From the NCBI RefSeq assembly GCF_010993965.1, contig NZ_WIXM01000019.1, forward strand, positions 1-63,407: a DNA stretch of 63,407 bases, in the 5' to 3' direction. How positions within the stretch are numbered: the stretch's first letter is position 1; every line of letters begins with the position of its first letter. Below, in pieces: positions 1 through 63,407 of this stretch. A program made the position numbers and the translations under genes. The stretch is from Gracilibacillus sp. YIM 98692. Its GTDB lineage: Bacteria > Bacillota > Bacilli > Bacillales > Amphibacillaceae. Below the pieces are notes generated by a model that was not told where the DNA came from, did not search any database, and was given only the letters and a program-made list of their open reading frames with translations.

Positions 1-39
1 CTACCGCGGAAAGCGAAGTATATTTCTGAAGCGGTATTT
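1..39 (-). repeat. Partial copy of GC-rich palindromic intergenic element (copy 0)
   Basis: The window opens inside an interspersed repeat. The reverse complement of 4-39 is identical over 36 bases to 26718-26753, one end of copy A. It contains the hallmark CGCTTTCCGCGG block and the arm GAAATATAC. The rest of the copy lies outside the window, so its partner arm cannot be checked. Confidence 0.75.
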
Positions 40-97
40 CACACTGCAACTTATTCTATTGCGCAGTTTTGTTCAACTGTGTCATAGAACTGTTTAT

Positions 98-1204
98 TTA
101 TGATGAAGCGGATAATATTTGCTTAACAAGATATGGAATATCCCTGGACTCTATATCCTGATGAAAACCAGCAGCTCGCTTTGCTATATCGTGTTTGTGC
201 TTTTTAAGTTGTTTGAGAATAATTTCTTCAAGATTCCCCGTTGATTCTTGCCAATCAAGGGGAATGACAAGCGCTTCACGATCTAAATAATGTAAATTGT
301 ATTCTTCTTGGCCAGGCAATGCTTCATATACGAAAATAGGTAGTCTTTTCCACAAACATTCTGTAATAGTCACCCCTCCAGGCTTCGTAACGATAGCATC
401 ACACTGATCATACAATTCATTCATTTTCTCTTTTGCATCAATATAGGGTACTGCTTGAATCAATGGATGATGAACTCGCTGGATCCGATCATACAACTGC
501 TTATTTTTACCGCAAAGAACATAATAATGGATAGCCCCATCTAAATTTAATCGACGAAGAAATTTTTCAATCGATCCTGCACCTAAATTTCCCCCACTAA
601 TTAAAACTTTATATGACTGTTTTTTCTTTAAGGAAGGTGTTGCCTCTGTAAAAACGGGATGAACAGGAATACCAGTAACCAAAATTTTATTTGCGTTAAT
701 ACCTTCATGAATGAGCTTTTTTTTGACATGTACACTTGGTACAAAATGATAATCAATATGCTTTATCCCCCATAGGTCATTGATAAAGTAATCGGTATAC
801 ACATTGACAACTAATCCGGACCACAGTTGTTTTGCTTTTAATTGATTTAATAAGTAGGATGGAAGAGCATGTGTACAAAAAACGATGCTTGGTTCTTTTT
901 GGTTCAATATACGCAATACTTTGTTTAGAAACAACTTCTCATATAAGAAATACGATTTATTGTGTGTTCCTTGAACAGCAGAAGTTTTATACAGCCAGCT
1001 GTAAATATGAGGGGTTTTATGTATGGCATATAAATACAAGTTGGATATTATACTCTCAAAACTCCCATAGCAGTGCGACAGAATTTCAACTTTCTCGCAG
1101 TCAAAGTGTTGTGCATCCTGTTTCAACTGCTGCTGGATACAGTCTGCTGCATGATGGTGACCGGAAGGAATTTGTAATAAAGGCATGAACAAAACGCGAG
1201 TCAT
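98..1204 (-). CDS. ykoN: MGDG-synthase/UgtP-type glycosyltransferase (YkoN-like)
   Basis: Predicted 368-residue GT28-type glycosyltransferase of the monogalactosyldiacylglycerol synthase/processive diacylglycerol glucosyltransferase group, which transfers sugar from a UDP-sugar to a lipid acceptor at the inner membrane face. The N-terminal half starts with a PSGHHHAAD acceptor-domain motif typical of MGDG synthases. The C-terminal nucleotide-sugar half has the glycine-rich SGGNLGAG segment near residue 203 and TKPGGVTITECLW near residue 274, the donor-binding signature. A GAGGTAC ribosome site precedes the ATG. It is divergent from the ykoP-like gene; ykoN-ykoP-ykoQ neighbours occur in B. subtilis, which supports the symbol. 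The acceptor cannot be told from sequence. Confidence 0.75.
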   Translation of the reverse strand: MTRVLFMPLLQIPSGHHHAADCIQQQLKQDAQHFDCEKVEILSHCYGSFESIISNLYLYAIHKTPHIYSWLYKTSAVQGTHNKSYFLYEKLFLNKVLRILNQKEPSIVFCTHALPSYLLNQLKAKQLWSGLVVNVYTDYFINDLWGIKHIDYHFVPSVHVKKKLIHEGINANKILVTGIPVHPVFTEATPSLKKKQSYKVLISGGNLGAGSIEKFLRRLNLDGAIHYYVLCGKNKQLYDRIQRVHHPLIQAVPYIDAKEKMNELYDQCDAIVTKPGGVTITECLWKRLPIFVYEALPGQEEYNLHYLDREALVIPLDWQESTGNLEEIILKQLKKHKHDIAKRAAGFHQDIESRDIPYLVKQILSASS

Positions 1205-1352
1205 TTTTTGTACCTCTTTTCTGCAAATTTTGATCTTATCTTAGCTTGTAAAGGAGCGTTGAATTCATGCAAGAACTCGAAAATTTTCTCTCATAGTATG
1301 TAGAAAGTAATGCACAATAAAAGTGTTACTAAAAAAGGTGAGGAGTAAAGTC

Positions 1353-1913
1353 ATGAGAAATCAAGTCAGAGATTGTATTCTTCATGCTTGGAATTTTTGG
1401 GATCCTATTTACTATTCATGTACACGATTAAAATACGTGGAAAATCCTTTAGGGGAAAAGACGATCATGCGTGTCCGGTTAACCAAATATAAAGGGGAGA
1501 GAATCATCTTACAAGACGGCACCGTGATACAGAAAAACGATATATTATTAAAAATCCACTTGCATAATGTCCGGTTATTAAAAAAATTTGAAGAAAGCGA
1601 TAGTGATGTAAAAAAAGCATACATTATTTACTACCATGTGAGGGAATCATTACCTGAGTTGGTAAGGTTCCTTCAATCAGAAGGATATGTGGATCAAGTG
1701 AAAGGGATCATTGGAATTACCATGTTGCATAAAGGATGCAAGAAATTAGGATTTGAAGTGTTCCCGCTTCGCAACAAGTATTATCAGTGGTTCAAGACAT
1801 TGGCGTTAATTCCGATTTACTTTTTATCAGCAAAAACGTGCAAGAAAAACCCTCCATTGCCGATGTATTTAATGATGTCAAAGGATCGTCTTATGCAAAA
1901 ATACCAAGTGTAA
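1353..1913 (+). CDS. ykoP: YkoP-like conserved protein
   Basis: Predicted 186-residue protein of the uncharacterised YkoP type. I chose ATG 1353 over the in-frame GTG at 1323 because an AAGGTGAGGAG ribosome site lies seven bases before 1353. It is basic, with a central YHVRESLPELVRFLQ segment and one hydrophobic stretch (LALIPIYFLSA) near residue 150, so it may touch the membrane. It sits between a lipid-type glycosyltransferase and a membrane metallophosphoesterase, the same trio as B. subtilis ykoN-ykoP-ykoQ. That suggests a shared envelope-related role, but no biochemical function can be given. Confidence 0.7.
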   Translation: MRNQVRDCILHAWNFWDPIYYSCTRLKYVENPLGEKTIMRVRLTKYKGERIILQDGTVIQKNDILLKIHLHNVRLLKKFEESDSDVKKAYIIYYHVRESLPELVRFLQSEGYVDQVKGIIGITMLHKGCKKLGFEVFPLRNKYYQWFKTLALIPIYFLSAKTCKKNPPLPMYLMMSKDRLMQKYQV

Positions 1914-1995
1914 AAAATAATTTACCCAAAATTTACAACTAAAAAAGTTATCTAATCTCCTTTATACTATATAATAGAGTGAGGAGGGAGATTAG

Positions 1996-2859
1996 ATGAC
2001 TTATATTATTTTGGCTATTGCTATTATGTTTATTTCTTATTTCTTTATTAAGGGTTACAAAAATACTAAATTAGTAAATATAGAGCATAAAAAAATAGAG
2101 AACTCAAATCTTAATGTTCCTTTATCTTGGTTTCGAGTGTTGCAGTTATCAGATCTGCATTTAGAAAATATTTCGATAACACCTAATCAATTATATCAAG
2201 AGTTAAAAGATCAACAAATTGATCTAATTGCGATAACAGGTGATTTATTAGATCGTAAAAAAACTATTCCAAAACTAGCATCATATTTAGAAGCTCTTCA
2301 AAAGCTGAATCCTGTTCACGGCATTTATGTAGTTTTTGGCAATCATGATTATGTTTTACGTGAGGATGATTTGGATCAATTAAAAGCACTTCTGCATGAG
2401 TATGGATGCAAGTTATTAATAAATGAGCATGAAACGATTGAAGTTAATGGCGGGTATATGAACATTATTGGCATTGATGATTATAGTACCAATCACAGTA
2501 ATATAGAGAAATCTTATGATGGTGTAGATAAAGGATATCGCCTAGTATTAACACATGATCCGAATATCGTGTTAAGTATGTCAGATTATCCGTTTGATTA
2601 TTTATTGTCTGGCCACTTTCATGGCGGACAAATTCACTGGCCAAAGCCTTTTCATCTTTTAAAAATGGGAAAGCTCGTTCGGATGAATGTGGTACAGGGA
2701 TTGCATTATCAGGATGGCAAGCCATTTTATATTAGTGAAGGATTAGGACAAACAGGTGTCAATATTAGAATCGGAAGTCGACCAGAAATTACTTTTCATG
2801 ACATTCAATTAGAAGTGGAAGAAAAAGAAGTTAAAAAAGATACAACAAAAGCCGGGTGA
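1996..2859 (+). CDS. ykoQ: Membrane-anchored metallophosphoesterase (YkoQ-like)
   Basis: Predicted 287-residue calcineurin-type phosphoesterase. An N-terminal membrane anchor (about residues 2-18) is followed by the canonical metal-binding blocks: SDLHLEN near 52, GDLLDRK near 80, GNHDY near 115, THDPN near 190 and GHFHGGQIH near 210. These ligate two divalent metals in this family; the UDP-2,3-diacylglucosamine hydrolase/YkuE-like branch is the nearest in layout. GAGGAGGGAG precedes the ATG. The stop codon is embedded in a rho-independent terminator. Substrate unknown; the glycosyltransferase neighbour hints at lipid or nucleotide-sugar metabolism. Confidence 0.85.
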   Translation: MTYIILAIAIMFISYFFIKGYKNTKLVNIEHKKIENSNLNVPLSWFRVLQLSDLHLENISITPNQLYQELKDQQIDLIAITGDLLDRKKTIPKLASYLEALQKLNPVHGIYVVFGNHDYVLREDDLDQLKALLHEYGCKLLINEHETIEVNGGYMNIIGIDDYSTNHSNIEKSYDGVDKGYRLVLTHDPNIVLSMSDYPFDYLLSGHFHGGQIHWPKPFHLLKMGKLVRMNVVQGLHYQDGKPFYISEGLGQTGVNIRIGSRPEITFHDIQLEVEEKEVKKDTTKAG

Positions 2860-2876
2860 TATCGCCTCGGCTTTTT
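2847..2876 (+). terminator. Rho-independent terminator of ykoQ
   Basis: AAAAGCCG at 2847-2854 pairs with CGGCTTTT at 2868-2875 and runs into T residues. The stop codon of the metallophosphoesterase lies inside the loop. Confidence 0.8.
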
Positions 2877-2894
2877 GTACATACGAAGTTTTAA

Positions 2895-3740
2895 TCATAA
2901 TCGTTTAATTACCCATGCAATAAATCGCTCTAATGCTAAGTCCATATGATGTGCATTCCAAGGTCGATGGAATCCTTCGGCAAACGAAATGTATTTTTTA
3001 TCAGTAATAGATATAGCATTGATAAAACGTTGTACAGCATTAGGGTGCACAATCGGATCTCTTTGATCATAAAAACATAATACTGGACACTGAAACTGTG
3101 GTGCTTCAGATATAGCATGCATCCCATTTTGAAGCAATTCGGTTAACCATCTCGGTGTGTACTCAGAAGTAATAAAGGGATCGTTTTTTAAATCTATTTC
3201 TTTCGGCAAATATGGTTTCAATTTTCTAATCTTTCTCGCTACATTTTTCCACTTCATTGGGCGAATGGCCAATTGTGGGGAAATTTTCGATACAAATGCT
3301 ATCATTTTTTTCGCTACATATGGGATTTGATAACGAAGTCCCACAGCTGGTGATGATAAGATAACCCCCTTCACCTCTTGTGGATGCATTTGTCCATAGC
3401 GGATAGCAATTAAACCGCCCAAACTATGACCAAATAAAAATAAGGGGACTTTGCCATATTTAGAAAAAAGAAGTTGAACTAATTTGTTTATATCATTCAA
3501 ATAATCAGTAAACTGATTAACATGTCCTCTAGCACCTTCCGACTGACCAAACCCTCTTAAATCCGGTGAAACTAATGCTATTTGTTGCTCCATGCACAAT
3601 TGTCCAATGTGTGAGTAGCTTCCAGAGTGTTCTCCTGCGCCATGAATTAATAAAACAAAAGCTTTTGGATTGTCTGGTAGCCAACAACGATAAAAAATTT
3701 TAACTTCATCATCACTTAAAAAATGGCTATTCGTATACAT
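2895..3740 (-). CDS. Alpha/beta hydrolase, monoacylglycerol lipase/lysophospholipase type
   Basis: Predicted 281-residue serine hydrolase of the Hydrolase_4 family. The oxyanion motif HGAGEHSG lies near residue 34, the nucleophile elbow GHSLGG near 105, an acidic candidate in DQRDP near 225 and the catalytic His in GFHRPW near 258. No signal peptide or membrane segment is seen, so it is probably cytoplasmic and acts on monoacylglycerol-like esters or lysophospholipids (family inference). It is monocistronic, convergent with ykoQ, with a GGAGG ribosome site before the ATG. Confidence 0.85.
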   Translation of the reverse strand: MYTNSHFLSDDEVKIFYRCWLPDNPKAFVLLIHGAGEHSGSYSHIGQLCMEQQIALVSPDLRGFGQSEGARGHVNQFTDYLNDINKLVQLLFSKYGKVPLFLFGHSLGGLIAIRYGQMHPQEVKGVILSSPAVGLRYQIPYVAKKMIAFVSKISPQLAIRPMKWKNVARKIRKLKPYLPKEIDLKNDPFITSEYTPRWLTELLQNGMHAISEAPQFQCPVLCFYDQRDPIVHPNAVQRFINAISITDKKYISFAEGFHRPWNAHHMDLALERFIAWVIKRL

Positions 3741-3826
3741 GGCGAACCTCCAAAAAGTTATTTAATTCTAAAATAACCGTTTTTACTTTATTTAATCCGA
3801 AAAGCTTAAAGTGCAAAAAGGATCAT

Positions 3827-4504
3827 TTAACTTTGTTCGGAATGAATATCTAAAAAATAATCTTTATCACGAACGGTTGCCAGCAGAATGTTATTAATTT
3901 TGGTTCTCCCCATGGAATGAAGTTTTGATTTTAACCATTGTTCATCTTTATTAATGGATTTCAAATTATTATGCTGTATTTTTCCTTCGATAATAACCGC
4001 AATGGAGATCCCTTTATCTTCTAACGGTAAGTTGAGATGGTCTGGTGTCACCATTGCTTTATTACTTTTCGGAATAATACTAATCTTGCCATTAGGTTCT
4101 AGCAAGACATGATTGACATCTCTTATATCACTGTATCCTGCAGTACGTATGGTGGAGAGTAATTCCGTTACCGTAAAACGGCTATGCTGCAAATGATTTT
4201 TTAGAATCTTACCATCTCGAATTAAAAAAGTGGGATTTCCAATGATGTATTTACTCAACTTATTCCACAAACTTAACCTCGCAATTGATATATATAATAC
4301 AATAATGACAATACCACCAGTAATACCCTCTATTAAACTGTTGATTTCAATCGAACCGAAGAGAATATAGGCTAAGAAAAAAATAGCACCGAAATCATGT
4401 GGTGTAAGCTGAGCTAAAGCTGATTTCCCCAATAGCCGAATCGCAATCACATATATCAGAAATAAAAGACTAATCTTCCCTATGAATAACAGCATCCGTG
4501 ACAC
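3827..4504 (-). CDS. DUF421/YetF-family membrane protein
   Basis: Predicted 225-residue integral membrane protein of the DUF421 (YetF/YkjA/YrbG) family. Three hydrophobic segments lie within about residues 5-80, followed by a cytosolic domain with the family block LIRDGKILKNHL near residue 95 and the stretch VNHVLLEPNGKISIIPK near 130. Related proteins are linked to spore or envelope physiology in Bacillus, but no reaction is known. The gene is alone on its strand; the 280 bases upstream toward the antiporter hold only the antiporter terminator. Confidence 0.85.
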   Translation of the reverse strand: MSRMLLFIGKISLLFLIYVIAIRLLGKSALAQLTPHDFGAIFFLAYILFGSIEINSLIEGITGGIVIIVLYISIARLSLWNKLSKYIIGNPTFLIRDGKILKNHLQHSRFTVTELLSTIRTAGYSDIRDVNHVLLEPNGKISIIPKSNKAMVTPDHLNLPLEDKGISIAVIIEGKIQHNNLKSINKDEQWLKSKLHSMGRTKINNILLATVRDKDYFLDIHSEQS

Positions 4505-4718
4505 CTCGTATGTAACAAATATTCTTATATTTATTTTGTGTTAGTGGGCAAGAATCATACTTATTTATTTGTAATAAGAGTTTTACATGTTGGAGGAAGA
4601 TAAGTACAGAATAAATCATCTAAAATTTAGAAGTATTAAGCTTTGTCTTTATTATATGTAAACGACGCTTGTTTTGTGCAGATGGGGCAGTTAAAGCCTA
4701 ATAAATAAAATTCCACAT

Positions 4719-4757
4719 AAAAAAGCATGCTCAGTATTTATGAGCATGCTTTTTTTG
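4719..4757 (-). terminator. Bidirectional terminator downstream of the NhaC-type antiporter
   Basis: AAAAGCATGCTCA (4721-4733) pairs perfectly with TGAGCATGCTTTT (4741-4753) around a seven-base loop. A/T runs on both sides allow termination in either direction. Confidence 0.85.
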
Positions 4758-4791
4758 GATAAGTAATATCCCCGGAACGTTAGAAATTGGA

Positions 4792-6201
4792 TCATAAAAC
4801 AAATGTCATAATCCCATACAATACTGTTGAAATCCCAACTGCAATGAGGGCTGGGAGCAGCTTATATCGAGCATATTGCATGGCATTCAAATCCAATATT
4901 TCTGCGATAGTATTATTATTGTCACTAAGTGGAGAGGAAAATGATCCAAATGAACCACTTGCAAAAACAGCGCCAATGACCAGTGGCAGTGATGCGTCAG
5001 CGGCTTGCGCAAGTGAAATACCAAGAGGCATCAGAATCCCCCAGGTCCCCCAAGAGGAACCAATAAAATAAGACACAAATGCACCAATGATAAACATAAC
5101 CGGCGGAATAAACATTGTTGGTATCCAATCGACATTATTTGTAACAAAAGTAGAAAAACCTAGTGCTTCTGTTGTCGATGACAGAGCCCATACCACCGAT
5201 AATAGGAGGATAACTGACATTAAGTTATTCCCTGCTTGAATAAATTCGTGAATCATCTTTTTTAAAGAATTTCCTTGAAGCAATTGCATTACAAATGTAA
5301 ACAGTATTGTAATAAATAAGGCAACGACCATCGCTTGTAAGACGTCAGCTTCAATAAAAGCTTCGAAGAAATCATATCCTTTGGAATAACCATCCCACCA
5401 TGTTAAAAACAGTGTTAAACAAATAACCAGTAAGACTGGAACAATTAAGTTCCACGGTTTTGACGGAAGATCTTTAGAAATAGCTGGGTTTTCCTTTTCC
5501 TCTTTTACCTTATTTGGATCCCCATCTTCATCTTCTTGATCATATCGATTACTTTTGGAATGGCGAAATAATACAAACAGCGTCCCAATAATAATCATTG
5601 AAATGGCAAAAAAATTAAAAGGAATACTTTGTACAAATAAAGAATAGGGATCTGCTTCAATTCCTTGATTTTGCAGCCCCATTTCAATAACAGATACCAT
5701 ATAACCGACAAAAGCTGTTGCAATAGGTATGAGTACAATGACAGGTTGTGTACTAGTCTCGATCATAAAGGCAAGTTCTTTTCTTGTCATATTAATTTTC
5801 TGTAATAGTGCCTTCATGATTGGAACAACCGTCACAATTCGAAAGCTAGGGGCACTAAATGTTCCGAGTGTGGAGATCCAGGTTAAAAGTAAGGCTTCTT
5901 TTTTCGTATTAATTTTTTTTGCAGTAAGATCGACAAACCCTCTAATCCCGCCAGTGATCTTAATAATTCCGACTAATCCAGAGAACAGATATAAGAAAAT
6001 TATAATCTTTAAATTATTGATGTCAGTTAAACTATCGACAATATATTGAATTGCTTGTTGAATCCCACCGAGTATGGATGGTTCAACTAAATAAGCTCCG
6101 GTAATTAATCCGAGTGTTAATCCAGGAAAAACTTGTTTCGTCATTATCGCTGTAATAATCACAACGGCGAAGGGAATAATCGATATCCAGCTACCTTCCA
6201 T
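4792..6201 (-). CDS. NhaC-family Na+/H+ antiporter-like transporter
   Basis: Predicted 469-residue polytopic membrane protein of the NhaC/ion-transporter superfamily with about eleven hydrophobic segments. Conserved family stretches include LGTFSAPSFRIVTVVPIMK near 110, FSSPLSDNNNTIAEIL near 425 and FIGSSWGTWGILMPLG near 385. A charged cytoplasmic loop (about 220-245) splits the two halves. Members exchange Na+ for protons or organic substrates for protons (NhaC, MleN), consistent with a salt- or alkali-adapted cell. The substrate is not decided by sequence. Monocistronic, divergent from the pseudouridine synthase, with GGAG just upstream. Confidence 0.8.
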   Translation of the reverse strand: MEGSWISIIPFAVVIITAIMTKQVFPGLTLGLITGAYLVEPSILGGIQQAIQYIVDSLTDINNLKIIIFLYLFSGLVGIIKITGGIRGFVDLTAKKINTKKEALLLTWISTLGTFSAPSFRIVTVVPIMKALLQKINMTRKELAFMIETSTQPVIVLIPIATAFVGYMVSVIEMGLQNQGIEADPYSLFVQSIPFNFFAISMIIIGTLFVLFRHSKSNRYDQEDEDGDPNKVKEEKENPAISKDLPSKPWNLIVPVLLVICLTLFLTWWDGYSKGYDFFEAFIEADVLQAMVVALFITILFTFVMQLLQGNSLKKMIHEFIQAGNNLMSVILLLSVVWALSSTTEALGFSTFVTNNVDWIPTMFIPPVMFIIGAFVSYFIGSSWGTWGILMPLGISLAQAADASLPLVIGAVFASGSFGSFSSPLSDNNNTIAEILDLNAMQYARYKLLPALIAVGISTVLYGIMTFVL

Positions 6202-6347
6202 TTGTTTAATCTCCTTTGCACAATACTTTGCTTTTAGCTTGCATTAAATGAGAAAAAGTATTCTTTTTGAATAGAGTGAATGCTTTTTCACACATAATGT
6301 TTTCAAAAGAGTTATAATGAAATAAATAGATCGGAGGCAAAAATACA

Positions 6348-7235
6348 ATGAATAAACAGAGACAGAATCCAAACATGGAACAATATAAAGTGGAGAAGTC
6401 TGAAGAACTACTTTCATTCTTATTAGATACCATGTCCAATCGAAGCCGAAATTCCGTTAAATCAATTCTTACTCGTGGTCAAGTATTTGTGAATAATAAG
6501 GAAGTAACCAAACATAATTTTAGACTTGAACCAGGTTATACGGTTACAATTCAAAAAAATAAAGCGGCCAAAGCGGCTACCTTTGAAAAGATGAAAATAC
6601 TGTATGAAGATGATTCGATTATAGTGATTGAAAAGGATTCCGGCCTATTATCGGTAGCTACTGAAAAAGAGAAGTCACTGACTGCTTATAAGCAACTAAT
6701 GTCCTATGTCCGTAAGATAAATGCGAAGAATCGGGTTTTTGTAGTACATCGACTTGATCGGGATACGTCAGGAGTCATGCTGTTTGCTAAGAGCGAGAAG
6801 GTAAAGCAAACATTACAAAGTGGATGGAAGGATATGGTGAAAGAACGTTCCTATGTAGCGCTTGTCGAAGGTACGGTAAAGAAGCATGAAGGTACAATCA
6901 CTTCTTGGCTAAAGGAAAATGAAACCTTTAAAATGTATTCTAGTCAGAAGCCGAATGACGGAAAAAAAGCAATTACTCATTACAAGGTAATCAAAGCGAA
7001 CAACAATCTCTCTTTACTATCTGTTTATTTAGAAACAGGCCGAAAGAATCAAATTCGTGTGCATATGGCAGATTTGGGTCACCCAGTCGTTGGCGATAAA
7101 AAATATGGTTCGAAATTCAATCCAATTGGCAGACTTGGCTTACATGCTATCGTATTAGCCTTTAATCATCCGGTAACAGGTGAATTCTTGCGATTTAAGT
7201 CAGATATCCCATCGGTGTTTTTGAAAAAAAGGTAA
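6348..7235 (+). CDS. RluA-family pseudouridine synthase with S4 domain
   Basis: Predicted 295-residue RNA pseudouridine synthase. An N-terminal S4 RNA-binding domain (about 15-75, RSRNSVKSILTRGQVFVNN) precedes the catalytic domain with the invariant motif HRLDRDTSGVMLFAK near residue 140, whose Asp after the Arg is the nucleophile, and the RKNQIRVHMADLGHPVVGD block near 235. It isomerises uridine in rRNA or tRNA; B. subtilis YhcT is the likely relative. A GGAGGC ribosome site lies about 10 bases before the ATG. The RNA target is not predictable here. Confidence 0.9.
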   Translation: MNKQRQNPNMEQYKVEKSEELLSFLLDTMSNRSRNSVKSILTRGQVFVNNKEVTKHNFRLEPGYTVTIQKNKAAKAATFEKMKILYEDDSIIVIEKDSGLLSVATEKEKSLTAYKQLMSYVRKINAKNRVFVVHRLDRDTSGVMLFAKSEKVKQTLQSGWKDMVKERSYVALVEGTVKKHEGTITSWLKENETFKMYSSQKPNDGKKAITHYKVIKANNNLSLLSVYLETGRKNQIRVHMADLGHPVVGDKKYGSKFNPIGRLGLHAIVLAFNHPVTGEFLRFKSDIPSVFLKKR

Positions 7236-7510
7236 ATTAGATCCGAAGCGTTCAAGTATTAGCTATAGTATATCAGAAAAACTGGCATTCACTTCAGACG
7301 AGGGAGCTAAATGCAAATGTAACAACTATATCCATCTCAAAATGATAGTAAATTCACATGGAATAAATCAAGTGGATCCATAAGTATCGGGATTCTTCAT
7401 ACTCATGCTGCAAGGCTTTATCAAAACCTTGAATATTCCATTTCTATAAAAAATTTGGTGTGAAATGATTTTCGATAATCAAAAATTCCTTTATAATAAT
7501 GATATATAAT
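7236..7510. other. Intergenic region without recognisable gene
   Basis: About 275 bases between the pseudouridine synthase and the esterase show no ORF with a ribosome site and no strong terminator hairpin. AT-rich TATAAT-like hexamers near 7492 and 7504 may be the esterase promoter, but no convincing -35 is visible. Confidence 0.4.
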
Positions 7511-7524
7511 TTAAAACGTTTTCA
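7511..7524. promoter_or_regulatory. cre-like site upstream of esterase
   Basis: TTAAAACGTTTTCA is one mismatch from the symmetrical catabolite-responsive element (TGAAAACGTTTTCA form) bound by CcpA-HPr-Ser-P. It lies about 30 bases before the esterase start, just past an AT-rich putative -10, where binding would block transcription. Confidence 0.45.
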
Positions 7525-7555
7525 AAAATGTGAGGAATCTAAAGGAGTTGTCTGG

Positions 7556-8569
7556 ATGAATCAATTGGATAAATTGTTTGACCACTTTTATGACCGAGCA
7601 GTGGAAGACTCAGTAACAACGGTTGGGCCAGTGGAAAGAAAATTATCGCTAAAAAGCACTTTGTTAGAATTATTAGGTGATTTTTCTGATTTAGATGCAG
7701 CGAAGATAGATAAGGACATTAGAGTGATAGAAGAAAAAGAATTTGATGACTATACTCGAGAATTAATTATTGTTCCGGTTACAGACCATATTGAAATTAA
7801 TATGTATGTTCTTACCCCTAAGGCTGATCGAAGTACATATCCTTCTGTACTTGCATTGCATGGTCATGGTTATGGAGTAAAAGAGATAGTGGGATTGACA
7901 GCTGAAGGCGAAGAAGATCAGGGAGATCCTGGCATTCATCAACATTTTGCCATCCCATTAGTAAAGCAAGGCCTAAAAGTATTCGCACCAGAAGTGATAG
8001 GGTTTGGAGAACGAATGTTGACTCGTGACAAAAAAGAAGGGAAACAAAATTCATGTGAAGCAATGGCTACGAATTTATTGTTAGAGGGGAAGACATTAGC
8101 CGGTTTAAGAATTTGGGAAGCTAGAGAAATTCTAAACTATATGGAGACATGTCAGGATGTCGATGCAGATCATATTGGGATTATGGGGTTTTCAGGCGGC
8201 GGATTAGTAGCAGCATATACCGCAGCTCTGGATTTGCGGATTCAAGCTACTGTTTTAACTGGTTTTACTAATACTTTTAAAGGAAGCATCATGGCCATGC
8301 GTCATTGTATCGATAATTATATCCCGGGCATTTTAAACCATGCAGAACTTCCTGAATGGATAGCACTTATATCTCCAAGAGCACTGTTTGTAGAGTCTGG
8401 TGAAGCAGATCCGATTTTTCCTAACCAATATGCTCAGGAAGCGATTGGTGAGATAAAGGAGTATTATGAAAACCGTCCAGAAAAATTCAGTCATGATATT
8501 TTCCCGGGTTCTCATGAGATTAGTGGGAGAAAAGCCTATGATTGGTTAATAGAGCAATTAATTAAGTGA
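7556..8569 (+). CDS. Dienelactone hydrolase/acetyl-esterase-type alpha/beta hydrolase
   Basis: Predicted 337-residue hydrolase. ATG 7556 is preferred over an in-frame start at 7499 because AAAGGAG lies eight bases before it. Family features are LALHGHGYG near residue 98, the nucleophile elbow GFSGGG near 216, ESGEADPIFP with the likely acidic residue near 280 and PGSHEISGRKA with the catalytic His near 318. The layout matches abhydrolase_7/dienelactone-hydrolase proteins, which include carbohydrate esterases. No signal peptide, so probably intracellular. A cre-like site upstream suggests carbon-catabolite control and a role in sugar-ester use (inference). Confidence 0.8.
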   Translation: MNQLDKLFDHFYDRAVEDSVTTVGPVERKLSLKSTLLELLGDFSDLDAAKIDKDIRVIEEKEFDDYTRELIIVPVTDHIEINMYVLTPKADRSTYPSVLALHGHGYGVKEIVGLTAEGEEDQGDPGIHQHFAIPLVKQGLKVFAPEVIGFGERMLTRDKKEGKQNSCEAMATNLLLEGKTLAGLRIWEAREILNYMETCQDVDADHIGIMGFSGGGLVAAYTAALDLRIQATVLTGFTNTFKGSIMAMRHCIDNYIPGILNHAELPEWIALISPRALFVESGEADPIFPNQYAQEAIGEIKEYYENRPEKFSHDIFPGSHEISGRKAYDWLIEQLIK

Positions 8570-8732
8570 TGATAGGATAACTTCTATAGACATTTTCTTC
8601 TAAGTGTTACTTGTTTTGTTTAAAACATCGATCCTGCTCGTTTTTTTACCTCGCCATAATTTTAAGTATAAAATGTGGACTTTATTGGTAATTTAATAAA
8701 ATAAGACACATTTCGATCAAGGGGGATGAGCA

Positions 8733-10052
8733 GTGAAAAAGCACAATTGTGATAAAGCGGAAGCCGATATCACTACACAAGGACATAATCCTTACGAAAT
8801 AGTAAAAAAACTTATTAAAGAATCCGTCTATTCACTTGAATTGCATGAGAACATATACTACATGCTGGAAAAACCGATGAGAATGTTAGAAGTTTCAATT
8901 CCTGTTCGTATGGACGATGGGAACCTGCGAAATTTCACCGGTTACCGTTCCCAACATATTGATATTTTAGGTCCTACTAAGGGTGGGATTCGTTTTCATC
9001 CTAAGGTAAATGTAGATGAGGTCAAAGCATTGTCCATCTGGATGTCTCTAAAAGCCGCTATTATTGATCTACCCTTTGGAGGTGGCAAGGGTGGTGTTAT
9101 CGTAGATCCAGAACAGCTTTCAGAGCGTGAACTTGAGACTCTTAGTCGCACATTTGTCCGTAAGTTAACCCCTATCATCGGGCCTCAAAAGGATATTCCA
9201 GCCCCCGATGTGAACACAGATCCGGAAATTATGGGGTGGATGATTGATGAGTTTGATCAGTTACGCGGGTATAATATTCCTGGTATGTTGACAGGGAAGC
9301 CCATTATCATTGGGGGCTCGCTTGGCAGGTTAGAAGCAACTGGACGCGGAGTCGTCTTTACAATACGCGAAGCCGCTAAAAAACTCGGGCTGGATTTAAC
9401 CCAAGCAACCGCAGCCATCCAAGGATTCGGCAATGTCGGCAGTATGACGGCTAAGTTTTTGTATGAATTAGGAGTTAAGGTAGTTTCTGTGACAGATGCA
9501 AGGGGCGGGATTCATAATGAAGAAGGATTAGATATTCCCGACCTTTTAGAGTTTGTAGGAGATAAGGAAAATTACGCTTCTGATTACTCTAAGGCTAATA
9601 GCATAACCAATGAAGAAATGTTTGGGTTACCTGTGGATATTCTTGTCCCGGCTGCGATAGAAAATCAAATTACAAAGGAAACTGCACCAACCATTCAAGC
9701 AAAAATTTTAGCAGAAGCCGCTAATGGACCCACCACGCCGGAAGGAGATAAAATTCTGGAGGAAAAGAATATATTTGTCATCCCGGATATTCTTTGCAAT
9801 GCAGGAGGAGTCACCGTTTCTTATTTTGAATGGGTACAAAACACCATGAACTATTATTGGAAAGAGGAAGAAATCAATCAAAAGCTTGAAGAGAAGATGT
9901 TATTTGGCTTTGACAAGGTTTTGGAAATGCGCGAAGAGAAGAAATGCCACATGAGAGATGCCGCTTATATGGTCGGGATTAATCATCTTGTCAAAGCCAT
10001 GCATGCCCGCGGGTGGATTAAAGATTCAGACTTAAATCAAAATCCGGAATAA
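8733..10052 (+). CDS. Glutamate dehydrogenase (Glu/Leu/Phe/Val family)
   Basis: Predicted 439-residue NAD(P)-dependent glutamate dehydrogenase interconverting glutamate and 2-oxoglutarate plus ammonia. The substrate domain has GPTKGGIRFHP near residue 83 and the PFGGGKGGV motif with the catalytic Lys near 115. The Rossmann part has IQGFGNVGSMTAKFL near 228, and the C-terminal block VTVSYFEWVQN is conserved. It starts at GTG with a GGGGGAT ribosome site. It is about 12 residues longer at the N-terminus than B. subtilis RocG/GudB and moderately divergent from them, so I give no symbol. Monocistronic, with a shared terminator after it. Confidence 0.88.
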   Translation: MKKHNCDKAEADITTQGHNPYEIVKKLIKESVYSLELHENIYYMLEKPMRMLEVSIPVRMDDGNLRNFTGYRSQHIDILGPTKGGIRFHPKVNVDEVKALSIWMSLKAAIIDLPFGGGKGGVIVDPEQLSERELETLSRTFVRKLTPIIGPQKDIPAPDVNTDPEIMGWMIDEFDQLRGYNIPGMLTGKPIIIGGSLGRLEATGRGVVFTIREAAKKLGLDLTQATAAIQGFGNVGSMTAKFLYELGVKVVSVTDARGGIHNEEGLDIPDLLEFVGDKENYASDYSKANSITNEEMFGLPVDILVPAAIENQITKETAPTIQAKILAEAANGPTTPEGDKILEEKNIFVIPDILCNAGGVTVSYFEWVQNTMNYYWKEEEINQKLEEKMLFGFDKVLEMREEKKCHMRDAAYMVGINHLVKAMHARGWIKDSDLNQNPE

Positions 10053-10078
10053 GAGGATACAGAAATATCGATATCACA

Positions 10079-10122
10079 AAAAAGAGGAATTTCCCAGAGA
10101 TGCTGGAAATTCCTCTTTTATT
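10079..10122. terminator. Bidirectional terminator between gdh and aldehyde dehydrogenase
   Basis: AAAGAGGAATTTCC pairs with GGAAATTCCTCTTT around a short loop, with A-rich and T-rich flanks. It serves the two convergent transcripts. Confidence 0.88.
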
Positions 10123-10162
10123 ACATCCTATATGTTTTTGATCTCAGCATAAGCCAAAATCC

Positions 10163-11602
10163 TCATCTAGGTTTGTTTAAGTTTAATCCGATAAACTTCA
10201 GGTCCGTCATATCCTCTACTGCATACTTAACTCCTTCTTTGCCAATTCCGCTTTGCTTCACACCTCCATAAGGATGATTATCCTGGCGATAGGTAGATAT
10301 TTCGTTAATCCACACCCCGCCCATTTCCAGTTGATTTGCAACCCTGAACGCACGGGTAAGGTCATTTGTAAACACACCTGCCTGCAAACCATAGATGGAG
10401 TCATTGGATAGCTTTATGACTTCTTCTTCTGTTTCAAAAGGAATGACAGAAACAATCGGAGCAAACACTTCTTCCGCTATTACTTTCATATCGTTCTTTA
10501 CGTTTGTCATAATGGTTGGTGTAAGCATCGTTCCCTGTTGTTTCCCGCCTGTTTGAATTTTTGCTCCTTTAGCTGCTGCATCATCAATCCATTGTTTTGC
10601 TCGTTCAGCAGCTTCTTCGTTGATCATCGGTCCAAATTCCGTCTGTTCATCCATTGGATCACCAATAACCAATGCTTCTGTCGCTTTTACGTACTCCTCA
10701 AGGAAAGAGTCATACAAGGACTGATGAACATAAATGCGCTGTGCAGAAATACAGACCTGCCCAGAAAAAGCAAACCCACCTTTAACTAAATCAGCAACCA
10801 CATCTCCAACTTTCACATCGTCAAATAGAATATTAGGTGAATTGGATCCTAATTCTAATGTGATCTTCTTAAAGCCAGCATTTTCACGGATTTTTCTCCC
10901 GACAGGCAAGCTTCCAGTAAAAGTGACTTTCTGAACCTTCTCATGCTGTACTAGAGTGTCCCCTAACTCTTCTCCAAGCCCAAGTACTAAATTCAGTGCC
11001 CCAGGCGGAAGTCCTGCTTCATGAAGCAGCTTTACAAGCATATAAGCAGATACCGGTGTTTTTTCTGCTGGCTTAAAGACAATCGTGTTACCAGCCGCAA
11101 TAGCCGGAGCTATTTTGTGCAGCGAGAGATTTAACGGAAAATTAAACGGAGTAATCGCAGCAACTACCCCAAGCGGGACTTTCTTGGTTAAGCCCAGCCG
11201 ATTCTCACCGCCAATCGCTGCATCCATTGGAATGACTTCACTGTTAATATGTTTCGCTTCTTCTGATGCAAAGCGCAAAACCTGAATCGCCCGGTCTACT
11301 TCACCAAGGCTGTATTTTAAAGGTTTCCCGGCTTCTTTGGTGATGGTTTCCGCAAATGATTGTTTCCTATCTTCCATTAAATTCGCCGTATTGCGGAGAA
11401 TATCTGAACGTTGATAGGCTGGCATTTTTTTCATCGTATCATGAAAGACAGAAAAGCAATTGTCGATCGCTTCATTTAAGTCTTCAATGGATGCTAATGA
11501 TATTTCTGCTACTTTTTCCTGATTATAAGGGTTGTTTACAGCTAAGGTTTCCCGCTGTTTCCCCTTGAATTCTTTTCCGTTGATAATGGAAGCTATTTTC
11601 AT
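10163..11602 (-). CDS. NAD(P)-dependent aldehyde dehydrogenase
   Basis: Predicted 479-residue aldehyde dehydrogenase. Cofactor motifs TPFNFPLNL near 150 and FTGSLPVGRKI near 228, the general-base Glu in LELGSNSPN near 250 and the catalytic Cys in FSGQVCISAQR near 284 are all present, so the enzyme should be active. It resembles the lactaldehyde/non-phosphorylating glyceraldehyde-3-phosphate dehydrogenase branch. It lies 15 bases downstream of the acetolactate-synthase-like gene, with GAGGTGATTAATTC before its ATG. The two probably form one operon handling a shared 2-oxoacid or aldehyde. Confidence 0.85.
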   Translation of the reverse strand: MKIASIINGKEFKGKQRETLAVNNPYNQEKVAEISLASIEDLNEAIDNCFSVFHDTMKKMPAYQRSDILRNTANLMEDRKQSFAETITKEAGKPLKYSLGEVDRAIQVLRFASEEAKHINSEVIPMDAAIGGENRLGLTKKVPLGVVAAITPFNFPLNLSLHKIAPAIAAGNTIVFKPAEKTPVSAYMLVKLLHEAGLPPGALNLVLGLGEELGDTLVQHEKVQKVTFTGSLPVGRKIRENAGFKKITLELGSNSPNILFDDVKVGDVVADLVKGGFAFSGQVCISAQRIYVHQSLYDSFLEEYVKATEALVIGDPMDEQTEFGPMINEEAAERAKQWIDDAAAKGAKIQTGGKQQGTMLTPTIMTNVKNDMKVIAEEVFAPIVSVIPFETEEEVIKLSNDSIYGLQAGVFTNDLTRAFRVANQLEMGGVWINEISTYRQDNHPYGGVKQSGIGKEGVKYAVEDMTDLKFIGLNLNKPR

Positions 11603-11617
11603 GAATTAATCACCTCT

Positions 11618-13249
11618 TTAGCAGCGGATTCCGCGTAATTTTTCAGTTAACTTCATATTTTCTCTATAGTCAACCGCACAATCGATTAACACCGGTTTCT
11701 TAAGACTGATAGCTTTGTCTAGAGCTGGTCGTAATTCTTCTGTTTTTTCAATTTTTATTGCTTCAAACCCAAAGGATTTCGCGTGTTGAACAAAGTCTGG
11801 GTTTCCAAAACGAATATGTGAGGGCCGTTCAAATTTTTTCATCTGATGCCATTCAATCAAACCGTAACCATCATCTCGCCATAATAGAACAATGATAGGG
11901 AGATTTAATCTTACAGCTGTTTCCATCTCTGCCCCTGTCATAAGAAAGGAACCATCTCCGCAGACTGCGACGATATTTCTTTCTGGAAATACCATTTTGG
12001 CCGCAATGGCGGAAGGTACTGCAACTCCCATGGAAGCAAGTCCATTTGATATGAGACAGGTGTTTGGCTGAGCTGTATGGTACATCCGCGCCATCCACAT
12101 CTTATGGGCACCTACATCTGAGATCGCAATATCTTCGTCATTCAAGACATCACGCAGGTCAGAAATAATTTTTTGCGGTTTAACAGGAAATTCATTGTCC
12201 TGCTTGTAACTTTCTAATTCGTCGAGTGCCTTTTCTCTAATGGAACGCACCCAGTCAAGGCTCCGTTTTTTATCAGCCAATACGTTCATTAGCTGAGTAA
12301 TATTCTGTTTTATATCCCCAATGACATTCAATGCAACAGGATAATGGGAATCAATTTCCGCTTCTTCTGTGTCTATATGAAGAATAGGAGTGGAACGTTC
12401 AGGGTTCCAGTTTTCCGGCGGGGTCTCGGCCATATCAAAACCAATGGTTATAATTAAGTCTGCTTGTTCAAATCCGCACGTAATGTAGTCTTTTCCACTA
12501 AGACCAGCCGTCAGCAAGCTTGCTTCATCCTTCCAAGAGAGTGCTCCTTTACCCATAAACGAATGGACCACTGGAATGTTTGTTTTTTCCACAAACGTTC
12601 GTAATTCTTCTGATGCTTGACCTCTAGTAATGCCATTTCCAGCTAAGATTAATGGATAGCTTGAACCCTCTATGAGAGAAGCTGCTTTTTTAATAATTGC
12701 CTCTTCCGCGTGCGGCAAAGCACGTCCTGTAATTTCAAGCAGAGGTTCATCCACTTCCATTCCTGCCACGTCCTCAGGCAAATCGATATGGGTAGCGCCA
12801 GGCTTTTCCTGATTAGCTAGCTGATACGCTTTTCTTACTACCTCTGGTACAATCTCTGGTGTTTTTATTTGGGCATTCCACTTCGTTATAGGTTCATAGA
12901 TATTGACAAGATCGTAATATTGATGGGAAATTTTATGCTGACGGTTTAAACCAGCCTGTCCTGTAATCGCAATCAGTGGACATTGGTCCATGTTGGCATT
13001 AGCCACCCCTGTTAATAAGTTCGTAGCACCAGGTCCTAAAGTAGCCAGACAGACACCTGGCTTTCCAGTCAGTCTTCCATAGGTTCCTGCCATAAAGGCG
13101 GCGCTAGTCTCATGTCGGGTGACGATGAACTCAATTTTTGAATCAAGTAATGCATCCATCAAGTCAATATTCTCTTCACCAGGAACACCGAAAATGTACT
13201 CTACTCCTTCATTTTCCAGGCATTTAATTAATAACTGAGCAACTTTCAT
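11618..13249 (-). CDS. Acetolactate-synthase-like thiamine-diphosphate enzyme (large subunit type)
   Basis: Predicted 543-residue ThDP-dependent enzyme with the three domains of acetohydroxyacid synthase: N-terminal pyrimidine domain with FGVPGEEN near 20 and the conserved catalytic Glu in RHETSAAFMAG near 48; central domain with ADLIITIGFD near 265; C-terminal ThDP domain with the GDGSF...N motif near 430. It condenses pyruvate or decarboxylates a 2-oxoacid. No small regulatory subunit (ilvN) is adjacent, as for catabolic AlsS. An AGGGGGG ribosome site precedes the ATG. The leader contains a terminator hairpin, so expression may be attenuated. Partner gene: aldehyde dehydrogenase. Confidence 0.8.
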   Translation of the reverse strand: MKVAQLLIKCLENEGVEYIFGVPGEENIDLMDALLDSKIEFIVTRHETSAAFMAGTYGRLTGKPGVCLATLGPGATNLLTGVANANMDQCPLIAITGQAGLNRQHKISHQYYDLVNIYEPITKWNAQIKTPEIVPEVVRKAYQLANQEKPGATHIDLPEDVAGMEVDEPLLEITGRALPHAEEAIIKKAASLIEGSSYPLILAGNGITRGQASEELRTFVEKTNIPVVHSFMGKGALSWKDEASLLTAGLSGKDYITCGFEQADLIITIGFDMAETPPENWNPERSTPILHIDTEEAEIDSHYPVALNVIGDIKQNITQLMNVLADKKRSLDWVRSIREKALDELESYKQDNEFPVKPQKIISDLRDVLNDEDIAISDVGAHKMWMARMYHTAQPNTCLISNGLASMGVAVPSAIAAKMVFPERNIVAVCGDGSFLMTGAEMETAVRLNLPIIVLLWRDDGYGLIEWHQMKKFERPSHIRFGNPDFVQHAKSFGFEAIKIEKTEELRPALDKAISLKKPVLIDCAVDYRENMKLTEKLRGIRC

Positions 13250-13312
13250 CTAATCCCCCCTATACTTTTGAACTTTATTTTGTGTAATAACCATCATTCT
13301 TATTAATAAAAA

Positions 13313-13348
13313 TGAAAAAAATCTCTCCTCAGAAGCCGAAGAGAGATT
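13313..13348 (-). terminator. Leader terminator/attenuator candidate upstream of the acetolactate-synthase-like gene
   Basis: Read on the minus strand, AATCTCTC and GAGAGATT form an eight-base-pair stem followed by seven T residues, ending about 65 bases before the ATG at 13249. No minus-strand gene lies upstream, so this terminator interrupts the leader rather than ending another transcript. No T-box or other known riboswitch signature could be read. Confidence 0.6.
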
Positions 13349-13553
13349 AAAATATTAATGATGATTTCCTATATTATGTTCCGAGGCTTTATTTTCTTCG
13401 CGATCACTTTTTAGACCAAGATTATTTTTTTATCGTATGTCTTTTGAAGATCTTTGTTGCAAATTTTGTTCAGTATTGCCCATGTAGCACTATAATTATA
13501 ATGGGATTAGAAACTAGTAGATTTTTTTCAAAAATTGACAACAGGCGATTTCG

Positions 13554-13565
13554 AATAGCGCTATT
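13554..13565. promoter_or_regulatory. Perfect 12-bp palindrome upstream of the 13688 operon
   Basis: AATAGCGCTATT is a perfect palindrome ending five bases before a TATAAT at 13571-13576, with TTGACA at 13535 too far away (30-base spacer) to be the normal -35 partner. The position fits an operator for an unknown regulator. The interval 13577-13670 is an untranslated leader with the short hairpin CCCAT/ATGGG. Nothing else gene-like is seen in 13250-13687. Confidence 0.4.
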
Positions 13566-13687
13566 TGTGATATAATTTTCGTAGAAGCAGTTGGGAAAAG
13601 ATAAGTAATATCATACCCATCTGCTAATGGGAAGAGGCCTTTGGTTTCTCCTTTTAGATAAATAGAGACAAGGGGAGTATGAGTACA

Positions 13688-14305
13688 ATGAAGAACTTAT
13701 GGGCAACATTGAAAACGATGTCTTTTAAAGAAGCAGTAGATTACATATGGGAATATTATAAACTGCACATTTTCGGAATCGCTTTCGGTTTATTTTTTAT
13801 CATTTCGATCACCTCTAATATATTAAAAGAAGAGAAGGAAACGCTAAATTTTATGGTGGTTGGAGCAGTGAATTATAATATGACTGAAGCTATCTCAACG
13901 GAAATAAATGAGCAATATTTTGATGATTTTCGTGTAGCGGTTGATTTGGTACAGCATGGCGGGGGAAGCGCAGGAAGTCAATCTTATGCACAAATGCAAA
14001 AGCTAGTAGCTAAAATTTCGGTTGGGGAAGTAGATATTATGCTAGCCAACCAAGATTTTTCTGGTGATTTAATTGATCAAGAAGGATTAACACCTTTAGG
14101 ACAAGTAGTAGATGAAGAATTATTAGAGCAAAGCAATGTTGAGATTCATCGATTAGACTCTGGGGAAATTTACGGGATTGGAATAGAGCAGTTTGACGTG
14201 CTGAAAGATGTGGAAAACATTCAAGAAAGCATTTTGGTTATTCCTGCAACATCCGAAAATGACGAAAGAGTGGCTGAGTTTTTAACAACACTATTAGAAG
14301 GGTAA
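13688..14305 (+). CDS. Membrane-anchored protein of unknown function
   Basis: Predicted 205-residue protein starting at ATG 13688; AGGGGAG lies ten bases upstream, whereas the alternative ATG at 13679 is only one base from it. A single membrane segment (about residues 30-50, IFGIAFGLFFIISITSNIL) follows a short basic cytoplasmic N-terminus and leaves an acidic extracellular domain of about 150 residues with no recognised motif. The 27-base gap to the next gene suggests an operon with the 2-hydroxyacid dehydrogenase. I do not recognise the family. Confidence 0.65.
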   Translation: MKNLWATLKTMSFKEAVDYIWEYYKLHIFGIAFGLFFIISITSNILKEEKETLNFMVVGAVNYNMTEAISTEINEQYFDDFRVAVDLVQHGGGSAGSQSYAQMQKLVAKISVGEVDIMLANQDFSGDLIDQEGLTPLGQVVDEELLEQSNVEIHRLDSGEIYGIGIEQFDVLKDVENIQESILVIPATSENDERVAEFLTTLLEG

Positions 14306-14332
14306 TTTTTGCGAACAGGGAGCGTATATTTC

Positions 14333-15328
14333 ATGAAAAAGGCAATTTATGTGATGAATGATGATACTTTTGATTTAGTATACCCTCGTTTTATTCGGGA
14401 TGAAGTGGAAGAATTGGTGGAGATAGTTAGTCCACCTCTTACGAATGCTGAATTACAACAGGATTTATCCGTTTTGAAAGATGTCGATGTCCTATTATCA
14501 GGTTGGGGAGGACCAAAACTTGATGAAAATCTATTAGAGCATGCCCCTCATTTGAAAGCATTTCTATACGCAGCTGGTTCTATTAAAAGTATTGCAACAG
14601 ATGAAGCGTGGGATCGAGATATCTTATTTTCAACGGCGGCTCATGCGAATGGTATACCAGTTGCTGAATTTACGCTGTCGCAAATTTTATTTTGTTTAAA
14701 AAATGGGTGGGGCTTTACTCGTGGGATTAGAGAAAATTATGCCTTTCCACCAAAGCCATTTGCGGTAAAAGGGTCATATCGGAGCAAAGTTGGGATCATT
14801 TCGTTAAGTACCATTGGTCGCCGTACGGTAGAGCTATTACGTCCATTTGATATCGATGTTTTGGCCTATGATCCTTTTGTTTCTAAAGAAGAAGCGGAAC
14901 AATTAAATGTGCAATTGTGTTCGTTAGAAGAAATGTTTGAACAAGCAGATGTCGTTTCTTTACATACTCCATTATTACCGGAAACGGTTGGAATGATTAA
15001 CGGGGATCATTTCCGGTTAATGAAAAATAGAGCTAGTTTTATAAATACGGCAAGAGGTGCGATCGTTCGGGAAAACGAAATGATCGATGTCTTGCAAGAA
15101 AGGTCTGATATTACGGCGGTATTGGATGTCACTGATCCAGAGCCTCCAGAAATAGGTTCGCCGTTGTATACAATGGATAATGTGGTGCTAACCCCGCATC
15201 TTGCTGGAAGTGAAGGAGAAGAATGCGGACGGATGGGCCAATATATGTTAGAAGAATTAAAAAGATGGTTAAATGGTGAGCCATTAAAATGGCAAGTAAC
15301 GAAAAAGCAATTTGGAAAGATGGCTTAG
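14333..15328 (+). CDS. D-isomer-specific 2-hydroxyacid dehydrogenase family protein
   Basis: Predicted 331-residue NAD(P)-dependent oxidoreductase. The ATG at 14333, ten bases after AGGGAG, is preferred over an in-frame TTG at 14309. The catalytic triad is readable: Arg in INTARGAIV, Glu in DVTDPEPPE, His in TPHLAGSEG. The nucleotide loop reads IISLSTIGRR, where the family usually has GLGxIG, so two glycines are serines; cofactor binding may be altered. The close spacing to the TIM-barrel gene implies a joint role, probably in sugar-acid or cyclitol catabolism (inference). Confidence 0.8.
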   Translation: MKKAIYVMNDDTFDLVYPRFIRDEVEELVEIVSPPLTNAELQQDLSVLKDVDVLLSGWGGPKLDENLLEHAPHLKAFLYAAGSIKSIATDEAWDRDILFSTAAHANGIPVAEFTLSQILFCLKNGWGFTRGIRENYAFPPKPFAVKGSYRSKVGIISLSTIGRRTVELLRPFDIDVLAYDPFVSKEEAEQLNVQLCSLEEMFEQADVVSLHTPLLPETVGMINGDHFRLMKNRASFINTARGAIVRENEMIDVLQERSDITAVLDVTDPEPPEIGSPLYTMDNVVLTPHLAGSEGEECGRMGQYMLEELKRWLNGEPLKWQVTKKQFGKMA

Positions 15329-15344
15329 GAAAGGGGGTTTATAA

Positions 15345-16118
15345 GTGAAACTAGGATTATGCTCGGTAACGTTTCGCAGCAAATCAATTGAACAAGTGAT
15401 TGATTTAGCAATGGAAGCAGAATTAGACGCGATCGAATGGGGAGGAGATGTACACGTTCCTCCGGGTGATATTGATCATGCCAAAAATGTGTTAGAAATG
15501 ACAAAATCACGTGAATTAGAAGTGTCTTCCTATGGCTCCTACTATCGTGTTGGAGATCCAGAAAAAAATGAGCATTCTTTCGAAACCATTCTAGAAACAG
15601 CTCAAGCATTACATACTACTTCTATTCGCGTATGGGCTGGTACACTAGATTCAGAGGATGCAGATAAAAGCTATCGTCAATCGGTGATAGAGGATGCGAA
15701 ACGAATTGCAGATATGGCTGGGAAAGAAAATATTTCGATTCACTTTGAGTATCACGGCGGTACATTAACCAACACAAAAGAAAGTGCCAAGCAACTTATG
15801 GAAGAAGTAGACCATGGTAATGTGTATCTTTATTGGCAGCCAGCAGTAGGTTTGTCTGTCGAGGATCGTTTAGCAAGTATTGATCTTGTTAAGCCATGGA
15901 TTTCCAATGTGCACATTTTTCACTGGAATCAAACAGAGCGTTTAGATTTAGGAATCGGTGCAAAAGAATGGCAACGCTACTTAAAAGAGATTATGAGTGA
16001 TCAAAAAGAGCGATATGTGCTGATGGAATTTGTTAAAAATGATGATGTGCAGCAGTTTAGAAAAGACGCGCTTGTATTACATGAATTGAAAAAAATTATA
16101 GATGGAACAAATCTGTAG
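15345..16118 (+). CDS. Xylose-isomerase-like TIM-barrel sugar phosphate isomerase/epimerase
   Basis: Predicted 257-residue protein of the AP_endonuc_2/xylose isomerase-like TIM barrel family. It begins with the strand MKLGLCSVTFR and has the metal-site-type blocks AIEWGGDVHVPPGD near residue 30, ISIHFEYHGGTLTN near 132 and VLMEFVKNDD near 225. Such proteins isomerise or epimerise sugars or inositol derivatives using a divalent metal. It starts 16 bases after the dehydrogenase, with AAAGGGGG before the start, as last gene of the operon. It is followed directly by a tandem repeat array. Confidence 0.8.
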   Translation: MKLGLCSVTFRSKSIEQVIDLAMEAELDAIEWGGDVHVPPGDIDHAKNVLEMTKSRELEVSSYGSYYRVGDPEKNEHSFETILETAQALHTTSIRVWAGTLDSEDADKSYRQSVIEDAKRIADMAGKENISIHFEYHGGTLTNTKESAKQLMEEVDHGNVYLYWQPAVGLSVEDRLASIDLVKPWISNVHIFHWNQTERLDLGIGAKEWQRYLKEIMSDQKERYVLMEFVKNDDVQQFRKDALVLHELKKIIDGTNL

Positions 16119-16140
16119 AAGATAATAGTTATGAATTAGA

Positions 16141-16608
16141 GAGAGGTTCTATCCGCAGTAATAAGCAGCATTTAGCATTAAAACTATCGATAGAGAGGCT
16201 CTATATGCATTTTCAAGCAGTATTTAGCGTTAAAACTATCGATAGGGAGGTTCTATATGCATTTTCAAGCAGTATTTAGCGTTAAAACTATCGATAGAGA
16301 GGTTCTATATGCATTTTTAAGCAGCATTTAGCGTTAAAACTATCAATAGGGAGGTTCTATATGCATTTTTAAGTAGCATTTAGCGTTAAAACTATCGATA
16401 GAGAGGCTCTATATGCATTTTCAAGCAGCATTTAGCATTAAAACTATCGATAGGGAGGTTCTATATGCATTTTTAAGTAGCATTTAGCGTTAAAACTATC
16501 GATTGAGAGGCTCTATATGCATTTTTAAGCAGCGTTTAGCATTAAAACTATCGATAGGGAGGTTCTATATGCATTTTTAAGCAGCATTTAGCATTAAAAC
16601 TATCGATA
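16141..16608. repeat. Tandem array of nine 52-bp units
   Basis: Nine contiguous 52-base units begin at 16141, 16193, 16245, 16297, 16349, 16401, 16453, 16505 and 16557. Each has the frame G(A/G)GAGG(T/C)TCTATATGCAT, a central AGCA(G)CATTTAGC block and the palindrome CTATCGATAG at the junction. From unit 2 onward, units starting GAG and GGG alternate, so the higher-order period is 104. 52 is not a multiple of three and stops are frequent, so it is non-coding. It fills the shared 3' region between the convergent TIM-barrel and lacI genes. Confidence 0.95.
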
Positions 16609-16613
16609 GAGAA

Positions 16614-16664
16614 CTTCTATCAACAGTTTTAAGCTAATTCTTGTTTTCAAATCGTTGATAGAAG
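16614..16664. repeat. Inverted repeat flanking the 52-bp array
   Basis: CTTCTATCAAC (16614-16624) pairs with GTTGATAGAAG (16654-16664) across 29 bases. It is the diverged tenth unit of the array and lies about 75 bases beyond the lacI stop. It could be a terminator-like structure, but no T-run follows. Confidence 0.6.
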
Positions 16665-16736
16665 TCTTATAATCAACTTGCCCTAAAATCTGAAGAATGG
16701 ATAATGACGTCTGCATATCAATCATATTCGGATGAA

Positions 16737-17753
<1,017 letters not shown>

Positions 17754-17758
17754 TTAAC

Positions 17759-17787
17759 TTGACTAATTTTATTGACTATTTTAAGAT
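17759..17787 (+). promoter_or_regulatory. Sigma-A-type promoter for beta-galactosidase
   Basis: TTGACT (17759-17764), a 17-base spacer and TAAGAT (17782-17787) form a plausible promoter. A second TTGACT at 17772 with TAAGAA at 17794 (16-base spacer) overlaps it. Confidence 0.5.
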
Positions 17788-17788
17788 A

Positions 17789-17801
17789 AATTCTAAGAAT
17801 T
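17789..17801. promoter_or_regulatory. Palindromic operator candidate in the lacI-lacZ intergenic region
   Basis: AATTCTAAGAATT is a perfect 13-base palindrome at the end of the promoter region. A second, imperfect LacI-type candidate with a CG centre (TGAATTCGGTTACA) lies near 17820-17834. Either could bind the divergent regulator. Confidence 0.4.
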
Positions 17802-17823
17802 GTCTATATAAAAAAGAAAATGA

Positions 17824-20964
<3,141 letters not shown>

Positions 20965-21025
20965 CTTTGTATTTGGAGACGAATAAGCGTATAATGGAGG
21001 TAGTACCCACGAAAGGGAGTGCCGA

Positions 21026-21208
21026 ATGGCTTATTTTAATAACAAGAAAGAGCCCGTCGAAGATGTGGAGACAAAGGTATGGGCATGTGTAAGTGAAGAT
21101 TGCCAAGGGTGGATGAGAGAGGATTACTCCTTTGAAAAAACACCGAGCTGTCCGTTGTGTAAATCGAATATGGAGAGGGAAGTAAGAGTATTGCCTGAGT
21201 TGAAATAA
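21026..21208 (+). CDS. ydjO: YdjO-like small zinc-ribbon protein
   Basis: Predicted 60-residue protein of the YdjO (cold-inducible-protein-related) family. Two Cys pairs, WACVSEDCQGW near residues 19-26 and CPLC near 42-45, form a probable zinc ribbon. The family length is 60-70 residues. AAAGGGAG lies eight bases before the ATG and a terminator follows directly, so it is a monocistronic gene. Function unknown. Confidence 0.8.
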   Translation: MAYFNNKKEPVEDVETKVWACVSEDCQGWMREDYSFEKTPSCPLCKSNMEREVRVLPELK

Positions 21209-21211
21209 ACG

Positions 21212-21249
21212 AAATGAACTGTTTCTTTTTGAGAAGCAGTTCATTTTTC
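21212..21249 (+). terminator. Terminator of ydjO
   Basis: AAATGAACTG (21212-21221) pairs with CAGTTCATTT (21237-21246) and continues into T residues. Confidence 0.85.
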
Positions 21250-21323
21250 TATGTTTGGGGAGTCATAAATTTTGTTTGACCCGCATAAGTAACTAGGGCA
21301 ATTCTTTATCACGTAGATGCTGA

Positions 21324-21446
21324 ATGGGCCACTTTTTTGCTTAAAGGGGTCACTTTCTTGAAAAAATGGGCCGCTTTTTTGGTTGAACGGCTCACTTATT
21401 AGAGGAAACAGGGCAGTATTTTCGTGAAACAGGTCACTTTTTAAAA
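21324..21446. repeat. Degenerate 21-bp-period array (CACTTT core), six units
   Basis: The core CACTTT or a variant starts at 21330, 21351, 21372, 21393, 21414 and 21435, exactly 21 bases apart each time. Units are preceded by GGG(C/T) or similar and are otherwise poorly conserved. It fills most of the 21250-21546 intergenic space between ydjO and the DUF624 gene; no ORF with a ribosome site is present there. Confidence 0.85.
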
Positions 21447-21567
21447 AGGATTACTCGCTTACCTTTTTCTTTTAAAAATTTAGGTTTATATTTATATGAT
21501 TCGGAAATAATGTAAATACAATAAAATCTATTGATAATCCAGTATTATGATTAAAGTGGGTGATTGG

Positions 21568-22203
21568 ATGAATCAATTGGAGTCAACGTTGTTTCGGGTT
21601 TTACATGTTTTTGCATCGTATCTTGCTATTCAGCTGTTATGGTTCTTTTTTTCCTTAGGGGTTGTGACCATCATTCCGGCGACATTAGCGATGTATGCGG
21701 TCATTTTAGATTGGAGTAGAAACGGAGTCGATATCATAGGTGTGTGGAGAAACTTTTTCCAATCCTTTCAGTTTTATTTTAAAAACACGCTATTAATCGC
21801 ACTAAACGTTGTCTTTGCAATTACACTATTTGTCATGTACGTCTCGGAAACCCCATTTTTCTTTGAGGGCAGCCACCTTTTTCTCCAAATAGGCTGGTGG
21901 TTTATGGTCAGCGTTTTTTTACTTACTTTAATTTCTATGGTGCCACTCGCGGTATCGTCGCATTTAAAAGGATTAAAACTATGGAAAAATGCTTGGATTG
22001 CTTCCTTAACGCTATTACCACAAGTTTTATTAATCGGAAGTATTGGCGGAATATTTGCACTGATTTCCGTTTACATTCCCATGGCATTTGTAGCAGCAAT
22101 TAGCGTATTTGCCTTTTTGCATGTTTCCATCTGGCAGCAAGGCATGAAAAAAATGCCTGAGGATTTCTTAGATGAGTGCTTATTTAAATATCGTTACAGG
22201 TAA
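21568..22203 (+). CDS. DUF624 (YesL-like) membrane protein
   Basis: Predicted 211-residue integral membrane protein of the DUF624/YesL family with about five hydrophobic segments, including AIQLLWFFFSLGVVTIIPAT near residue 25, the conserved start of the family. YesL relatives occur in carbohydrate-uptake clusters. The start at ATG 21568 follows GGGTGAT; an in-frame ATG at 21547 lacks a ribosome site. Monocistronic with its own terminator. Function unknown. Confidence 0.78.
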   Translation: MNQLESTLFRVLHVFASYLAIQLLWFFFSLGVVTIIPATLAMYAVILDWSRNGVDIIGVWRNFFQSFQFYFKNTLLIALNVVFAITLFVMYVSETPFFFEGSHLFLQIGWWFMVSVFLLTLISMVPLAVSSHLKGLKLWKNAWIASLTLLPQVLLIGSIGGIFALISVYIPMAFVAAISVFAFLHVSIWQQGMKKMPEDFLDECLFKYRYR

Positions 22204-22241
22204 CAAAAACCACGGAGAAAAAACTTTCTCCGTGGTTTTTT
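22204..22241 (+). terminator. Terminator of DUF624 gene
   Basis: AAAACCACGGAGAAA pairs with TTTCTCCGTGGTTTT around a four-base loop and ends in seven T residues. Confidence 0.92.
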
Positions 22242-22309
22242 TAACGTAGACAGAATTGCTTCTGCTAAGCCAATTTTTAGCTTCACTCACAATACTATGT
22301 GATCCCAAC

Positions 22310-23044
22310 TTAGATGGTATCGATCATTTCCCTGATACGTTTAGCGAATGTTACGGCTTCTTTCGTATCTCCATGCACACATATGGTATCAGCACGCAAT
22401 GAAACGATATTGCCTGAAGCAGTCTTCACTTTTCCTTTTGTTACCATATCATGTACTTGCTTTAGTGCTTGATCAGAGTCATGAACCACAGCATTTGGTT
22501 GAGAGCGGGGAGTTAACGTACCATCATCCTGATAGGTTCGGTCCGCAAACACTTCATGTGCGACCGTAAGGCTTGCTTTTTCCCCGGCACGAGTCAAATA
22601 ACTATTTGCTAAGCCATATAAAATGATCTGCTTATCAAAATCGTACACAGCTTGTACTATAGCTTCCGCCAGTTCCATTTGTTTACATGCCATGTTATAT
22701 AAAGCACCATGAGGCTTCACATGATGTAATTTCACATCTTGAGATTGTGCAAAAGCGTTCAATGCACCTATTTGATAAAGCATTAAATCATATACATCAT
22801 CAGGGTTCATATCCATTTTACGTCTGCCAAACCCCTGTAAATCTGGGAATCCAGGATGTGCTCCGATTTGAACATGATGTTGTTTTGCTAATTGCACTGT
22901 TTCTGCCATAGTACGGTAATCGCCGGCATGAAACCCACAAGCGATATTCACACTGTCGACGAATGGAATAATAGCCTGATCATTTCCCATTTTGTAGGAG
23001 CCATAACTTTCTCCTAAGTCACAATTTAGTTCAATAGAAGTCAA
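22310..23044 (-). CDS. pxpA: 5-oxoprolinase subunit PxpA (LamB/YcsF family)
   Basis: Predicted 244-residue LamB/YcsF protein, the A subunit of the PxpABC ATP-dependent 5-oxoprolinase that opens pyroglutamate to glutamate. It begins IELNCDLGESYG, with NIACGFHAGDYRTM near 32 and LHHVKPHGALYN near 103, the diagnostic blocks. Length is usual for the family (about 250). It lies three bases downstream of pxpC and is last in the operon pxpB-pxpC-pxpA. Confidence 0.92.
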   Translation of the reverse strand: MTSIELNCDLGESYGSYKMGNDQAIIPFVDSVNIACGFHAGDYRTMAETVQLAKQHHVQIGAHPGFPDLQGFGRRKMDMNPDDVYDLMLYQIGALNAFAQSQDVKLHHVKPHGALYNMACKQMELAEAIVQAVYDFDKQIILYGLANSYLTRAGEKASLTVAHEVFADRTYQDDGTLTPRSQPNAVVHDSDQALKQVHDMVTKGKVKTASGNIVSLRADTICVHGDTKEAVTFAKRIREMIDTI

Positions 23045-23047
23045 TTT

Positions 23048-24007
23048 TTACTCCCCCCATTTTTGACATAAGGTTAATTTTATTGCTTTAAGTTGATCAT
23101 TCTGCTTTTGTTTAGCCTTTAGTGCATCATCAATGGAACATTCTTTAAATCGAAAAGGAATACCAGGTTTTGATTGACTTAGTTTTGGTAAATCAGCTTG
23201 AATGACTTGTCCGATTTTCGGATAACCTCCTGTTGGTTGTCCATCAGCCATGAGAACGATCGGCTGTCCGTCAGGCGGGACCTGAATAGCTCCAAAGCTT
23301 GTGGCTTCTGTTAATAATTGTTTATCGTTAGCAAATGGCACAGCCGTTCCTTTTAACCGATATCCCATTCGATTGGATTGCGTAGTAGTTTGCCATGAAT
23401 GGGATTCAAAGTCCATCTTGGCTTCATCGTTAAACCATTCAGATTGAGCCCCTTTGATATAGCGGATAACTGGTTCTGTTTTAGTGAAATAGTGAAACAA
23501 GCTAGGATTTACTCTCCAATTCACTGGTGCCGCTTCGACCGATTCTTTTAATGGAATACGATCTCCCACTTCCAATTTCCTACCTAGCATTCCTTTCCAT
23601 TCAGCACGTACGATTGTACTTTTGCTTCCAAGAATTGGAGTTATATCAAATCCTCCTTTTACAGCTAAGTAACAGTACAGTCCTTCTTTGGTTGTTCTAA
23701 ACTGCAAAATATCACCAGCAGACACGGATATAGGTTGACCTCTTGGAATGGGCTTATCGTTTATATTACCTCCCATATCGGCTCCTGTAATGACGATTGT
23801 TGCTTGATCGGTAAAACGGATCGTTGGTCCAAGAAAGCTCATTTCCATAACCGCTTCGTTTTCTTGATTTCCAACTAAAATATTAGCTACCTGCATCGCG
23901 AAGGAGTCCATTGCTCCGCTTACTGGAAATCCTTTGGAACGGTAACCGAATCGTCCTAAATCTTGTATGGTTGTATATAGTCCTTCTTCAATCATTTCAA
24001 GAGTCAT
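23048..24007 (-). CDS. pxpC: 5-oxoprolinase subunit PxpC (biotin-dependent carboxyltransferase family)
   Basis: Predicted 319-residue C subunit (KipA/AHS2 family) of 5-oxoprolinase. Readable blocks are TTIQDLGRFGYRSKGFPVSG near residue 11, NEAVMEMSFLGP near 50 and NRMGYRLKG near 215, followed by the GGYPKIGQVIQADLPKL segment near 265. Its start overlaps the end of pxpB by four bases, which implies translational coupling. In B. subtilis the homologues KipI/KipA were first known from KinA control; here no kipR regulator is linked, so the metabolic role is more likely. Confidence 0.9.
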   Translation of the reverse strand: MTLEMIEEGLYTTIQDLGRFGYRSKGFPVSGAMDSFAMQVANILVGNQENEAVMEMSFLGPTIRFTDQATIVITGADMGGNINDKPIPRGQPISVSAGDILQFRTTKEGLYCYLAVKGGFDITPILGSKSTIVRAEWKGMLGRKLEVGDRIPLKESVEAAPVNWRVNPSLFHYFTKTEPVIRYIKGAQSEWFNDEAKMDFESHSWQTTTQSNRMGYRLKGTAVPFANDKQLLTEATSFGAIQVPPDGQPIVLMADGQPTGGYPKIGQVIQADLPKLSQSKPGIPFRFKECSIDDALKAKQKQNDQLKAIKLTLCQKWGE

Positions 24008-24687
24008 GTTACAGTCTCCTTGCTTTGATATTGTTGAAAAGTATACTTGTTGATCGGATAAAAGGAAACCGTGTCTCCCGCTTTCATTAATGTAGGTTCT
24101 TTTTTATACAAGTGGAGCAGTGAAACAGGAGAACGGCCAACAACTTGCCAGCCTCCTGGGGATGTGCTTGGATACATCCCTGTTTGCTCTCCCGCAATAC
24201 CAACAGATCCTTTTGGTACTTCGAGTCTCGGCTTATCCTTTCTCGGTGTAGCGATATTCGTATCCATTCCACTTAAAAAAGGAAAACCTGGTGAAAAACC
24301 AAGAAAGGAAACCGTATACGTATTGTTCGTGTGTTTTTGTATTACTTCTTCAATGCTAAGGTCATGATATTTTGCCACAAATGACAGGTCAGGAGCATAC
24401 TCTTTTTCATAGCAAACAGGAATATTATGGTGTGTTCCTTGCTTTTGCTGTTCTAAAGGCTCTTGTAAAAGTTTTGTAAGATAATCTTGAATTTCTTGAT
24501 GTGATAGATAGATCCAATCAAAGTAAACAGTCAATGTGGTATAACCGAGCACAGATTCTATTACTCCGTGTGGTGAATCTTGCTCGATTTTTTTATGTAA
24601 AGCGATCAATCTTTGAGTTGTTTCGGCTGTAAAATGTTCTGTTAGTTGAAGCATAACCGCATTTTCAGAAATATAAAAGAATTGCAT
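24004..24687 (-). CDS. pxpB: 5-oxoprolinase subunit PxpB (KipI/AHS1 family)
   Basis: Predicted 227-residue B subunit of 5-oxoprolinase. The C-terminal AHS1 region holds SFLGFSPGFPFLSG near 130, RLEVPKGSVGIAGEQTGMYP near 155 and PGGWQVVGRSP near 178, all characteristic. It is the first gene of the three-gene operon; the 240 bases upstream toward the chemoreceptor gene hold both promoters but no recognisable operator. Confidence 0.92.
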   Translation of the reverse strand: MQFFYISENAVMLQLTEHFTAETTQRLIALHKKIEQDSPHGVIESVLGYTTLTVYFDWIYLSHQEIQDYLTKLLQEPLEQQKQGTHHNIPVCYEKEYAPDLSFVAKYHDLSIEEVIQKHTNNTYTVSFLGFSPGFPFLSGMDTNIATPRKDKPRLEVPKGSVGIAGEQTGMYPSTSPGGWQVVGRSPVSLLHLYKKEPTLMKAGDTVSFYPINKYTFQQYQSKETVT

Positions 24688-24928
24688 GCTTCTTCATCCT
24701 TTCCATTTAAGGTCACAACACTATATCTATTCTATCGGAAAATAACCAAACTGAAAAATTATCTAGCATAAAGCAGTTGAATTTTGGAATTTAAGTGACT
24801 TTAGTCCTTTTATATGTTTAAATACAGGTCTAAAAGACTACTTTATTAAATAGAAATGATGAAAAAGACATGTTAAAATATACTCATGTCGAAAAAGCGT
24901 GTAACTATTAATCTTAGGAGGAACAACG

Positions 24929-26644
24929 GTGAAAAAACTTACAAGTAAATTTTCGTTTCGCAATGTCCGAGTAGGGACAAAGTATGGAATTATTCTAAGT
25001 ATTGTTTTAGCATTATTCGTTATTTCAGGTGTTCTCGTTTCTATTCTACTGAATAATGTCGATTCAGAAATGGAAGCAATGGAAAGACGCGGGGACCGAG
25101 CAATCGATGTGGCAGAAATGGGCTCACTGATCCGGGCTAAATCCATTCGAGCATTTCAATATTTAAATGAACCAGATTCTAACTTAGTTGAGGAATATAA
25201 TGAGCGTAAAGCATTATTTGAGGAGTTAGAAGCAGAAGTTAAGCCTAAAATGAACACAGAAGAAGAAAAAGATATGTTTGCTATTATCGTTAAGTTAGAT
25301 GATCAATTAAACCAAAAATTTGAAGAATTAGTAAGTTATATGGATCAAGGCGAACAGGCAGTTGCTAAAACGGTAGCGAGACAAGCAGACACTGCTCAAT
25401 GGGAAGCGGTTCAACAATTAACGGCATTAAATGAATTAGTCAATGAGCAAAGAGATACTGCCGTTACTAAGGCAAAGCAAAGTCAGACAACAGCGTTTTA
25501 CGTATTAGTAGCGGCAATTTTGATCTCTGTTATTATTAGTATTGTGTTAGTTACTATTGTGAATCGATTGATTTCACGAAACTTAAATCAAGTGGTGGAA
25601 ACTAGTAATCAAATTGCAGAAGGAAATTTAAGAACAGAAGATATCAGCTATCAGAGTAAAGATGAAATTGGTCAGTTAGCTATGGCTGTGAACGTCATGA
25701 AAGAAAATTTAAGGTTAATGATAGAGAAGGTATCCTCTGTTTCAAATACGGTTAGTGCGCAAAGTGAAGAGCTAACTCAATCGGCAAGTGAGGTAAGAAC
25801 AGGGACAGAACAAATTGCGACAACAATGCAAGAGTTAGCATCAGGTTCGGAAACACAAGCTAATCATGCAGGGGATGTAGCTTCGCAAATGAGCGAGCTT
25901 ACCACCAAAGTAACAGAAGCAAATAATAATGGGGAAAATATTAAGAAGGCTTCCGGTGATGTTCGTACGTTAACAGAAGATGGTCAAGAAATGATGTCGA
26001 CTTCTGTCCATCAAATGAATCGTGTTAATGAAATTGTTCAAGATTCCGTAACGAAAGTACAAGGTTTAGATACACAAACAAAAGAAATATCTAAATTAGT
26101 TTCTGTGATCAAAGATATTGCAGAACAAACTAATTTACTAGCGTTAAATGCAGCAATTGAGTCAGCACGTGCCGGAGAGCATGGTAAAGGTTTTGCTGTA
26201 GTAGCTGATGAAGTAAGAAAGCTAGCAGAGCAAGTAGCAAATTCTGTTACGGATATTACGGAAATTGTCAACAATATTCAGTCTGAGTCCTCTCTTGTAA
26301 CCAATTCTTTAGAGGAAGGTTATACAGAGGTGGAGCATGGAACAGAGCAAGTAGAAAAAACAGGAAAAACATTTGAGCGTATCAATCAAGCAATCAATGA
26401 GATGGCAACAAATATCCAGACTGTTACTGGAAATTTAACTGAAATTACATCAAGCACTAATGAGATCAATTCGTCTGTAGAAGAGATTGCATCGATTTCA
26501 GAAGAATCCGCAGCAGGAGTAGAGCAAACTTCCGCATCTGCCCAGCAAGCAAGCAGTTCCATGGAAGAAGTATCCGAAAACTCAGACGAGCTCGCTAAAT
26601 TAGCAGAAGAATTAAATAGTCTAGTAGCACAATTTAAAATATAA
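24929..26644 (+). CDS. Methyl-accepting chemotaxis protein
   Basis: Predicted 571-residue transmembrane chemoreceptor. Membrane segment 1 is at about 20-40, a helical four-helix-bundle-type extracellular domain (about 41-185) follows, then membrane segment 2 (about 187-209), a HAMP linker (210-265) and a long coiled-coil signalling domain whose hairpin tip reads [18 protein letters not shown] near 398, the CheA/CheW-binding site. It starts at GTG after TAGGAGG. The extracellular domain is rich in Glu/Gln and gives no ligand. No sigma-D promoter could be read before it. It fits the motility genes further on. Confidence 0.92.
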
Positions 26645-26717
26645 GGCTCTATTAGTATCGTGTGATGTTTAATGCGACAGTTGACCAAAACAGCGACGTA
26701 GCATTTGGTCAGTGTGT

Positions 26718-26842
26718 AAATACCGCTTCAGAAATATACTTCGCTTTCCGCGGGCTCGCACTGAGCCTCCTCGCTCGTTCCTCACTGCGGGGTCTCACCG
26801 TCTTCGCTGTTCCCGCAGGAGTCTACGTATATTTCTTCCGCT
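26718..26842 (+). repeat. GC-rich palindromic intergenic element, copy A
   Basis: It carries the hallmark CGCTTTCCGCGGGC (26742-26755) and TCCCGCAGGAGTC near 26811-26823. The outer arms GAAATATAC (26731-26739) and GTATATTTC (26827-26835) are complementary. It lies in the 590-base space between the chemoreceptor and the exporter, which contains only repeats and a terminator. Confidence 0.85.
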
Positions 26843-26894
26843 AATGTGTAATGAAAATTTTGAATTTTTTTTACTTCAAACGAGTACCAATCCA

Positions 26895-27083
26895 AGCTGC
26901 GGAAAAATGCGAGACTCCTGTGGGAAAGGAACAGTCTGAAGACCCCTCGGGCGAGCGTTTTTTGCTCGTGAGGAGGCTGAAGCGTTCCCCACGGCAAAGA
27001 AGACACTGCGAAAGCGACCAAAGGAAGCTTGAGTAGATGTCGCACTTGTGCCCTTGGGTGAAAGCGAGTGTTTTTCCGCAGCG
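26895..27083 (-). repeat. GC-rich palindromic intergenic element, copy B (composite)
   Basis: Reversed relative to copy A. Outer arms GCTGCGGAAAAA (26896-26907) and TTTTTCCGCAGC (27071-27082) pair over 12 bases, with wobble pairs further in. The interior has GACTCCTGTGGG, CTGAAGACCCC and a small CGAGC/GCTCG hairpin with a T-rich loop. Its right part (about 27030-27070) matches a second end type also seen near 33440-33480 (CTCGCTTTCACCCAAGGGCA in reverse complement). Confidence 0.8.
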
Positions 27084-27191
27084 ACGATTAAGCACTCATC
27101 TTTAAACGAGTGGATGGAAAGTATTTATAAGTTATTGCGCAAGAAGTATTAATATTTTGAAATAAAGCCAAATTTTAATATACTATGACAT

Positions 27192-27227
27192 AAAAAACCG
27201 GGTTGTTTTGAAGCAACCCGGTTTTTG
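27192..27227 (-). terminator. Terminator downstream of the exporter gene
   Basis: AAAAACCGGGTTG pairs with CAACCCGGTTTTT around an eight-base loop, with A/T runs on both sides. It sits five bases past the minus-strand stop. Confidence 0.9.
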
Positions 27228-27232
27228 CTGTA

Positions 27233-28264
27233 TTAAATTTGGTCTTTCTTTTTCAGTATCTCTTCGATGAGATTGTAAATGGATAACAACTCATATAAAA
27301 TAATAATTTCTGGTGTAAATAAGGAACCTTCCGTTTTATTTTGCGGTCGTTTGCTTTCCCAAAACTGATTCATTAAAACCTTGACTTGTTGGCGATAAGC
27401 ACTCGCCTTATAATCATCAGGGTGTTTCATAAAGGAAACTAAGGTCTCGACCATCTTTACAATGTCTTGACATTCTGATCTAGACCAACACACAGAATTA
27501 ATCGGTGTATTTAATAAATTGCCAATATGATAATGGACTAAACGAAATTGCGTCAAGGCTCGTTTTTCTTGGGCAAATAATTTTTTTGTTTCCGTATCAA
27601 GGTGATGATACTTTGCTTCTCCCTCTTGAAATTCTAACAGCTTTTCCGTTTTATTAAGGGTTACCCTTAGATCAGCAAACCGCTTTTCGATCTCCCTCTT
27701 ATTTGTCATTCCATCCTTCATAATTAACTGTTTCATAATCATTTCGAGTTCTTCGCCCGTTTTTTTCAATAACCCTTCTAAATTAGTGGAGATAGTCTTC
27801 GTATAATTTGGTGGCAGTACGAACATATTGACGAGGGTCGAAACAATCAACCCAATGGTGGTTGTACCAAGTCTAATAATAAAGGAAAACAATAAGTTTG
27901 TGTGAATCACTTCAATCATGGCAACGGAAGTTAACGTTGCAACGAGAAGACCTACATGTAATCCTAATCGATAGCATGTAATAATGGTACATAGTGCTGC
28001 CAACGTATATGTAAGCGGTGAGTCTTCGAAAAAATAAATAAATAATACCGCATAGCCCGATCCAATAGCGGATGCTGGGAAACGTATTAACCCTTTTTTA
28101 ATGGAAGAGGCTACAGTTGGTTCGATGGTGATAATCGCTGTTATAACAGCAAATACGGCAGGCCAATCTAATAATTGACAAATAAAGGATGTTAGGAAAA
28201 CGGCTAAAGCTGTTTTGATGACTCGTCTACCTGCAATACGGAAAGGCCACTTTATGTATTTCAT
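27233..28264 (-). CDS. FUSC/aromatic-acid-exporter family membrane protein
   Basis: Predicted 343-residue protein of the ArAE_1/DUF939 type. The start at 28264 is chosen because GTAGGGAGA lies about ten bases upstream; the in-frame ATG at 28327 would add a cysteine-rich tail without homology to the family. The N-terminal half has about five membrane segments, including a VITAIITIEPTVASSIKKG block near residue 40; the C-terminal half (about 150-343) is a charged helical cytoplasmic domain. Relatives are proposed efflux proteins for aromatic acids. A consensus cre site lies upstream. Confidence 0.8.
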   Translation of the reverse strand: MKYIKWPFRIAGRRVIKTALAVFLTSFICQLLDWPAVFAVITAIITIEPTVASSIKKGLIRFPASAIGSGYAVLFIYFFEDSPLTYTLAALCTIITCYRLGLHVGLLVATLTSVAMIEVIHTNLLFSFIIRLGTTTIGLIVSTLVNMFVLPPNYTKTISTNLEGLLKKTGEELEMIMKQLIMKDGMTNKREIEKRFADLRVTLNKTEKLLEFQEGEAKYHHLDTETKKLFAQEKRALTQFRLVHYHIGNLLNTPINSVCWSRSECQDIVKMVETLVSFMKHPDDYKASAYRQQVKVLMNQFWESKRPQNKTEGSLFTPEIIILYELLSIYNLIEEILKKKDQI

Positions 28265-28354
28265 TTTAAAAATCTCCCTACAATTGCTTCTCATACATAG
28301 TATAACAAAACAAAAAAAGTGTACCATCTAAAAATTTAAAATTTTTAAAAATAT

Positions 28355-28369
28355 TTGTAAACGCTTTCT
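28355..28369. promoter_or_regulatory. Consensus cre (CcpA-binding) site
   Basis: TTGTAAACGCTTTCT fits the consensus WTGNAANCGNWNNCW at every position. It lies between the divergent exporter and IDEAL-domain genes. For the plus-strand gene it overlaps the likely -35 (TTTCTT 28365, 17-base spacer, TAAAAT 28388), so CcpA binding would repress. Confidence 0.7.
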
Positions 28370-28443
28370 TATTTACTGCATATGATGTAAAATAAGAAGT
28401 ATATTTCAGACGGGAAGATAGCAAAACACGTGGAGGTGTCTAA

Positions 28444-28887
28444 ATGCTTTCAATTAAGTTGTTTAAACCGTATTACGTGAAAGAAGAAGGCGAATATATT
28501 CGAGTGGTTTTAGCTTATCAATATTTTTCACTACTAATGGATGACGAAGTATATCAATTTGTTCCACTAGAAGGAAGAGAAATTCGAATTCATCGTGAGA
28601 CACAAGAAATAGAAAATAAAGATGCCGTATTTGTATTCCAAAAGGGAAAGCGATATAACCGAATTGTTTTATCTGATTTAATGAAAATAAAAGAATTTCA
28701 ACAACACCTAAATACGATATTAAGCCCATATACTGTCATGCAGCAATCTCAAGAAAAAGAACATCAAATCAATGATGTGATTATTGAATTAGAACGACAT
28801 AATTTATTGCGATTAATAGATCGTGCCTTAGATGAACAAAATAAAGAAGACTTTTACTTCTATACATCCATTCTAAATAAAATGTAA
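28444..28887 (+). CDS. IDEAL-domain protein
   Basis: Predicted 147-residue protein. The C-terminal part, LIDRALDEQNKEDFYFYTS (about 121-139), matches the short IDEAL motif found in small Bacillales proteins. The N-terminal 100 residues form a beta-rich domain without recognised relatives. CGTGGAGGTG lies before the ATG. A cre site in the promoter suggests repression on preferred sugars. Molecular role unknown; IDEAL domains are thought to mediate protein contacts. Confidence 0.7.
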   Translation: MLSIKLFKPYYVKEEGEYIRVVLAYQYFSLLMDDEVYQFVPLEGREIRIHRETQEIENKDAVFVFQKGKRYNRIVLSDLMKIKEFQQHLNTILSPYTVMQQSQEKEHQINDVIIELERHNLLRLIDRALDEQNKEDFYFYTSILNKM

Positions 28888-28900
28888 TAAAGAGAGATAA

Positions 28901-29020
28901 TGGTGTCACTTTAAAGTGGATTCGAGCCACTTTTGATAGGACTCGCGCCACTATTAAGCACTTTTGAGCCACTTTTTATAAGAAACGCGCCACTTTTAGG
29001 CGTTTCGAGCCACTTTTTAT
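28901..29020. repeat. Degenerate 21-bp-period array (GAGCCACTTTT core), six units
   Basis: CACTTT or CACTAT starts at 28907, 28928, 28949, 28970, 28991 and 29011, intervals 21, 21, 21, 21 and 20. Units 2-6 are preceded by GAGC or GCGC. The core is the same as in the array at 21330. It starts 20 bases after the IDEAL gene stop. Confidence 0.88.
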
Positions 29021-29034
29021 ATTAACAAAAACTT

Positions 29035-29083
29035 AGAGCTGCCTTATAGTGTGAAATTTTATCTGACACTATGAGATAGCTCT
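29035..29083. terminator. Nested inverted repeat, possible terminator
   Basis: AGAGCT (29035-29040) pairs with AGCTCT (29078-29083) and the inner ATAGTGT (29046-29052) with ACACTAT (29066-29072). Only a weak T-rich stretch follows. Confidence 0.5.
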
Positions 29084-29190
29084 TCTTTACCCTATCAGCA
29101 TTTATATCGTGTTACAGATGAAGGGAATTCGACGTAGATACCACGATAAGGAAGATAGATAAGAGCAACTACGTCTCTGACTTCGCTAAA

Positions 29191-29216
29191 AGCTCGTCAA
29201 TCGACGAGTTTTCTTT
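29191..29216 (+). terminator. Hairpin with T-run in the leader of the SDR gene
   Basis: CTCGTC (29193-29198) pairs with GACGAG (29203-29208) around AATC and runs into TTTTCTTT. It lies about 60 bases before the SDR start. A larger GACGTAG/CTACGTC inverted repeat (about 29131-29175) lies just upstream, so 29100-29220 could be a structured leader. No known riboswitch class could be recognised. Confidence 0.5.
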
Positions 29217-29277
29217 ATCGCTCGATTTTTTTAGTTTCATTTTGTAAAATGAAGGATAGAGAAGGGAGGAGAGTTGA

Positions 29278-30063
29278 ATGGATTTAGGACTAAAAGGAAA
29301 ATCGGTTATTGTCACGGCAGCTAGCAAAGGATTAGGGAAAGCATGTGCGCTTACTTATGCACAAGAGGGAGCACATGTACTTATTGCAAGCCGAGATGAG
29401 AAACAGTTAGTACAAGCTGTCACAGATATCAAACAAGCCTCAGGAAACGATCATATTCATCACGTTGTCTGTGATGTGAGAAAAGAAAAAGATATACAGA
29501 ATATGGTGGAAAAAGCAGTGGAAAAAAATGGCAAGGTAGATGTTTTGGTCAATAATACCGGTGGCCCGCCAGCTGGAAGTTTTTCTGACTTTGCCGATAG
29601 TGATTGGCAAAATGCTTTTGAGTTGTTGCTGCTAAACGTTATTCGTACAGTTCGAGGTGTCATGCCAGTTATGAAAGAGCAGCAATTTGGCCGTATTGTC
29701 AACATTACATCAAGTTCGATGAAACAGGCATTAGATAACCTGCTATTATCCAATACGTTTCGTCCTGCTATCGTAGGTTTATCAAAAAGCTTAGCACAAG
29801 AGCTTGCACCATCCAATATATTAATAAACTCTGTAGGACCGGGCACCATTCAAACAGATCGTATTTTAGAGTTATTTGAAAAAAGAGCAGATACAAAGTC
29901 TGTGGAAGAACAAGTAAAAGAAGCAGGGAGTCACATTCCAATTGGGAGGATAGGGACACCTGAAGAATTTGCGAAAGCTATCGTGTTCTTTGGCTCGCCC
30001 GCTAATACATATATTACTGGACAAACGTTAATCGTTGATGGTGGATCCGTGAAGGCGTTGTAG
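29278..30063 (+). CDS. Short-chain dehydrogenase/reductase with atypical active site
   Basis: Predicted 261-residue SDR. The cofactor loop TAASKGLGKA (about 13-22) and NNTGGPP near 92 are present, and the C-terminus TYITGQTLIVDGGSVKAL is classical. Aligned on the flanking ITSSS and GLSKSLA blocks, the usual catalytic Tyr is Ser and the Lys is Arg (SNTFR in place of YxxxK). A subgroup of Bacillales SDRs appears to share this, so it may be an active variant or a non-catalytic protein. GGGAGGAGAG precedes the ATG. It is 45 bases upstream of the Gfo/Idh gene, a probable operon. Confidence 0.82.
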   Translation: MDLGLKGKSVIVTAASKGLGKACALTYAQEGAHVLIASRDEKQLVQAVTDIKQASGNDHIHHVVCDVRKEKDIQNMVEKAVEKNGKVDVLVNNTGGPPAGSFSDFADSDWQNAFELLLLNVIRTVRGVMPVMKEQQFGRIVNITSSSMKQALDNLLLSNTFRPAIVGLSKSLAQELAPSNILINSVGPGTIQTDRILELFEKRADTKSVEEQVKEAGSHIPIGRIGTPEEFAKAIVFFGSPANTYITGQTLIVDGGSVKAL

Positions 30064-30067
30064 TTTT

Positions 30068-30081
30068 TGAAAACGTTCTAA
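30068..30081. promoter_or_regulatory. cre-like site between SDR and Gfo/Idh genes
   Basis: TGAAAACGTTCTAA differs from the cre consensus at one position. It lies just after the SDR stop and could act as a roadblock or control an internal promoter. Confidence 0.4.
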
Positions 30082-30107
30082 TTTTTAAAAAGGGGGAGAG
30101 AGTACAT

Positions 30108-31103
30108 ATGAATAGCTTAAAGTGGGGAGTTTTAAGTACAGCCAAAATTGGGAGGACACAAGTGATTCCGGCTATTCAACGCTCTTCTAATGGCGAAGTA
30201 ATAGCTATTGCGAGCCGTCAAAAAGAGCGAGTGGAAGAAGTGGCAAAGGAATTGTCGATTCCGAAAGCTTATGATACATATGAAGCATTGTTAGACGATC
30301 AAGAAATTGACGCAGTGTATATTCCATTGCCAAATGCTTTACATAAAGAATGGGTGATCAAGGCAGCGGAAAAGAACAAGCATGTGCTGTGTGAAAAGCC
30401 TGTCGGTATTGAAAAGGAAGAATTAGATGAAATGGTACAAGCTTGTGAAGACAATGGTGTGAAGTTTATGGAAGCTTTTATGTATCAATTCCACCCACAA
30501 CATCAAAAAGTGAAAGGTCTCATCCAAGAAGATGTTATTGGAGACGTTGCTTTTATGCGTGCATCTTTTGCTTTTCTATTAGAGGATCGCTCTAATATTC
30601 GTTTAAGCAGCCAATTAGGTGGTGGAGCAATGTATGATGTTGGTTGTTATACCTTGCATTCCATCCGTTATATTTTGGGTGAAGAACCTGTTACAGCCTA
30701 TGCGAATGCACATTACCATGATGAGTTAGATGTAGATACGAAAATGTCTGGAATCCTTAGCTTTGCAGATGGCAAACAAGCAGCATTTGACTGCAGTTTT
30801 GATACGATCCCTCGACAAGAATATGAGGTGATTGGTTCGAAGGGTTCGATTAAAGTAAAATCCGCTTATCGACCAGATACGAATGAAAACATGGCTGGAG
30901 AAATCCATGTGACAAATGCTGATGGGGAAATTACGGTATATGCTGAATCTGGCGACCAATATGCTTTAATGGCAGAAGAGTTTGCAAGCGCAATCCTAGA
31001 AGATAGACCATTAAAGTACACCTTCGATCAGATGGCAGGTCAAATGAAAGTATTAGACGCCGTTTATACAAGCAGTAAAAAAGGTGAGGTAGTTAAGCTG
31101 TAA
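30108..31103 (+). CDS. Gfo/Idh/MocA-family oxidoreductase
   Basis: Predicted 331-residue NAD(P)-dependent sugar oxidoreductase. The N-terminal Rossmann fold starts KWGVLSTAKIGRTQVIPAI and includes YIPLPNALHKEW near 70 and the family signature CEKPVGIEKEEL near 98, with the catalytic Lys in EKP. The C-terminal alpha/beta domain (about 130-331) has GGGAMYDVGCYTLH near 170. Members oxidise or reduce sugars, inositols or their derivatives. AAGGGGGAGAG precedes the ATG. Substrate unknown; likely co-transcribed with the SDR. Confidence 0.88.
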   Translation: MNSLKWGVLSTAKIGRTQVIPAIQRSSNGEVIAIASRQKERVEEVAKELSIPKAYDTYEALLDDQEIDAVYIPLPNALHKEWVIKAAEKNKHVLCEKPVGIEKEELDEMVQACEDNGVKFMEAFMYQFHPQHQKVKGLIQEDVIGDVAFMRASFAFLLEDRSNIRLSSQLGGGAMYDVGCYTLHSIRYILGEEPVTAYANAHYHDELDVDTKMSGILSFADGKQAAFDCSFDTIPRQEYEVIGSKGSIKVKSAYRPDTNENMAGEIHVTNADGEITVYAESGDQYALMAEEFASAILEDRPLKYTFDQMAGQMKVLDAVYTSSKKGEVVKL

Positions 31104-31148
31104 AATGGAAAGACACCATATTCTTTTAGAGAAAAGTGCTTACTCGAC

Positions 31149-31268
31149 GCTGCGTAAAGATACTCGCTTTCCGCGGGCAACGCTTCAGCTTCCTCGGAAG
31201 CAAAATTCGCTTCCTACGGGATCTTCAGCTGTTGCTTTTCCTGCAGGAGTCTCGTATCTTTACGCAGC
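31149..31268 (+). repeat. GC-rich palindromic intergenic element, copy C
   Basis: Outer arms GCTGCGTAAAGATAC (31149-31163) and GTATCTTTACGCAGC (31254-31268) pair perfectly over 15 bases. Inside are CTCGCTTTCCGCGGGC, an inner hairpin GGAAGC (31196-31201)/GCTTCC (31209-31214) and CCTGCAGGAGTCTC. Arm sequences differ from all other copies except for the final ATAC/GTAT. Confidence 0.9.
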
Positions 31269-31302
31269 TGTTTTTACTTTTAAATATTAGTATAGAAAAA
31301 GC

Positions 31303-31335
31303 AAAAATAAGGCGTATGAATTACGCCTTATTTTT
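31303..31335. terminator. Bidirectional terminator between oxidoreductase and penicillin-binding protein genes
   Basis: AAAAATAAGGCGTA pairs with TACGCCTTATTTTT around a five-base loop, usable by both convergent transcripts. Confidence 0.9.
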
Positions 31336-31345
31336 GTAGAATAGT

Positions 31346-33370
31346 TTATCTTATGTCGTTTAATACATTAGCTACTTTTTCGGCTACATAGCCGCTGCCG
31401 TTTCCTTTGTCTTCTATATGTTCAATCATCATTGCGATGATCATGTCTTGGTTTTCTGGATAGCCTACAAACCACCCATTCTCCTGTCCGCCTTCGTCTG
31501 ATTGGGATTGTTTCAGTTCAGCTGTACCTGTTTTGCCTGAAATAGATACATTCGCTATGTTAGCATCTTGACCTGTCCCTTCTGTCACAACAGCGCGTAA
31601 TGATTCTTGAATGAAAGATGCATGCTCATTGGATACAAGTCCTTCTTTCCAAGCTTCTGCACTAGCTTCATCCATCGTTAACCTCGGCTTCATCATCGTA
31701 CCATCATTTAAAAAGCTGGAGTAAGCCGTTGCCATGTGTAATGCGCTCATCTCTATTTCTCCTTGACCATAGCTGGTGTCAGCCAATAACACTTCATTGT
31801 CTAATGATTGATCGGAAGTGATCTCACTTGCTGAAATAGGATAAGTAAATGGGAAATCTTCATCAAATCCAAAATCCTTTAGCCCGTCCGTCAATGTTTC
31901 CGCTCCAATTTGAAGAGCTTGCTGGGCAAAATATATGTTGTCAGATCGGACCAGTGCGTCCTTTAAATCAACTGGTCCATTGGACTCGGATACACGTCGG
32001 ACACGATAATTACCCCATCCTTCTTTTTGCCATGTTAATCCATTAATCTCTAACCCTTCATTTGGATCGATCTCTCCGCTTTCCAAACCAATAACACTCG
32101 TAATTGGTTTGAACGCAGAGCCAGGTGCGAACGTAGAAGTAAAGCGATTCAGCAGCGGATTTTGTGGGTCTTCTTGCCAATCATTCCACTGGCTATTGCT
32201 TAGACCATACAAAAAGGCATTAGGGTCAAAAGCGGGGCTGCTTACTAAAGCTAGCGTATCACCAGTTTTAGGATCAATCGCAGCAGCAGTTCCAGCATCG
32301 CCTTCTAATGATTCAAACAACCTCTTTTGAACAGAGGCATCTATCGCTAACGTAATATTTTCTCCATTTTGCACTTTTTGCTCAGAAATGACCTTATCCT
32401 CTTTGTTTTCTTTTTCCACAATGATTTGTACTCCTTCTGTCCCTCTTAATTCCTCTTCAAAAAGTTCTTCGAGTCCGCGGTAGCCAATCATATCGTTTTC
32501 ATTGTATATATCACTATCAACTTCTTCGAGCTTCTCAGCTGTTAGAGGAGCGATATAACCAATAAGGTGTGCAGCAGCTTCCTCAAATGGATAAATTCTC
32601 CCTGTAACCGTTCGATAGGTGAGAGCGTTGTTTGTTTTCACTTCTTCATCTAAACCGTCTTCTGACAAACCAGGAACAACTTTTAAAGGGACAAAATAGT
32701 GGGGTTGTACCCAGCTTTGATTTAAGCTTTCATCGATTTCCTCTACAGTGATGCCTAAGGCGGAAGCAATGGACTCTTTTTCTACTTGTTCATTTTCCTC
32801 TGAAAATCGTTCTGGCACTACACCTAATTCATAGATGTTCTCATTAACCGCTAACCCTTGGCGATTACGATCATAAATACTTCCTCGTGCAGGCTCGAAA
32901 GTGTTGATAGTGATTGTATCGTCTTCCTCTAAAGAGGGGAGAATGAAATGGGTGTCCCATTGAACGAGCCAATCGGTAACCTCTTGATTATCTACTTCTT
33001 CTACGTCTTTTACCATAGTAAGTGGTGTTTCATAATCAATAGTTCCAGCAATCGTTTCCATTTTTACTTGCAAGAGAAATGCTTGTTCTTCTTTTTCGGT
33101 TGCTTCTTCTTCCGTTTCTTCCATTTCCGGAACGACATAATCTAATTGTAGATTTTCTACTTCTAGGTCTTGATACACTTTTGGATAGCGATCCACAAAT
33201 GCTTCCTTAGAAGCTCCTTTTACCATCGTGTACATCTCTTCAAAGTTCCGGTCACTCCAAAGTTCTAAATATGCCTGTAAACGATCTTCTGGTGTCACTT
33301 CTTCTTCCTTATCCTGACAACCTATTAAAGTAATCAGCACTACAGTTAGAACGCCTAACAATTTTCTCAC
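31346..33370 (-). CDS. pbpC: Class B penicillin-binding protein lipoprotein (PBP3/PbpC type)
   Basis: Predicted 674-residue transpeptidase cross-linking peptidoglycan. I chose GTG 33370, seven bases after AGGAGG, over ATG 33409. A lipoprotein signal peptide ends in LITLIGC (lipobox Cys near 20). Domains are MecA-N-like (about 25-145), dimerisation domain (150-310) and transpeptidase (about 345-670). Active-site motifs are SAFK with Ser near 418, SDN near 475 and KTGTAEL near 610. This layout is that of B. subtilis PbpC and staphylococcal PBP2a, whose transpeptidases have low beta-lactam affinity. It is downstream of the sortase. Confidence 0.9.
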   Translation of the reverse strand: MRKLLGVLTVVLITLIGCQDKEEEVTPEDRLQAYLELWSDRNFEEMYTMVKGASKEAFVDRYPKVYQDLEVENLQLDYVVPEMEETEEEATEKEEQAFLLQVKMETIAGTIDYETPLTMVKDVEEVDNQEVTDWLVQWDTHFILPSLEEDDTITINTFEPARGSIYDRNRQGLAVNENIYELGVVPERFSEENEQVEKESIASALGITVEEIDESLNQSWVQPHYFVPLKVVPGLSEDGLDEEVKTNNALTYRTVTGRIYPFEEAAAHLIGYIAPLTAEKLEEVDSDIYNENDMIGYRGLEELFEEELRGTEGVQIIVEKENKEDKVISEQKVQNGENITLAIDASVQKRLFESLEGDAGTAAAIDPKTGDTLALVSSPAFDPNAFLYGLSNSQWNDWQEDPQNPLLNRFTSTFAPGSAFKPITSVIGLESGEIDPNEGLEINGLTWQKEGWGNYRVRRVSESNGPVDLKDALVRSDNIYFAQQALQIGAETLTDGLKDFGFDEDFPFTYPISASEITSDQSLDNEVLLADTSYGQGEIEMSALHMATAYSSFLNDGTMMKPRLTMDEASAEAWKEGLVSNEHASFIQESLRAVVTEGTGQDANIANVSISGKTGTAELKQSQSDEGGQENGWFVGYPENQDMIIAMMIEHIEDKGNGSGYVAEKVANVLNDIR

Positions 33371-33429
33371 ATCAAAACCTCCTCGCTGTGACAAAAAGGA
33401 GCTGTCCACAAAAAAATAAGCTTAATGTA

Positions 33430-33545
33430 TATGCAATTGAAATATACTCGCTTTCACCCAAAGGGCATAAGTCAGCATCTGTTCAAGCAAAACTAGGCTC
33501 GCTCGTCATGGGGAGTCTCGCATATTCCAGCTGCTGAACAGCTAA
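33430..33545. repeat. Degenerate fragment of the palindromic element, copy F
   Basis: CTCGCTTTCACCC near 33447 and GGGGAGTCTCGCATATTCC near 33509-33528 match the second end type found in copy B. Arms GAAATATAC and GCATATTCC pair imperfectly (7 of 9). Confidence 0.55.
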
Positions 33546-33570
33546 TCATCGACAACCTTTCTAGTCGGGT

Positions 33571-34170
33571 TTACTCTATTGGTTTTGCATATATGATGTA
33601 ACGGTCTGGTGCATCTCCTATGTAGGAGAACGGATAACATGTCGTAAGGACTAACTCCTCATTTGGGGCAGTTGAATGGATGACAGTAGTATCATCTGCA
33701 ACGACTATTTTGGAGTTCATCATTTTGTATTTAAATTCTCCATAAGCCAATTTTACAGTGAATGTATCACCGATCTCTACTTCACCTAATTTGCGAAATA
33801 CAGTGTCTCGGTGTCCTGATAAGACAACCTGATCATTTTGTTTTGGAAAGGCAGATCCCTTGTAGTGTCCAACCCCTTTTTCTAACTCATCAGGGTCCGT
33901 TCCCTCTACGATAGGCAGTTCTGCATTAATGGATGGTATTTCCAATAACCCGATTATCTCTCCTGTATCCGGAGCAAAGTTATCGGCTGTTGACTTCGAT
34001 TCAGAATTCGTCTCAGAAATGGGGGATTTTTCTTTTTCAGGAAGAACAAACAATTCTTTTGCATCTTTCATTGCTTGTTGCTCCGCTGCATGCAGTTTAA
34101 AAAATTGATATCCACCTATGCCTAATAAAATAATCCCCGCTATGATAAAGAGTGCAGCTAAATTCCTCAC
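33571..34170 (-). CDS. Class D sortase (SrtD/YhcS-like)
   Basis: Predicted 199-residue sortase, a membrane-bound cysteine transpeptidase anchoring proteins to the wall. One N-terminal membrane segment (about 5-22), a charged spacer, then the catalytic domain: His in LSGHRDTVF near 118, Cys in LTTCYPFSYIGD near 174 and Arg in DRYIIYAKP near 189. Length equals B. subtilis YhcS (198). GGAGGTGATGG precedes the ATG. No protein with an LPxTG-type signal is encoded in the window, so its substrate is elsewhere. Confidence 0.88.
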   Translation of the reverse strand: MRNLAALFIIAGIILLGIGGYQFFKLHAAEQQAMKDAKELFVLPEKEKSPISETNSESKSTADNFAPDTGEIIGLLEIPSINAELPIVEGTDPDELEKGVGHYKGSAFPKQNDQVVLSGHRDTVFRKLGEVEIGDTFTVKLAYGEFKYKMMNSKIVVADDTTVIHSTAPNEELVLTTCYPFSYIGDAPDRYIIYAKPIE

Positions 34171-34247
34171 AGACCATCACCTCCAAAAAAATATGTAGAA
34201 TTTAAGAAGATTTTAATGCTTTATCACGTTGAACAATTTCCGTAAGA
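34171..34247. other. Intergenic segment upstream of sortase
   Basis: AT-rich and without a recognised gene. It should hold the sortase promoter on the minus strand. No left-end palindrome of an IS605-type element could be identified here. Confidence 0.35.
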
Positions 34248-34360
34248 CCCCCACTCCAAGACTTAGAATAGCGAAAGAAGTATAAGTGGGGGATAGCCAC
34301 ACCTTGATAAGTTTCGCTAACCATCAGTGGGGATGAAGAACCACCTACTGATGGAAGTCT
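34248..34360 (+). ncRNA. Pseudoknotted RNA-like element resembling a solitary IS605 TnpB omega-RNA
   Basis: Three helices can be read. CCCCCACT (34248-34255) pairs with AGTGGGGG (34285-34292); TAGCGAAA in that loop (34269-34276) pairs with TTTCGCTA downstream (34312-34319) as an eight-base-pair pseudoknot; CCATCAGT (34321-34328) pairs with ACTGATGG (34347-34354). This order, ending in a hairpin followed by GAAGTC, resembles the right end of IS200/IS605 elements that encode TnpB guide RNA. No tnpB lies next to it, so it would be a remnant or solo copy. Class assignment is inference. Confidence 0.5.
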
Positions 34361-34635
34361 CTCTTTTTAGGGAATATGATCTTTTCGTTGCTTACGGAAT
34401 GTATTTCGCTTCCTTCTATTATTACTCTTATTATATTCCAAATATGGGAAAAATGAAAATTTTCAAATTTTAAATTTTTGTAAAATTAGTGGAAAGATGT
34501 AAAATAGCTTTACTTTTTATAGAAGGGTATTGTAATCTAGTTATGGTAACGATTCAATTAAAATAATAGAAATAGGCATAATCACTGAACATGGCACATT
34601 GTCCGCCTGTCTTCATATAATGCAGTAGAAGGTTC
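34361..34635. other. Intergenic region without recognisable gene
   Basis: AT-rich sequence between the RNA-like element and the small ORF, with poly-A/T stretches near 34455-34490. A promoter for the small ORF should lie here, but no clear -35/-10 pair stands out. Confidence 0.3.
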
Positions 34636-34651
34636 AAAGGAGTGTATAACC

Positions 34652-34810
34652 TTGACGGAGCAAGAACTATACCGATCCATTTTACAAAAAATGCTAGATC
34701 AAACAGAGCAGCATAAAATAAATAATTCACAAGATTTTATCAAACAGTTGACAAATGAATTAAAACAATCGAATGTATTTACAAAACAAAAAAATAGAAA
34801 AAGAGTGTGA
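34652..34810 (+). CDS. Small hypothetical protein (52 residues)
   Basis: A 52-codon ORF starts at TTG 34652, nine bases after a perfect AAAGGAG, and ends inside a terminator stem. The product is hydrophilic and helical (TEQELYRSILQKMLDQTEQ near the start), Gln/Lys rich, with a basic C-terminus. The ribosome site and the terminator directly at the stop support a real gene; no family is recognised. Confidence 0.6.
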   Translation: MTEQELYRSILQKMLDQTEQHKINNSQDFIKQLTNELKQSNVFTKQKNRKRV

Positions 34811-34832
34811 AAGACCGCACTCTCTTTCTATT
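34794..34832. terminator. Bidirectional terminator between small ORF and yvyE
   Basis: AGAAAAAGAGTG pairs with CACTCTCTTTCT (one bulge) around a ten-base loop. It contains the stop of the small ORF and lies just past the yvyE stop. Confidence 0.8.
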
Positions 34833-34845
34833 ATTTCCCGGGAAA

Positions 34846-35487
34846 TTAAGGGTTAGGCACTTCTGTTTCCATATATTCTGTTTCTCCTTCTGCCACCTCA
34901 GCTGTGTTACTGGTTAAGTTAATGATCCATTCTGTAAACTGTTTTTCCTCTCCATTCACTATGTATACATAAAACGTGACTTTTTCCAAATAATCAGTAG
35001 AATCCAATATATAGTCCGATTGTCTTAGTTCATTTTCCATTCTTCCTAACATACCATAATCGATTGTAACGGACATTTTTTTCATTAATTTTCTTTCCAC
35101 CACACCCGTTGTATTAATCGCAAGAGAGGTTGTACTGCCATAAGCACGTATCAGCCCGCCAGCACCAAGCTTTATCCCTCCAAAATAACGAGTGACAACA
35201 ATCGCCGTATCTTTTAAATGTCTTTTTTTCAACACTTCAAGCATAGGCACACCTGCCGTGCCACTTGGCTCACCGTCATCATTCGCTTTTTGGATGTTAT
35301 CATGCTCTCCAATCATATATGCCGAGCAATTGTGAGTAGCATCACGATGTTTTTTCTTAATCATTTCAATAAACGTTTGCGCTTCTGCTTCTGTTTCCAC
35401 ACGCTTCACATAACCAATAAAACGGGATTTCTGAATCACTTGTTCATCCATACCTTCTGGTTTCACTGTAAAATATTGGTCTAACAT
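34846..35487 (-). CDS. yvyE: YvyE (YigZ/IMPACT family, UPF0029)
   Basis: Predicted 213-residue protein of the YigZ/IMPACT family. The N-terminal UPF0029 domain includes KSRFIGYVKRV near 20, the signature DGEPSGTAGVPMLEVL near 76 and VTRYFGGIKLGAGGLIRAYG near 100; a DUF1949 domain follows (about 140-205). B. subtilis yvyE is also divergent from degS-degU, so synteny supports the name. Role unclear; relatives bind ribosomes or RNA. GGAGGTAAT lies before the ATG. Confidence 0.92.
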   Translation of the reverse strand: MLDQYFTVKPEGMDEQVIQKSRFIGYVKRVETEAEAQTFIEMIKKKHRDATHNCSAYMIGEHDNIQKANDDGEPSGTAGVPMLEVLKKRHLKDTAIVVTRYFGGIKLGAGGLIRAYGSTTSLAINTTGVVERKLMKKMSVTIDYGMLGRMENELRQSDYILDSTDYLEKVTFYVYIVNGEEKQFTEWIINLTSNTAEVAEGETEYMETEVPNP

Positions 35488-35639
35488 ATTATTACCTCCG
35501 AACTGTTGCGACTTGTCATTTACGCATCAAAATGTGTAAAATCAATCTATTAGGGAAAAAGATATAAAAGACACCCCCGTAAAAAGTACTAAACCAATCG
35601 AAACATATAATTGATTCTGGAGTAGTGAGGGTCGTATCT

Positions 35640-36791
35640 ATGAGAAATATGGATCGTGATTTAGATTATATAATAGAAGAGATGATAGATACAGTAAAAA
35701 ACAGTAAAGACGAAATTTTTGATATCGCGGAAGACTCCCGAAAAGAGTATGACAATCTTTCAAGAGAATTAAATGAATTAAAAGAAGAAGTGAATGAAGT
35801 CATTGATGAAGGAGACCGCTTGGAGAAAAAATCACGTTTAGCACGACAACGTTTATCCGTCGTTAGTAAAAACTTCCAAGATTATTCTGATGAAGAGATT
35901 CACAAAGTGTATGATCAAGCTCATCAATTTCAATCAGAATTTATGCTGAAAAGGGAAAAAGAACAATCCCTTCGTGAAAGAAGAGATCAAATCGAAATGC
36001 GCCTTAAGTCAATAGAAGAAATGATGGGGCGTGCAGAAGGATTAGTTGGAAAAATATCCATTGTTTTAAACTATTTAAGTGAAGATTTTAAGAATGTCAG
36101 TGACATCCTGCAGACAGCTCAAGAAAAGCAAGCATTTGGGTTGAAAATCATTGAGGCTCAAGAAGAAGAAAGACGCCGTTTGTCACGAGAAATGCACGAT
36201 GGCCCTGCACAGATGCTTGCTAATATCTTAATTCGATCCGAAATTGTCGAGCGTGCTTATAAAAAAGGAAACTTGGAAACAGCTGTAGAAGAAATGAGAA
36301 GCGTACGTTCTATGATCCGCGATTCCCTTCAGGAAGTGCGCAGAATTATTTACGATTTACGGCCAATGGCACTAGATGATTTAGGACTCGTACCGACCAT
36401 AAAAAAATACTTAGCAACCGTAGAAGATGGAAAGCCAACTATTCACTTTTCTCATCATGCTACTCAATCCAGAATGGAGTCACAATATGAGGTAGCCGTA
36501 TTTCGATTAATCCAAGAATCAGTGCAAAATGCACTAAAACATGCAGAAGCGCAATCGATCAATGTCATACTTAAAATAACAGAAGACCGAATACAAGTGA
36601 AAATAACCGATGATGGGAAGGGATTTGATCAAAAAGAGAACAAAGAACATTCATTTGGCATCATTGGCATGAAAGAACGAATGGATATGCTTGGCGGAAC
36701 ATTTCAGATCACAACAGAGCTAGATAAAGGAACCACCGTATATATCGATATTCCAATAACACAAGAAGAAAATGAAATAGACAATATATAA
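35640..36791 (+). CDS. degS: Sensor histidine kinase DegS
   Basis: Predicted 383-residue cytoplasmic kinase, close to B. subtilis DegS (385). ATG 35640, eight bases after GTGAGGG, is preferred to GTG 35625. The N-terminal half is a sensor coiled coil (about 1-165). HisKA_3 follows with the phospho-acceptor His186 in SREMHDGPAQML, then a HATPase_c domain with ESVQNALKHA near 300 and DDGKGFD near 328. It phosphorylates DegU, which governs the switch between motility, competence and exoenzyme production. degU follows 37 bases downstream. Confidence 0.96.
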   Translation: MRNMDRDLDYIIEEMIDTVKNSKDEIFDIAEDSRKEYDNLSRELNELKEEVNEVIDEGDRLEKKSRLARQRLSVVSKNFQDYSDEEIHKVYDQAHQFQSEFMLKREKEQSLRERRDQIEMRLKSIEEMMGRAEGLVGKISIVLNYLSEDFKNVSDILQTAQEKQAFGLKIIEAQEEERRRLSREMHDGPAQMLANILIRSEIVERAYKKGNLETAVEEMRSVRSMIRDSLQEVRRIIYDLRPMALDDLGLVPTIKKYLATVEDGKPTIHFSHHATQSRMESQYEVAVFRLIQESVQNALKHAEAQSINVILKITEDRIQVKITDDGKGFDQKENKEHSFGIIGMKERMDMLGGTFQITTELDKGTTVYIDIPITQEENEIDNI

Positions 36792-36828
36792 ATATATCAG
36801 GTAAGAGTAAAATCTAGGAGGGGTTATT

Positions 36829-37530
36829 ATGGAAACCAATATTATACTGATTGATGACCACAAGCTATTTCGAGAAGGAGTTAAAAGGATTTTAGAGTTA
36901 GAGGAAGGTTTTCAAGTTCTAGCAGAAGGAGACGATGGATCTGTCGCAACAGAACTAGTTCGCAAACACCGCCCAGATGTTGTGTTAATGGATATCAACA
37001 TGCCAAATGTTAATGGAGTAGAAGCAACAGCTGAACTTTTAGATCAATTCCCAGGTGTCAAAGTAATTATTTTATCCATCCATGATGATGAGAATTACGT
37101 CACACATGCCTTACAATCAGGGGCACAAGGTTATTTATTAAAAGAAATGGATTCAGATGCCTTAATTGAAGCAATTACCGTAGTAAGTGAAGGTGGATCA
37201 TATCTTCACCCAAAAGTAACCTACAATTTAGTGCAAGAATATCGCCGATTAGTGTCAGAAGAAAGTGCCATTTACGAATCCGATCAATCCCTATCCAAAT
37301 TAAAAGATATTGAATATCGCAAACCATTGCATCTATTGACGAGAAGAGAGTGCCAAGTTTTACAAATGCTTGCAGAAGGAAAAAGCAACAGAGGCATATC
37401 AGAATCCCTTTATATTAGTGAAAAAACCGTCAAAAACCATGTCAGCAGCATTTTGCAGAAAATGAAAGTAAATGATCGTACGCAAGCAGTAGTCATCGCC
37501 ATCAAAAACGGCTGGGTAGAAATTTTATAG
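36829..37530 (+). CDS. degU: Response regulator DegU
   Basis: Predicted 233-residue NarL/FixJ-type regulator. The receiver domain (1-120) has acidic Asp9-Asp10, phospho-acceptor Asp55 in [12 protein letters not shown] and Lys105 in LLKEMD. A linker leads to the LuxR-type HTH (about 165-230, LTRREC...[10 protein letters not shown]). AGGAGGGG lies before the ATG. Unphosphorylated DegU supports competence and, phosphorylated, exoenzymes in B. subtilis; here it sits beside comF and flagellar genes as in that species. Confidence 0.97.
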
Positions 37531-37535
37531 AGAAA

Positions 37536-37570
37536 AGGCTGTTGCGAGGACGAAAACTTCCCAACAGCCT
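37536..37570 (-). terminator. Hairpin after degU
   Basis: AGGCTGTTG (37536-37544) pairs with CAACAGCCT (37562-37570). The T-run (TTTTC) is found only when read on the minus strand, so on the plus strand it is a stem without a good U-tract. Confidence 0.45.
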
Positions 37571-37694
37571 GCACCTAGTCATCTGCACATTTCCCCTATC
37601 CTTATTTAAAAACTTCCCACGTACTACTAGTCAAGTGATCTATAATTCGATAAAATATACATAATCTTATAATGGAAAGAGGTACGAGTCTATC

Positions 37695-38537
37695 ATGACA
37701 GTAGCGATTATTACAGATAGTACATCGTATATACCGATACAAACGAGAAAAGAAAAACAAATACATATGATCCCATTAAGTGTTGTGATGGGCCACCGAA
37801 CCTACCGGGAAGAATTGGATATCACCACAGAAGAATTCTATCAAAAGATAAAAGAAGCAGAGACATTGCCGAAAACTTCCCAGCCTTCCATTGGGGCAAT
37901 GACCGAAACTTTTGAAGAGCTTTCGAAAACGTATGACCATGCTATTTTCATTACATTATCGAGTGGAATCAGCGGCACTTATCAATCTGCCGTTACCGCA
38001 AATTCGATGGTGGAAGGGATCGAAGTCACCACCTATGATTCGGAGATTAGCTGCTTGGCACAAGGTTATTATGTGCTAGAAGCTGCAGATATGGCGCTAG
38101 CAGGTAAAGATGTCGATACGATCATTCAACGACTAGATGAAATCAAGCAATCTTTAAAAGCATATTTTATGGTAGATGACTTATCTCACTTGCACCGTGG
38201 CGGAAGATTAAACGGTGCACAAGCGCTGATTGGCAGTATGCTGCAGGTGAAGCCGGTCCTTCATTTTGTGGATACGAAGATTGTCCCATTTGAAAAGATC
38301 CGTACCGAAAAGAAAGCGATCAAACGGATTCTTGATTTGTTCGATGAGGATGCTAAAACTGGTGCGCCAATTGAAGCAACTGTCATCAATGCGAACCGAC
38401 AAGAAAAAGCAGAGCAAATCAAGCAACGCATAGAAGAAAAATACGACAATGTCGATATCACCCTCAGCCACTTCGGCCCCGTCATTGGCACACACATCGG
38501 TGAAGGCGGACTAGGCCTCGGGTGGTATAAGAAATAA
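37695..38537 (+). CDS. DegV family fatty-acid-binding protein
   Basis: Predicted 280-residue DegV-family protein (B. subtilis YviA/DegV at the same place). The start AIITDSTSYI and TSQPSIGAMTETFEEL near 60, ITLSSGISGTYQSA near 92 and DDLSHLHRGGRLNGAQALIG near 160 are the conserved blocks. DegV proteins bind a fatty acid and serve as the B component of fatty acid kinase (FakB). GGAAAGAGG lies before the ATG. It may be transcribed separately from degSU. Confidence 0.9.
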   Translation: MTVAIITDSTSYIPIQTRKEKQIHMIPLSVVMGHRTYREELDITTEEFYQKIKEAETLPKTSQPSIGAMTETFEELSKTYDHAIFITLSSGISGTYQSAVTANSMVEGIEVTTYDSEISCLAQGYYVLEAADMALAGKDVDTIIQRLDEIKQSLKAYFMVDDLSHLHRGGRLNGAQALIGSMLQVKPVLHFVDTKIVPFEKIRTEKKAIKRILDLFDEDAKTGAPIEATVINANRQEKAEQIKQRIEEKYDNVDITLSHFGPVIGTHIGEGGLGLGWYKK

Positions 38538-38623
38538 GGATTGTCCAAAAGGTTAGATCTCTGTACACGCAACTCAGTTATTCTCCATTCCGCTGTTTTC
38601 GAAAAATTTCCTGTTTCTTCACC

Positions 38624-38815
38624 GTTCGGGTTCGCTTTAGGCGGACGCTTTCCGCGGGCATGGCCTCAGCCAGGGGACTACTTGAAATAACATCTTTGCT
38701 CCCTTGCACCGAGGAAGCCTACTACGAAGCTTTACTAGAAGACACAGGTGCATCCTGCGGGGTCTTCGGACTCATGCTTTTCCCGCAGGAGTCGCCGCCT
38801 GCCGCTCTCCCGAAC
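38624..38815 (+). repeat. GC-rich palindromic intergenic element, copy E (long)
   Basis: Outer arms GTTCGGG (38624-38630)/CCCGAAC (38809-38815) and AGGCGG (38639-38644)/CCGCCT (38795-38800) enclose CGCTTTCCGCGGGCATGGCC and TCCCGCAGGAGTCGCCG. An inner TGCACC (38705-38710)/GGTGCA (38747-38752) hairpin is present. It occupies most of the 360-base gap before comFA; no ComK box was convincingly seen. Confidence 0.88.
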
Positions 38816-38897
38816 TAATGAGAGTCTTACATAAGCATCTTAAAGAAAACATCATTGCTTTTTATACATCTCTTCCATTTTAAAAGGAGGATCCACA

Positions 38898-40250
38898 ATG
38901 CCCAATTATCCCCAACTCCTCGCAGGAAAACAACTGCTCCTAGACGAACTCCCGCTAACCGAAGCAGAAATTTCCACACTCCAAGAAACCAACCAACTCC
39001 AATTCAAAGAAGCCATCAGCAAAAAAACATTCCACTACCAATGCAAACGCTGCGGCAACACCAAACAACACCTTTTCGCCACCATCCCATGTGCAAGATG
39101 CAACCAAACACACCATTACTGCCGAAACTGTATCACAACAGGCCGAGTCCTTTTTTGTGAAACATTGTCCGTCTGGATTGGACAAGCCCCAGACTGGCCA
39201 CATCAAGAACAGCCCTGTCACTGGGAGGGGACACTGACCAAAGCACAGCGGCAAGCAGCCGAGAAACTCCAAGCCGTCGTTAGAGCAGCCAATCAAGAAA
39301 TCCTCTGCTGGGCAGTCTGCGGTGCAGGCAAAACAGAGATGCTCTTTCCAGCCATCACCACAGCAATTCATGAGCAGATGCGTATTTGCCTCGCCACACC
39401 AAGAGCAGATGTCGTAAGAGAATTATACCCTCGATTGAAACAAGCTTTTCCTCATACCGAAATCGAAGCCTTATATGGCGGAACCGAAGACGCAACCGGA
39501 ATCGGCCAGCTAGTAATTGCAACCACCCATCAACTCATCCGTTATTCGGAAGCATTTGATGTCATGATCATCGATGAAATCGATGCTTTTCCATACCATC
39601 ATGATAAAACCCTCCATTACTTCGCCCATAAAGCTGCCAAAAAAGATGCAGCCAACATCTATTTAACCGCCACTCCAAGACCGAAAGAGAGACGAAAAAT
39701 CGAGATGAATAAACTGCCAGCTGTCTTTGTGCCGATTCGCTTCCATGGTCATCCATTACCAGTGCCGAAGCTCATGCTCGAATGGAATTTGCGCCGTAAA
39801 CTGCAAAACGCCCAATTGCCAAAGAAGCTCAAACGATATGTGGAAACACGCACTATCTACCGTCAACTCCTTATTTTTGTATCCACGATAAATCTACTAG
39901 AGCCAGTTGCTTCTTGTTGTCGGGTTTTCTTCCCTAAGTTGGAAACCGTCTATGCAGAAGATCCAGACAGAAAAGAAAAAGTAGAAGCGTTTCGAGCGAA
40001 AGAATATGATTTGCTGATCACCACAACGATTTTAGAGCGTGGCGTGACCTTTCCTTCGATTGATGTGGTAATTTTGGATGCAGGGCACACCGTTTTCGAT
40101 GAAGCGGCATTAGTCCAAATTGCTGGCCGTGCCGGGAGAAGCCCAAAGGATCCAACGGGTGATGTGCTATTTATCCATCAGGGGAAAACGGAAGCAATGG
40201 TCCAGGCCATCAGACAAATCAACCAAATGAATAAGAAAGGGAGAGAATAA
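38898..40250 (+). CDS. comFA: Competence helicase ComFA
   Basis: Predicted 450-residue ATP-dependent DNA translocase that helps pull single-stranded DNA into competent cells. A zinc-binding region (four Cys in CKRCGN and CARCN, further CRNC, about 48-80) precedes helicase domain 1 with Walker A AVCGAGKTEM near 140 and Walker B IIDEID near 224, and helicase domain 2 with TILERGVTFPSIDVVILDAG near 380 and QIAGRAGRS near 415. AAAGGAGG precedes the ATG. The stop overlaps the comFC start by one base. comFB, present in B. subtilis, is absent. Confidence 0.95.
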   Translation: MPNYPQLLAGKQLLLDELPLTEAEISTLQETNQLQFKEAISKKTFHYQCKRCGNTKQHLFATIPCARCNQTHHYCRNCITTGRVLFCETLSVWIGQAPDWPHQEQPCHWEGTLTKAQRQAAEKLQAVVRAANQEILCWAVCGAGKTEMLFPAITTAIHEQMRICLATPRADVVRELYPRLKQAFPHTEIEALYGGTEDATGIGQLVIATTHQLIRYSEAFDVMIIDEIDAFPYHHDKTLHYFAHKAAKKDAANIYLTATPRPKERRKIEMNKLPAVFVPIRFHGHPLPVPKLMLEWNLRRKLQNAQLPKKLKRYVETRTIYRQLLIFVSTINLLEPVASCCRVFFPKLETVYAEDPDRKEKVEAFRAKEYDLLITTTILERGVTFPSIDVVILDAGHTVFDEAALVQIAGRAGRSPKDPTGDVLFIHQGKTEAMVQAIRQINQMNKKGRE

Positions 40251-40951
40251 TGAATATATGTTATCTTTGTGACCAATCGATTGTGCCCACTATCACTTGG
40301 GAAAACTTCTTCCATTTACCGATCAAACAGACATTGTGTGAAGACTGCAAGGACAAGCTTCCTTTACTAATATCTCCTTTTTGCAGACGGTGTGGACGCA
40401 AGCAGGAAGCAGAAACGCTATGTACAGACTGTGCAAAATGGGAGAGTCATCCTGATTATGAGGATGTTCTAAAATGGAATCGGGCCGTTTTTACTTACAG
40501 TCCTTTTATGCAAGATTTCATTACGAAATGGAAATTCAGGGGGGATTATATAGTGATCGATGCGTTGTTCAGCTATCTGCTATCTGCATTCCGCCACGCG
40601 TTTGATGGCATGTCACATGCGACACTTGTGCCGATACCGTTAACAAAGGAACGTCAGCATCAACGAGCCTTTAATCAAGCAGATGTATTAGCTAAACAGA
40701 TCGAAAAACGAACCAATCATGCGGTAATGCCTGTGCTTAGTCGTCCGTCTGTAACGTCTTCCAAGCAATCGAAAAAGTCGAGAAAAGAGCGGATGGAAAC
40801 GGCCAACCCATTTTCTTTGGACCAACCTCTTCAAACTCCGGCCATTTTGGTCGATGATATATATACAACCGGTATGACGATCCATCATGCAGCGAAAACG
40901 CTTAAAGATGGAGGATGCCCGGAAGTCTATAGTTTTACGTTGATACGTTAA
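40250..40951 (+). CDS. comFC: Competence protein ComFC (phosphoribosyltransferase-like)
   Basis: Predicted 233-residue ComF-family protein. An N-terminal double zinc ribbon (CYLC, CEDC, CRRCG, CTDC within about residues 3-65) precedes a type I PRTase fold with VPIPLTKERQHQRAFNQA near 125 and the PRPP loop ILVDDIYTTGMT near 202. It acts with ComFA in DNA uptake. The ATG at 40250 overlaps the comFA stop, so translation is coupled. Confidence 0.94.
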   Translation: MNICYLCDQSIVPTITWENFFHLPIKQTLCEDCKDKLPLLISPFCRRCGRKQEAETLCTDCAKWESHPDYEDVLKWNRAVFTYSPFMQDFITKWKFRGDYIVIDALFSYLLSAFRHAFDGMSHATLVPIPLTKERQHQRAFNQADVLAKQIEKRTNHAVMPVLSRPSVTSSKQSKKSRKERMETANPFSLDQPLQTPAILVDDIYTTGMTIHHAAKTLKDGGCPEVYSFTLIR

Positions 40952-40970
40952 AGAGAGAGGAGAACAGCAA

Positions 40971-41369
40971 ATGGGAGAGCTATCTAATTGCGCTTATTGT
41001 GATCAGCTTTTTGTGAAAACAACGAAAGCGATTTGTCCTGACTGCATAAAAGAAGAAGAAAAACAATTTCGTACCGTCTATGACTTTTTAAGAATTAGAA
41101 AAAACCGTCAAGCGACAATTCCACAAATCGTGGAAGAAACAGGGGTAGAAGAAGAGGTCATTCTTCAATTTGTGCGTGAGAACCGATTGCGTCCAACCCA
41201 GTTTCCGAACTTAAATTATCCTTGCGATAAATGTGGAAATCCAATTACGAAAGGCAATATCTGTGACGATTGCTCCAGTTCCTTTTCCGCCGAATTGAAG
41301 CAGCAAGAAGAAATAGACAAAATCCGAGAACGCAACACCCGAACCAGAACCTATTTCACACGCCGATAA
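40971..41369 (+). CDS. yvyF: YvyF, flagellar-operon zinc protein (TIGR03826 family)
   Basis: Predicted 132-residue protein with zinc-binding Cys pairs at both ends (CAYCDQLF...CPDC and CDKCGN...CDDC) and a central winged-helix-like part (IPQIVEETGVEEEVILQFV). It equals B. subtilis YvyF, always between comFC and flgM; a regulatory role is suspected. GAGAGGAG precedes the ATG. Unlike B. subtilis, flgM does not follow directly: repeats and an inverted regulator gene intervene. Confidence 0.92.
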   Translation: MGELSNCAYCDQLFVKTTKAICPDCIKEEEKQFRTVYDFLRIRKNRQATIPQIVEETGVEEEVILQFVRENRLRPTQFPNLNYPCDKCGNPITKGNICDDCSSSFSAELKQQEEIDKIRERNTRTRTYFTRR

Positions 41370-41374
41370 GCGAA

Positions 41375-41658
41375 AGGTTGGGGCAAAAGTAATCTATCAA
41401 TACGAAAATCCGAACAAATTCATTCCGCATTGTTCGGATTTTCGTGTTATACAAGAGTTCTTTACATCGCTCCGTCAAAATACTTCGCTTTCCGTGGGCA
41501 CGGCTTCAGCTAACTTGGTGAAGAAAAACGCTTCACCAAGTGGATCTTCAGCTCGTGTAAGTTCCCACAGGAGTCTGCGTATTTTGACTCCGCTTAGTAT
41601 CTGCGTTTAAGATTTATTGTTCGTCTTCTGATTTAATACTATTGTTTTGCCCCAGCCT
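41375..41658. repeat. Composite repeat: GGTTGGGGCAAAA inverted repeat enclosing a hairpin and palindromic element copy D
   Basis: AGGTTGGGGCAAAA (41375-41388) faces TTTTGCCCCAGCCT (41645-41658). Inside are a perfect 16-bp stem ACGAAAATCCGAACAA (41402-41417)/TTGTTCGGATTTTCGT (41430-41445), and copy D of the palindromic element: arms GTCAAAATAC (41474-41483)/GTATTTTGAC (41579-41588), CGCTTTCCGTGGGC, an inner 11-bp hairpin ACTTGGTGAAG (41513-41523)/CTTCACCAAGT (41531-41541) and CCCACAGGAGTC. The 16-bp stem may also terminate the comF transcript. No gene is seen. Confidence 0.88.
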
Positions 41659-41687
41659 CTTCCACTTTACTATCTAAGCAGACCAGC

Positions 41688-42476
41688 TTAATGGTTGCTT
41701 TCTACATATTCCTTTAATGATGTACCTAAAAGATGTTGCCATCCTTTCGTGTGATCTTCTTCCCAACCCTCTTCAATCACTCCAGATGCCGTATGCGATA
41801 GTTGAAGGGTAGTAGCATCTCCTTTTTCAATTAAGCGATACGTATATGCACTATTCACTGCGCCATACATACCTAAATGACCATGTAACCTGATTTCTTC
41901 TGGTGCATTTACATAATAGACATTACCCCATACTGCCCCTTCATTCTCACGCCAATTTTCAGTAAATTGCCCTCCAGGTGTTGGGTCAAACGTAAAGGTT
42001 GAGTCTTCTCCTTCAGGTGCTAAGCGAAACTCCCACCAGTCACCTACATTTTCCGTTAAAGCTTGAAAGACTTTTTCCCGTGGTGCATGAATGGTCACTT
42101 CTTGCTCAATACGAAATACTTTCCCTTGTTCTGATCCTTTCATATCTAAATCTCCTCCTGTTTTTTCAGCTGCCGACCTTAAATTAAGTAGTGATTCGGA
42201 AGCCTTCCTCATGTATTTTCCTACCCATCTCTCGTTCATTTCCTGTAAAGGGACTGCATTTAGATAATTTAATCGGTATTTACCCTCCCGGCGAACCAAA
42301 ACGAGACTTCCCTCCTGCAAGGTAGATAAATGTTTCATAATGGCATATCTAGAGACTTCGGGAAAATAATCGTTTAGTTCCCCTGTTGTTTTAGGTGATT
42401 GTTTTAAGATGTCCAAAATGCGTCTGCGGATAGGGTGACTCAATGCTTTAAATAGCGCGGACAATTCGTCCTCCAT
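41688..42476 (-). CDS. ArsR-type HTH fused to SRPBCC (AHSA1-like) domain
   Basis: Predicted 262-residue fusion. Residues 1-90 form an ArsR-like winged helix (LFKALSHPIRRRILDILKQS and a VSRYAIMKHLSTLQEGSLV recognition helix); residues about 118-260 form a START-like SRPBCC domain (EVTIHAPREKVFQALTEN) that may bind a hydrophobic ligand. Such fusions are regulators with built-in ligand pockets, but the ligand and targets are unknown. It lies on the minus strand between yvyF and flgM, interrupting an otherwise conserved motility operon. Confidence 0.85.
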   Translation of the reverse strand: MEDELSALFKALSHPIRRRILDILKQSPKTTGELNDYFPEVSRYAIMKHLSTLQEGSLVLVRREGKYRLNYLNAVPLQEMNERWVGKYMRKASESLLNLRSAAEKTGGDLDMKGSEQGKVFRIEQEVTIHAPREKVFQALTENVGDWWEFRLAPEGEDSTFTFDPTPGGQFTENWRENEGAVWGNVYYVNAPEEIRLHGHLGMYGAVNSAYTYRLIEKGDATTLQLSHTASGVIEEGWEEDHTKGWQHLLGTSLKEYVESNH

Positions 42477-42645
42477 ACTAAAGATCCTTTCTTACATTTA
42501 ATTAAACATTTCAACATGTGCGTAAAAGGTAACATATTTAATGTGACCTAATATTAACATGAAGTTTGAATAAAGACAACACCGATTTCACCAAACAAAT
42601 CCCACTAGCCAAATCAAAAAATCCCCCTTATACTTAAATCATGAC

Positions 42646-42672
42646 TAAACATTTCAAAACAACTGACGATAT
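42646..42672 (+). promoter_or_regulatory. Sigma-D promoter of flgM operon
   Basis: TAAA (42646-42649), exactly 15 bases, then GACGATAT (42665-42672), one mismatch from the sigma-D consensus TAAA-N15-GCCGATAT. The flgM ATG follows 43 bases later. Confidence 0.85.
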
Positions 42673-42715
42673 AAAAGATAGCGAAGAAAGGACGATAGGA
42701 AAGAGGTGAGAGGTC

Positions 42716-42979
42716 ATGAAAATCCATGGACCAAACCACGCGAACTTAAACCCATATCAAAAACAAATCCAAAAACAACAAGAAGCTAAACAAACGAAAC
42801 ATAACCAGGAGGACCAAGTCGAAATATCCAACAAAGCCAAGCAGCTGCAAAATAAAGAAAACCCAATCGCAAACCGCCAAAACTACGTGAACGACATCAA
42901 ACAACAAGTAGAAGCAGGCGAATACCAGATTAATACACAAGAAGCAGCCAAAAAAATCTTGAACTTCTGGAAGAAATAA
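42716..42979 (+). CDS. flgM: Anti-sigma-D factor FlgM
   Basis: Predicted 87-residue FlgM. The C-terminal sigma-binding part (about 45-85, NRQNYVNDIKQQVEAGEYQI and AAKKILNFWKK) is typical, and the N-terminus is disordered and Gln/Lys rich. It holds sigma-D inactive until hook completion. AGAGGTGAGAGG precedes the ATG, and flgN follows after 17 bases. The gene has its own sigma-D promoter, giving feedback. Confidence 0.92.
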   Translation: MKIHGPNHANLNPYQKQIQKQQEAKQTKHNQEDQVEISNKAKQLQNKENPIANRQNYVNDIKQQVEAGEYQINTQEAAKKILNFWKK

Positions 42980-42996
42980 ACTAAAGGAGCAGACAT

Positions 42997-43491
42997 ATGT
43001 CCGTTCAAAAAATCATCAACCATTTGAATAAAATGATAGAGCTACACCAAAGTTTACTGCGTGTTTCCGAGCAGAAGACAGAGATCCTCAAGGAAGGAAA
43101 AATCGATGCCCTAAGAAAATTGCTTAATACAGAGCAGAAGCATATTCAAGCGATTGATCAAATCGAAAAGAAGCGGATAGAAGCAGTAGAAAGCTGGGCA
43201 CAAGGCGAAGGACTAGACCCAGCTTCTATGACGGTTTCAGTCATGATAGATAACCATATAGAAGGAGACGAAAAAGAGCTGCTAGAGAAAGTAACCGTGC
43301 AGCTGGCCGAGTTACTTGTAGAATTGAGAAGACAAGAAGTTCTCAACAAACAATTAACTGAGCAGTCCATGCAGTTTGTGCAGCTTTCTTTGTCCATGGT
43401 TCAACCATCGATTAAAAACTTCAATTATGGAAAACAAAAAAATACGGGTCCAGCTACCCCAAAACGATCGGTATTTGATTCGAAAGCATAG
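42997..43491 (+). CDS. flgN: Flagellar chaperone FlgN
   Basis: Predicted 164-residue all-helical FlgN-family chaperone (YvyG) that escorts the hook-filament junction proteins FlgK and FlgL to the export gate. Heptad-rich helices (KIINHLNKMIELHQSLLRVS and LLNTEQKHIQAIDQIEKKR) support this, as does its place directly before flgK and flgL. AAAGGAG precedes the ATG. Confidence 0.9.
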   Translation: MSVQKIINHLNKMIELHQSLLRVSEQKTEILKEGKIDALRKLLNTEQKHIQAIDQIEKKRIEAVESWAQGEGLDPASMTVSVMIDNHIEGDEKELLEKVTVQLAELLVELRRQEVLNKQLTEQSMQFVQLSLSMVQPSIKNFNYGKQKNTGPATPKRSVFDSKA

Positions 43492-43511
43492 TGTATTAGG
43501 AGGAACAAAGC

Positions 43512-45104
43512 ATGTCATCAACTTTTAGCGGGCTTGAGGTTGCGAAAAGAGCATTACATACACAGCAATCCGCCCTGCATACGACAGGACATAATATTGC
43601 CAATGCCAATACAGAAGGCTATACAAGACAACGGGTAAACTTTTCTCAAACCGCACCCTTTCCCCCAGCTTCACGAAATCGACCGGAGATTCCTGGGCAA
43701 GTCGGCAGCGGGGTAGAAGCAGGTTCGATTGAACGAATTCGCAACAGTTTTATTGATAAACAATTCCGTCAAGAAAACACAAAGGTCGGTTATTACGAAG
43801 CAAAAGCCGATATGATGGAAAAGATGGAATCTATTTTAAATGAACCATCAGAAGAAGGCTTGTCCCAAGCAATGGATCAATTTTGGGAATCATTACAAGA
43901 TTTATCTGTCAACCCAGAGGAAGCAGGTGCCCGTTCCGTTGTACGCCAACGCGGGAAGGCGGTAGCTGAATCCTTTCAATATTTAAACAGCTCTTTAGAA
44001 GGCGTTCGATCTAATTTGAAAAATGAAATTGGTGTTGATAACAAGGAGGTAAATTCCCTTGTCGATCAAATCAATGCATTAAACAGCCAAATCTCTGAAA
44101 TCGAGCCGCATGGTTATGTACCAAATGATCTGTACGATGAAAGAGACCGTTTGGTTGATGACTTGTCTTCCTATGTAGATATCAACGTTTCTTATCAAGA
44201 AAGCTCAGGACAGCCTAGCTCGATTGCACAAGGGATCGCCACCATTCAACTAGCAGCAGATGACAGCAATATTGAAGGGGGCGGACCTATTACATTGGTA
44301 GATGGAAGCGGCGATACTGAAATCGGCAGTCAAGATGCGGTCAACCATCTGTATGTTGATTTTGATGACGATAATAATGTCAGTAATCTCTTTTTTAACC
44401 AACCGAACCAGGACGTAGAAGACCTGGCAGATAACCAACAAGAGCCTTATATCGATGCAGCTAACTTTCAAGTGCAAGGGAAATTAAAAGCATTAGTCGA
44501 AGGAACAGGCTATTTGGATGAAAATGGACAAGCAACTGGCGAATACAATGATATCCTGAACAACTTGGATGAGATGGTGCAAAACTTTGTCCAAGAATTT
44601 AATGCCGTTCATCAAGATGGTTATTCCTTAAACCGTGAAAATGGCATCAACTTTTTTGACGAAAATGGCCTGACCGCAGATACAATCGCAGTCGATCAAG
44701 CGATTATCGATGATAAAGACAACATCGCAGCAAGTACAACAGGCTCACCAGGTGATGGAGAACACGCAACAGAACTTGCGGATGTCTATCAAAAACGAGC
44801 AGAAGACTATGAATTTGCAGGGAACACATTAGATGAAAAAACATCGATCAAAACATTCTATGAATCTGCCATCGGGGAAATGGCCGTTGTAGCACAAGAA
44901 TCGAACCGAATGGTTAATAACTCTGAAGTCTTACGACAACAAGTAGAGGAAAGCAGACAATCGATCAGTTCGGTTTCCTTAGATGAAGAAATGACCAATA
45001 TGATTCAATTCCAGCATGCCTATAATGCAGCGGCACGTAATATGACTGCCGTAGACGAGATGCTAGACCGCATTATTAATAATATGGGCTTAGTCGGGAG
45101 GTAA
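43512..45104 (+). CDS. flgK: Hook-filament junction protein FlgK (HAP1)
   Basis: Predicted 530-residue FlgK. The conserved N-terminus (LEVAKRALHTQQSALHTTGH, then NIANANTEGYTRQ) and C-terminus (SLDEEMTNMIQFQHAYNAAA) form the helical D0/D1 rod; the middle is variable. It is slightly longer than the B. subtilis protein (507). AGGAGGAAC precedes the ATG. flgL starts seven bases after its stop. Confidence 0.95.
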   Translation: MSSTFSGLEVAKRALHTQQSALHTTGHNIANANTEGYTRQRVNFSQTAPFPPASRNRPEIPGQVGSGVEAGSIERIRNSFIDKQFRQENTKVGYYEAKADMMEKMESILNEPSEEGLSQAMDQFWESLQDLSVNPEEAGARSVVRQRGKAVAESFQYLNSSLEGVRSNLKNEIGVDNKEVNSLVDQINALNSQISEIEPHGYVPNDLYDERDRLVDDLSSYVDINVSYQESSGQPSSIAQGIATIQLAADDSNIEGGGPITLVDGSGDTEIGSQDAVNHLYVDFDDDNNVSNLFFNQPNQDVEDLADNQQEPYIDAANFQVQGKLKALVEGTGYLDENGQATGEYNDILNNLDEMVQNFVQEFNAVHQDGYSLNRENGINFFDENGLTADTIAVDQAIIDDKDNIAASTTGSPGDGEHATELADVYQKRAEDYEFAGNTLDEKTSIKTFYESAIGEMAVVAQESNRMVNNSEVLRQQVEESRQSISSVSLDEEMTNMIQFQHAYNAAARNMTAVDEMLDRIINNMGLVGR

Positions 45105-45111
45105 GTAAACC

Positions 45112-46023
45112 ATGCGCGTAACTCAAAGTATGTTAACAGGCAATATGCTGCGTAATATGAGTTCCAGCTATGAAAAATTAGGAACCTATATGGAGCAGCT
45201 ATCAACAGGAAAAAAGATCAATCGCCCATCAGACGATCCCGTTATCGCTATGAAAGGGATGGACTATCGTACTCAAGTTAAAAATATTGAACAATTTGAA
45301 CGAAACATGGGAGAAGTCCATAATTGGATGGATAACTCCGACTCTTCATTAGATAAAACCCAAAAAGCCTTAAGCCGATTACGAGAATTAGCAGTACAAG
45401 GCGCTAATGGTACGTATGAAGAAGGCCAGCGAGGCAACATCGCATCAGAAGTCGATCAAATAAAAGAGCACTTAGTCGAAATTGCAAACACAAAGGTCAA
45501 CAATAAATATATCTTCAGCGGAACCGAAACAACCGGAAACGACGGTGATCCGCCATATAAATTAAATGGGGATGACCCGACTGCAGCAAACTTCTTTGAA
45601 TATGCAGGTAACCAAGACGCAGTACGAATTGAAGTAAGCGAAGGCACCAAAATAGACGTCAACGTCCAGCCAGACCAAATATTTAATGAAGATCTATTCG
45701 GCGACTTAACCGACTTCGCCAACGAACTGCGCGAAGGCGATGATGATGAAGCATTAGGCGAATTCATCTCGAAAATCGACACACACATTAACAATAACGT
45801 CAACGCCCGAGCAGATCTTGGCGCAAAGCAAAACAGAATCGACTTGATCGAAAACCGAATCCAAGAACAAGCTGTAACAGCCAAAGATATGATGTCCAAA
45901 AACGAAGACGCTGATATGGAAGAAGTCATCATGGATCTTACTTCACAAGAAGCCGTACACCGCGCAGCACTAAGCGGCGGCGCACGGATCATACAACCAA
46001 CACTATTAGACTTTTTACGTTAA
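45112..46023 (+). CDS. flgL: Hook-filament junction protein FlgL (HAP3)
   Basis: Predicted 303-residue flagellin-like FlgL, length as in B. subtilis (298). It begins MRVTQSMLTGNMLRNMS and has the flagellin-type LSTGKKINRPSDDPVIAMKG block near 30; the C-terminus DLTSQEAVHRAALSGGARI is family-typical. GGGAGGTAAG precedes the ATG. It is last before a 270-base gap that holds a repeat array. Confidence 0.95.
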   Translation: MRVTQSMLTGNMLRNMSSSYEKLGTYMEQLSTGKKINRPSDDPVIAMKGMDYRTQVKNIEQFERNMGEVHNWMDNSDSSLDKTQKALSRLRELAVQGANGTYEEGQRGNIASEVDQIKEHLVEIANTKVNNKYIFSGTETTGNDGDPPYKLNGDDPTAANFFEYAGNQDAVRIEVSEGTKIDVNVQPDQIFNEDLFGDLTDFANELREGDDDEALGEFISKIDTHINNNVNARADLGAKQNRIDLIENRIQEQAVTAKDMMSKNEDADMEEVIMDLTSQEAVHRAALSGGARIIQPTLLDFLR

Positions 46024-46124
46024 ACAGAAGCCTTACCTTGTAGAGAGGTGAGGCCCTTTTTCTTTAACGAAAAAGTTAAAGAAGATATAAAAGTAAGTGC
46101 AAACGAGCTACTTTCGTCTGCAGA

Positions 46125-46241
46125 CTGACGGATAAATGCGATAAACTGACGGATAACTAGCCAAAAATGGCGGATGAATAGAAATACTGACGGATAAAAG
46201 CACAAAAGTGACGGATAAACTTCAAAAACCGACGGATATTT
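46125..46241. repeat. Degenerate 21-bp-period array (CTGACGGATAA core), six units
   Basis: The unit CTGACGGATAA or a variant starts at 46125, 46146, 46167, 46187, 46208 and 46229, intervals 21, 21, 20, 21 and 21. It lies inside the flagellar gene cluster between flgL and yviE; the last unit runs into TTTTTT. The core differs from the arrays at 21330 and 28907, but period, number and degeneracy are the same. Confidence 0.9.
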
Positions 46242-46291
46242 TTTAAGTAGTTAATCAATATAAGGCTTCTTTCTCAAAGGAGATATGCACA

Positions 46292-46882
46292 ATGCAAATA
46301 CCTCAACTCCATATACAATCTCAACAAGCAAAAATCGGTATTCAAACTCGTGACGCACAAGTCTCGATTGATGCAGGACCAGCTCAGCAAACTATCAGAC
46401 AGCCAGAAGCGGATCTATCGATTCAAACCAAGCCAGGCAAATTAACGATCGATCAATCGAAAGCATTAGCGGATGTAGGCATCATTCCAACCGAACAATC
46501 GATCAAGCAAAATGCCGAAGAAGCAAAACAAACCGCAATCGAAGGTGTCAAAAAACGCCGTCGTCAAGGCGATGAACTAATGAAAATCGAAAATGGCGGC
46601 AATCCACTAGCTCGCCAAGCAAAAATAAACGGCGAACGACCAGAAAAACAATTCAATATCGGCTGGATTCCATCATGGGGCGGTGTCGATATCGACTATC
46701 AGCCAGCAGAAGTTGAGATTAGTGCCAAAGCGATTAAACCACAAATCGATTCACAGCCAACCGAAACAAAGTTGCAATATACACGAGGCAGTGTCGACAC
46801 GTATTTAGAACAAAAAAATCAACTCGAAATAGATTTTGAGAATGTCAAATATGTCGGAATTAATTTCGAAACAGAAATATAA
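46292..46882 (+). CDS. yviE: YviE, DUF6470 flagellar-locus protein
   Basis: Predicted 196-residue YviE homologue of unknown function, found between flgL and fliW in Bacillaceae. It has repeating short beta units (QLHIQSQQAKIGIQTRDAQ, then similar IDAGPAQQTIRQPEADLSIQ). AAAGGAG precedes the ATG and fliW follows 12 bases later. Its constant position next to FliW-CsrA suggests a flagellar role. Confidence 0.9.
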   Translation: MQIPQLHIQSQQAKIGIQTRDAQVSIDAGPAQQTIRQPEADLSIQTKPGKLTIDQSKALADVGIIPTEQSIKQNAEEAKQTAIEGVKKRRRQGDELMKIENGGNPLARQAKINGERPEKQFNIGWIPSWGGVDIDYQPAEVEISAKAIKPQIDSQPTETKLQYTRGSVDTYLEQKNQLEIDFENVKYVGINFETEI

Positions 46883-46894
46883 GAAGGGTGACTT

Positions 46895-47341
46895 ATGAAC
46901 ATACAAACAAAATATTTTGGAGAGATCGAGATAAATGAACAAGAAATCATTCATTTCCCACAAGGCATACCAGGCTTTGCAGAAGAAAAAAACTTTGCCC
47001 TACTAAGCTTTGAAGAAAACGGCTTATTCCAAGTATTACAATCTACCAAACAAAAAGATCCAGCATTCGTCGTCATCGATCCATTTTTATTCGAGCCAAA
47101 CTATCAATTGAAATTAGACGACGCTACTATCAATCAATTAGAAATTCAAGAAGAGAAGGATGTCCGAGTATTAGCCATCGTAACGGTCAAAGATCCATTA
47201 GAACAAAGTACAGCAAACTTGCAAGGGCCTATCATCATCAACCGACAATCGAAAAAAGCGAAACAATTTATTATCAATCAATCAAGCTATACGACAAAAG
47301 AAACGATATTTAAACAAACCTCCAAGGTAGAGGAGGAATAA
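46895..47341 (+). CDS. fliW: Flagellar assembly factor FliW
   Basis: Predicted 148-residue FliW. It binds flagellin and, when flagellin is low, binds CsrA allosterically, relieving repression of hag mRNA. The FPQGIPGF segment near 22 and [14 protein letters not shown] near 60 are family marks. AAGGGTGA precedes the ATG. csrA starts one base after the stop, so coupling ensures matched amounts. Confidence 0.95.
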
Positions 47342-47342
47342 C

Positions 47343-47573
47343 ATGCTAGTTTTAACAAGAAAATCAAACGAAGCAATCAAAATTGGTGATGATATCGAGA
47401 TAAAAGTAGTTAGTGTCGATGGGGATCAAGTAAAGCTAGGCATTAGCGCTCCAAAAGATGTAGAAATTCACCGTAAAGAAATTTATCAAGCCATTCAAGC
47501 AGAAAATAACGAAGCAGCAGAACTATCGACAAATGTCATCGATTTAATTAAAAAAAGTGACAAAAACACTTAA
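47343..47573 (+). CDS. csrA: Carbon storage regulator CsrA (canonical)
   Basis: Predicted 76-residue dimeric RNA-binding repressor. [20 protein letters not shown] holds Leu4 and Arg6, and [19 protein letters not shown] holds the conserved Arg that contacts GGA loops. The C-terminal helix is full length, as needed for FliW binding in B. subtilis. AGAGGAGGAAT precedes the ATG. The hag promoter overlaps its stop codon. Confidence 0.96.
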
Positions 47574-47597
47574 ACTTCTATCTATTTCCTCCGATAG
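47571..47597 (+). promoter_or_regulatory. Sigma-D promoter of hag1
   Basis: TAAA (47571-47574, overlapping the csrA stop), 15 bases, TCCGATAG (47590-47597), six of eight matches to GCCGATAT. Confidence 0.85.
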
Positions 47598-47649
47598 TAT
47601 TAGTAGGATCTGATTAATGATCGGCGGCCGCTTTCATTAATTAGTATCA

Positions 47650-47684
47650 CCACAAGGATGTGGAGAAAACATACTCAAGGAGGA
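47650..47684 (+). promoter_or_regulatory. CsrA-binding sites in the hag1 leader
   Basis: CCACA-AGGA-TGTGG (47650-47663) is a five-base-pair hairpin showing AGGA in the loop; ACAAGGATGT equals the in vitro consensus core ACARGGAUGU. A second GGA lies in the Shine-Dalgarno (AAGGAGGA, 47677-47684). The same two-site layout is known for B. subtilis hag. Confidence 0.85.
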
Positions 47685-47693
47685 AATATACTT

Positions 47694-49463
47694 ATGATTA
47701 TTAACAATAATATCCCAGCGATGAATACTTATCGTCAAATGGGTATTAACCAACAAGCTCAACAATCTTCAATGGAAAAATTATCTTCAGGTCTTCGTAT
47801 TAACCGTGCTGGTGATGATGCAGCAGGTCTAGCTATTTCCGAAAAAATGCGTGCACAAGTACGTGGTTTGGATCAAGCAAGCCGTAACTCTCAAGACGGT
47901 ATCTCTATGATCCAAACAGCTGAAGGTGCATTAAACGAAACTCATAACATTCTACAACGTATGCGTGAACTTGCAACACAAGCATCAAATGATACAAATG
48001 TTGATGTGGATCGTGAAGAAATTCAAAAAGAAATTAACGAATTGACTTCTGAGATTAATCGTATTGGTAATACCACAGAATTTAACACGCAGAAGATTCT
48101 TAAAGGTGATGAGCAAGTTTCCGTAGAGAAAACTGGATTAGATGAATTAGCTATTGGCAATTTATCTGGTGGTGGAGTCAGTATTCAAAATGCAACTCAG
48201 TCAATTACTATGGCAGCAGCTTCAGGTGGAAATGTTGATACTGATGAGTTTAAGCTAACACTTGGTGATGTTGATGGGAATTTGCAAGAAATAACTATAA
48301 ATTTCGCTTCTGGTACATCAGATGAGTACGTTTCTGGTAGTGCAACTGCAAACAGTGCTTCAGTTACATTAGATGGAGGAAACGATACAAAAGCAAGTGG
48401 TGTGGCTGATATAATGGCTAATGCTTTAAAAGCAGCTGTTAATGAAAATGATAAATTAGCTGGAAATTATGATATAAAAGGTTCTGGTAATGACCTAGTA
48501 TTAGAAGCAGTAAATGAGCTAGAAGGAAAAGACGGTAAAATAGAGGCGACTAGTGGCGCAAGCAGCGCTGATGCTGTTTCAGCAAATGGAGACGCTTCTA
48601 TTGGTACAACTGTTTATGATAAAGCTAGCGGAACAATGAGTGTTTCTGGATTATCAAGTGGGGAAATACGTGATTTAGCTGGTACAGGATTAACAGTAAA
48701 TGGAGAAGCTGTAGAATTTTATAATTCAAGCGAAGGAAATTATACTGGTGATGCAATAGGAATTGATACAAGTTCTGCAATTGCAATGATAGACAATGGT
48801 AATACAACTTCAGGCCAAACACAATTGGCAAAAGATATACAAAATGTACTAGATGATATTGATGGTATTGATGTTTCACAAGATGGGAGTGGAACAATTA
48901 GTGTTGTAGCTTCTGAAGGTGGAGAAGACGGTAACGATATCTCCATTACAGACGGTGCAACAAGCAGTGACTTTACTGCTAAATTCCAAATTGGTTCTAA
49001 CCAAGGTCAAAGCATGCAAATTAATATTAGTGATATGCGTGCAGAAGCATTAAGTGTAGCTGGTTCAGAATCTGAAGGTAGTGTAGAGGGTGTAGAAGGA
49101 GCTGTTTACACTGAAGTAGAAAGTGTTACTAATGGAACAGACAATAACAAAACTGAATTTGCTCTGGATGTATCATCTTCTGATAATGCATCCGCCGCAG
49201 TAACTGCTATTAATAATGCGATCGAAGAAGTATCAGCTCAACGTTCAAATCTTGGTTCATTCCAGAACCGTTTAGAACATACTATTGCAAACTTAGATAA
49301 TTCTTCTGAGAACTTATCAGCTGCGGAATCTCGTATCCGTGATGTTGATATGGCTGCAGAAATGATGGAGCAAACACGCTCTAATATCCTTGCTCAAGCA
49401 TCTCAATCCATGTTAGCTCAAGCTAATCAACAACCACAATCAGTATTACAGTTATTAGGATAA
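47694..49463 (+). CDS. hag: Flagellin 1 (large, Hag)
   Basis: Predicted 589-residue flagellin; start ATG 47694 follows AAGGAGGA. N-terminal D0/D1 (about 1-165, [20 protein letters not shown] and [20 protein letters not shown]) and C-terminal D1/D0 (about 490-589, ending [14 protein letters not shown]) are canonical. The central 320 residues are a Ser/Thr/Gly/Asp-rich D2/D3 insertion that makes it almost twice the B. subtilis Hag (304). Its many Ser/Thr residues are candidate O-glycosylation sites for the adjacent island. Confidence 0.96.
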
Positions 49464-49496
49464 TATAATTTAAAAATTTCTGTCTTAGACTGGAGT

Positions 49497-49535
49497 AATA
49501 GGCTGTCGAGAATTCTCGACAGCCTATTTTATTTG
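49497..49535 (+). terminator. Terminator of hag1
   Basis: AATAGGCTGTCGAG and CTCGACAGCCTATT form a 14-bp stem around AATT, followed by TTATTTG. Confidence 0.93.
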
Positions 49536-49609
49536 TTTTACATATAACCCTATATACTGTAAAAAATATAATTTGTTTCATTTACCATAAAAACATTTGT
49601 AGAAGCTAT

Positions 49610-49635
49610 TGAAATTTTGGTTTTCAGACCGATAT
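49610..49635 (+). promoter_or_regulatory. Sigma-D-like promoter of the glycosylation island
   Basis: ACCGATAT (49628-49635) matches seven of eight bases of the sigma-D -10 GCCGATAT. The -35 is weaker: TGAA at 49610 (14-base spacer). The first island gene starts 40 bases downstream. Confidence 0.6.
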
Positions 49636-49674
49636 AATAAATAAATAGTTTTACGTTATTCTGGAGGATATTTT

Positions 49675-50269
49675 ATGGAATTAATTTTAAATAATAGAGA
49701 TAAGTCGATATTTATAGAACAACCAAATAATACAGATGATATTATACATGAAATAAATCAGCTAATAGATGATAATTTAATTTTTAGTCATTTGGAGCTG
49801 AATGGAAAAGAAATTTATAGTGATTTTAAGCATTATATTTCCGTTCATCTAGCAAGTATACAGTCTATTAAAATTATTGCTAAATCCCAAAAGACATTTA
49901 TTAACGATAGTCTACTATCAGCTGAAGTTTACCTAAAAAGAGCAATATTTTTGTTAGATGATGTAGTTGATAATTTTTATAATAATCCTAGTACGGATGA
50001 TTGGGATGATTTTAAAGATTTAGTTGATGGATTACAATGGATAATTCAAATGTTAAATAGTATATCTAATTTAACAGAAAAGCCGGAAAATGGTGGAGCT
50101 TATATAAAGATAAATACAGAACTTACGGAAACTATCCATGCACTCGGTGATGCAGTAGCAAATCAAGATGGCATACTTATAGCGGATATTATTTACTATG
50201 AAATAATCCCCACTTATAAACAGTTAGAGAAACTTATAAATAAAACAATTGACGAAGAGGGACGAAGAT

Positions 50270-50283
<14 letters not shown>
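49675..50283 (+). CDS. Conserved unknown protein preceding maf
   Basis: Predicted 202-residue acidic, mostly helical protein without signal peptide or recognised domain. It starts after TGGAGGA and overlaps the maf gene by 14 bases, so the two are translationally coupled. Similar small helical proteins are often placed next to Maf in Gram-positive motility loci; a chaperone or adaptor for flagellin glycosylation is a reasonable guess only. Confidence 0.65.
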
Positions 50284-53082
<2,799 letters not shown>

Positions 53083-53115
53083 TTAAACTTTGTAATGCAA
53101 AGGGATGTGATCTTG

Positions 53116-53847
53116 GTGAATATAGTTGCCATTATTCAAGCAAGGATGGGGTCTTCAAGGTTACAAGGAAAAGTATTAAAGGAAGTAATGAGTAAACCAT
53201 TGTTAGAGTATCAATTACAAAGAGTAAAGAAATCAGAACTAATTACAGATGTGGTTGTAGCGACAACACTTTTACCTAGTGATGACCTTATTATAGATTT
53301 ATGTAATGAATTAAATATTAAGACCTTTAGAGGCCCAGAAAATAATGTTCTTGAAAGATATTATCAAGCAGCAAGAGAATATGATGCTAATATTATCGTG
53401 AGAATGACTGGTGATTGTCCTTTAATTGATCCTTTTATTATAGATAAAGTAATAGATAATTATATTGATAATGAATATGATTATGTCTCAAATACACAAA
53501 TACGTACCTATCCACGAGGAATGGATGTAGAAGTTTTTTCAGGTAAAGCACTTAAGAGTGCTTATGATAATGCCAAAAAAGGGTATGAAAAAGAACACGT
53601 AACTCCTTATATTTACTTAAATAAAAGGTACTTCAATATAGGACAAGTTCAATATAAAGAAAATTATAGTAAATATCGTTTGACTGTCGATACTGCAGAA
53701 GACTTTAATCTTATATCCGAAATTTTAAAGAGTATCTATCCAAATAAACAACTTTTTACTTTAAATGATATTATTTATTTATTGGAAAAAGAGCCTGAAT
53801 TAATAGAAATCAATAAACATGTAAAGCAAAAAAAATTAGGTGAATAA
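53116..53847 (+). CDS. SpsF-type cytidylyltransferase
   Basis: Predicted 243-residue nucleotidyltransferase of the CTP_transf_3/SpsF family. Start GTG 53116 follows AAAGGGAT. IIQARMGSSRLQGKVLKEV near residue 5 is the nucleotide-binding signature and VRMTGDCPLIDPFIID near 100 supplies metal-binding residues. SpsF/PseF-type enzymes activate nonulosonates as CMP-sugars for transfer by Maf. B. subtilis SpsF acts in spore coat polysaccharide; here the context is flagellar. Confidence 0.82.
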   Translation: MNIVAIIQARMGSSRLQGKVLKEVMSKPLLEYQLQRVKKSELITDVVVATTLLPSDDLIIDLCNELNIKTFRGPENNVLERYYQAAREYDANIIVRMTGDCPLIDPFIIDKVIDNYIDNEYDYVSNTQIRTYPRGMDVEVFSGKALKSAYDNAKKGYEKEHVTPYIYLNKRYFNIGQVQYKENYSKYRLTVDTAEDFNLISEILKSIYPNKQLFTLNDIIYLLEKEPELIEINKHVKQKKLGE

Positions 53848-53849
53848 AA

Positions 53850-54722
53850 TTGAAAAAAGTTATGATTTTTGGTGCAACAGGGATGTTGGGGAAATCACTC
53901 AGTCATGTATTACAACAAATTGGAATTGAAGTTATTGAGGTAACAAGAAATTATCCATACTATATTGATTTTATTTTAAATAGTAATTCAATAGACGATT
54001 TAATCAGATTAGAATCACCTGATATAGTGATTAATTGTGCTGCAATTGTAAACTTAGAATATTGTGAGAAAAATCCTAAAGAAGCATACCTAGTCAATGC
54101 TAGAGCACCATATATTTTATCATCTGCTTGTGAAAAGTTTGGAGTATATTTTGTGCAAATTTCAACAGATCATTATTATAATGACAAACCAATTCATTCG
54201 CATTATGAAAATGAAAAAATAACGCTATTAAATGAGTATGCTAAAACGAAATTTGCAGGTGAAGCTTTTACATTGATTAATCAAGCAGCATTAGTTATTA
54301 GAACAAATCTAGTTGGCTTTAGAAATGGTTATAGTCCTACTTTCTTTGAATGGATAATTAAAGAACTTGAAGCGAATAGGGATATTATAGGTTACACTGA
54401 TTTCTATACTTCTAGTATAGATACAATTAGCTTTTCAGAACTTCTTCTAAAGCTTATAAATTTGAAAACTTGCGGAATTTATAATATCGCAGCTAATGAT
54501 GTTATTTCTAAATATGAATTTATTCGGAAAGTGGCATATTATTTTAATACAAGTAGTCAGATAAAAAAAGGTAAAATAACAAATACCATACCCAGAGCAA
54601 AGACTTTAGGTTTAGATAATAGTAAATTTATTAAGCATACAGGGGAGATACCCCCTACAAGTAATGAAGTTATTAATCGCCTAGTTAATGAATATAGAAA
54701 GGGTGAGCTTGTTGAACTTTAA
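53850..54722 (+). CDS. RmlD-like nucleotide-sugar reductase
   Basis: Predicted 290-residue SDR of the RmlD_sub_bind family, starting at TTG 53850 after TTAGGTGA. The cofactor loop FGATGMLGKSLSHVL near 6, the ISTDHYYNDKPIHSHYENE block near 105 and catalytic YAKTK near 130 are seen. RmlD enzymes reduce a 4-keto-6-deoxy sugar. Placed after a PseB-like dehydratase, it may reduce the 4-keto group instead of the usual amination, which would give a 4-hydroxy rather than 4-amino sugar (inference). Confidence 0.78.
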   Translation: MKKVMIFGATGMLGKSLSHVLQQIGIEVIEVTRNYPYYIDFILNSNSIDDLIRLESPDIVINCAAIVNLEYCEKNPKEAYLVNARAPYILSSACEKFGVYFVQISTDHYYNDKPIHSHYENEKITLLNEYAKTKFAGEAFTLINQAALVIRTNLVGFRNGYSPTFFEWIIKELEANRDIIGYTDFYTSSIDTISFSELLLKLINLKTCGIYNIAANDVISKYEFIRKVAYYFNTSSQIKKGKITNTIPRAKTLGLDNSKFIKHTGEIPPTSNEVINRLVNEYRKGELVEL

Positions 54723-55788
54723 ATCGGAGTTAAAAATAAATAATTCAACAATATCATTAAGTAATCCATCTTATTTTATTGCAGATATAGCCTCAAATCA
54801 TGATGGTGATTTAAATAGAGCTAAGGAATTGATTTGGTTATGTAAAGAAGCTGAAGCTGATGCTGTAAAATTTCAACATTTTACAGCAGAGGGTTTAATA
54901 AGCCAAAAGGGTTTTGATGGAATAGAGAATGCAAGTCATCAATCGAATTGGCATAAAAGTGTGTTTGATGTCTTTAAAGATTATGAGCTAAATAGAAACT
55001 GGAATTTGGAATTAATGGAAGAAGCTAAAAAAGCAAATATTGATTTTTTAACTACTCCTTATGATTTAGAGGCTGTTGATGAATTAGATCAATACCTTCC
55101 AGCATATAAGATTGGGTCCGGTGATATAACGTATACTGACTTTATTAAGACAATATCAAGGAAAAATAAACCCATGTTGATGGCGACTGGAGCATCAGAT
55201 ATAGCAGATGTTGAAAGAGCGGTTCATTCAATCAATAAATATAATGAGAAGATTGTATTAATGCAATGTAATACTAACTACACAAACTCATTAGAAAACT
55301 TTCATTATATAAATCTAAATGTTTTAAAATTATACACTACAATGTTTCCTAATGTAATCTTGGGATTATCAGATCACACCCCTGGCCACAGTACAGTGCT
55401 TGGTGCTATAGCACTAGGAGCAAGGGTAATAGAAAAACATTTTACAGATGATAATGAAAGGATAGGGCCAGATCATCCTTTTTCTATGAATCCAAAATCA
55501 TGGAAAGAAATGGTGGAAAGATCAAGGGAATTGGAACAATCTTTAGGTGATGGTGTAAAAAAAATCGAAAAAAACGAAGAAAAAACTGCAATAATACAAA
55601 GAAGAGCATGTTATTTAAAGAAGTCCCTAAAAAAAGGAGATATTCTAAAAAATGATGACGTGGACTTTTTAAGACCAGCAACAGTTAATGCCATCAAACC
55701 TTACGAGATAATAAATTATATTGGAAAAAAAATAAATTCATCTAAAGAAAAAGGTGAAGTAATAAACAAGCATGATATGGGGGAATAA
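54712..55788 (+). CDS. N-acetylneuraminate/nonulosonate synthase family (NeuB/PseI/SpsE-like)
   Basis: Predicted 358-residue PEP-dependent aldol condensing enzyme. The start is a TTG (54712 or 54709) after AAAGGGTGA, overlapping the previous gene by about 11 bases. The TIM barrel begins YFIADIASNHDGDLNRAKEL and has AVKFQHFTAEGLI near 55, MATGASDIADVERAV near 155 and LSDHTPGHST near 220; a C-terminal SAF domain (about 295-355) follows. It joins PEP to a six-carbon aminosugar to form a nine-carbon acid. The exact sugar is uncertain because other steps are atypical. Confidence 0.88.
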   Translation: MNFKSELKINNSTISLSNPSYFIADIASNHDGDLNRAKELIWLCKEAEADAVKFQHFTAEGLISQKGFDGIENASHQSNWHKSVFDVFKDYELNRNWNLELMEEAKKANIDFLTTPYDLEAVDELDQYLPAYKIGSGDITYTDFIKTISRKNKPMLMATGASDIADVERAVHSINKYNEKIVLMQCNTNYTNSLENFHYINLNVLKLYTTMFPNVILGLSDHTPGHSTVLGAIALGARVIEKHFTDDNERIGPDHPFSMNPKSWKEMVERSRELEQSLGDGVKKIEKNEEKTAIIQRRACYLKKSLKKGDILKNDDVDFLRPATVNAIKPYEIINYIGKKINSSKEKGEVINKHDMGE

Positions 55789-55794
55789 TTTAGA

Positions 55795-56319
55795 ATGATA
55801 AAAGGTTCTAAAGTAGGATTAAGATCTATTGAGGAACAAGACTTGGATAAATTACAATCATGGCGTAATAATTCTGAATTGAGAGTCTATTTTCGTGAAT
55901 ATAGAGAATTAAATAAACAAAATCAATATGGGTGGTATAATAACGTTGTTTCAAATAGTAAAAATACTATTATGTTCGGAATAATTAATTTACAAACTGA
56001 AAATCTAATTGGGGCTTGTGGTTTATGTTATATTGATTGGATTAATAGGAGTGCAGAGCTATCGGTTTATATTGGTGAAAAAAAGATTTATATTGATGAC
56101 ATTTATGCAACTGAGGCTACAGAACTACTAGAAACATATGGGTTTGAAGAGGTGAATCTCAATCGTATATGGTGTGAAGTTTATTCTTTTGATGAGAAAA
56201 AAATAAAATTATTAAATGAAGCTGGTTATATCTTAGAAGGAAGACTAAGAAGCACACACTGGACAAAAGGTTCTTGGTATGATTCTTATATATATGGAAA
56301 ATTACTATCGGAACAATAG
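55795..56319 (+). CDS. GNAT N-acetyltransferase (RimJ/RimL type, PseH-like)
   Basis: Predicted 174-residue acetyltransferase. The GNAT core includes GLRSIEEQDLDKLQSWRNNS at the N-terminus, NLIGACGLCYIDWINRSAEL near 65 and the C-terminal NRIWCEVYSFDEKKIKLLNE near 122. The standard glycine-rich acetyl-CoA loop is replaced by GEKKIYIDDIYATEATELL, an unusual sequence in this family that may weaken binding. In Pse loci PseH acetylates the 4-amino group; here it may acetylate a nonulosonate precursor. Six bases after the synthase gene. Confidence 0.75.
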   Translation: MIKGSKVGLRSIEEQDLDKLQSWRNNSELRVYFREYRELNKQNQYGWYNNVVSNSKNTIMFGIINLQTENLIGACGLCYIDWINRSAELSVYIGEKKIYIDDIYATEATELLETYGFEEVNLNRIWCEVYSFDEKKIKLLNEAGYILEGRLRSTHWTKGSWYDSYIYGKLLSEQ

Positions 56320-56397
56320 TACTAATAAAAGGTTTAGTTAATATATTTATTTTAGTGTATTAATAAATATATGAAGTATATCTTAGGATGTGATTAA

Positions 56398-57396
56398 ATG
56401 AGATTTGATTTTATACATATCGGTATGATGAAGACAGCTACAACGTATATGCAAAATGTATGGCAACAGGATCCAACATATTGTTTATCTTGGCAAGGAA
56501 ATACACAATTTTTAAATGAATTAAGGAATAATGTTATTCAGGACAATACGAACATGTTAGTAAGTACTCTAATTAATACAGATACAGTACCAAAGTCAAA
56601 TCAAACCGTTGTCGTAAGTAGGGAAGGTTTTTCAACAGCATTTTTAAATCAACCGGTATATCAAGATAAAATACCTGAATTTGTTGACTACACAAGCAAA
56701 AGTTTGAACCAAGTTACTAAAAAGACAGAAAACTTACTAATAACAATCCGGGAACCAATTTCTTGGATAAGGTCTATGTACGTTCAATCTATTAAACAAG
56801 GTAATTATGGTTCAGCACAGGAATTTGTCGATAAACAAAGTGAATTTTTAAAAAATTCTTTAGACCTTGAGTATGTAATCAGTTGCTATAAAAGATATTT
56901 TAGCAATATCTTAGTTTTGCCTTTTGAATTACTTAAAGAGAATAAAAAAATATTCTGGGGAGTAATCTCGGATGCTTTTCAAGTTCCAGTTGCTAAAGAT
57001 AATTTAGACCAAAAAATGAATACCTCTTTAAATTTAGAAAGAACTTATTTATTGTCTAAAATGAATGAAATGTCTAGGTTACTAACAAATACTCTAAAAA
57101 ATTCATCGGATTACAATAATGTCAAAGAAAAAAGACATTTGATTATAAATCACTTAAGTAACGAAAAATGGGTTCATAGAAGATTTGTAGAATATGCTTC
57201 TAGTGAACAAATTCATGAGTTATATAATTTGTTTGGAATTACTAATCCACCAATAGATTTTTTAGAATTTAAATTAACAAATGATTTAAAGGATGCCATC
57301 CAAAAGAATTATATTGATTTTCTAAAAGAAAATACTATTCCAGAAGTAAGCGAAGAATATCAAGCTGCTTTTGATGAGATAACACATAATATATAG
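56398..57396 (+). CDS. Sulfotransferase-like protein 1
   Basis: Predicted 332-residue protein. IHIGMMKTATTYMQNVW at residues 6-22 is a 5'-phosphosulfate-binding loop (KTxTT type) and TIREPISWIRSMYVQ near 118 fits the 3'-phosphate motif RxPxxxxxS, together indicating a PAPS-dependent sulfotransferase. The C-terminal 150 residues are helical and poorly conserved. No signal peptide or membrane segment, so it acts in the cytoplasm before export of flagellin. It follows the acetyltransferase by 78 bases, after AGGATGTG. Confidence 0.72.
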   Translation: MRFDFIHIGMMKTATTYMQNVWQQDPTYCLSWQGNTQFLNELRNNVIQDNTNMLVSTLINTDTVPKSNQTVVVSREGFSTAFLNQPVYQDKIPEFVDYTSKSLNQVTKKTENLLITIREPISWIRSMYVQSIKQGNYGSAQEFVDKQSEFLKNSLDLEYVISCYKRYFSNILVLPFELLKENKKIFWGVISDAFQVPVAKDNLDQKMNTSLNLERTYLLSKMNEMSRLLTNTLKNSSDYNNVKEKRHLIINHLSNEKWVHRRFVEYASSEQIHELYNLFGITNPPIDFLEFKLTNDLKDAIQKNYIDFLKENTIPEVSEEYQAAFDEITHNI

Positions 57397-57433
57397 CTTT
57401 ATCATTTGCGAATATAAAGGTAGGGTTAATTTA

Positions 57434-58747
57434 ATGGCTAGTGAAGGATTAAAAATGTATGAATTAATGGAGAAATTATTTCCAATTTGCAGAAGTATAA
57501 CTGGTGAGGGTGTTAGAGAAACTTTAAGGGATATTCAAGAACATATACCACTTGAAGTGAAGGAGGTTCCTAGCGGTACGGAAGTATTTGATTGGACAAT
57601 TCCAAGAGAATGGAACATCAATGATGCTTATGTTAAAAATGATCAAGGAGAAAAGATTATTGATTTTCAACAAAATAATTTACATGTAATGGGTTATTCT
57701 GTTCCCGTTGATAAAAGAGTAACTCGTGAAGAATTAGAAGAACATTTATACTCATTACCGGATCAGCCAAATGCCATTCCTTATGTTACTTCATATTACA
57801 AAGAACGTTGGGGCTTTTGTATACGTCATGGGGACAGAACGAAATTAACTGATAGAGAATACTATGTCAAAATTGATAGTTCATTAGAAAATGGAAGTCT
57901 TACCTATGGAGAATTAATTATTCCAGGTGAACAGCGTGAAGAGGTTTTCTTATCCACATACATATGTCACCCTTCTATGGCAAATAACGAATTGTCAGGC
58001 CCAGTCTTATTATCCCATCTAGTAAAGTGGTTACGTACTAAAAAACGAAAGTATACTTATCGGATTGTTTTTGTTCCTGAAACAATAGGCGCTTTAACTT
58101 ATTTAAGTAGAAATTTAGAAGAAATGAAGGAGAATATTATAGCTGGATTTAATATTACTTGTGTTGGTGATGATTTAGAGTACTCTTTTCTTCCTTCTCG
58201 TTATGGAAATACATTATCAGATCGTGTGGCACTAAAAATAATGGAAGATAGCGATATATCCTTTAAGAAATATTCATTCCTTGAAAGAGGAAGTGACGAA
58301 AGACAATATTGTAGTCCAGGTATTGATTTACCAATTGCTAGTATTATGCGTACAAAGTATTGGGAATATCCGGAATATCACACGTCATTGGATAATCTAG
58401 ATTTTGTTTCACCAAATGGATTACAAGGAGCTTTTGATATTTATAAAGCCTGTATCGAGTTAATAGAGCAAAATGAAAAATTTATGGTGAATTGTTTAGG
58501 AGAACCACAGCTAGGAAAAAGAGGTTTGTATCCGACTATAAGTAAAAAAGGTTCTGCAAATCGGGTAAGAGATATACTTAATGTTCTCACATATGCTGAT
58601 GGAACTAACGATTTAATTGATATCAGTTACATTACTGGCTTACCAGTTAGTGATGTATTAGATATTGTGTATGATCTTTACAATAAAAATCTATTAATAG
58701 TAAAAGAACGGGAAGATATTGCTTCTTTTGATTTTCAATTAAATTAG
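57434..58747 (+). CDS. DUF4910 (aminopeptidase-like) protein
   Basis: Predicted 437-residue protein with a DUF2172/DUF4910 zinc-peptidase-like core. LFPICRSITGEGVRETL near 16 is the family start, and metal ligands are suggested by STYICHPSMANNELSGP near 175, VFVPETIGAL near 212, ERGSDERQYCSPG near 285 and EYHTSLDNLDFV near 315. The C-terminal 60 residues look like a winged helix. These M28-like proteins recur in nonulosonate and polysaccharide loci, where an amidase/deacylase role on sugars is suspected; this is not proven. Confidence 0.75.
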   Translation: MASEGLKMYELMEKLFPICRSITGEGVRETLRDIQEHIPLEVKEVPSGTEVFDWTIPREWNINDAYVKNDQGEKIIDFQQNNLHVMGYSVPVDKRVTREELEEHLYSLPDQPNAIPYVTSYYKERWGFCIRHGDRTKLTDREYYVKIDSSLENGSLTYGELIIPGEQREEVFLSTYICHPSMANNELSGPVLLSHLVKWLRTKKRKYTYRIVFVPETIGALTYLSRNLEEMKENIIAGFNITCVGDDLEYSFLPSRYGNTLSDRVALKIMEDSDISFKKYSFLERGSDERQYCSPGIDLPIASIMRTKYWEYPEYHTSLDNLDFVSPNGLQGAFDIYKACIELIEQNEKFMVNCLGEPQLGKRGLYPTISKKGSANRVRDILNVLTYADGTNDLIDISYITGLPVSDVLDIVYDLYNKNLLIVKEREDIASFDFQLN

Positions 58748-58764
58748 GAAAGGACGAGTAAACA

Positions 58765-59922
58765 TTGGAACAGAAACCATATATAATTACGGGTATGCCT
58801 AGATCAGGGACAACGTTGATTTCTAGAATACTTGATGCTCACCCGAATTCAATAGCCCCGCCTGATCCGTATTTTGGTTTTTTTCGTGAATTTAGAAATG
58901 CTTTGTTTGAAGAATTGGGGATTGATTATAATAAAGAAGAACCGTTGCATGATTATTTTTATGGGAACAATACACATAAAAAACATGCAATTATGAATGC
59001 AAAGTTAGAAATACCATTAAACAGAAACTTGGATAATATTAAAGATACCATTAATAGTTTTGCCGAGACATCGTCTCCATTGGTGATTCCTTATGTAAAA
59101 AAAATTGAGGCAGATGACTATAAATCTCTTTTACTCGCATTATATAGGGCTTTAAAAAATGCTTACGGAGATAATTCAACTACACATATAGGATTTAAAA
59201 CAGCATGGATTGAAGAGTTTTTCCATCCTCTTTATCAATCATTAAATGAAATGAAGTTTGTTCAAATTATTCGGGATCCAAGATCTTTAATTGCATCTAG
59301 ATTAAAATCTACTCAAAACTTAAGACACGATTATCCTTTAGATTTTCTAGTGAAAAATTGGCGTAAATCTGTATTATATGGTATGTATAATGCTAAATAT
59401 TATAGTGATAATGTCTATGTTGTAAAATATGAAGATCTGGTTACAAACACTAAAGAAGAAGTTAAAAAAATATGTAGATTTTTAGAATTAGAATATAATG
59501 AAAAAATGGTTGATATAAGTTCCTTTCGTGATGGGAAGGGAAATACATGGACTAATAATTCCGCTTATAAAGATACCAATACTATATCAAGTGATTTTAT
59601 TAATAAGTGGATGGATGTATTAACTGCTAACGAAGTTCAATATATTGAAGATCTATGTAATTTCGAAATGATGTATTATGGCTATAATAGAATTACTAAA
59701 AATAATATTCAAAGATCGGCTTTCCAATCTCTTAATAAGGATAGCCATGAATCAGATTGGATTAATCAAATGGATAAGCCTATTCAAATGTCAGAAGCAG
59801 AATTATTAAAATACCATGTGTATAATGATCCAGAGCTTGATAAGTATTCAAATGAATTTTTAGAGAAATTGTTTTTATTCCCTGAGATACCGGACATAGC
59901 TGATGAACCAAAAGTTCGTTGA
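58765..59922 (+). CDS. Sulfotransferase family protein 2
   Basis: Predicted 385-residue PAPS-dependent sulfotransferase of the Sulfotransfer_1/3 type. ITGMPRSGTTLISRILDAHP (residues 8-27) is a classical 5'-phosphosulfate loop and VQIIRDPRSLIASRL near 170 the 3'-phosphate motif; KYEDLVTNTKEEVKKICRFL near 222 is also typical. Start TTG 58765 follows GGAAAGGACGAG. It is more typical than the first sulfotransferase of the island and differs from it in sequence. Last gene of the island, with no clear terminator. Confidence 0.85.
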   Translation: MEQKPYIITGMPRSGTTLISRILDAHPNSIAPPDPYFGFFREFRNALFEELGIDYNKEEPLHDYFYGNNTHKKHAIMNAKLEIPLNRNLDNIKDTINSFAETSSPLVIPYVKKIEADDYKSLLLALYRALKNAYGDNSTTHIGFKTAWIEEFFHPLYQSLNEMKFVQIIRDPRSLIASRLKSTQNLRHDYPLDFLVKNWRKSVLYGMYNAKYYSDNVYVVKYEDLVTNTKEEVKKICRFLELEYNEKMVDISSFRDGKGNTWTNNSAYKDTNTISSDFINKWMDVLTANEVQYIEDLCNFEMMYYGYNRITKNNIQRSAFQSLNKDSHESDWINQMDKPIQMSEAELLKYHVYNDPELDKYSNEFLEKLFLFPEIPDIADEPKVR

Positions 59923-59953
59923 AATATATTTATAAAATTATTGATAAAAACAC

Positions 59954-59980
59954 TTAACATTCCTAACCGACTTCCGATAA
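59954..59980 (+). promoter_or_regulatory. Sigma-D-like promoter of the csrA-paralogue/hag2 unit
   Basis: TTAA (59954-59957), exactly 15 bases, TCCGATAA (59973-59980). This matches the hag1 promoter (TAAA-N15-TCCGATAG) closely. Confidence 0.65.
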
Positions 59981-60016
59981 ATAAAGTAAGAAGTCCAAAA
60001 TCCAATAGCAAGGTAA

Positions 60017-60030
60017 CTCAGGACGAGTTC
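60017..60030 (+). promoter_or_regulatory. AGGA-loop hairpin in the leader of csrA paralogue 1
   Basis: AACTC-AGGAC-GAGTT forms a five-base-pair hairpin with GGA in the loop, the shape bound by CsrA. CTCAGGACGAG recurs before the second paralogue. A further ATTGC/GCAAT hairpin lies near 60044-60058. Confidence 0.5.
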
Positions 60031-60150
60031 GAATGCGTTTTTATTGCAAGAGGCAATGGATTTACATTCTGTTCTCGTCCTTTCTTGGCTTCTAAATGTA
60101 AAAATATTACAATATGATTAAGGGAATCTTCCAGGAAGGAGGAGCTGTCC

Positions 60151-60303
60151 GTGCTCGTACTGACTTGTAAAACTGGGGAGTCGATTAAGATTGATGACCG
60201 AATTACAGTGCGGGTGGTAGCAGGCAAAAAGGGGCAGTTACGCTTAGCGATTGATGCACCGAAAGACGTAGCGATCCACCGCGGCGAAAAACAACCATCA
60301 TAG
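60151..60303 (+). CDS. CsrA-like protein, short paralogue 1 (50 residues)
   Basis: A 50-codon ORF begins at GTG 60151 after GGAAGGAGGAG and is clearly CsrA: MLVLTCKTGESIKIDDRITV at the N-terminus and LRLAIDAPKDVAIHRGE near 30-46. Arg6 of the MLVLTRK motif is Cys, while the GGA-contacting Arg44 is kept. It ends right after the RNA-binding strand and lacks the C-terminal helix that CsrA uses to meet FliW, so it may bind RNA without FliW control or act as a dominant partner in heterodimers (inference). Confidence 0.88.
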   Translation: MLVLTCKTGESIKIDDRITVRVVAGKKGQLRLAIDAPKDVAIHRGEKQPS

Positions 60304-60337
60304 TTTTTAACATAGATATATAATTAAATATTTCAAA

Positions 60338-60416
60338 AGCTCAGGACGAGCAGATAGGTTAGCCAAGCCATGCAGGATGCACCGGTAAGGTGAAGATACT
60401 TATTTGCTCGTTTTTT
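60338..60416 (+). promoter_or_regulatory. Terminator/anti-terminator-like leader of csrA paralogue 2
   Basis: GCTC (60339-60342)-AGGAC-GAGC (60348-60351) is a GGA-loop hairpin. The same GAGC can instead pair, as CGAGCAGAT (60347-60355), with ATTTGCTCG (60402-60410), which runs into six T residues, a terminator. The two structures exclude each other. Between them lie another GGA (AGGAT 60374) and a CACC/GGTG hairpin. This is a candidate for CsrA-controlled attenuation. Confidence 0.5.
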
Positions 60417-60463
60417 GTTTTCCAAAATTAGGATCAGTCATAACCATTCAAGGAGGAATAAAA

Positions 60464-60685
60464 GTGTTAGTTTTAGGAAGAAAACCTGGGGAATACGTCG
60501 TGATTGACAATCACATTATCGTCAAAGTCATTAAAGGTACAAGTGGGCAGCTGAGACTAGCGATTGATGCACCGAAGGAAGTACCGATTGTTCGAGGTGA
60601 AGTACACGAAGAAAAACTAGCTCAAAAGGTAGTTATTCCACCAAAACCATTGAAATCTAATAAAGCCATAACGCCAGCATCATAG
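60464..60685 (+). CDS. CsrA-like protein, paralogue 2 (73 residues)
   Basis: Predicted 73-residue CsrA relative starting at GTG 60464, eight bases after AAGGAGG. MLVLGRKPGEYVVIDNHIIV keeps Arg6 but changes Thr5 to Gly, and LRLAIDAPKEVPIVRGEVHE keeps the RNA-contact Arg but changes the preceding His to Val. The C-terminus is basic and Pro-rich (VVIPPKPLKSNK) instead of the acidic helix of canonical CsrA. It shares the GQLRLAIDAPK core with paralogue 1, so the two arose by duplication. Confidence 0.88.
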   Translation: MLVLGRKPGEYVVIDNHIIVKVIKGTSGQLRLAIDAPKEVPIVRGEVHEEKLAQKVVIPPKPLKSNKAITPAS

Positions 60686-60728
60686 AATTCAAGTTCAAGT
60701 GCTAATTTTATAATTTTAAGGAGGTGGT

Positions 60729-60763
60729 GTGGAGGAAGAGATAAAGCGAGACATATTCCACAC
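60729..60763 (+). other. Hairpin upstream of hag2
   Basis: GTGTGGA and TCCACAC form a seven-base-pair stem with a purine-rich loop containing GGAAGAG. It lies in the 150-base leader between csrA paralogue 2 and hag2; no sigma-D promoter was readable here. Confidence 0.45.
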
Positions 60764-60784
60764 TTTAATAAAATCTTAGAATGA

Positions 60785-60828
60785 GTGCATACGGATGTGC
60801 ACGAAACAAAATGACAATTACACGGAGG
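60785..60828 (+). promoter_or_regulatory. CsrA-binding sites in the hag2 leader
   Basis: GTGCA (60785-60789) pairs with TGCAC (60798-60802), closing a small hairpin that shows CGGA in the loop (ATACGGATGT). A second GGA lies in the Shine-Dalgarno ACACGGAGG (60820-60828). This repeats the two-site layout of hag1 with a different stem. Confidence 0.75.
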
Positions 60829-60837
60829 TTATGAAAA

Positions 60838-62604
60838 ATGATTATTAACAACAACATACCGGCACTAAATACTTACCGTCAAATGGGAATTAATCAAGGA
60901 GCACAACAAAATGCAATGGAAAAGCTGTCATCAGGTCTTCGCATTAACAGAGCTGGTGATGATGCAGCCGGTTTAGCGATTTCTGAAAAAATGCGTGCGC
61001 AAATTCGTGGTTTAGATCAAGCAAGTCGTAACTCACAAGATGGTATCTCGATGATTCAAACAGCTGAAGGTGCATTAAATGAAACACACAATATCCTACA
61101 ACGTATGCGTGAACTTGCGACACAAGCTTCAAACGATACAAACGTTGATGTTGATCGTGAAGAAATCCAAAAAGAGATTAATGAATTAACTTCTGAGATT
61201 AACCGTATTGGTAATACCACAGAATTCAACACGCAAAAAATACTTAAAGGTGACGAACAAGTTTTTGTAAAAGAAACTGGATTAGATGACTTAGCAATTG
61301 GTGAATTATCTGGTGGTGGTACAACTTATAGTAACGCAACACAAACTATTGATTTTAACGCTGTTTCAGGTGGAGATGCAGACTCTGAAACTTTAGTGTT
61401 TAAGCTTGGTGATACAGACGGTAATATTCAAGAGATTACTATTTCTTTTGCTTCTGGAGGTTCAGATGGTTATGTAACGGATAGTGCAACGGCTACTTCT
61501 GCAACTGTTTCTATCTCAACAGGAACAACTGCGTCTGGAACTGTGGCAAGTGCAGTAGAAGATGCTTTAAAGGCAGTCATTGCTGAAAATGAAAAGTTAG
61601 CAGGAAATTATGATACATCAGTCTCTTCTGGTAATTTAACACTTACTGCTGTAAATGATCTAGCTGGAAATCAAGGGAAAATGTTAGATACAAGTGGTTC
61701 AAATACGAACACGGTAAATGCTGGCGGAGATGCTTCTATTGGTGAGACTTTATTAGATAAAGCAAGTGGGACAATGGATTTAACCAACTTAACCAGTGGA
61801 GAAATTCGTGATCTAGCAGGTACTGGTTTAACTGTTAACGGTCAAGCAGTTGAGTTTTATAACTCAAGTGATGGTCATTATACAGGTGAAGCTCTAGGGA
61901 TCGATATTAGTTCAGCTATAGCTGTTATGGAAAACCAAACGAATGTTAGCTCAGGTCAAGCTCAATTAGCATCAGATATCGCAAATGCTTTAGATGATAT
62001 CGAGGGAATCGATGTATCAGATGATGGAGCTGGATCTGTTAATATAGTAGCTTCTGAAGGTGGAGAAGCTGGTAATGATATATCTATTACAGACGGAGCA
62101 ACAAGTAGTGATTTTACTGCTAAATTCCAAATTGGATCCAATCAAGGTCAAAGTATGCAAATTAACATTGGTGATATGAGAGCTGCAGCACTTGGTGTAG
62201 CTGGATCTGACGCAGGAGGAAGTGTCGATGGCGTTGAAGGCGCTGCTTATACTGAAGTAGAAAGTGTAACGAATGGTACAGATAATAATAAAACAGAGTT
62301 TGCATTAGATGTATCCACTCATGAAAGTGCTTCTGCAGCAGTTACTGCAATTAATGATGCGATTGAAAAAGTTTCAGCACAACGTTCTAATTTAGGATCA
62401 TTCCAAAATCGTTTAGAGCATACTATTTCAAATTTAGATAACTCATCTGAGAACTTATCTGCAGCGGAATCACGTATTCGGGATGTGGATATGGCGAAAG
62501 AAATGATGGAAATGACTCGTGCAAATATTCTTTCTCAAGCATCACAATCTATGTTAGCTCAAGCAAATCAGCAGCCACAGTCAGTATTACAGTTATTAGG
62601 TTAA
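60838..62604 (+). CDS. Flagellin 2 (large)
   Basis: Predicted 588-residue flagellin paralogous to flagellin 1. The first 150 and last 100 residues are nearly identical to it, and the central part shares blocks such as [16 protein letters not shown] and [20 protein letters not shown] while differing elsewhere. It starts at ATG 60838 after CGGAGG. It is placed after two CsrA-like genes and downstream of the glycosylation island. Two flagellins of equal size can make mixed or alternative filaments. Confidence 0.95.
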
Positions 62605-62619
62605 TTATATAATATAGAT

Positions 62620-62653
62620 AAGGGATTCTATTATGGAATCTCTTAATTTTTAA
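62620..62653 (+). terminator. Terminator of hag2
   Basis: AAGGGATTC pairs with GAATCTCTT (one G-T pair) around seven bases and is followed by AATTTTTAAT. Confidence 0.75.
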
Positions 62654-62792
62654 TATTAGCTAATTACATATATTGATTTATTAATAGAAAAAATGTATGA
62701 TGGTGATCGTCCAACTTATTATTAGAGTGAAATAAAAGCCAGTATAGACTGATACTGTCTTGGCGGTACAAAAACAGCAGGAGGTTACATCA

Positions 62793-63068
62793 ATGGAAAG
62801 TAAGTATCCAAAAATATTTAAGTGGCTAGGTATAATAGAGATAATAGCTGGATTTTTTGTTGCAGGAATAATGGCAGATCAAGCAAGAGATGATGGTTTT
62901 GCTGTATTTATTCCTGTATTTTTGATTGGAATAGTTACTGGGATATTCTTGATGGCATTCGGTCATGTCATATCTCTACTGGAAGAGATTAGTAACAATT
63001 CAAGGCGTTCAGAAGAGAATTCAAGAAAAACCTGGCTTGAAATAGAAAAATTAAGAGAAGATAAATAA
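62793..63068 (+). CDS. Small two-helix membrane protein
   Basis: Predicted 91-residue protein. ATG 62793 lies eight bases after AGGAGG; the earlier in-frame start at 62760 has no ribosome site. Two membrane segments (about 10-28, FKWLGIIEIIAGFFVAGIM, and 39-62, VFIPVFLIGIVTGIFLMAFG) are followed by a charged helix. Similar small proteins are common in Bacillaceae; function unknown. Confidence 0.7.
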   Translation: MESKYPKIFKWLGIIEIIAGFFVAGIMADQARDDGFAVFIPVFLIGIVTGIFLMAFGHVISLLEEISNNSRRSEENSRKTWLEIEKLREDK

Positions 63069-63124
63069 GATCCATTATATAGACAGCTTACCTTAGAATA
63101 TTAGAACGGAAATAGGAATTTTCC

Positions 63125-63155
63125 AAACAATCACTAATCCTAGTGGTTGTTTTTA
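63125..63155 (+). terminator. Terminator of the small membrane protein gene
   Basis: AACAATCACTA (63126-63136) pairs with TAGTGGTTGTT (63141-63151) with one wobble, followed by TTTTATT. Confidence 0.85.
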
Positions 63156-63267
63156 TTATGTAATAAATTCTTGTAATTACTGTAAAAAGTTGCTAAAATC
63201 AAAACAGAACAAATGTTCTTGTTGCGTTTTATATATAGAAGGGTGGTTATAATGGGTGGAAACGCTA

Positions 63268-63342
63268 ATGCAAGTAAGAGAAGGTCAAAAGTCGTATATT
63301 CCTCATGATCAACTGTTCAAGCAATTAATCGGAAGTTTGTGA
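63268..63342 (+). pseudogene. N-terminal remnant of an Rpn/YhgA-type transposase-like nuclease
   Basis: A 24-codon stretch reads MQVREGQKSYIPHDQLFKQL and stops soon after. The YIPHDxLFKQL signature is the start of Rpn-family (PD-(D/E)XK, putative transposase) proteins. The stop and the lack of the following FFEEF-type sequence in any frame up to the window end indicate a decayed fragment. No transposase ends can be seen. The family assignment is from memory of the motif. Confidence 0.45.
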
Positions 63343-63407
63343 TACTCATAATCTTTTATTTTTTGTTTTAAAATAAACAGTTCACTAGAGAGTTCTTCCA
63401 AAGGCTT

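Follow-up and report, generated by a model that had tools for sequence, protein, structure and literature searches.

Short csrA genes, attenuator-like RNA elements and a putative switch for the second flagellin of a Gracilibacillus

Introduction

CsrA binds GGA loops in RNA as a dimer with two sites. The closest described setting to the locus reported here is the FliW-CsrA-Hag circuit of Bacillus subtilis, which likewise combines sigma-D control with a CsrA-family gene next to that for flagellin and with GGA hairpins in the leader of the flagellin message. As described in the available parts of the sources (PMC6529632, PMC7829508), that circuit is translational and is reset by FliW acting on the CsrA helix, whereas the short CsrA proteins considered below lack those contacts. 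Moreover, short-csrA loci carry a terminator/antiterminator-type element and the canonical FliW-CsrA-Hag locus does not.

Several other systems share parts of this arrangement. In antitermination by ANTAR proteins (EutV, NasR, AmiR), a dimeric RNA-binding protein acts on two loops, with repeats through one operon, and a small hairpin overlaps the 5' arm of an intrinsic terminator; however, the protein family is unrelated, and the targets, in the part of PMC3369931 available, consist of two adjacent hairpins, whereas here a single 5' hairpin is combined with a GGA in the terminator loop. RAT antitermination (GlcT/LicT/SacY; ptsG leader) also relies on an alternative hairpin that excludes the terminator, but the protein belongs to another family and there are no GGA loops. 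At pgaA of E. coli, a CsrA dimer on two sites remodels a leader hairpin and alters elongation, although what is promoted there, according to the available part of PMC7652899, is Rho-dependent termination, with no intrinsic terminator/antiterminator pair. Legionella csrR and the Pseudomonas Rsm proteins are examples of several CsrA-family genes in one genome, with a paralogue targeted by CsrA, but the available parts of PMC7366521 and PMC7652899 report no link to a flagellin cassette or an attenuator. We found no description of a CsrA-type attenuator before a flagellin gene in the open-access literature, a scope outside which most subscription papers fall. For pLS20, no flagellin or CsrA link was found in the literature, as far as its accessible parts go; in the accessible part of PMC2965389, csra, hag and motility are absent as whole words, a search that would miss flagellar and flagellin.

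Here we analysed a stretch of 63,407 nucleotides from Gracilibacillus sp. YIM 98692 (contig NZ_WIXM01000019.1), hereafter the window, in which two additional csrA genes, csrA2 and csrA3, precede a second flagellin gene, hag2.

Results

According to a profile search, three CsrA genes exceed the cut-off in the whole genome, all of them within the window, and no other of the 17 genomes in the genus search, a number that includes this one, has more than one. An initial annotation had described csrA2 and csrA3 as GTG-started CsrA relatives of 50 and 73 residues, the first with Cys in place of Arg6 and the second with a basic, Pro-rich tail, lying before hag2 and behind a sigma-D-like promoter. Each of these points was confirmed (Table 1): both reading frames are present, Cys is seen at position 6, the tail of csrA3 contains Lys and Pro, the genes stand between the TAAC-N15-CCGATA site and the start of hag2, and both proteins pass the 27-bit cut-off of Pfam PF02599 (68.7 bits for csrA2 and 69.7 bits for csrA3). 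They miss the cut-off of 70.1 of the NCBIfam csrA equivalog TIGR00202, with 60.2 and 51.0 bits, respectively; canonical csrA reaches 107.2. The GGA hairpin of the hag2 leader resembles the CsrA sites known from hag of B. subtilis, and an additional GGA lies inside the ribosome-binding site (60823-60829). The interval between hag1 and csrA2 (50249-59922) is an apparent flagellin-modification island, with matches to a Maf-type glycosyltransferase, Polysacc_synt_2, a cytidylyltransferase, an RmlD-like protein, NeuB, an acetyltransferase and a sulfotransferase. On the 3' side of hag2, a 102-aa reading frame with hydrophobic stretches (62760-63068) has nothing over the Pfam cut-off.

Table 1. Features of the csrA2-csrA3-hag2 locus and the canonical csrA gene in the window
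Feature	Position	Strand	Remarks
canonical csrA (comparison)	47343..47573	+	76 aa, Ile51 and Asn55, behind fliW, without a nearby element
sigma-D-like promoter	59955..59979	+	TAAC-N15-CCGATA, 29 nt upstream of element 1
attenuator-like RNA element 1	60009..60086	+	covariance model R1, 40.9 bits, E 6.9e-9
GGA hairpin over csrA2 ribosome-binding site	60127..60143	+	TCTTCC[AGGAA]GGAGGA, hairpin scan
csrA2	60151..60303	+	GTG start; 50-aa CsrA paralogue, Cys for Arg6, stops ahead of the FliW-binding helix
attenuator-like RNA element 2	60332..60419	+	covariance model R1, 49.0 bits, E 3.5e-11
GGA hairpin, csrA3 ribosome-binding site in loop	60446..60459	+	ATTC[AAGGAG]GAAT, hairpin scan
csrA3	60464..60685	+	GTG start; 73-aa short CsrA, GRKPGEY ... 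VRGE signature, Arg6 and Arg44 present, Lys51 and Lys55
GGA hexaloop hairpin, hag2 leader	60785..60802	+	GTGCAT[ACGGAT]GTGCAC, read from sequence, folded
hag2, second flagellin gene	60838..62604	+	588 aa

The two genes had been regarded as local oddities, a view that the comparison with other genomes overturns, as both are members of an ancient branch of the family with a wide distribution. Judged by their sequences, csrA2 and csrA3 sit in a branch of short CsrA proteins found beside flagellin genes in many Firmicutes, and because the same gene type adjoins a flagellin gene in so many other genomes, chance can be excluded. A recent local duplication of csrA was rejected on the basis of a tree in which csrA2 and csrA3 fall outside the canonical group. 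This tree was built by a quick method from residues 1-48 only (136 rows, few columns); one split separates canonical from all non-canonical proteins with a support of 82, not starred, while the csrA2-like and insert-type groups have starred supports of 96 and 98; the majority of the internal nodes lack resolution, and a pair of long branches come together. As sole proof of function, flagellin proximity is weak: 27/55 canonical csrA genes likewise lie no more than 1 kb from a gene for flagellin, and such closeness does not by itself set the short branch apart.

Arg6 and Arg44, the RNA-contact residues of CsrA, are retained in 141/141 and 140/141 rows of the short branch, respectively. R44 is given as an RNA-contact residue of CsrA in the available part of PMC7829508. 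csrA3 has both arginines, while csrA2 has Arg44 but Cys6. This cysteine occurs in 7/7 csrA2-like rows, which come from four species and include the same genome twice in some cases, and in all four csrA2-type proteins (window 60151-60303, L085, L090, L095), where its position in the RNA-binding strand could make it a sensor or a weakened site.

The contacts to FliW have been mapped to V51 and N55 in Campylobacter CsrA, and Asn55 serves in B. subtilis too (PMC7829508, available part). Ile or Val51 is present in 54/55 and Asn55 in 54/55 of our canonical rows; the short rows have Asn55 in 7/141 and mostly Gln, Glu, Asn or Lys at position 51. Both contact residues are missing from csrA2, which ends at residue 50, and from csrA3, where each is a lysine. 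The suggestion that the short proteins escape FliW control is thereby strengthened. The related claim that truncation removes the FliW-binding part holds for the contacts but less clearly for the fold: an AlphaFold2 monomer model of csrA3 contains a helix at 45-57 (mean pLDDT 76.4; such a model says little on a domain-swapped dimer), so that this protein may still form the C-terminal helix. Campylobacter CsrA shortened to 50 residues is unstable, according to the same part of PMC7829508.

A repeated intergenic sequence, NCUC A(N)GGAY GAGN ... GCAGGANGC ... NCUCGUCCUUUUUU, folds as a long, strong intrinsic terminator (median -32.6 kcal/mol in the independent set). The covariance model R1 finds two copies in the window and no further match. 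Element 1 forms the 5' hairpin AACTC[AGGAC]GAGTT (60015-60029), and in its terminator AGGACGAG (60020-60027) pairs with CTCGTCCT (60074-60081); it is degenerate, in that both stems are kept but AAGAGG replaces the apical-loop GGA and the U-tract is interrupted. Element 2 is intact, with the 5' hairpin GCTC[AGGAC]GAGC (60339-60351), the apical TGCAGGATGCA (60371-60381), and the 3' arm and U-tract TTTGCTCGTTTTTT (60403-60416). In contrast to L090 and L095, the stretch from csrA3 to hag2 contains no element. Because of this gap and the degeneration of element 1, direct attenuation would concern csrA2 and csrA3 only.

How do the two stems of the element relate to each other? In the terminator fold, the four bases immediately 5' of the first GGA stay single-stranded, yet they can pair with the GAGN on the 3' side of this GGA. 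As GAGN is also the partner of the terminator's 3' arm, only one of the folds can exist at any time. The element thus has the anatomy expected of a protein-responsive attenuator, with two mutually exclusive conserved stems ahead of a gene. Folding calculations follow the same pattern: the 5' hairpin has a pair probability of at least 0.5 in 97/143 nascent RNAs and in 1/143 once the terminator is complete, and in 5/143 when the 5' arm is shuffled. In the window, the probability falls from 0.99 (element 1) and 1.0 (element 2) in the nascent RNA to 0 at full length.

Both stems are supported by covariation. Compensatory changes are found at 9/15 predicted pairs of the terminator stem in an alignment of 46 training sequences. 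The 5' hairpin, whose loop is ANGGAY or AGGAN, has a stem of at least 3 bp in 134/143 elements and of at least 4 bp in 99/143, and nine lack a 3-bp stem; these counts, like their controls, use an ANGGA loop, and admitting only A before GGA gave at least 4 bp in 60/143. A stem of 4 bp is attained by 79 of the 111 distinct arm pairs, whereas 2000 partner swaps gave 47.2 on average and never more than 59; in non-training loci, 41 of the 66 distinct pairs attain it (swap mean 21.2, maximum 33). A second, interior GGA is present in 129/143 elements at a nearly constant spacing from the first (median 30 nt, IQR 29-31), and in 106 of these 129 all three nucleotides of this apical GGA are unpaired in the terminator fold.

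The 143 elements comprise 141 plus-strand matches to R1 (E<1e-3) in named loci and the two window copies. The matches fall in 73/79 loci, six being without one, and loci outside the training set carry the element in 49/55 cases. By the next gene, 99 elements precede a short csrA (median gap 37 nt) and 42 a flagellin gene (median 110 nt), and two lie at contig ends; conversely, 75 of the 121 short csrA genes are preceded by an element at a distance of up to 200 nt. No element was found at the 18 plus-strand canonical csrA genes of the named loci or at the window's copy, and the insert-type short csrA loci of the window's own family have none at all.

At the level of the order, 25 genomes contain an insert-free short csrA and 21 of them match the element at E <=1e-5, many of the 21 having supplied training sequences; two more match weakly (G412, G471) and two not at all (G175, G334). 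Only 4 of the other 372 genomes of the order match at this threshold. These four are the glcT-ptsG leaders L185 and L189 and the short terminators L187 and L188. Where long non-csrA matches were opened, a known attenuator context was seen in L185, L189 and L193 only, all of which we take to be glcT-ptsG leaders. At E <=0.01, 52 genomes of the order match in all, the weak matches being mostly short. Within a class-level set of 299 genomes, the element is matched at E <=1e-5 in this genome only; the initial screen of this set evaluated a small number of candidates in each genome (15 for the RNA model). Because the matches opened in this set gave no new short csrA, it serves as a negative control only. 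Besides this genome, nine class-level genomes have an A3 match at E <=1e-14; the five opened are all fliW-csrA-hag loci, and four (G619, G716, G744, G752) were left unopened. Plasmid and phage collections yielded 169 and 34 records, respectively, with CsrA relatives, all of less than 60% identity.

Some loci show further features. Many Paenibacillus-type loci have tandem elements about 45 nt apart ahead of one short csrA, before the last csrA in L087, L091, L096, L097, L101, L103, L108, L110, L112, L115, L117, L120 and L123. The flagellins 3' of short csrA genes are often very large (L096-L136 and others), up to 1190 aa as a complete reading frame in the 12-kb loci (L136). On an IMG/VR contig (L164:3995-7718), CsrA-like and flagellin genes lie directly 5' of the genes for the small and large terminase subunits, which suggests that the csrA-flagellin pair is carried there by a phage or prophage; on another IMG/VR contig (L160), csrA is followed by a flagellin gene.

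A riboswitch or other known RNA was rejected as the identity of the elements, which have no Rfam match: the window from 59900 to 63407 gave none at E up to 1, and the 12 related loci gave seven matches at gathering score, none of them on an element. Three Tepidibacter loci, out of 12 loci scanned, have a c-di-GMP-II riboswitch directly 5' of the first short csrA (L086:5435-5517, L089:5474-5558, L099:5396-5479), which would bring second-messenger input to short csrA.

In 42/74 loci, compared to 1.4 expected, a sigma-D-like site lies no further than 300 nt 5' of the first element; in 16 of these 42, many of them related Paenibacillus-type loci, exactly 18 nt separate the end of its -10 part from the element. 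Such sites are absent from the 250 nt downstream of the last element (0/74 loci) and from the csrA-element-hag intervals (0/67). Sigma-70-like sites occur in 20/67 element-to-hag intervals, against 25.9 expected by shuffling. Therefore, the flagellin gene is probably transcribed by read-through across the element, as judged from these site counts, although another promoter may lie between element and hag.

GGA hairpins are also placed on ribosome-binding sites, in 4/4 csrA2-like genes (control mean 0.4), 12/12 insert-type csrA genes and 35/122 short csrA genes (control 9.6), compared to 1/54 canonical csrA genes (control 1.7). In all 12 insert-type cases (L029, L037, L039-L044, L046, L047, L049, L050), the GGA-loop hairpin that holds the csrA ribosome-binding site lies directly 3' of a sigma-D-like site. 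In these csrA genes, which stand before flagellin genes, the hairpin is perfect, of the kind AUCAUC[ANGGAG]GAUGAU. Translational autoregulation of insert-type csrA is likely from this placement, and the hairpin may be a translational version of the same idea as the attenuator element.

Discussion

We propose that csrA2, csrA3 and hag2 probably form a sigma-D-transcribed operon under attenuators, with a dimer of short CsrA as the antiterminator. RNA polymerase would start at about 59985 and first make the small GGA-loop hairpin and, some 30 nt further on, a second GGA. Once the 3' arm of the terminator is made, the terminator would displace the 5' hairpin in RNA free of bound protein, and transcription would stop ahead of csrA2 or of csrA3. 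A dimer of short CsrA, the operon's own product, would hold the 5' hairpin and, in intact elements, the apical GGA loop as well, and because of this the terminator could not form. Polymerase would then run on into csrA3 and hag2, which would amount to a self-reinforcing switch for the second flagellin, with translation limited by the GGA hairpins at the ribosome-binding sites of csrA2 and csrA3 and by the hairpin of the hag2 leader. Because the short proteins are without FliW-contact residues, this switch should not be reset via FliW, unlike canonical CsrA-hag1, and should lie largely outside FliW control.

That CsrA binds the element, that binding leads to read-through and that the partner is a short and not the canonical CsrA is what we infer from the sequence comparisons. 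Given a competing GGA hairpin, a second GGA at constant spacing and csrA itself as the controlled gene, antitermination, and hence positive feedback, would be the simplest account of the direction of regulation. Counting against the model are the short csrA genes and the six loci without an element, the nine elements short of a 3-bp 5' hairpin, the element-free insert-type loci, the degenerate element 1 and the lack of an element ahead of hag2 in the window, the sigma-70-like sites between element and hag, the flagellin genes near canonical csrA and, for csrA2, the missing Arg6 and the instability of the 50-residue Campylobacter CsrA. A choice between the two flagellin messages, which had been put forward for the paralogues, finds no footing here, as nothing ties csrA2 or csrA3 to one of them. 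Control of transcription of their own operon is the best-supported role, because the elements stand there in cis and are absent at canonical csrA-hag1.

It is unlikely that a CsrA-type dimer acts in the opposite direction, gripping the apical GGA loop and stabilising termination, so that the operon shuts itself off by negative feedback. CsrA is known chiefly as a repressor, most apical GGAs are free of pairing in the terminator fold, and E. coli CsrA promotes Rho-dependent termination at pgaA (PMC7652899, available part); yet negative feedback of this kind would account neither for the 5' GGA hairpin, which is conserved, covaries and competes with terminator formation, nor for the constant spacing of the two GGAs. 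Improbable, too, is a role of the terminated leader RNAs as decoys, in which the GGA hairpins of sigma-D transcripts would titrate canonical CsrA and free the hag1 and hag2 messages, as a CsrB-like sponge. Each leader does contain several GGA hairpins, and the terminator would free a discrete small RNA. However, the 5' GGA is base-paired in the complete terminator, which would suit a decoy badly; the element recurs ahead of each gene of the operon, and a strict alternative pairing would serve no purpose.

We give little credit to the elements being ordinary terminators between independently transcribed genes, with the paralogues as plain translational repressors or dispensable leftovers. Their strength as terminators would agree with this, as would the frequency of GGA hairpins on the ribosome-binding sites of insert-type, csrA2-like and short csrA genes, but ordinary terminators would not carry a covarying, competing GGA-loop hairpin and would not stand directly behind a promoter, and there is no sigma-D-like site downstream of the elements. 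Least credible is an ANTAR-type protein as antiterminator in place of CsrA: the ANGGAY hexaloop has the ANTAR-recognised A1 and G4, and ANTAR targets are A1/G4 hexaloop mini-hairpins repeated through an operon beside intrinsic terminators (PMC3369931, available part), but where these comprise two adjacent hexaloop hairpins, the second overlapping the terminator, one hairpin precedes the terminator here, with no room left for another in the 16 loci that place it only 18 nt behind the -10 site, the association with csrA genes would be left unexplained, and this genome has no ANTAR match, a weak argument as control genomes are silent too.

Returning to antitermination by short CsrA, a much wider reading is conceivable, which we offer as a doubtful but possible extension. 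A Firmicutes-wide branch of CsrA might consist of dedicated antiterminators that bridge two GGAs about 30 nt apart and commit the cell to its second flagellin by FliW-free positive feedback; the tandem Cys6-containing csrA2 might yield mixed dimers with one weakened site, tuning the switch, perhaps by redox, and the cassette might move between hosts, also on phages.

If the proposed antitermination is true, a CsrA-family protein would have gained a role as antiterminator at intrinsic terminators, which we did not find described, and the element would be a new regulatory RNA without an Rfam match. The second flagellin switch would be separate from the FliW-CsrA homeostasis of Bacillus subtilis, and would explain how many Firmicutes can keep back an additional flagellin, often of very large size, and turn on its expression in a switch-like manner. 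The conserved RNA switch, as predicted here, suggests a so far undescribed way to turn an alternative flagellum on.
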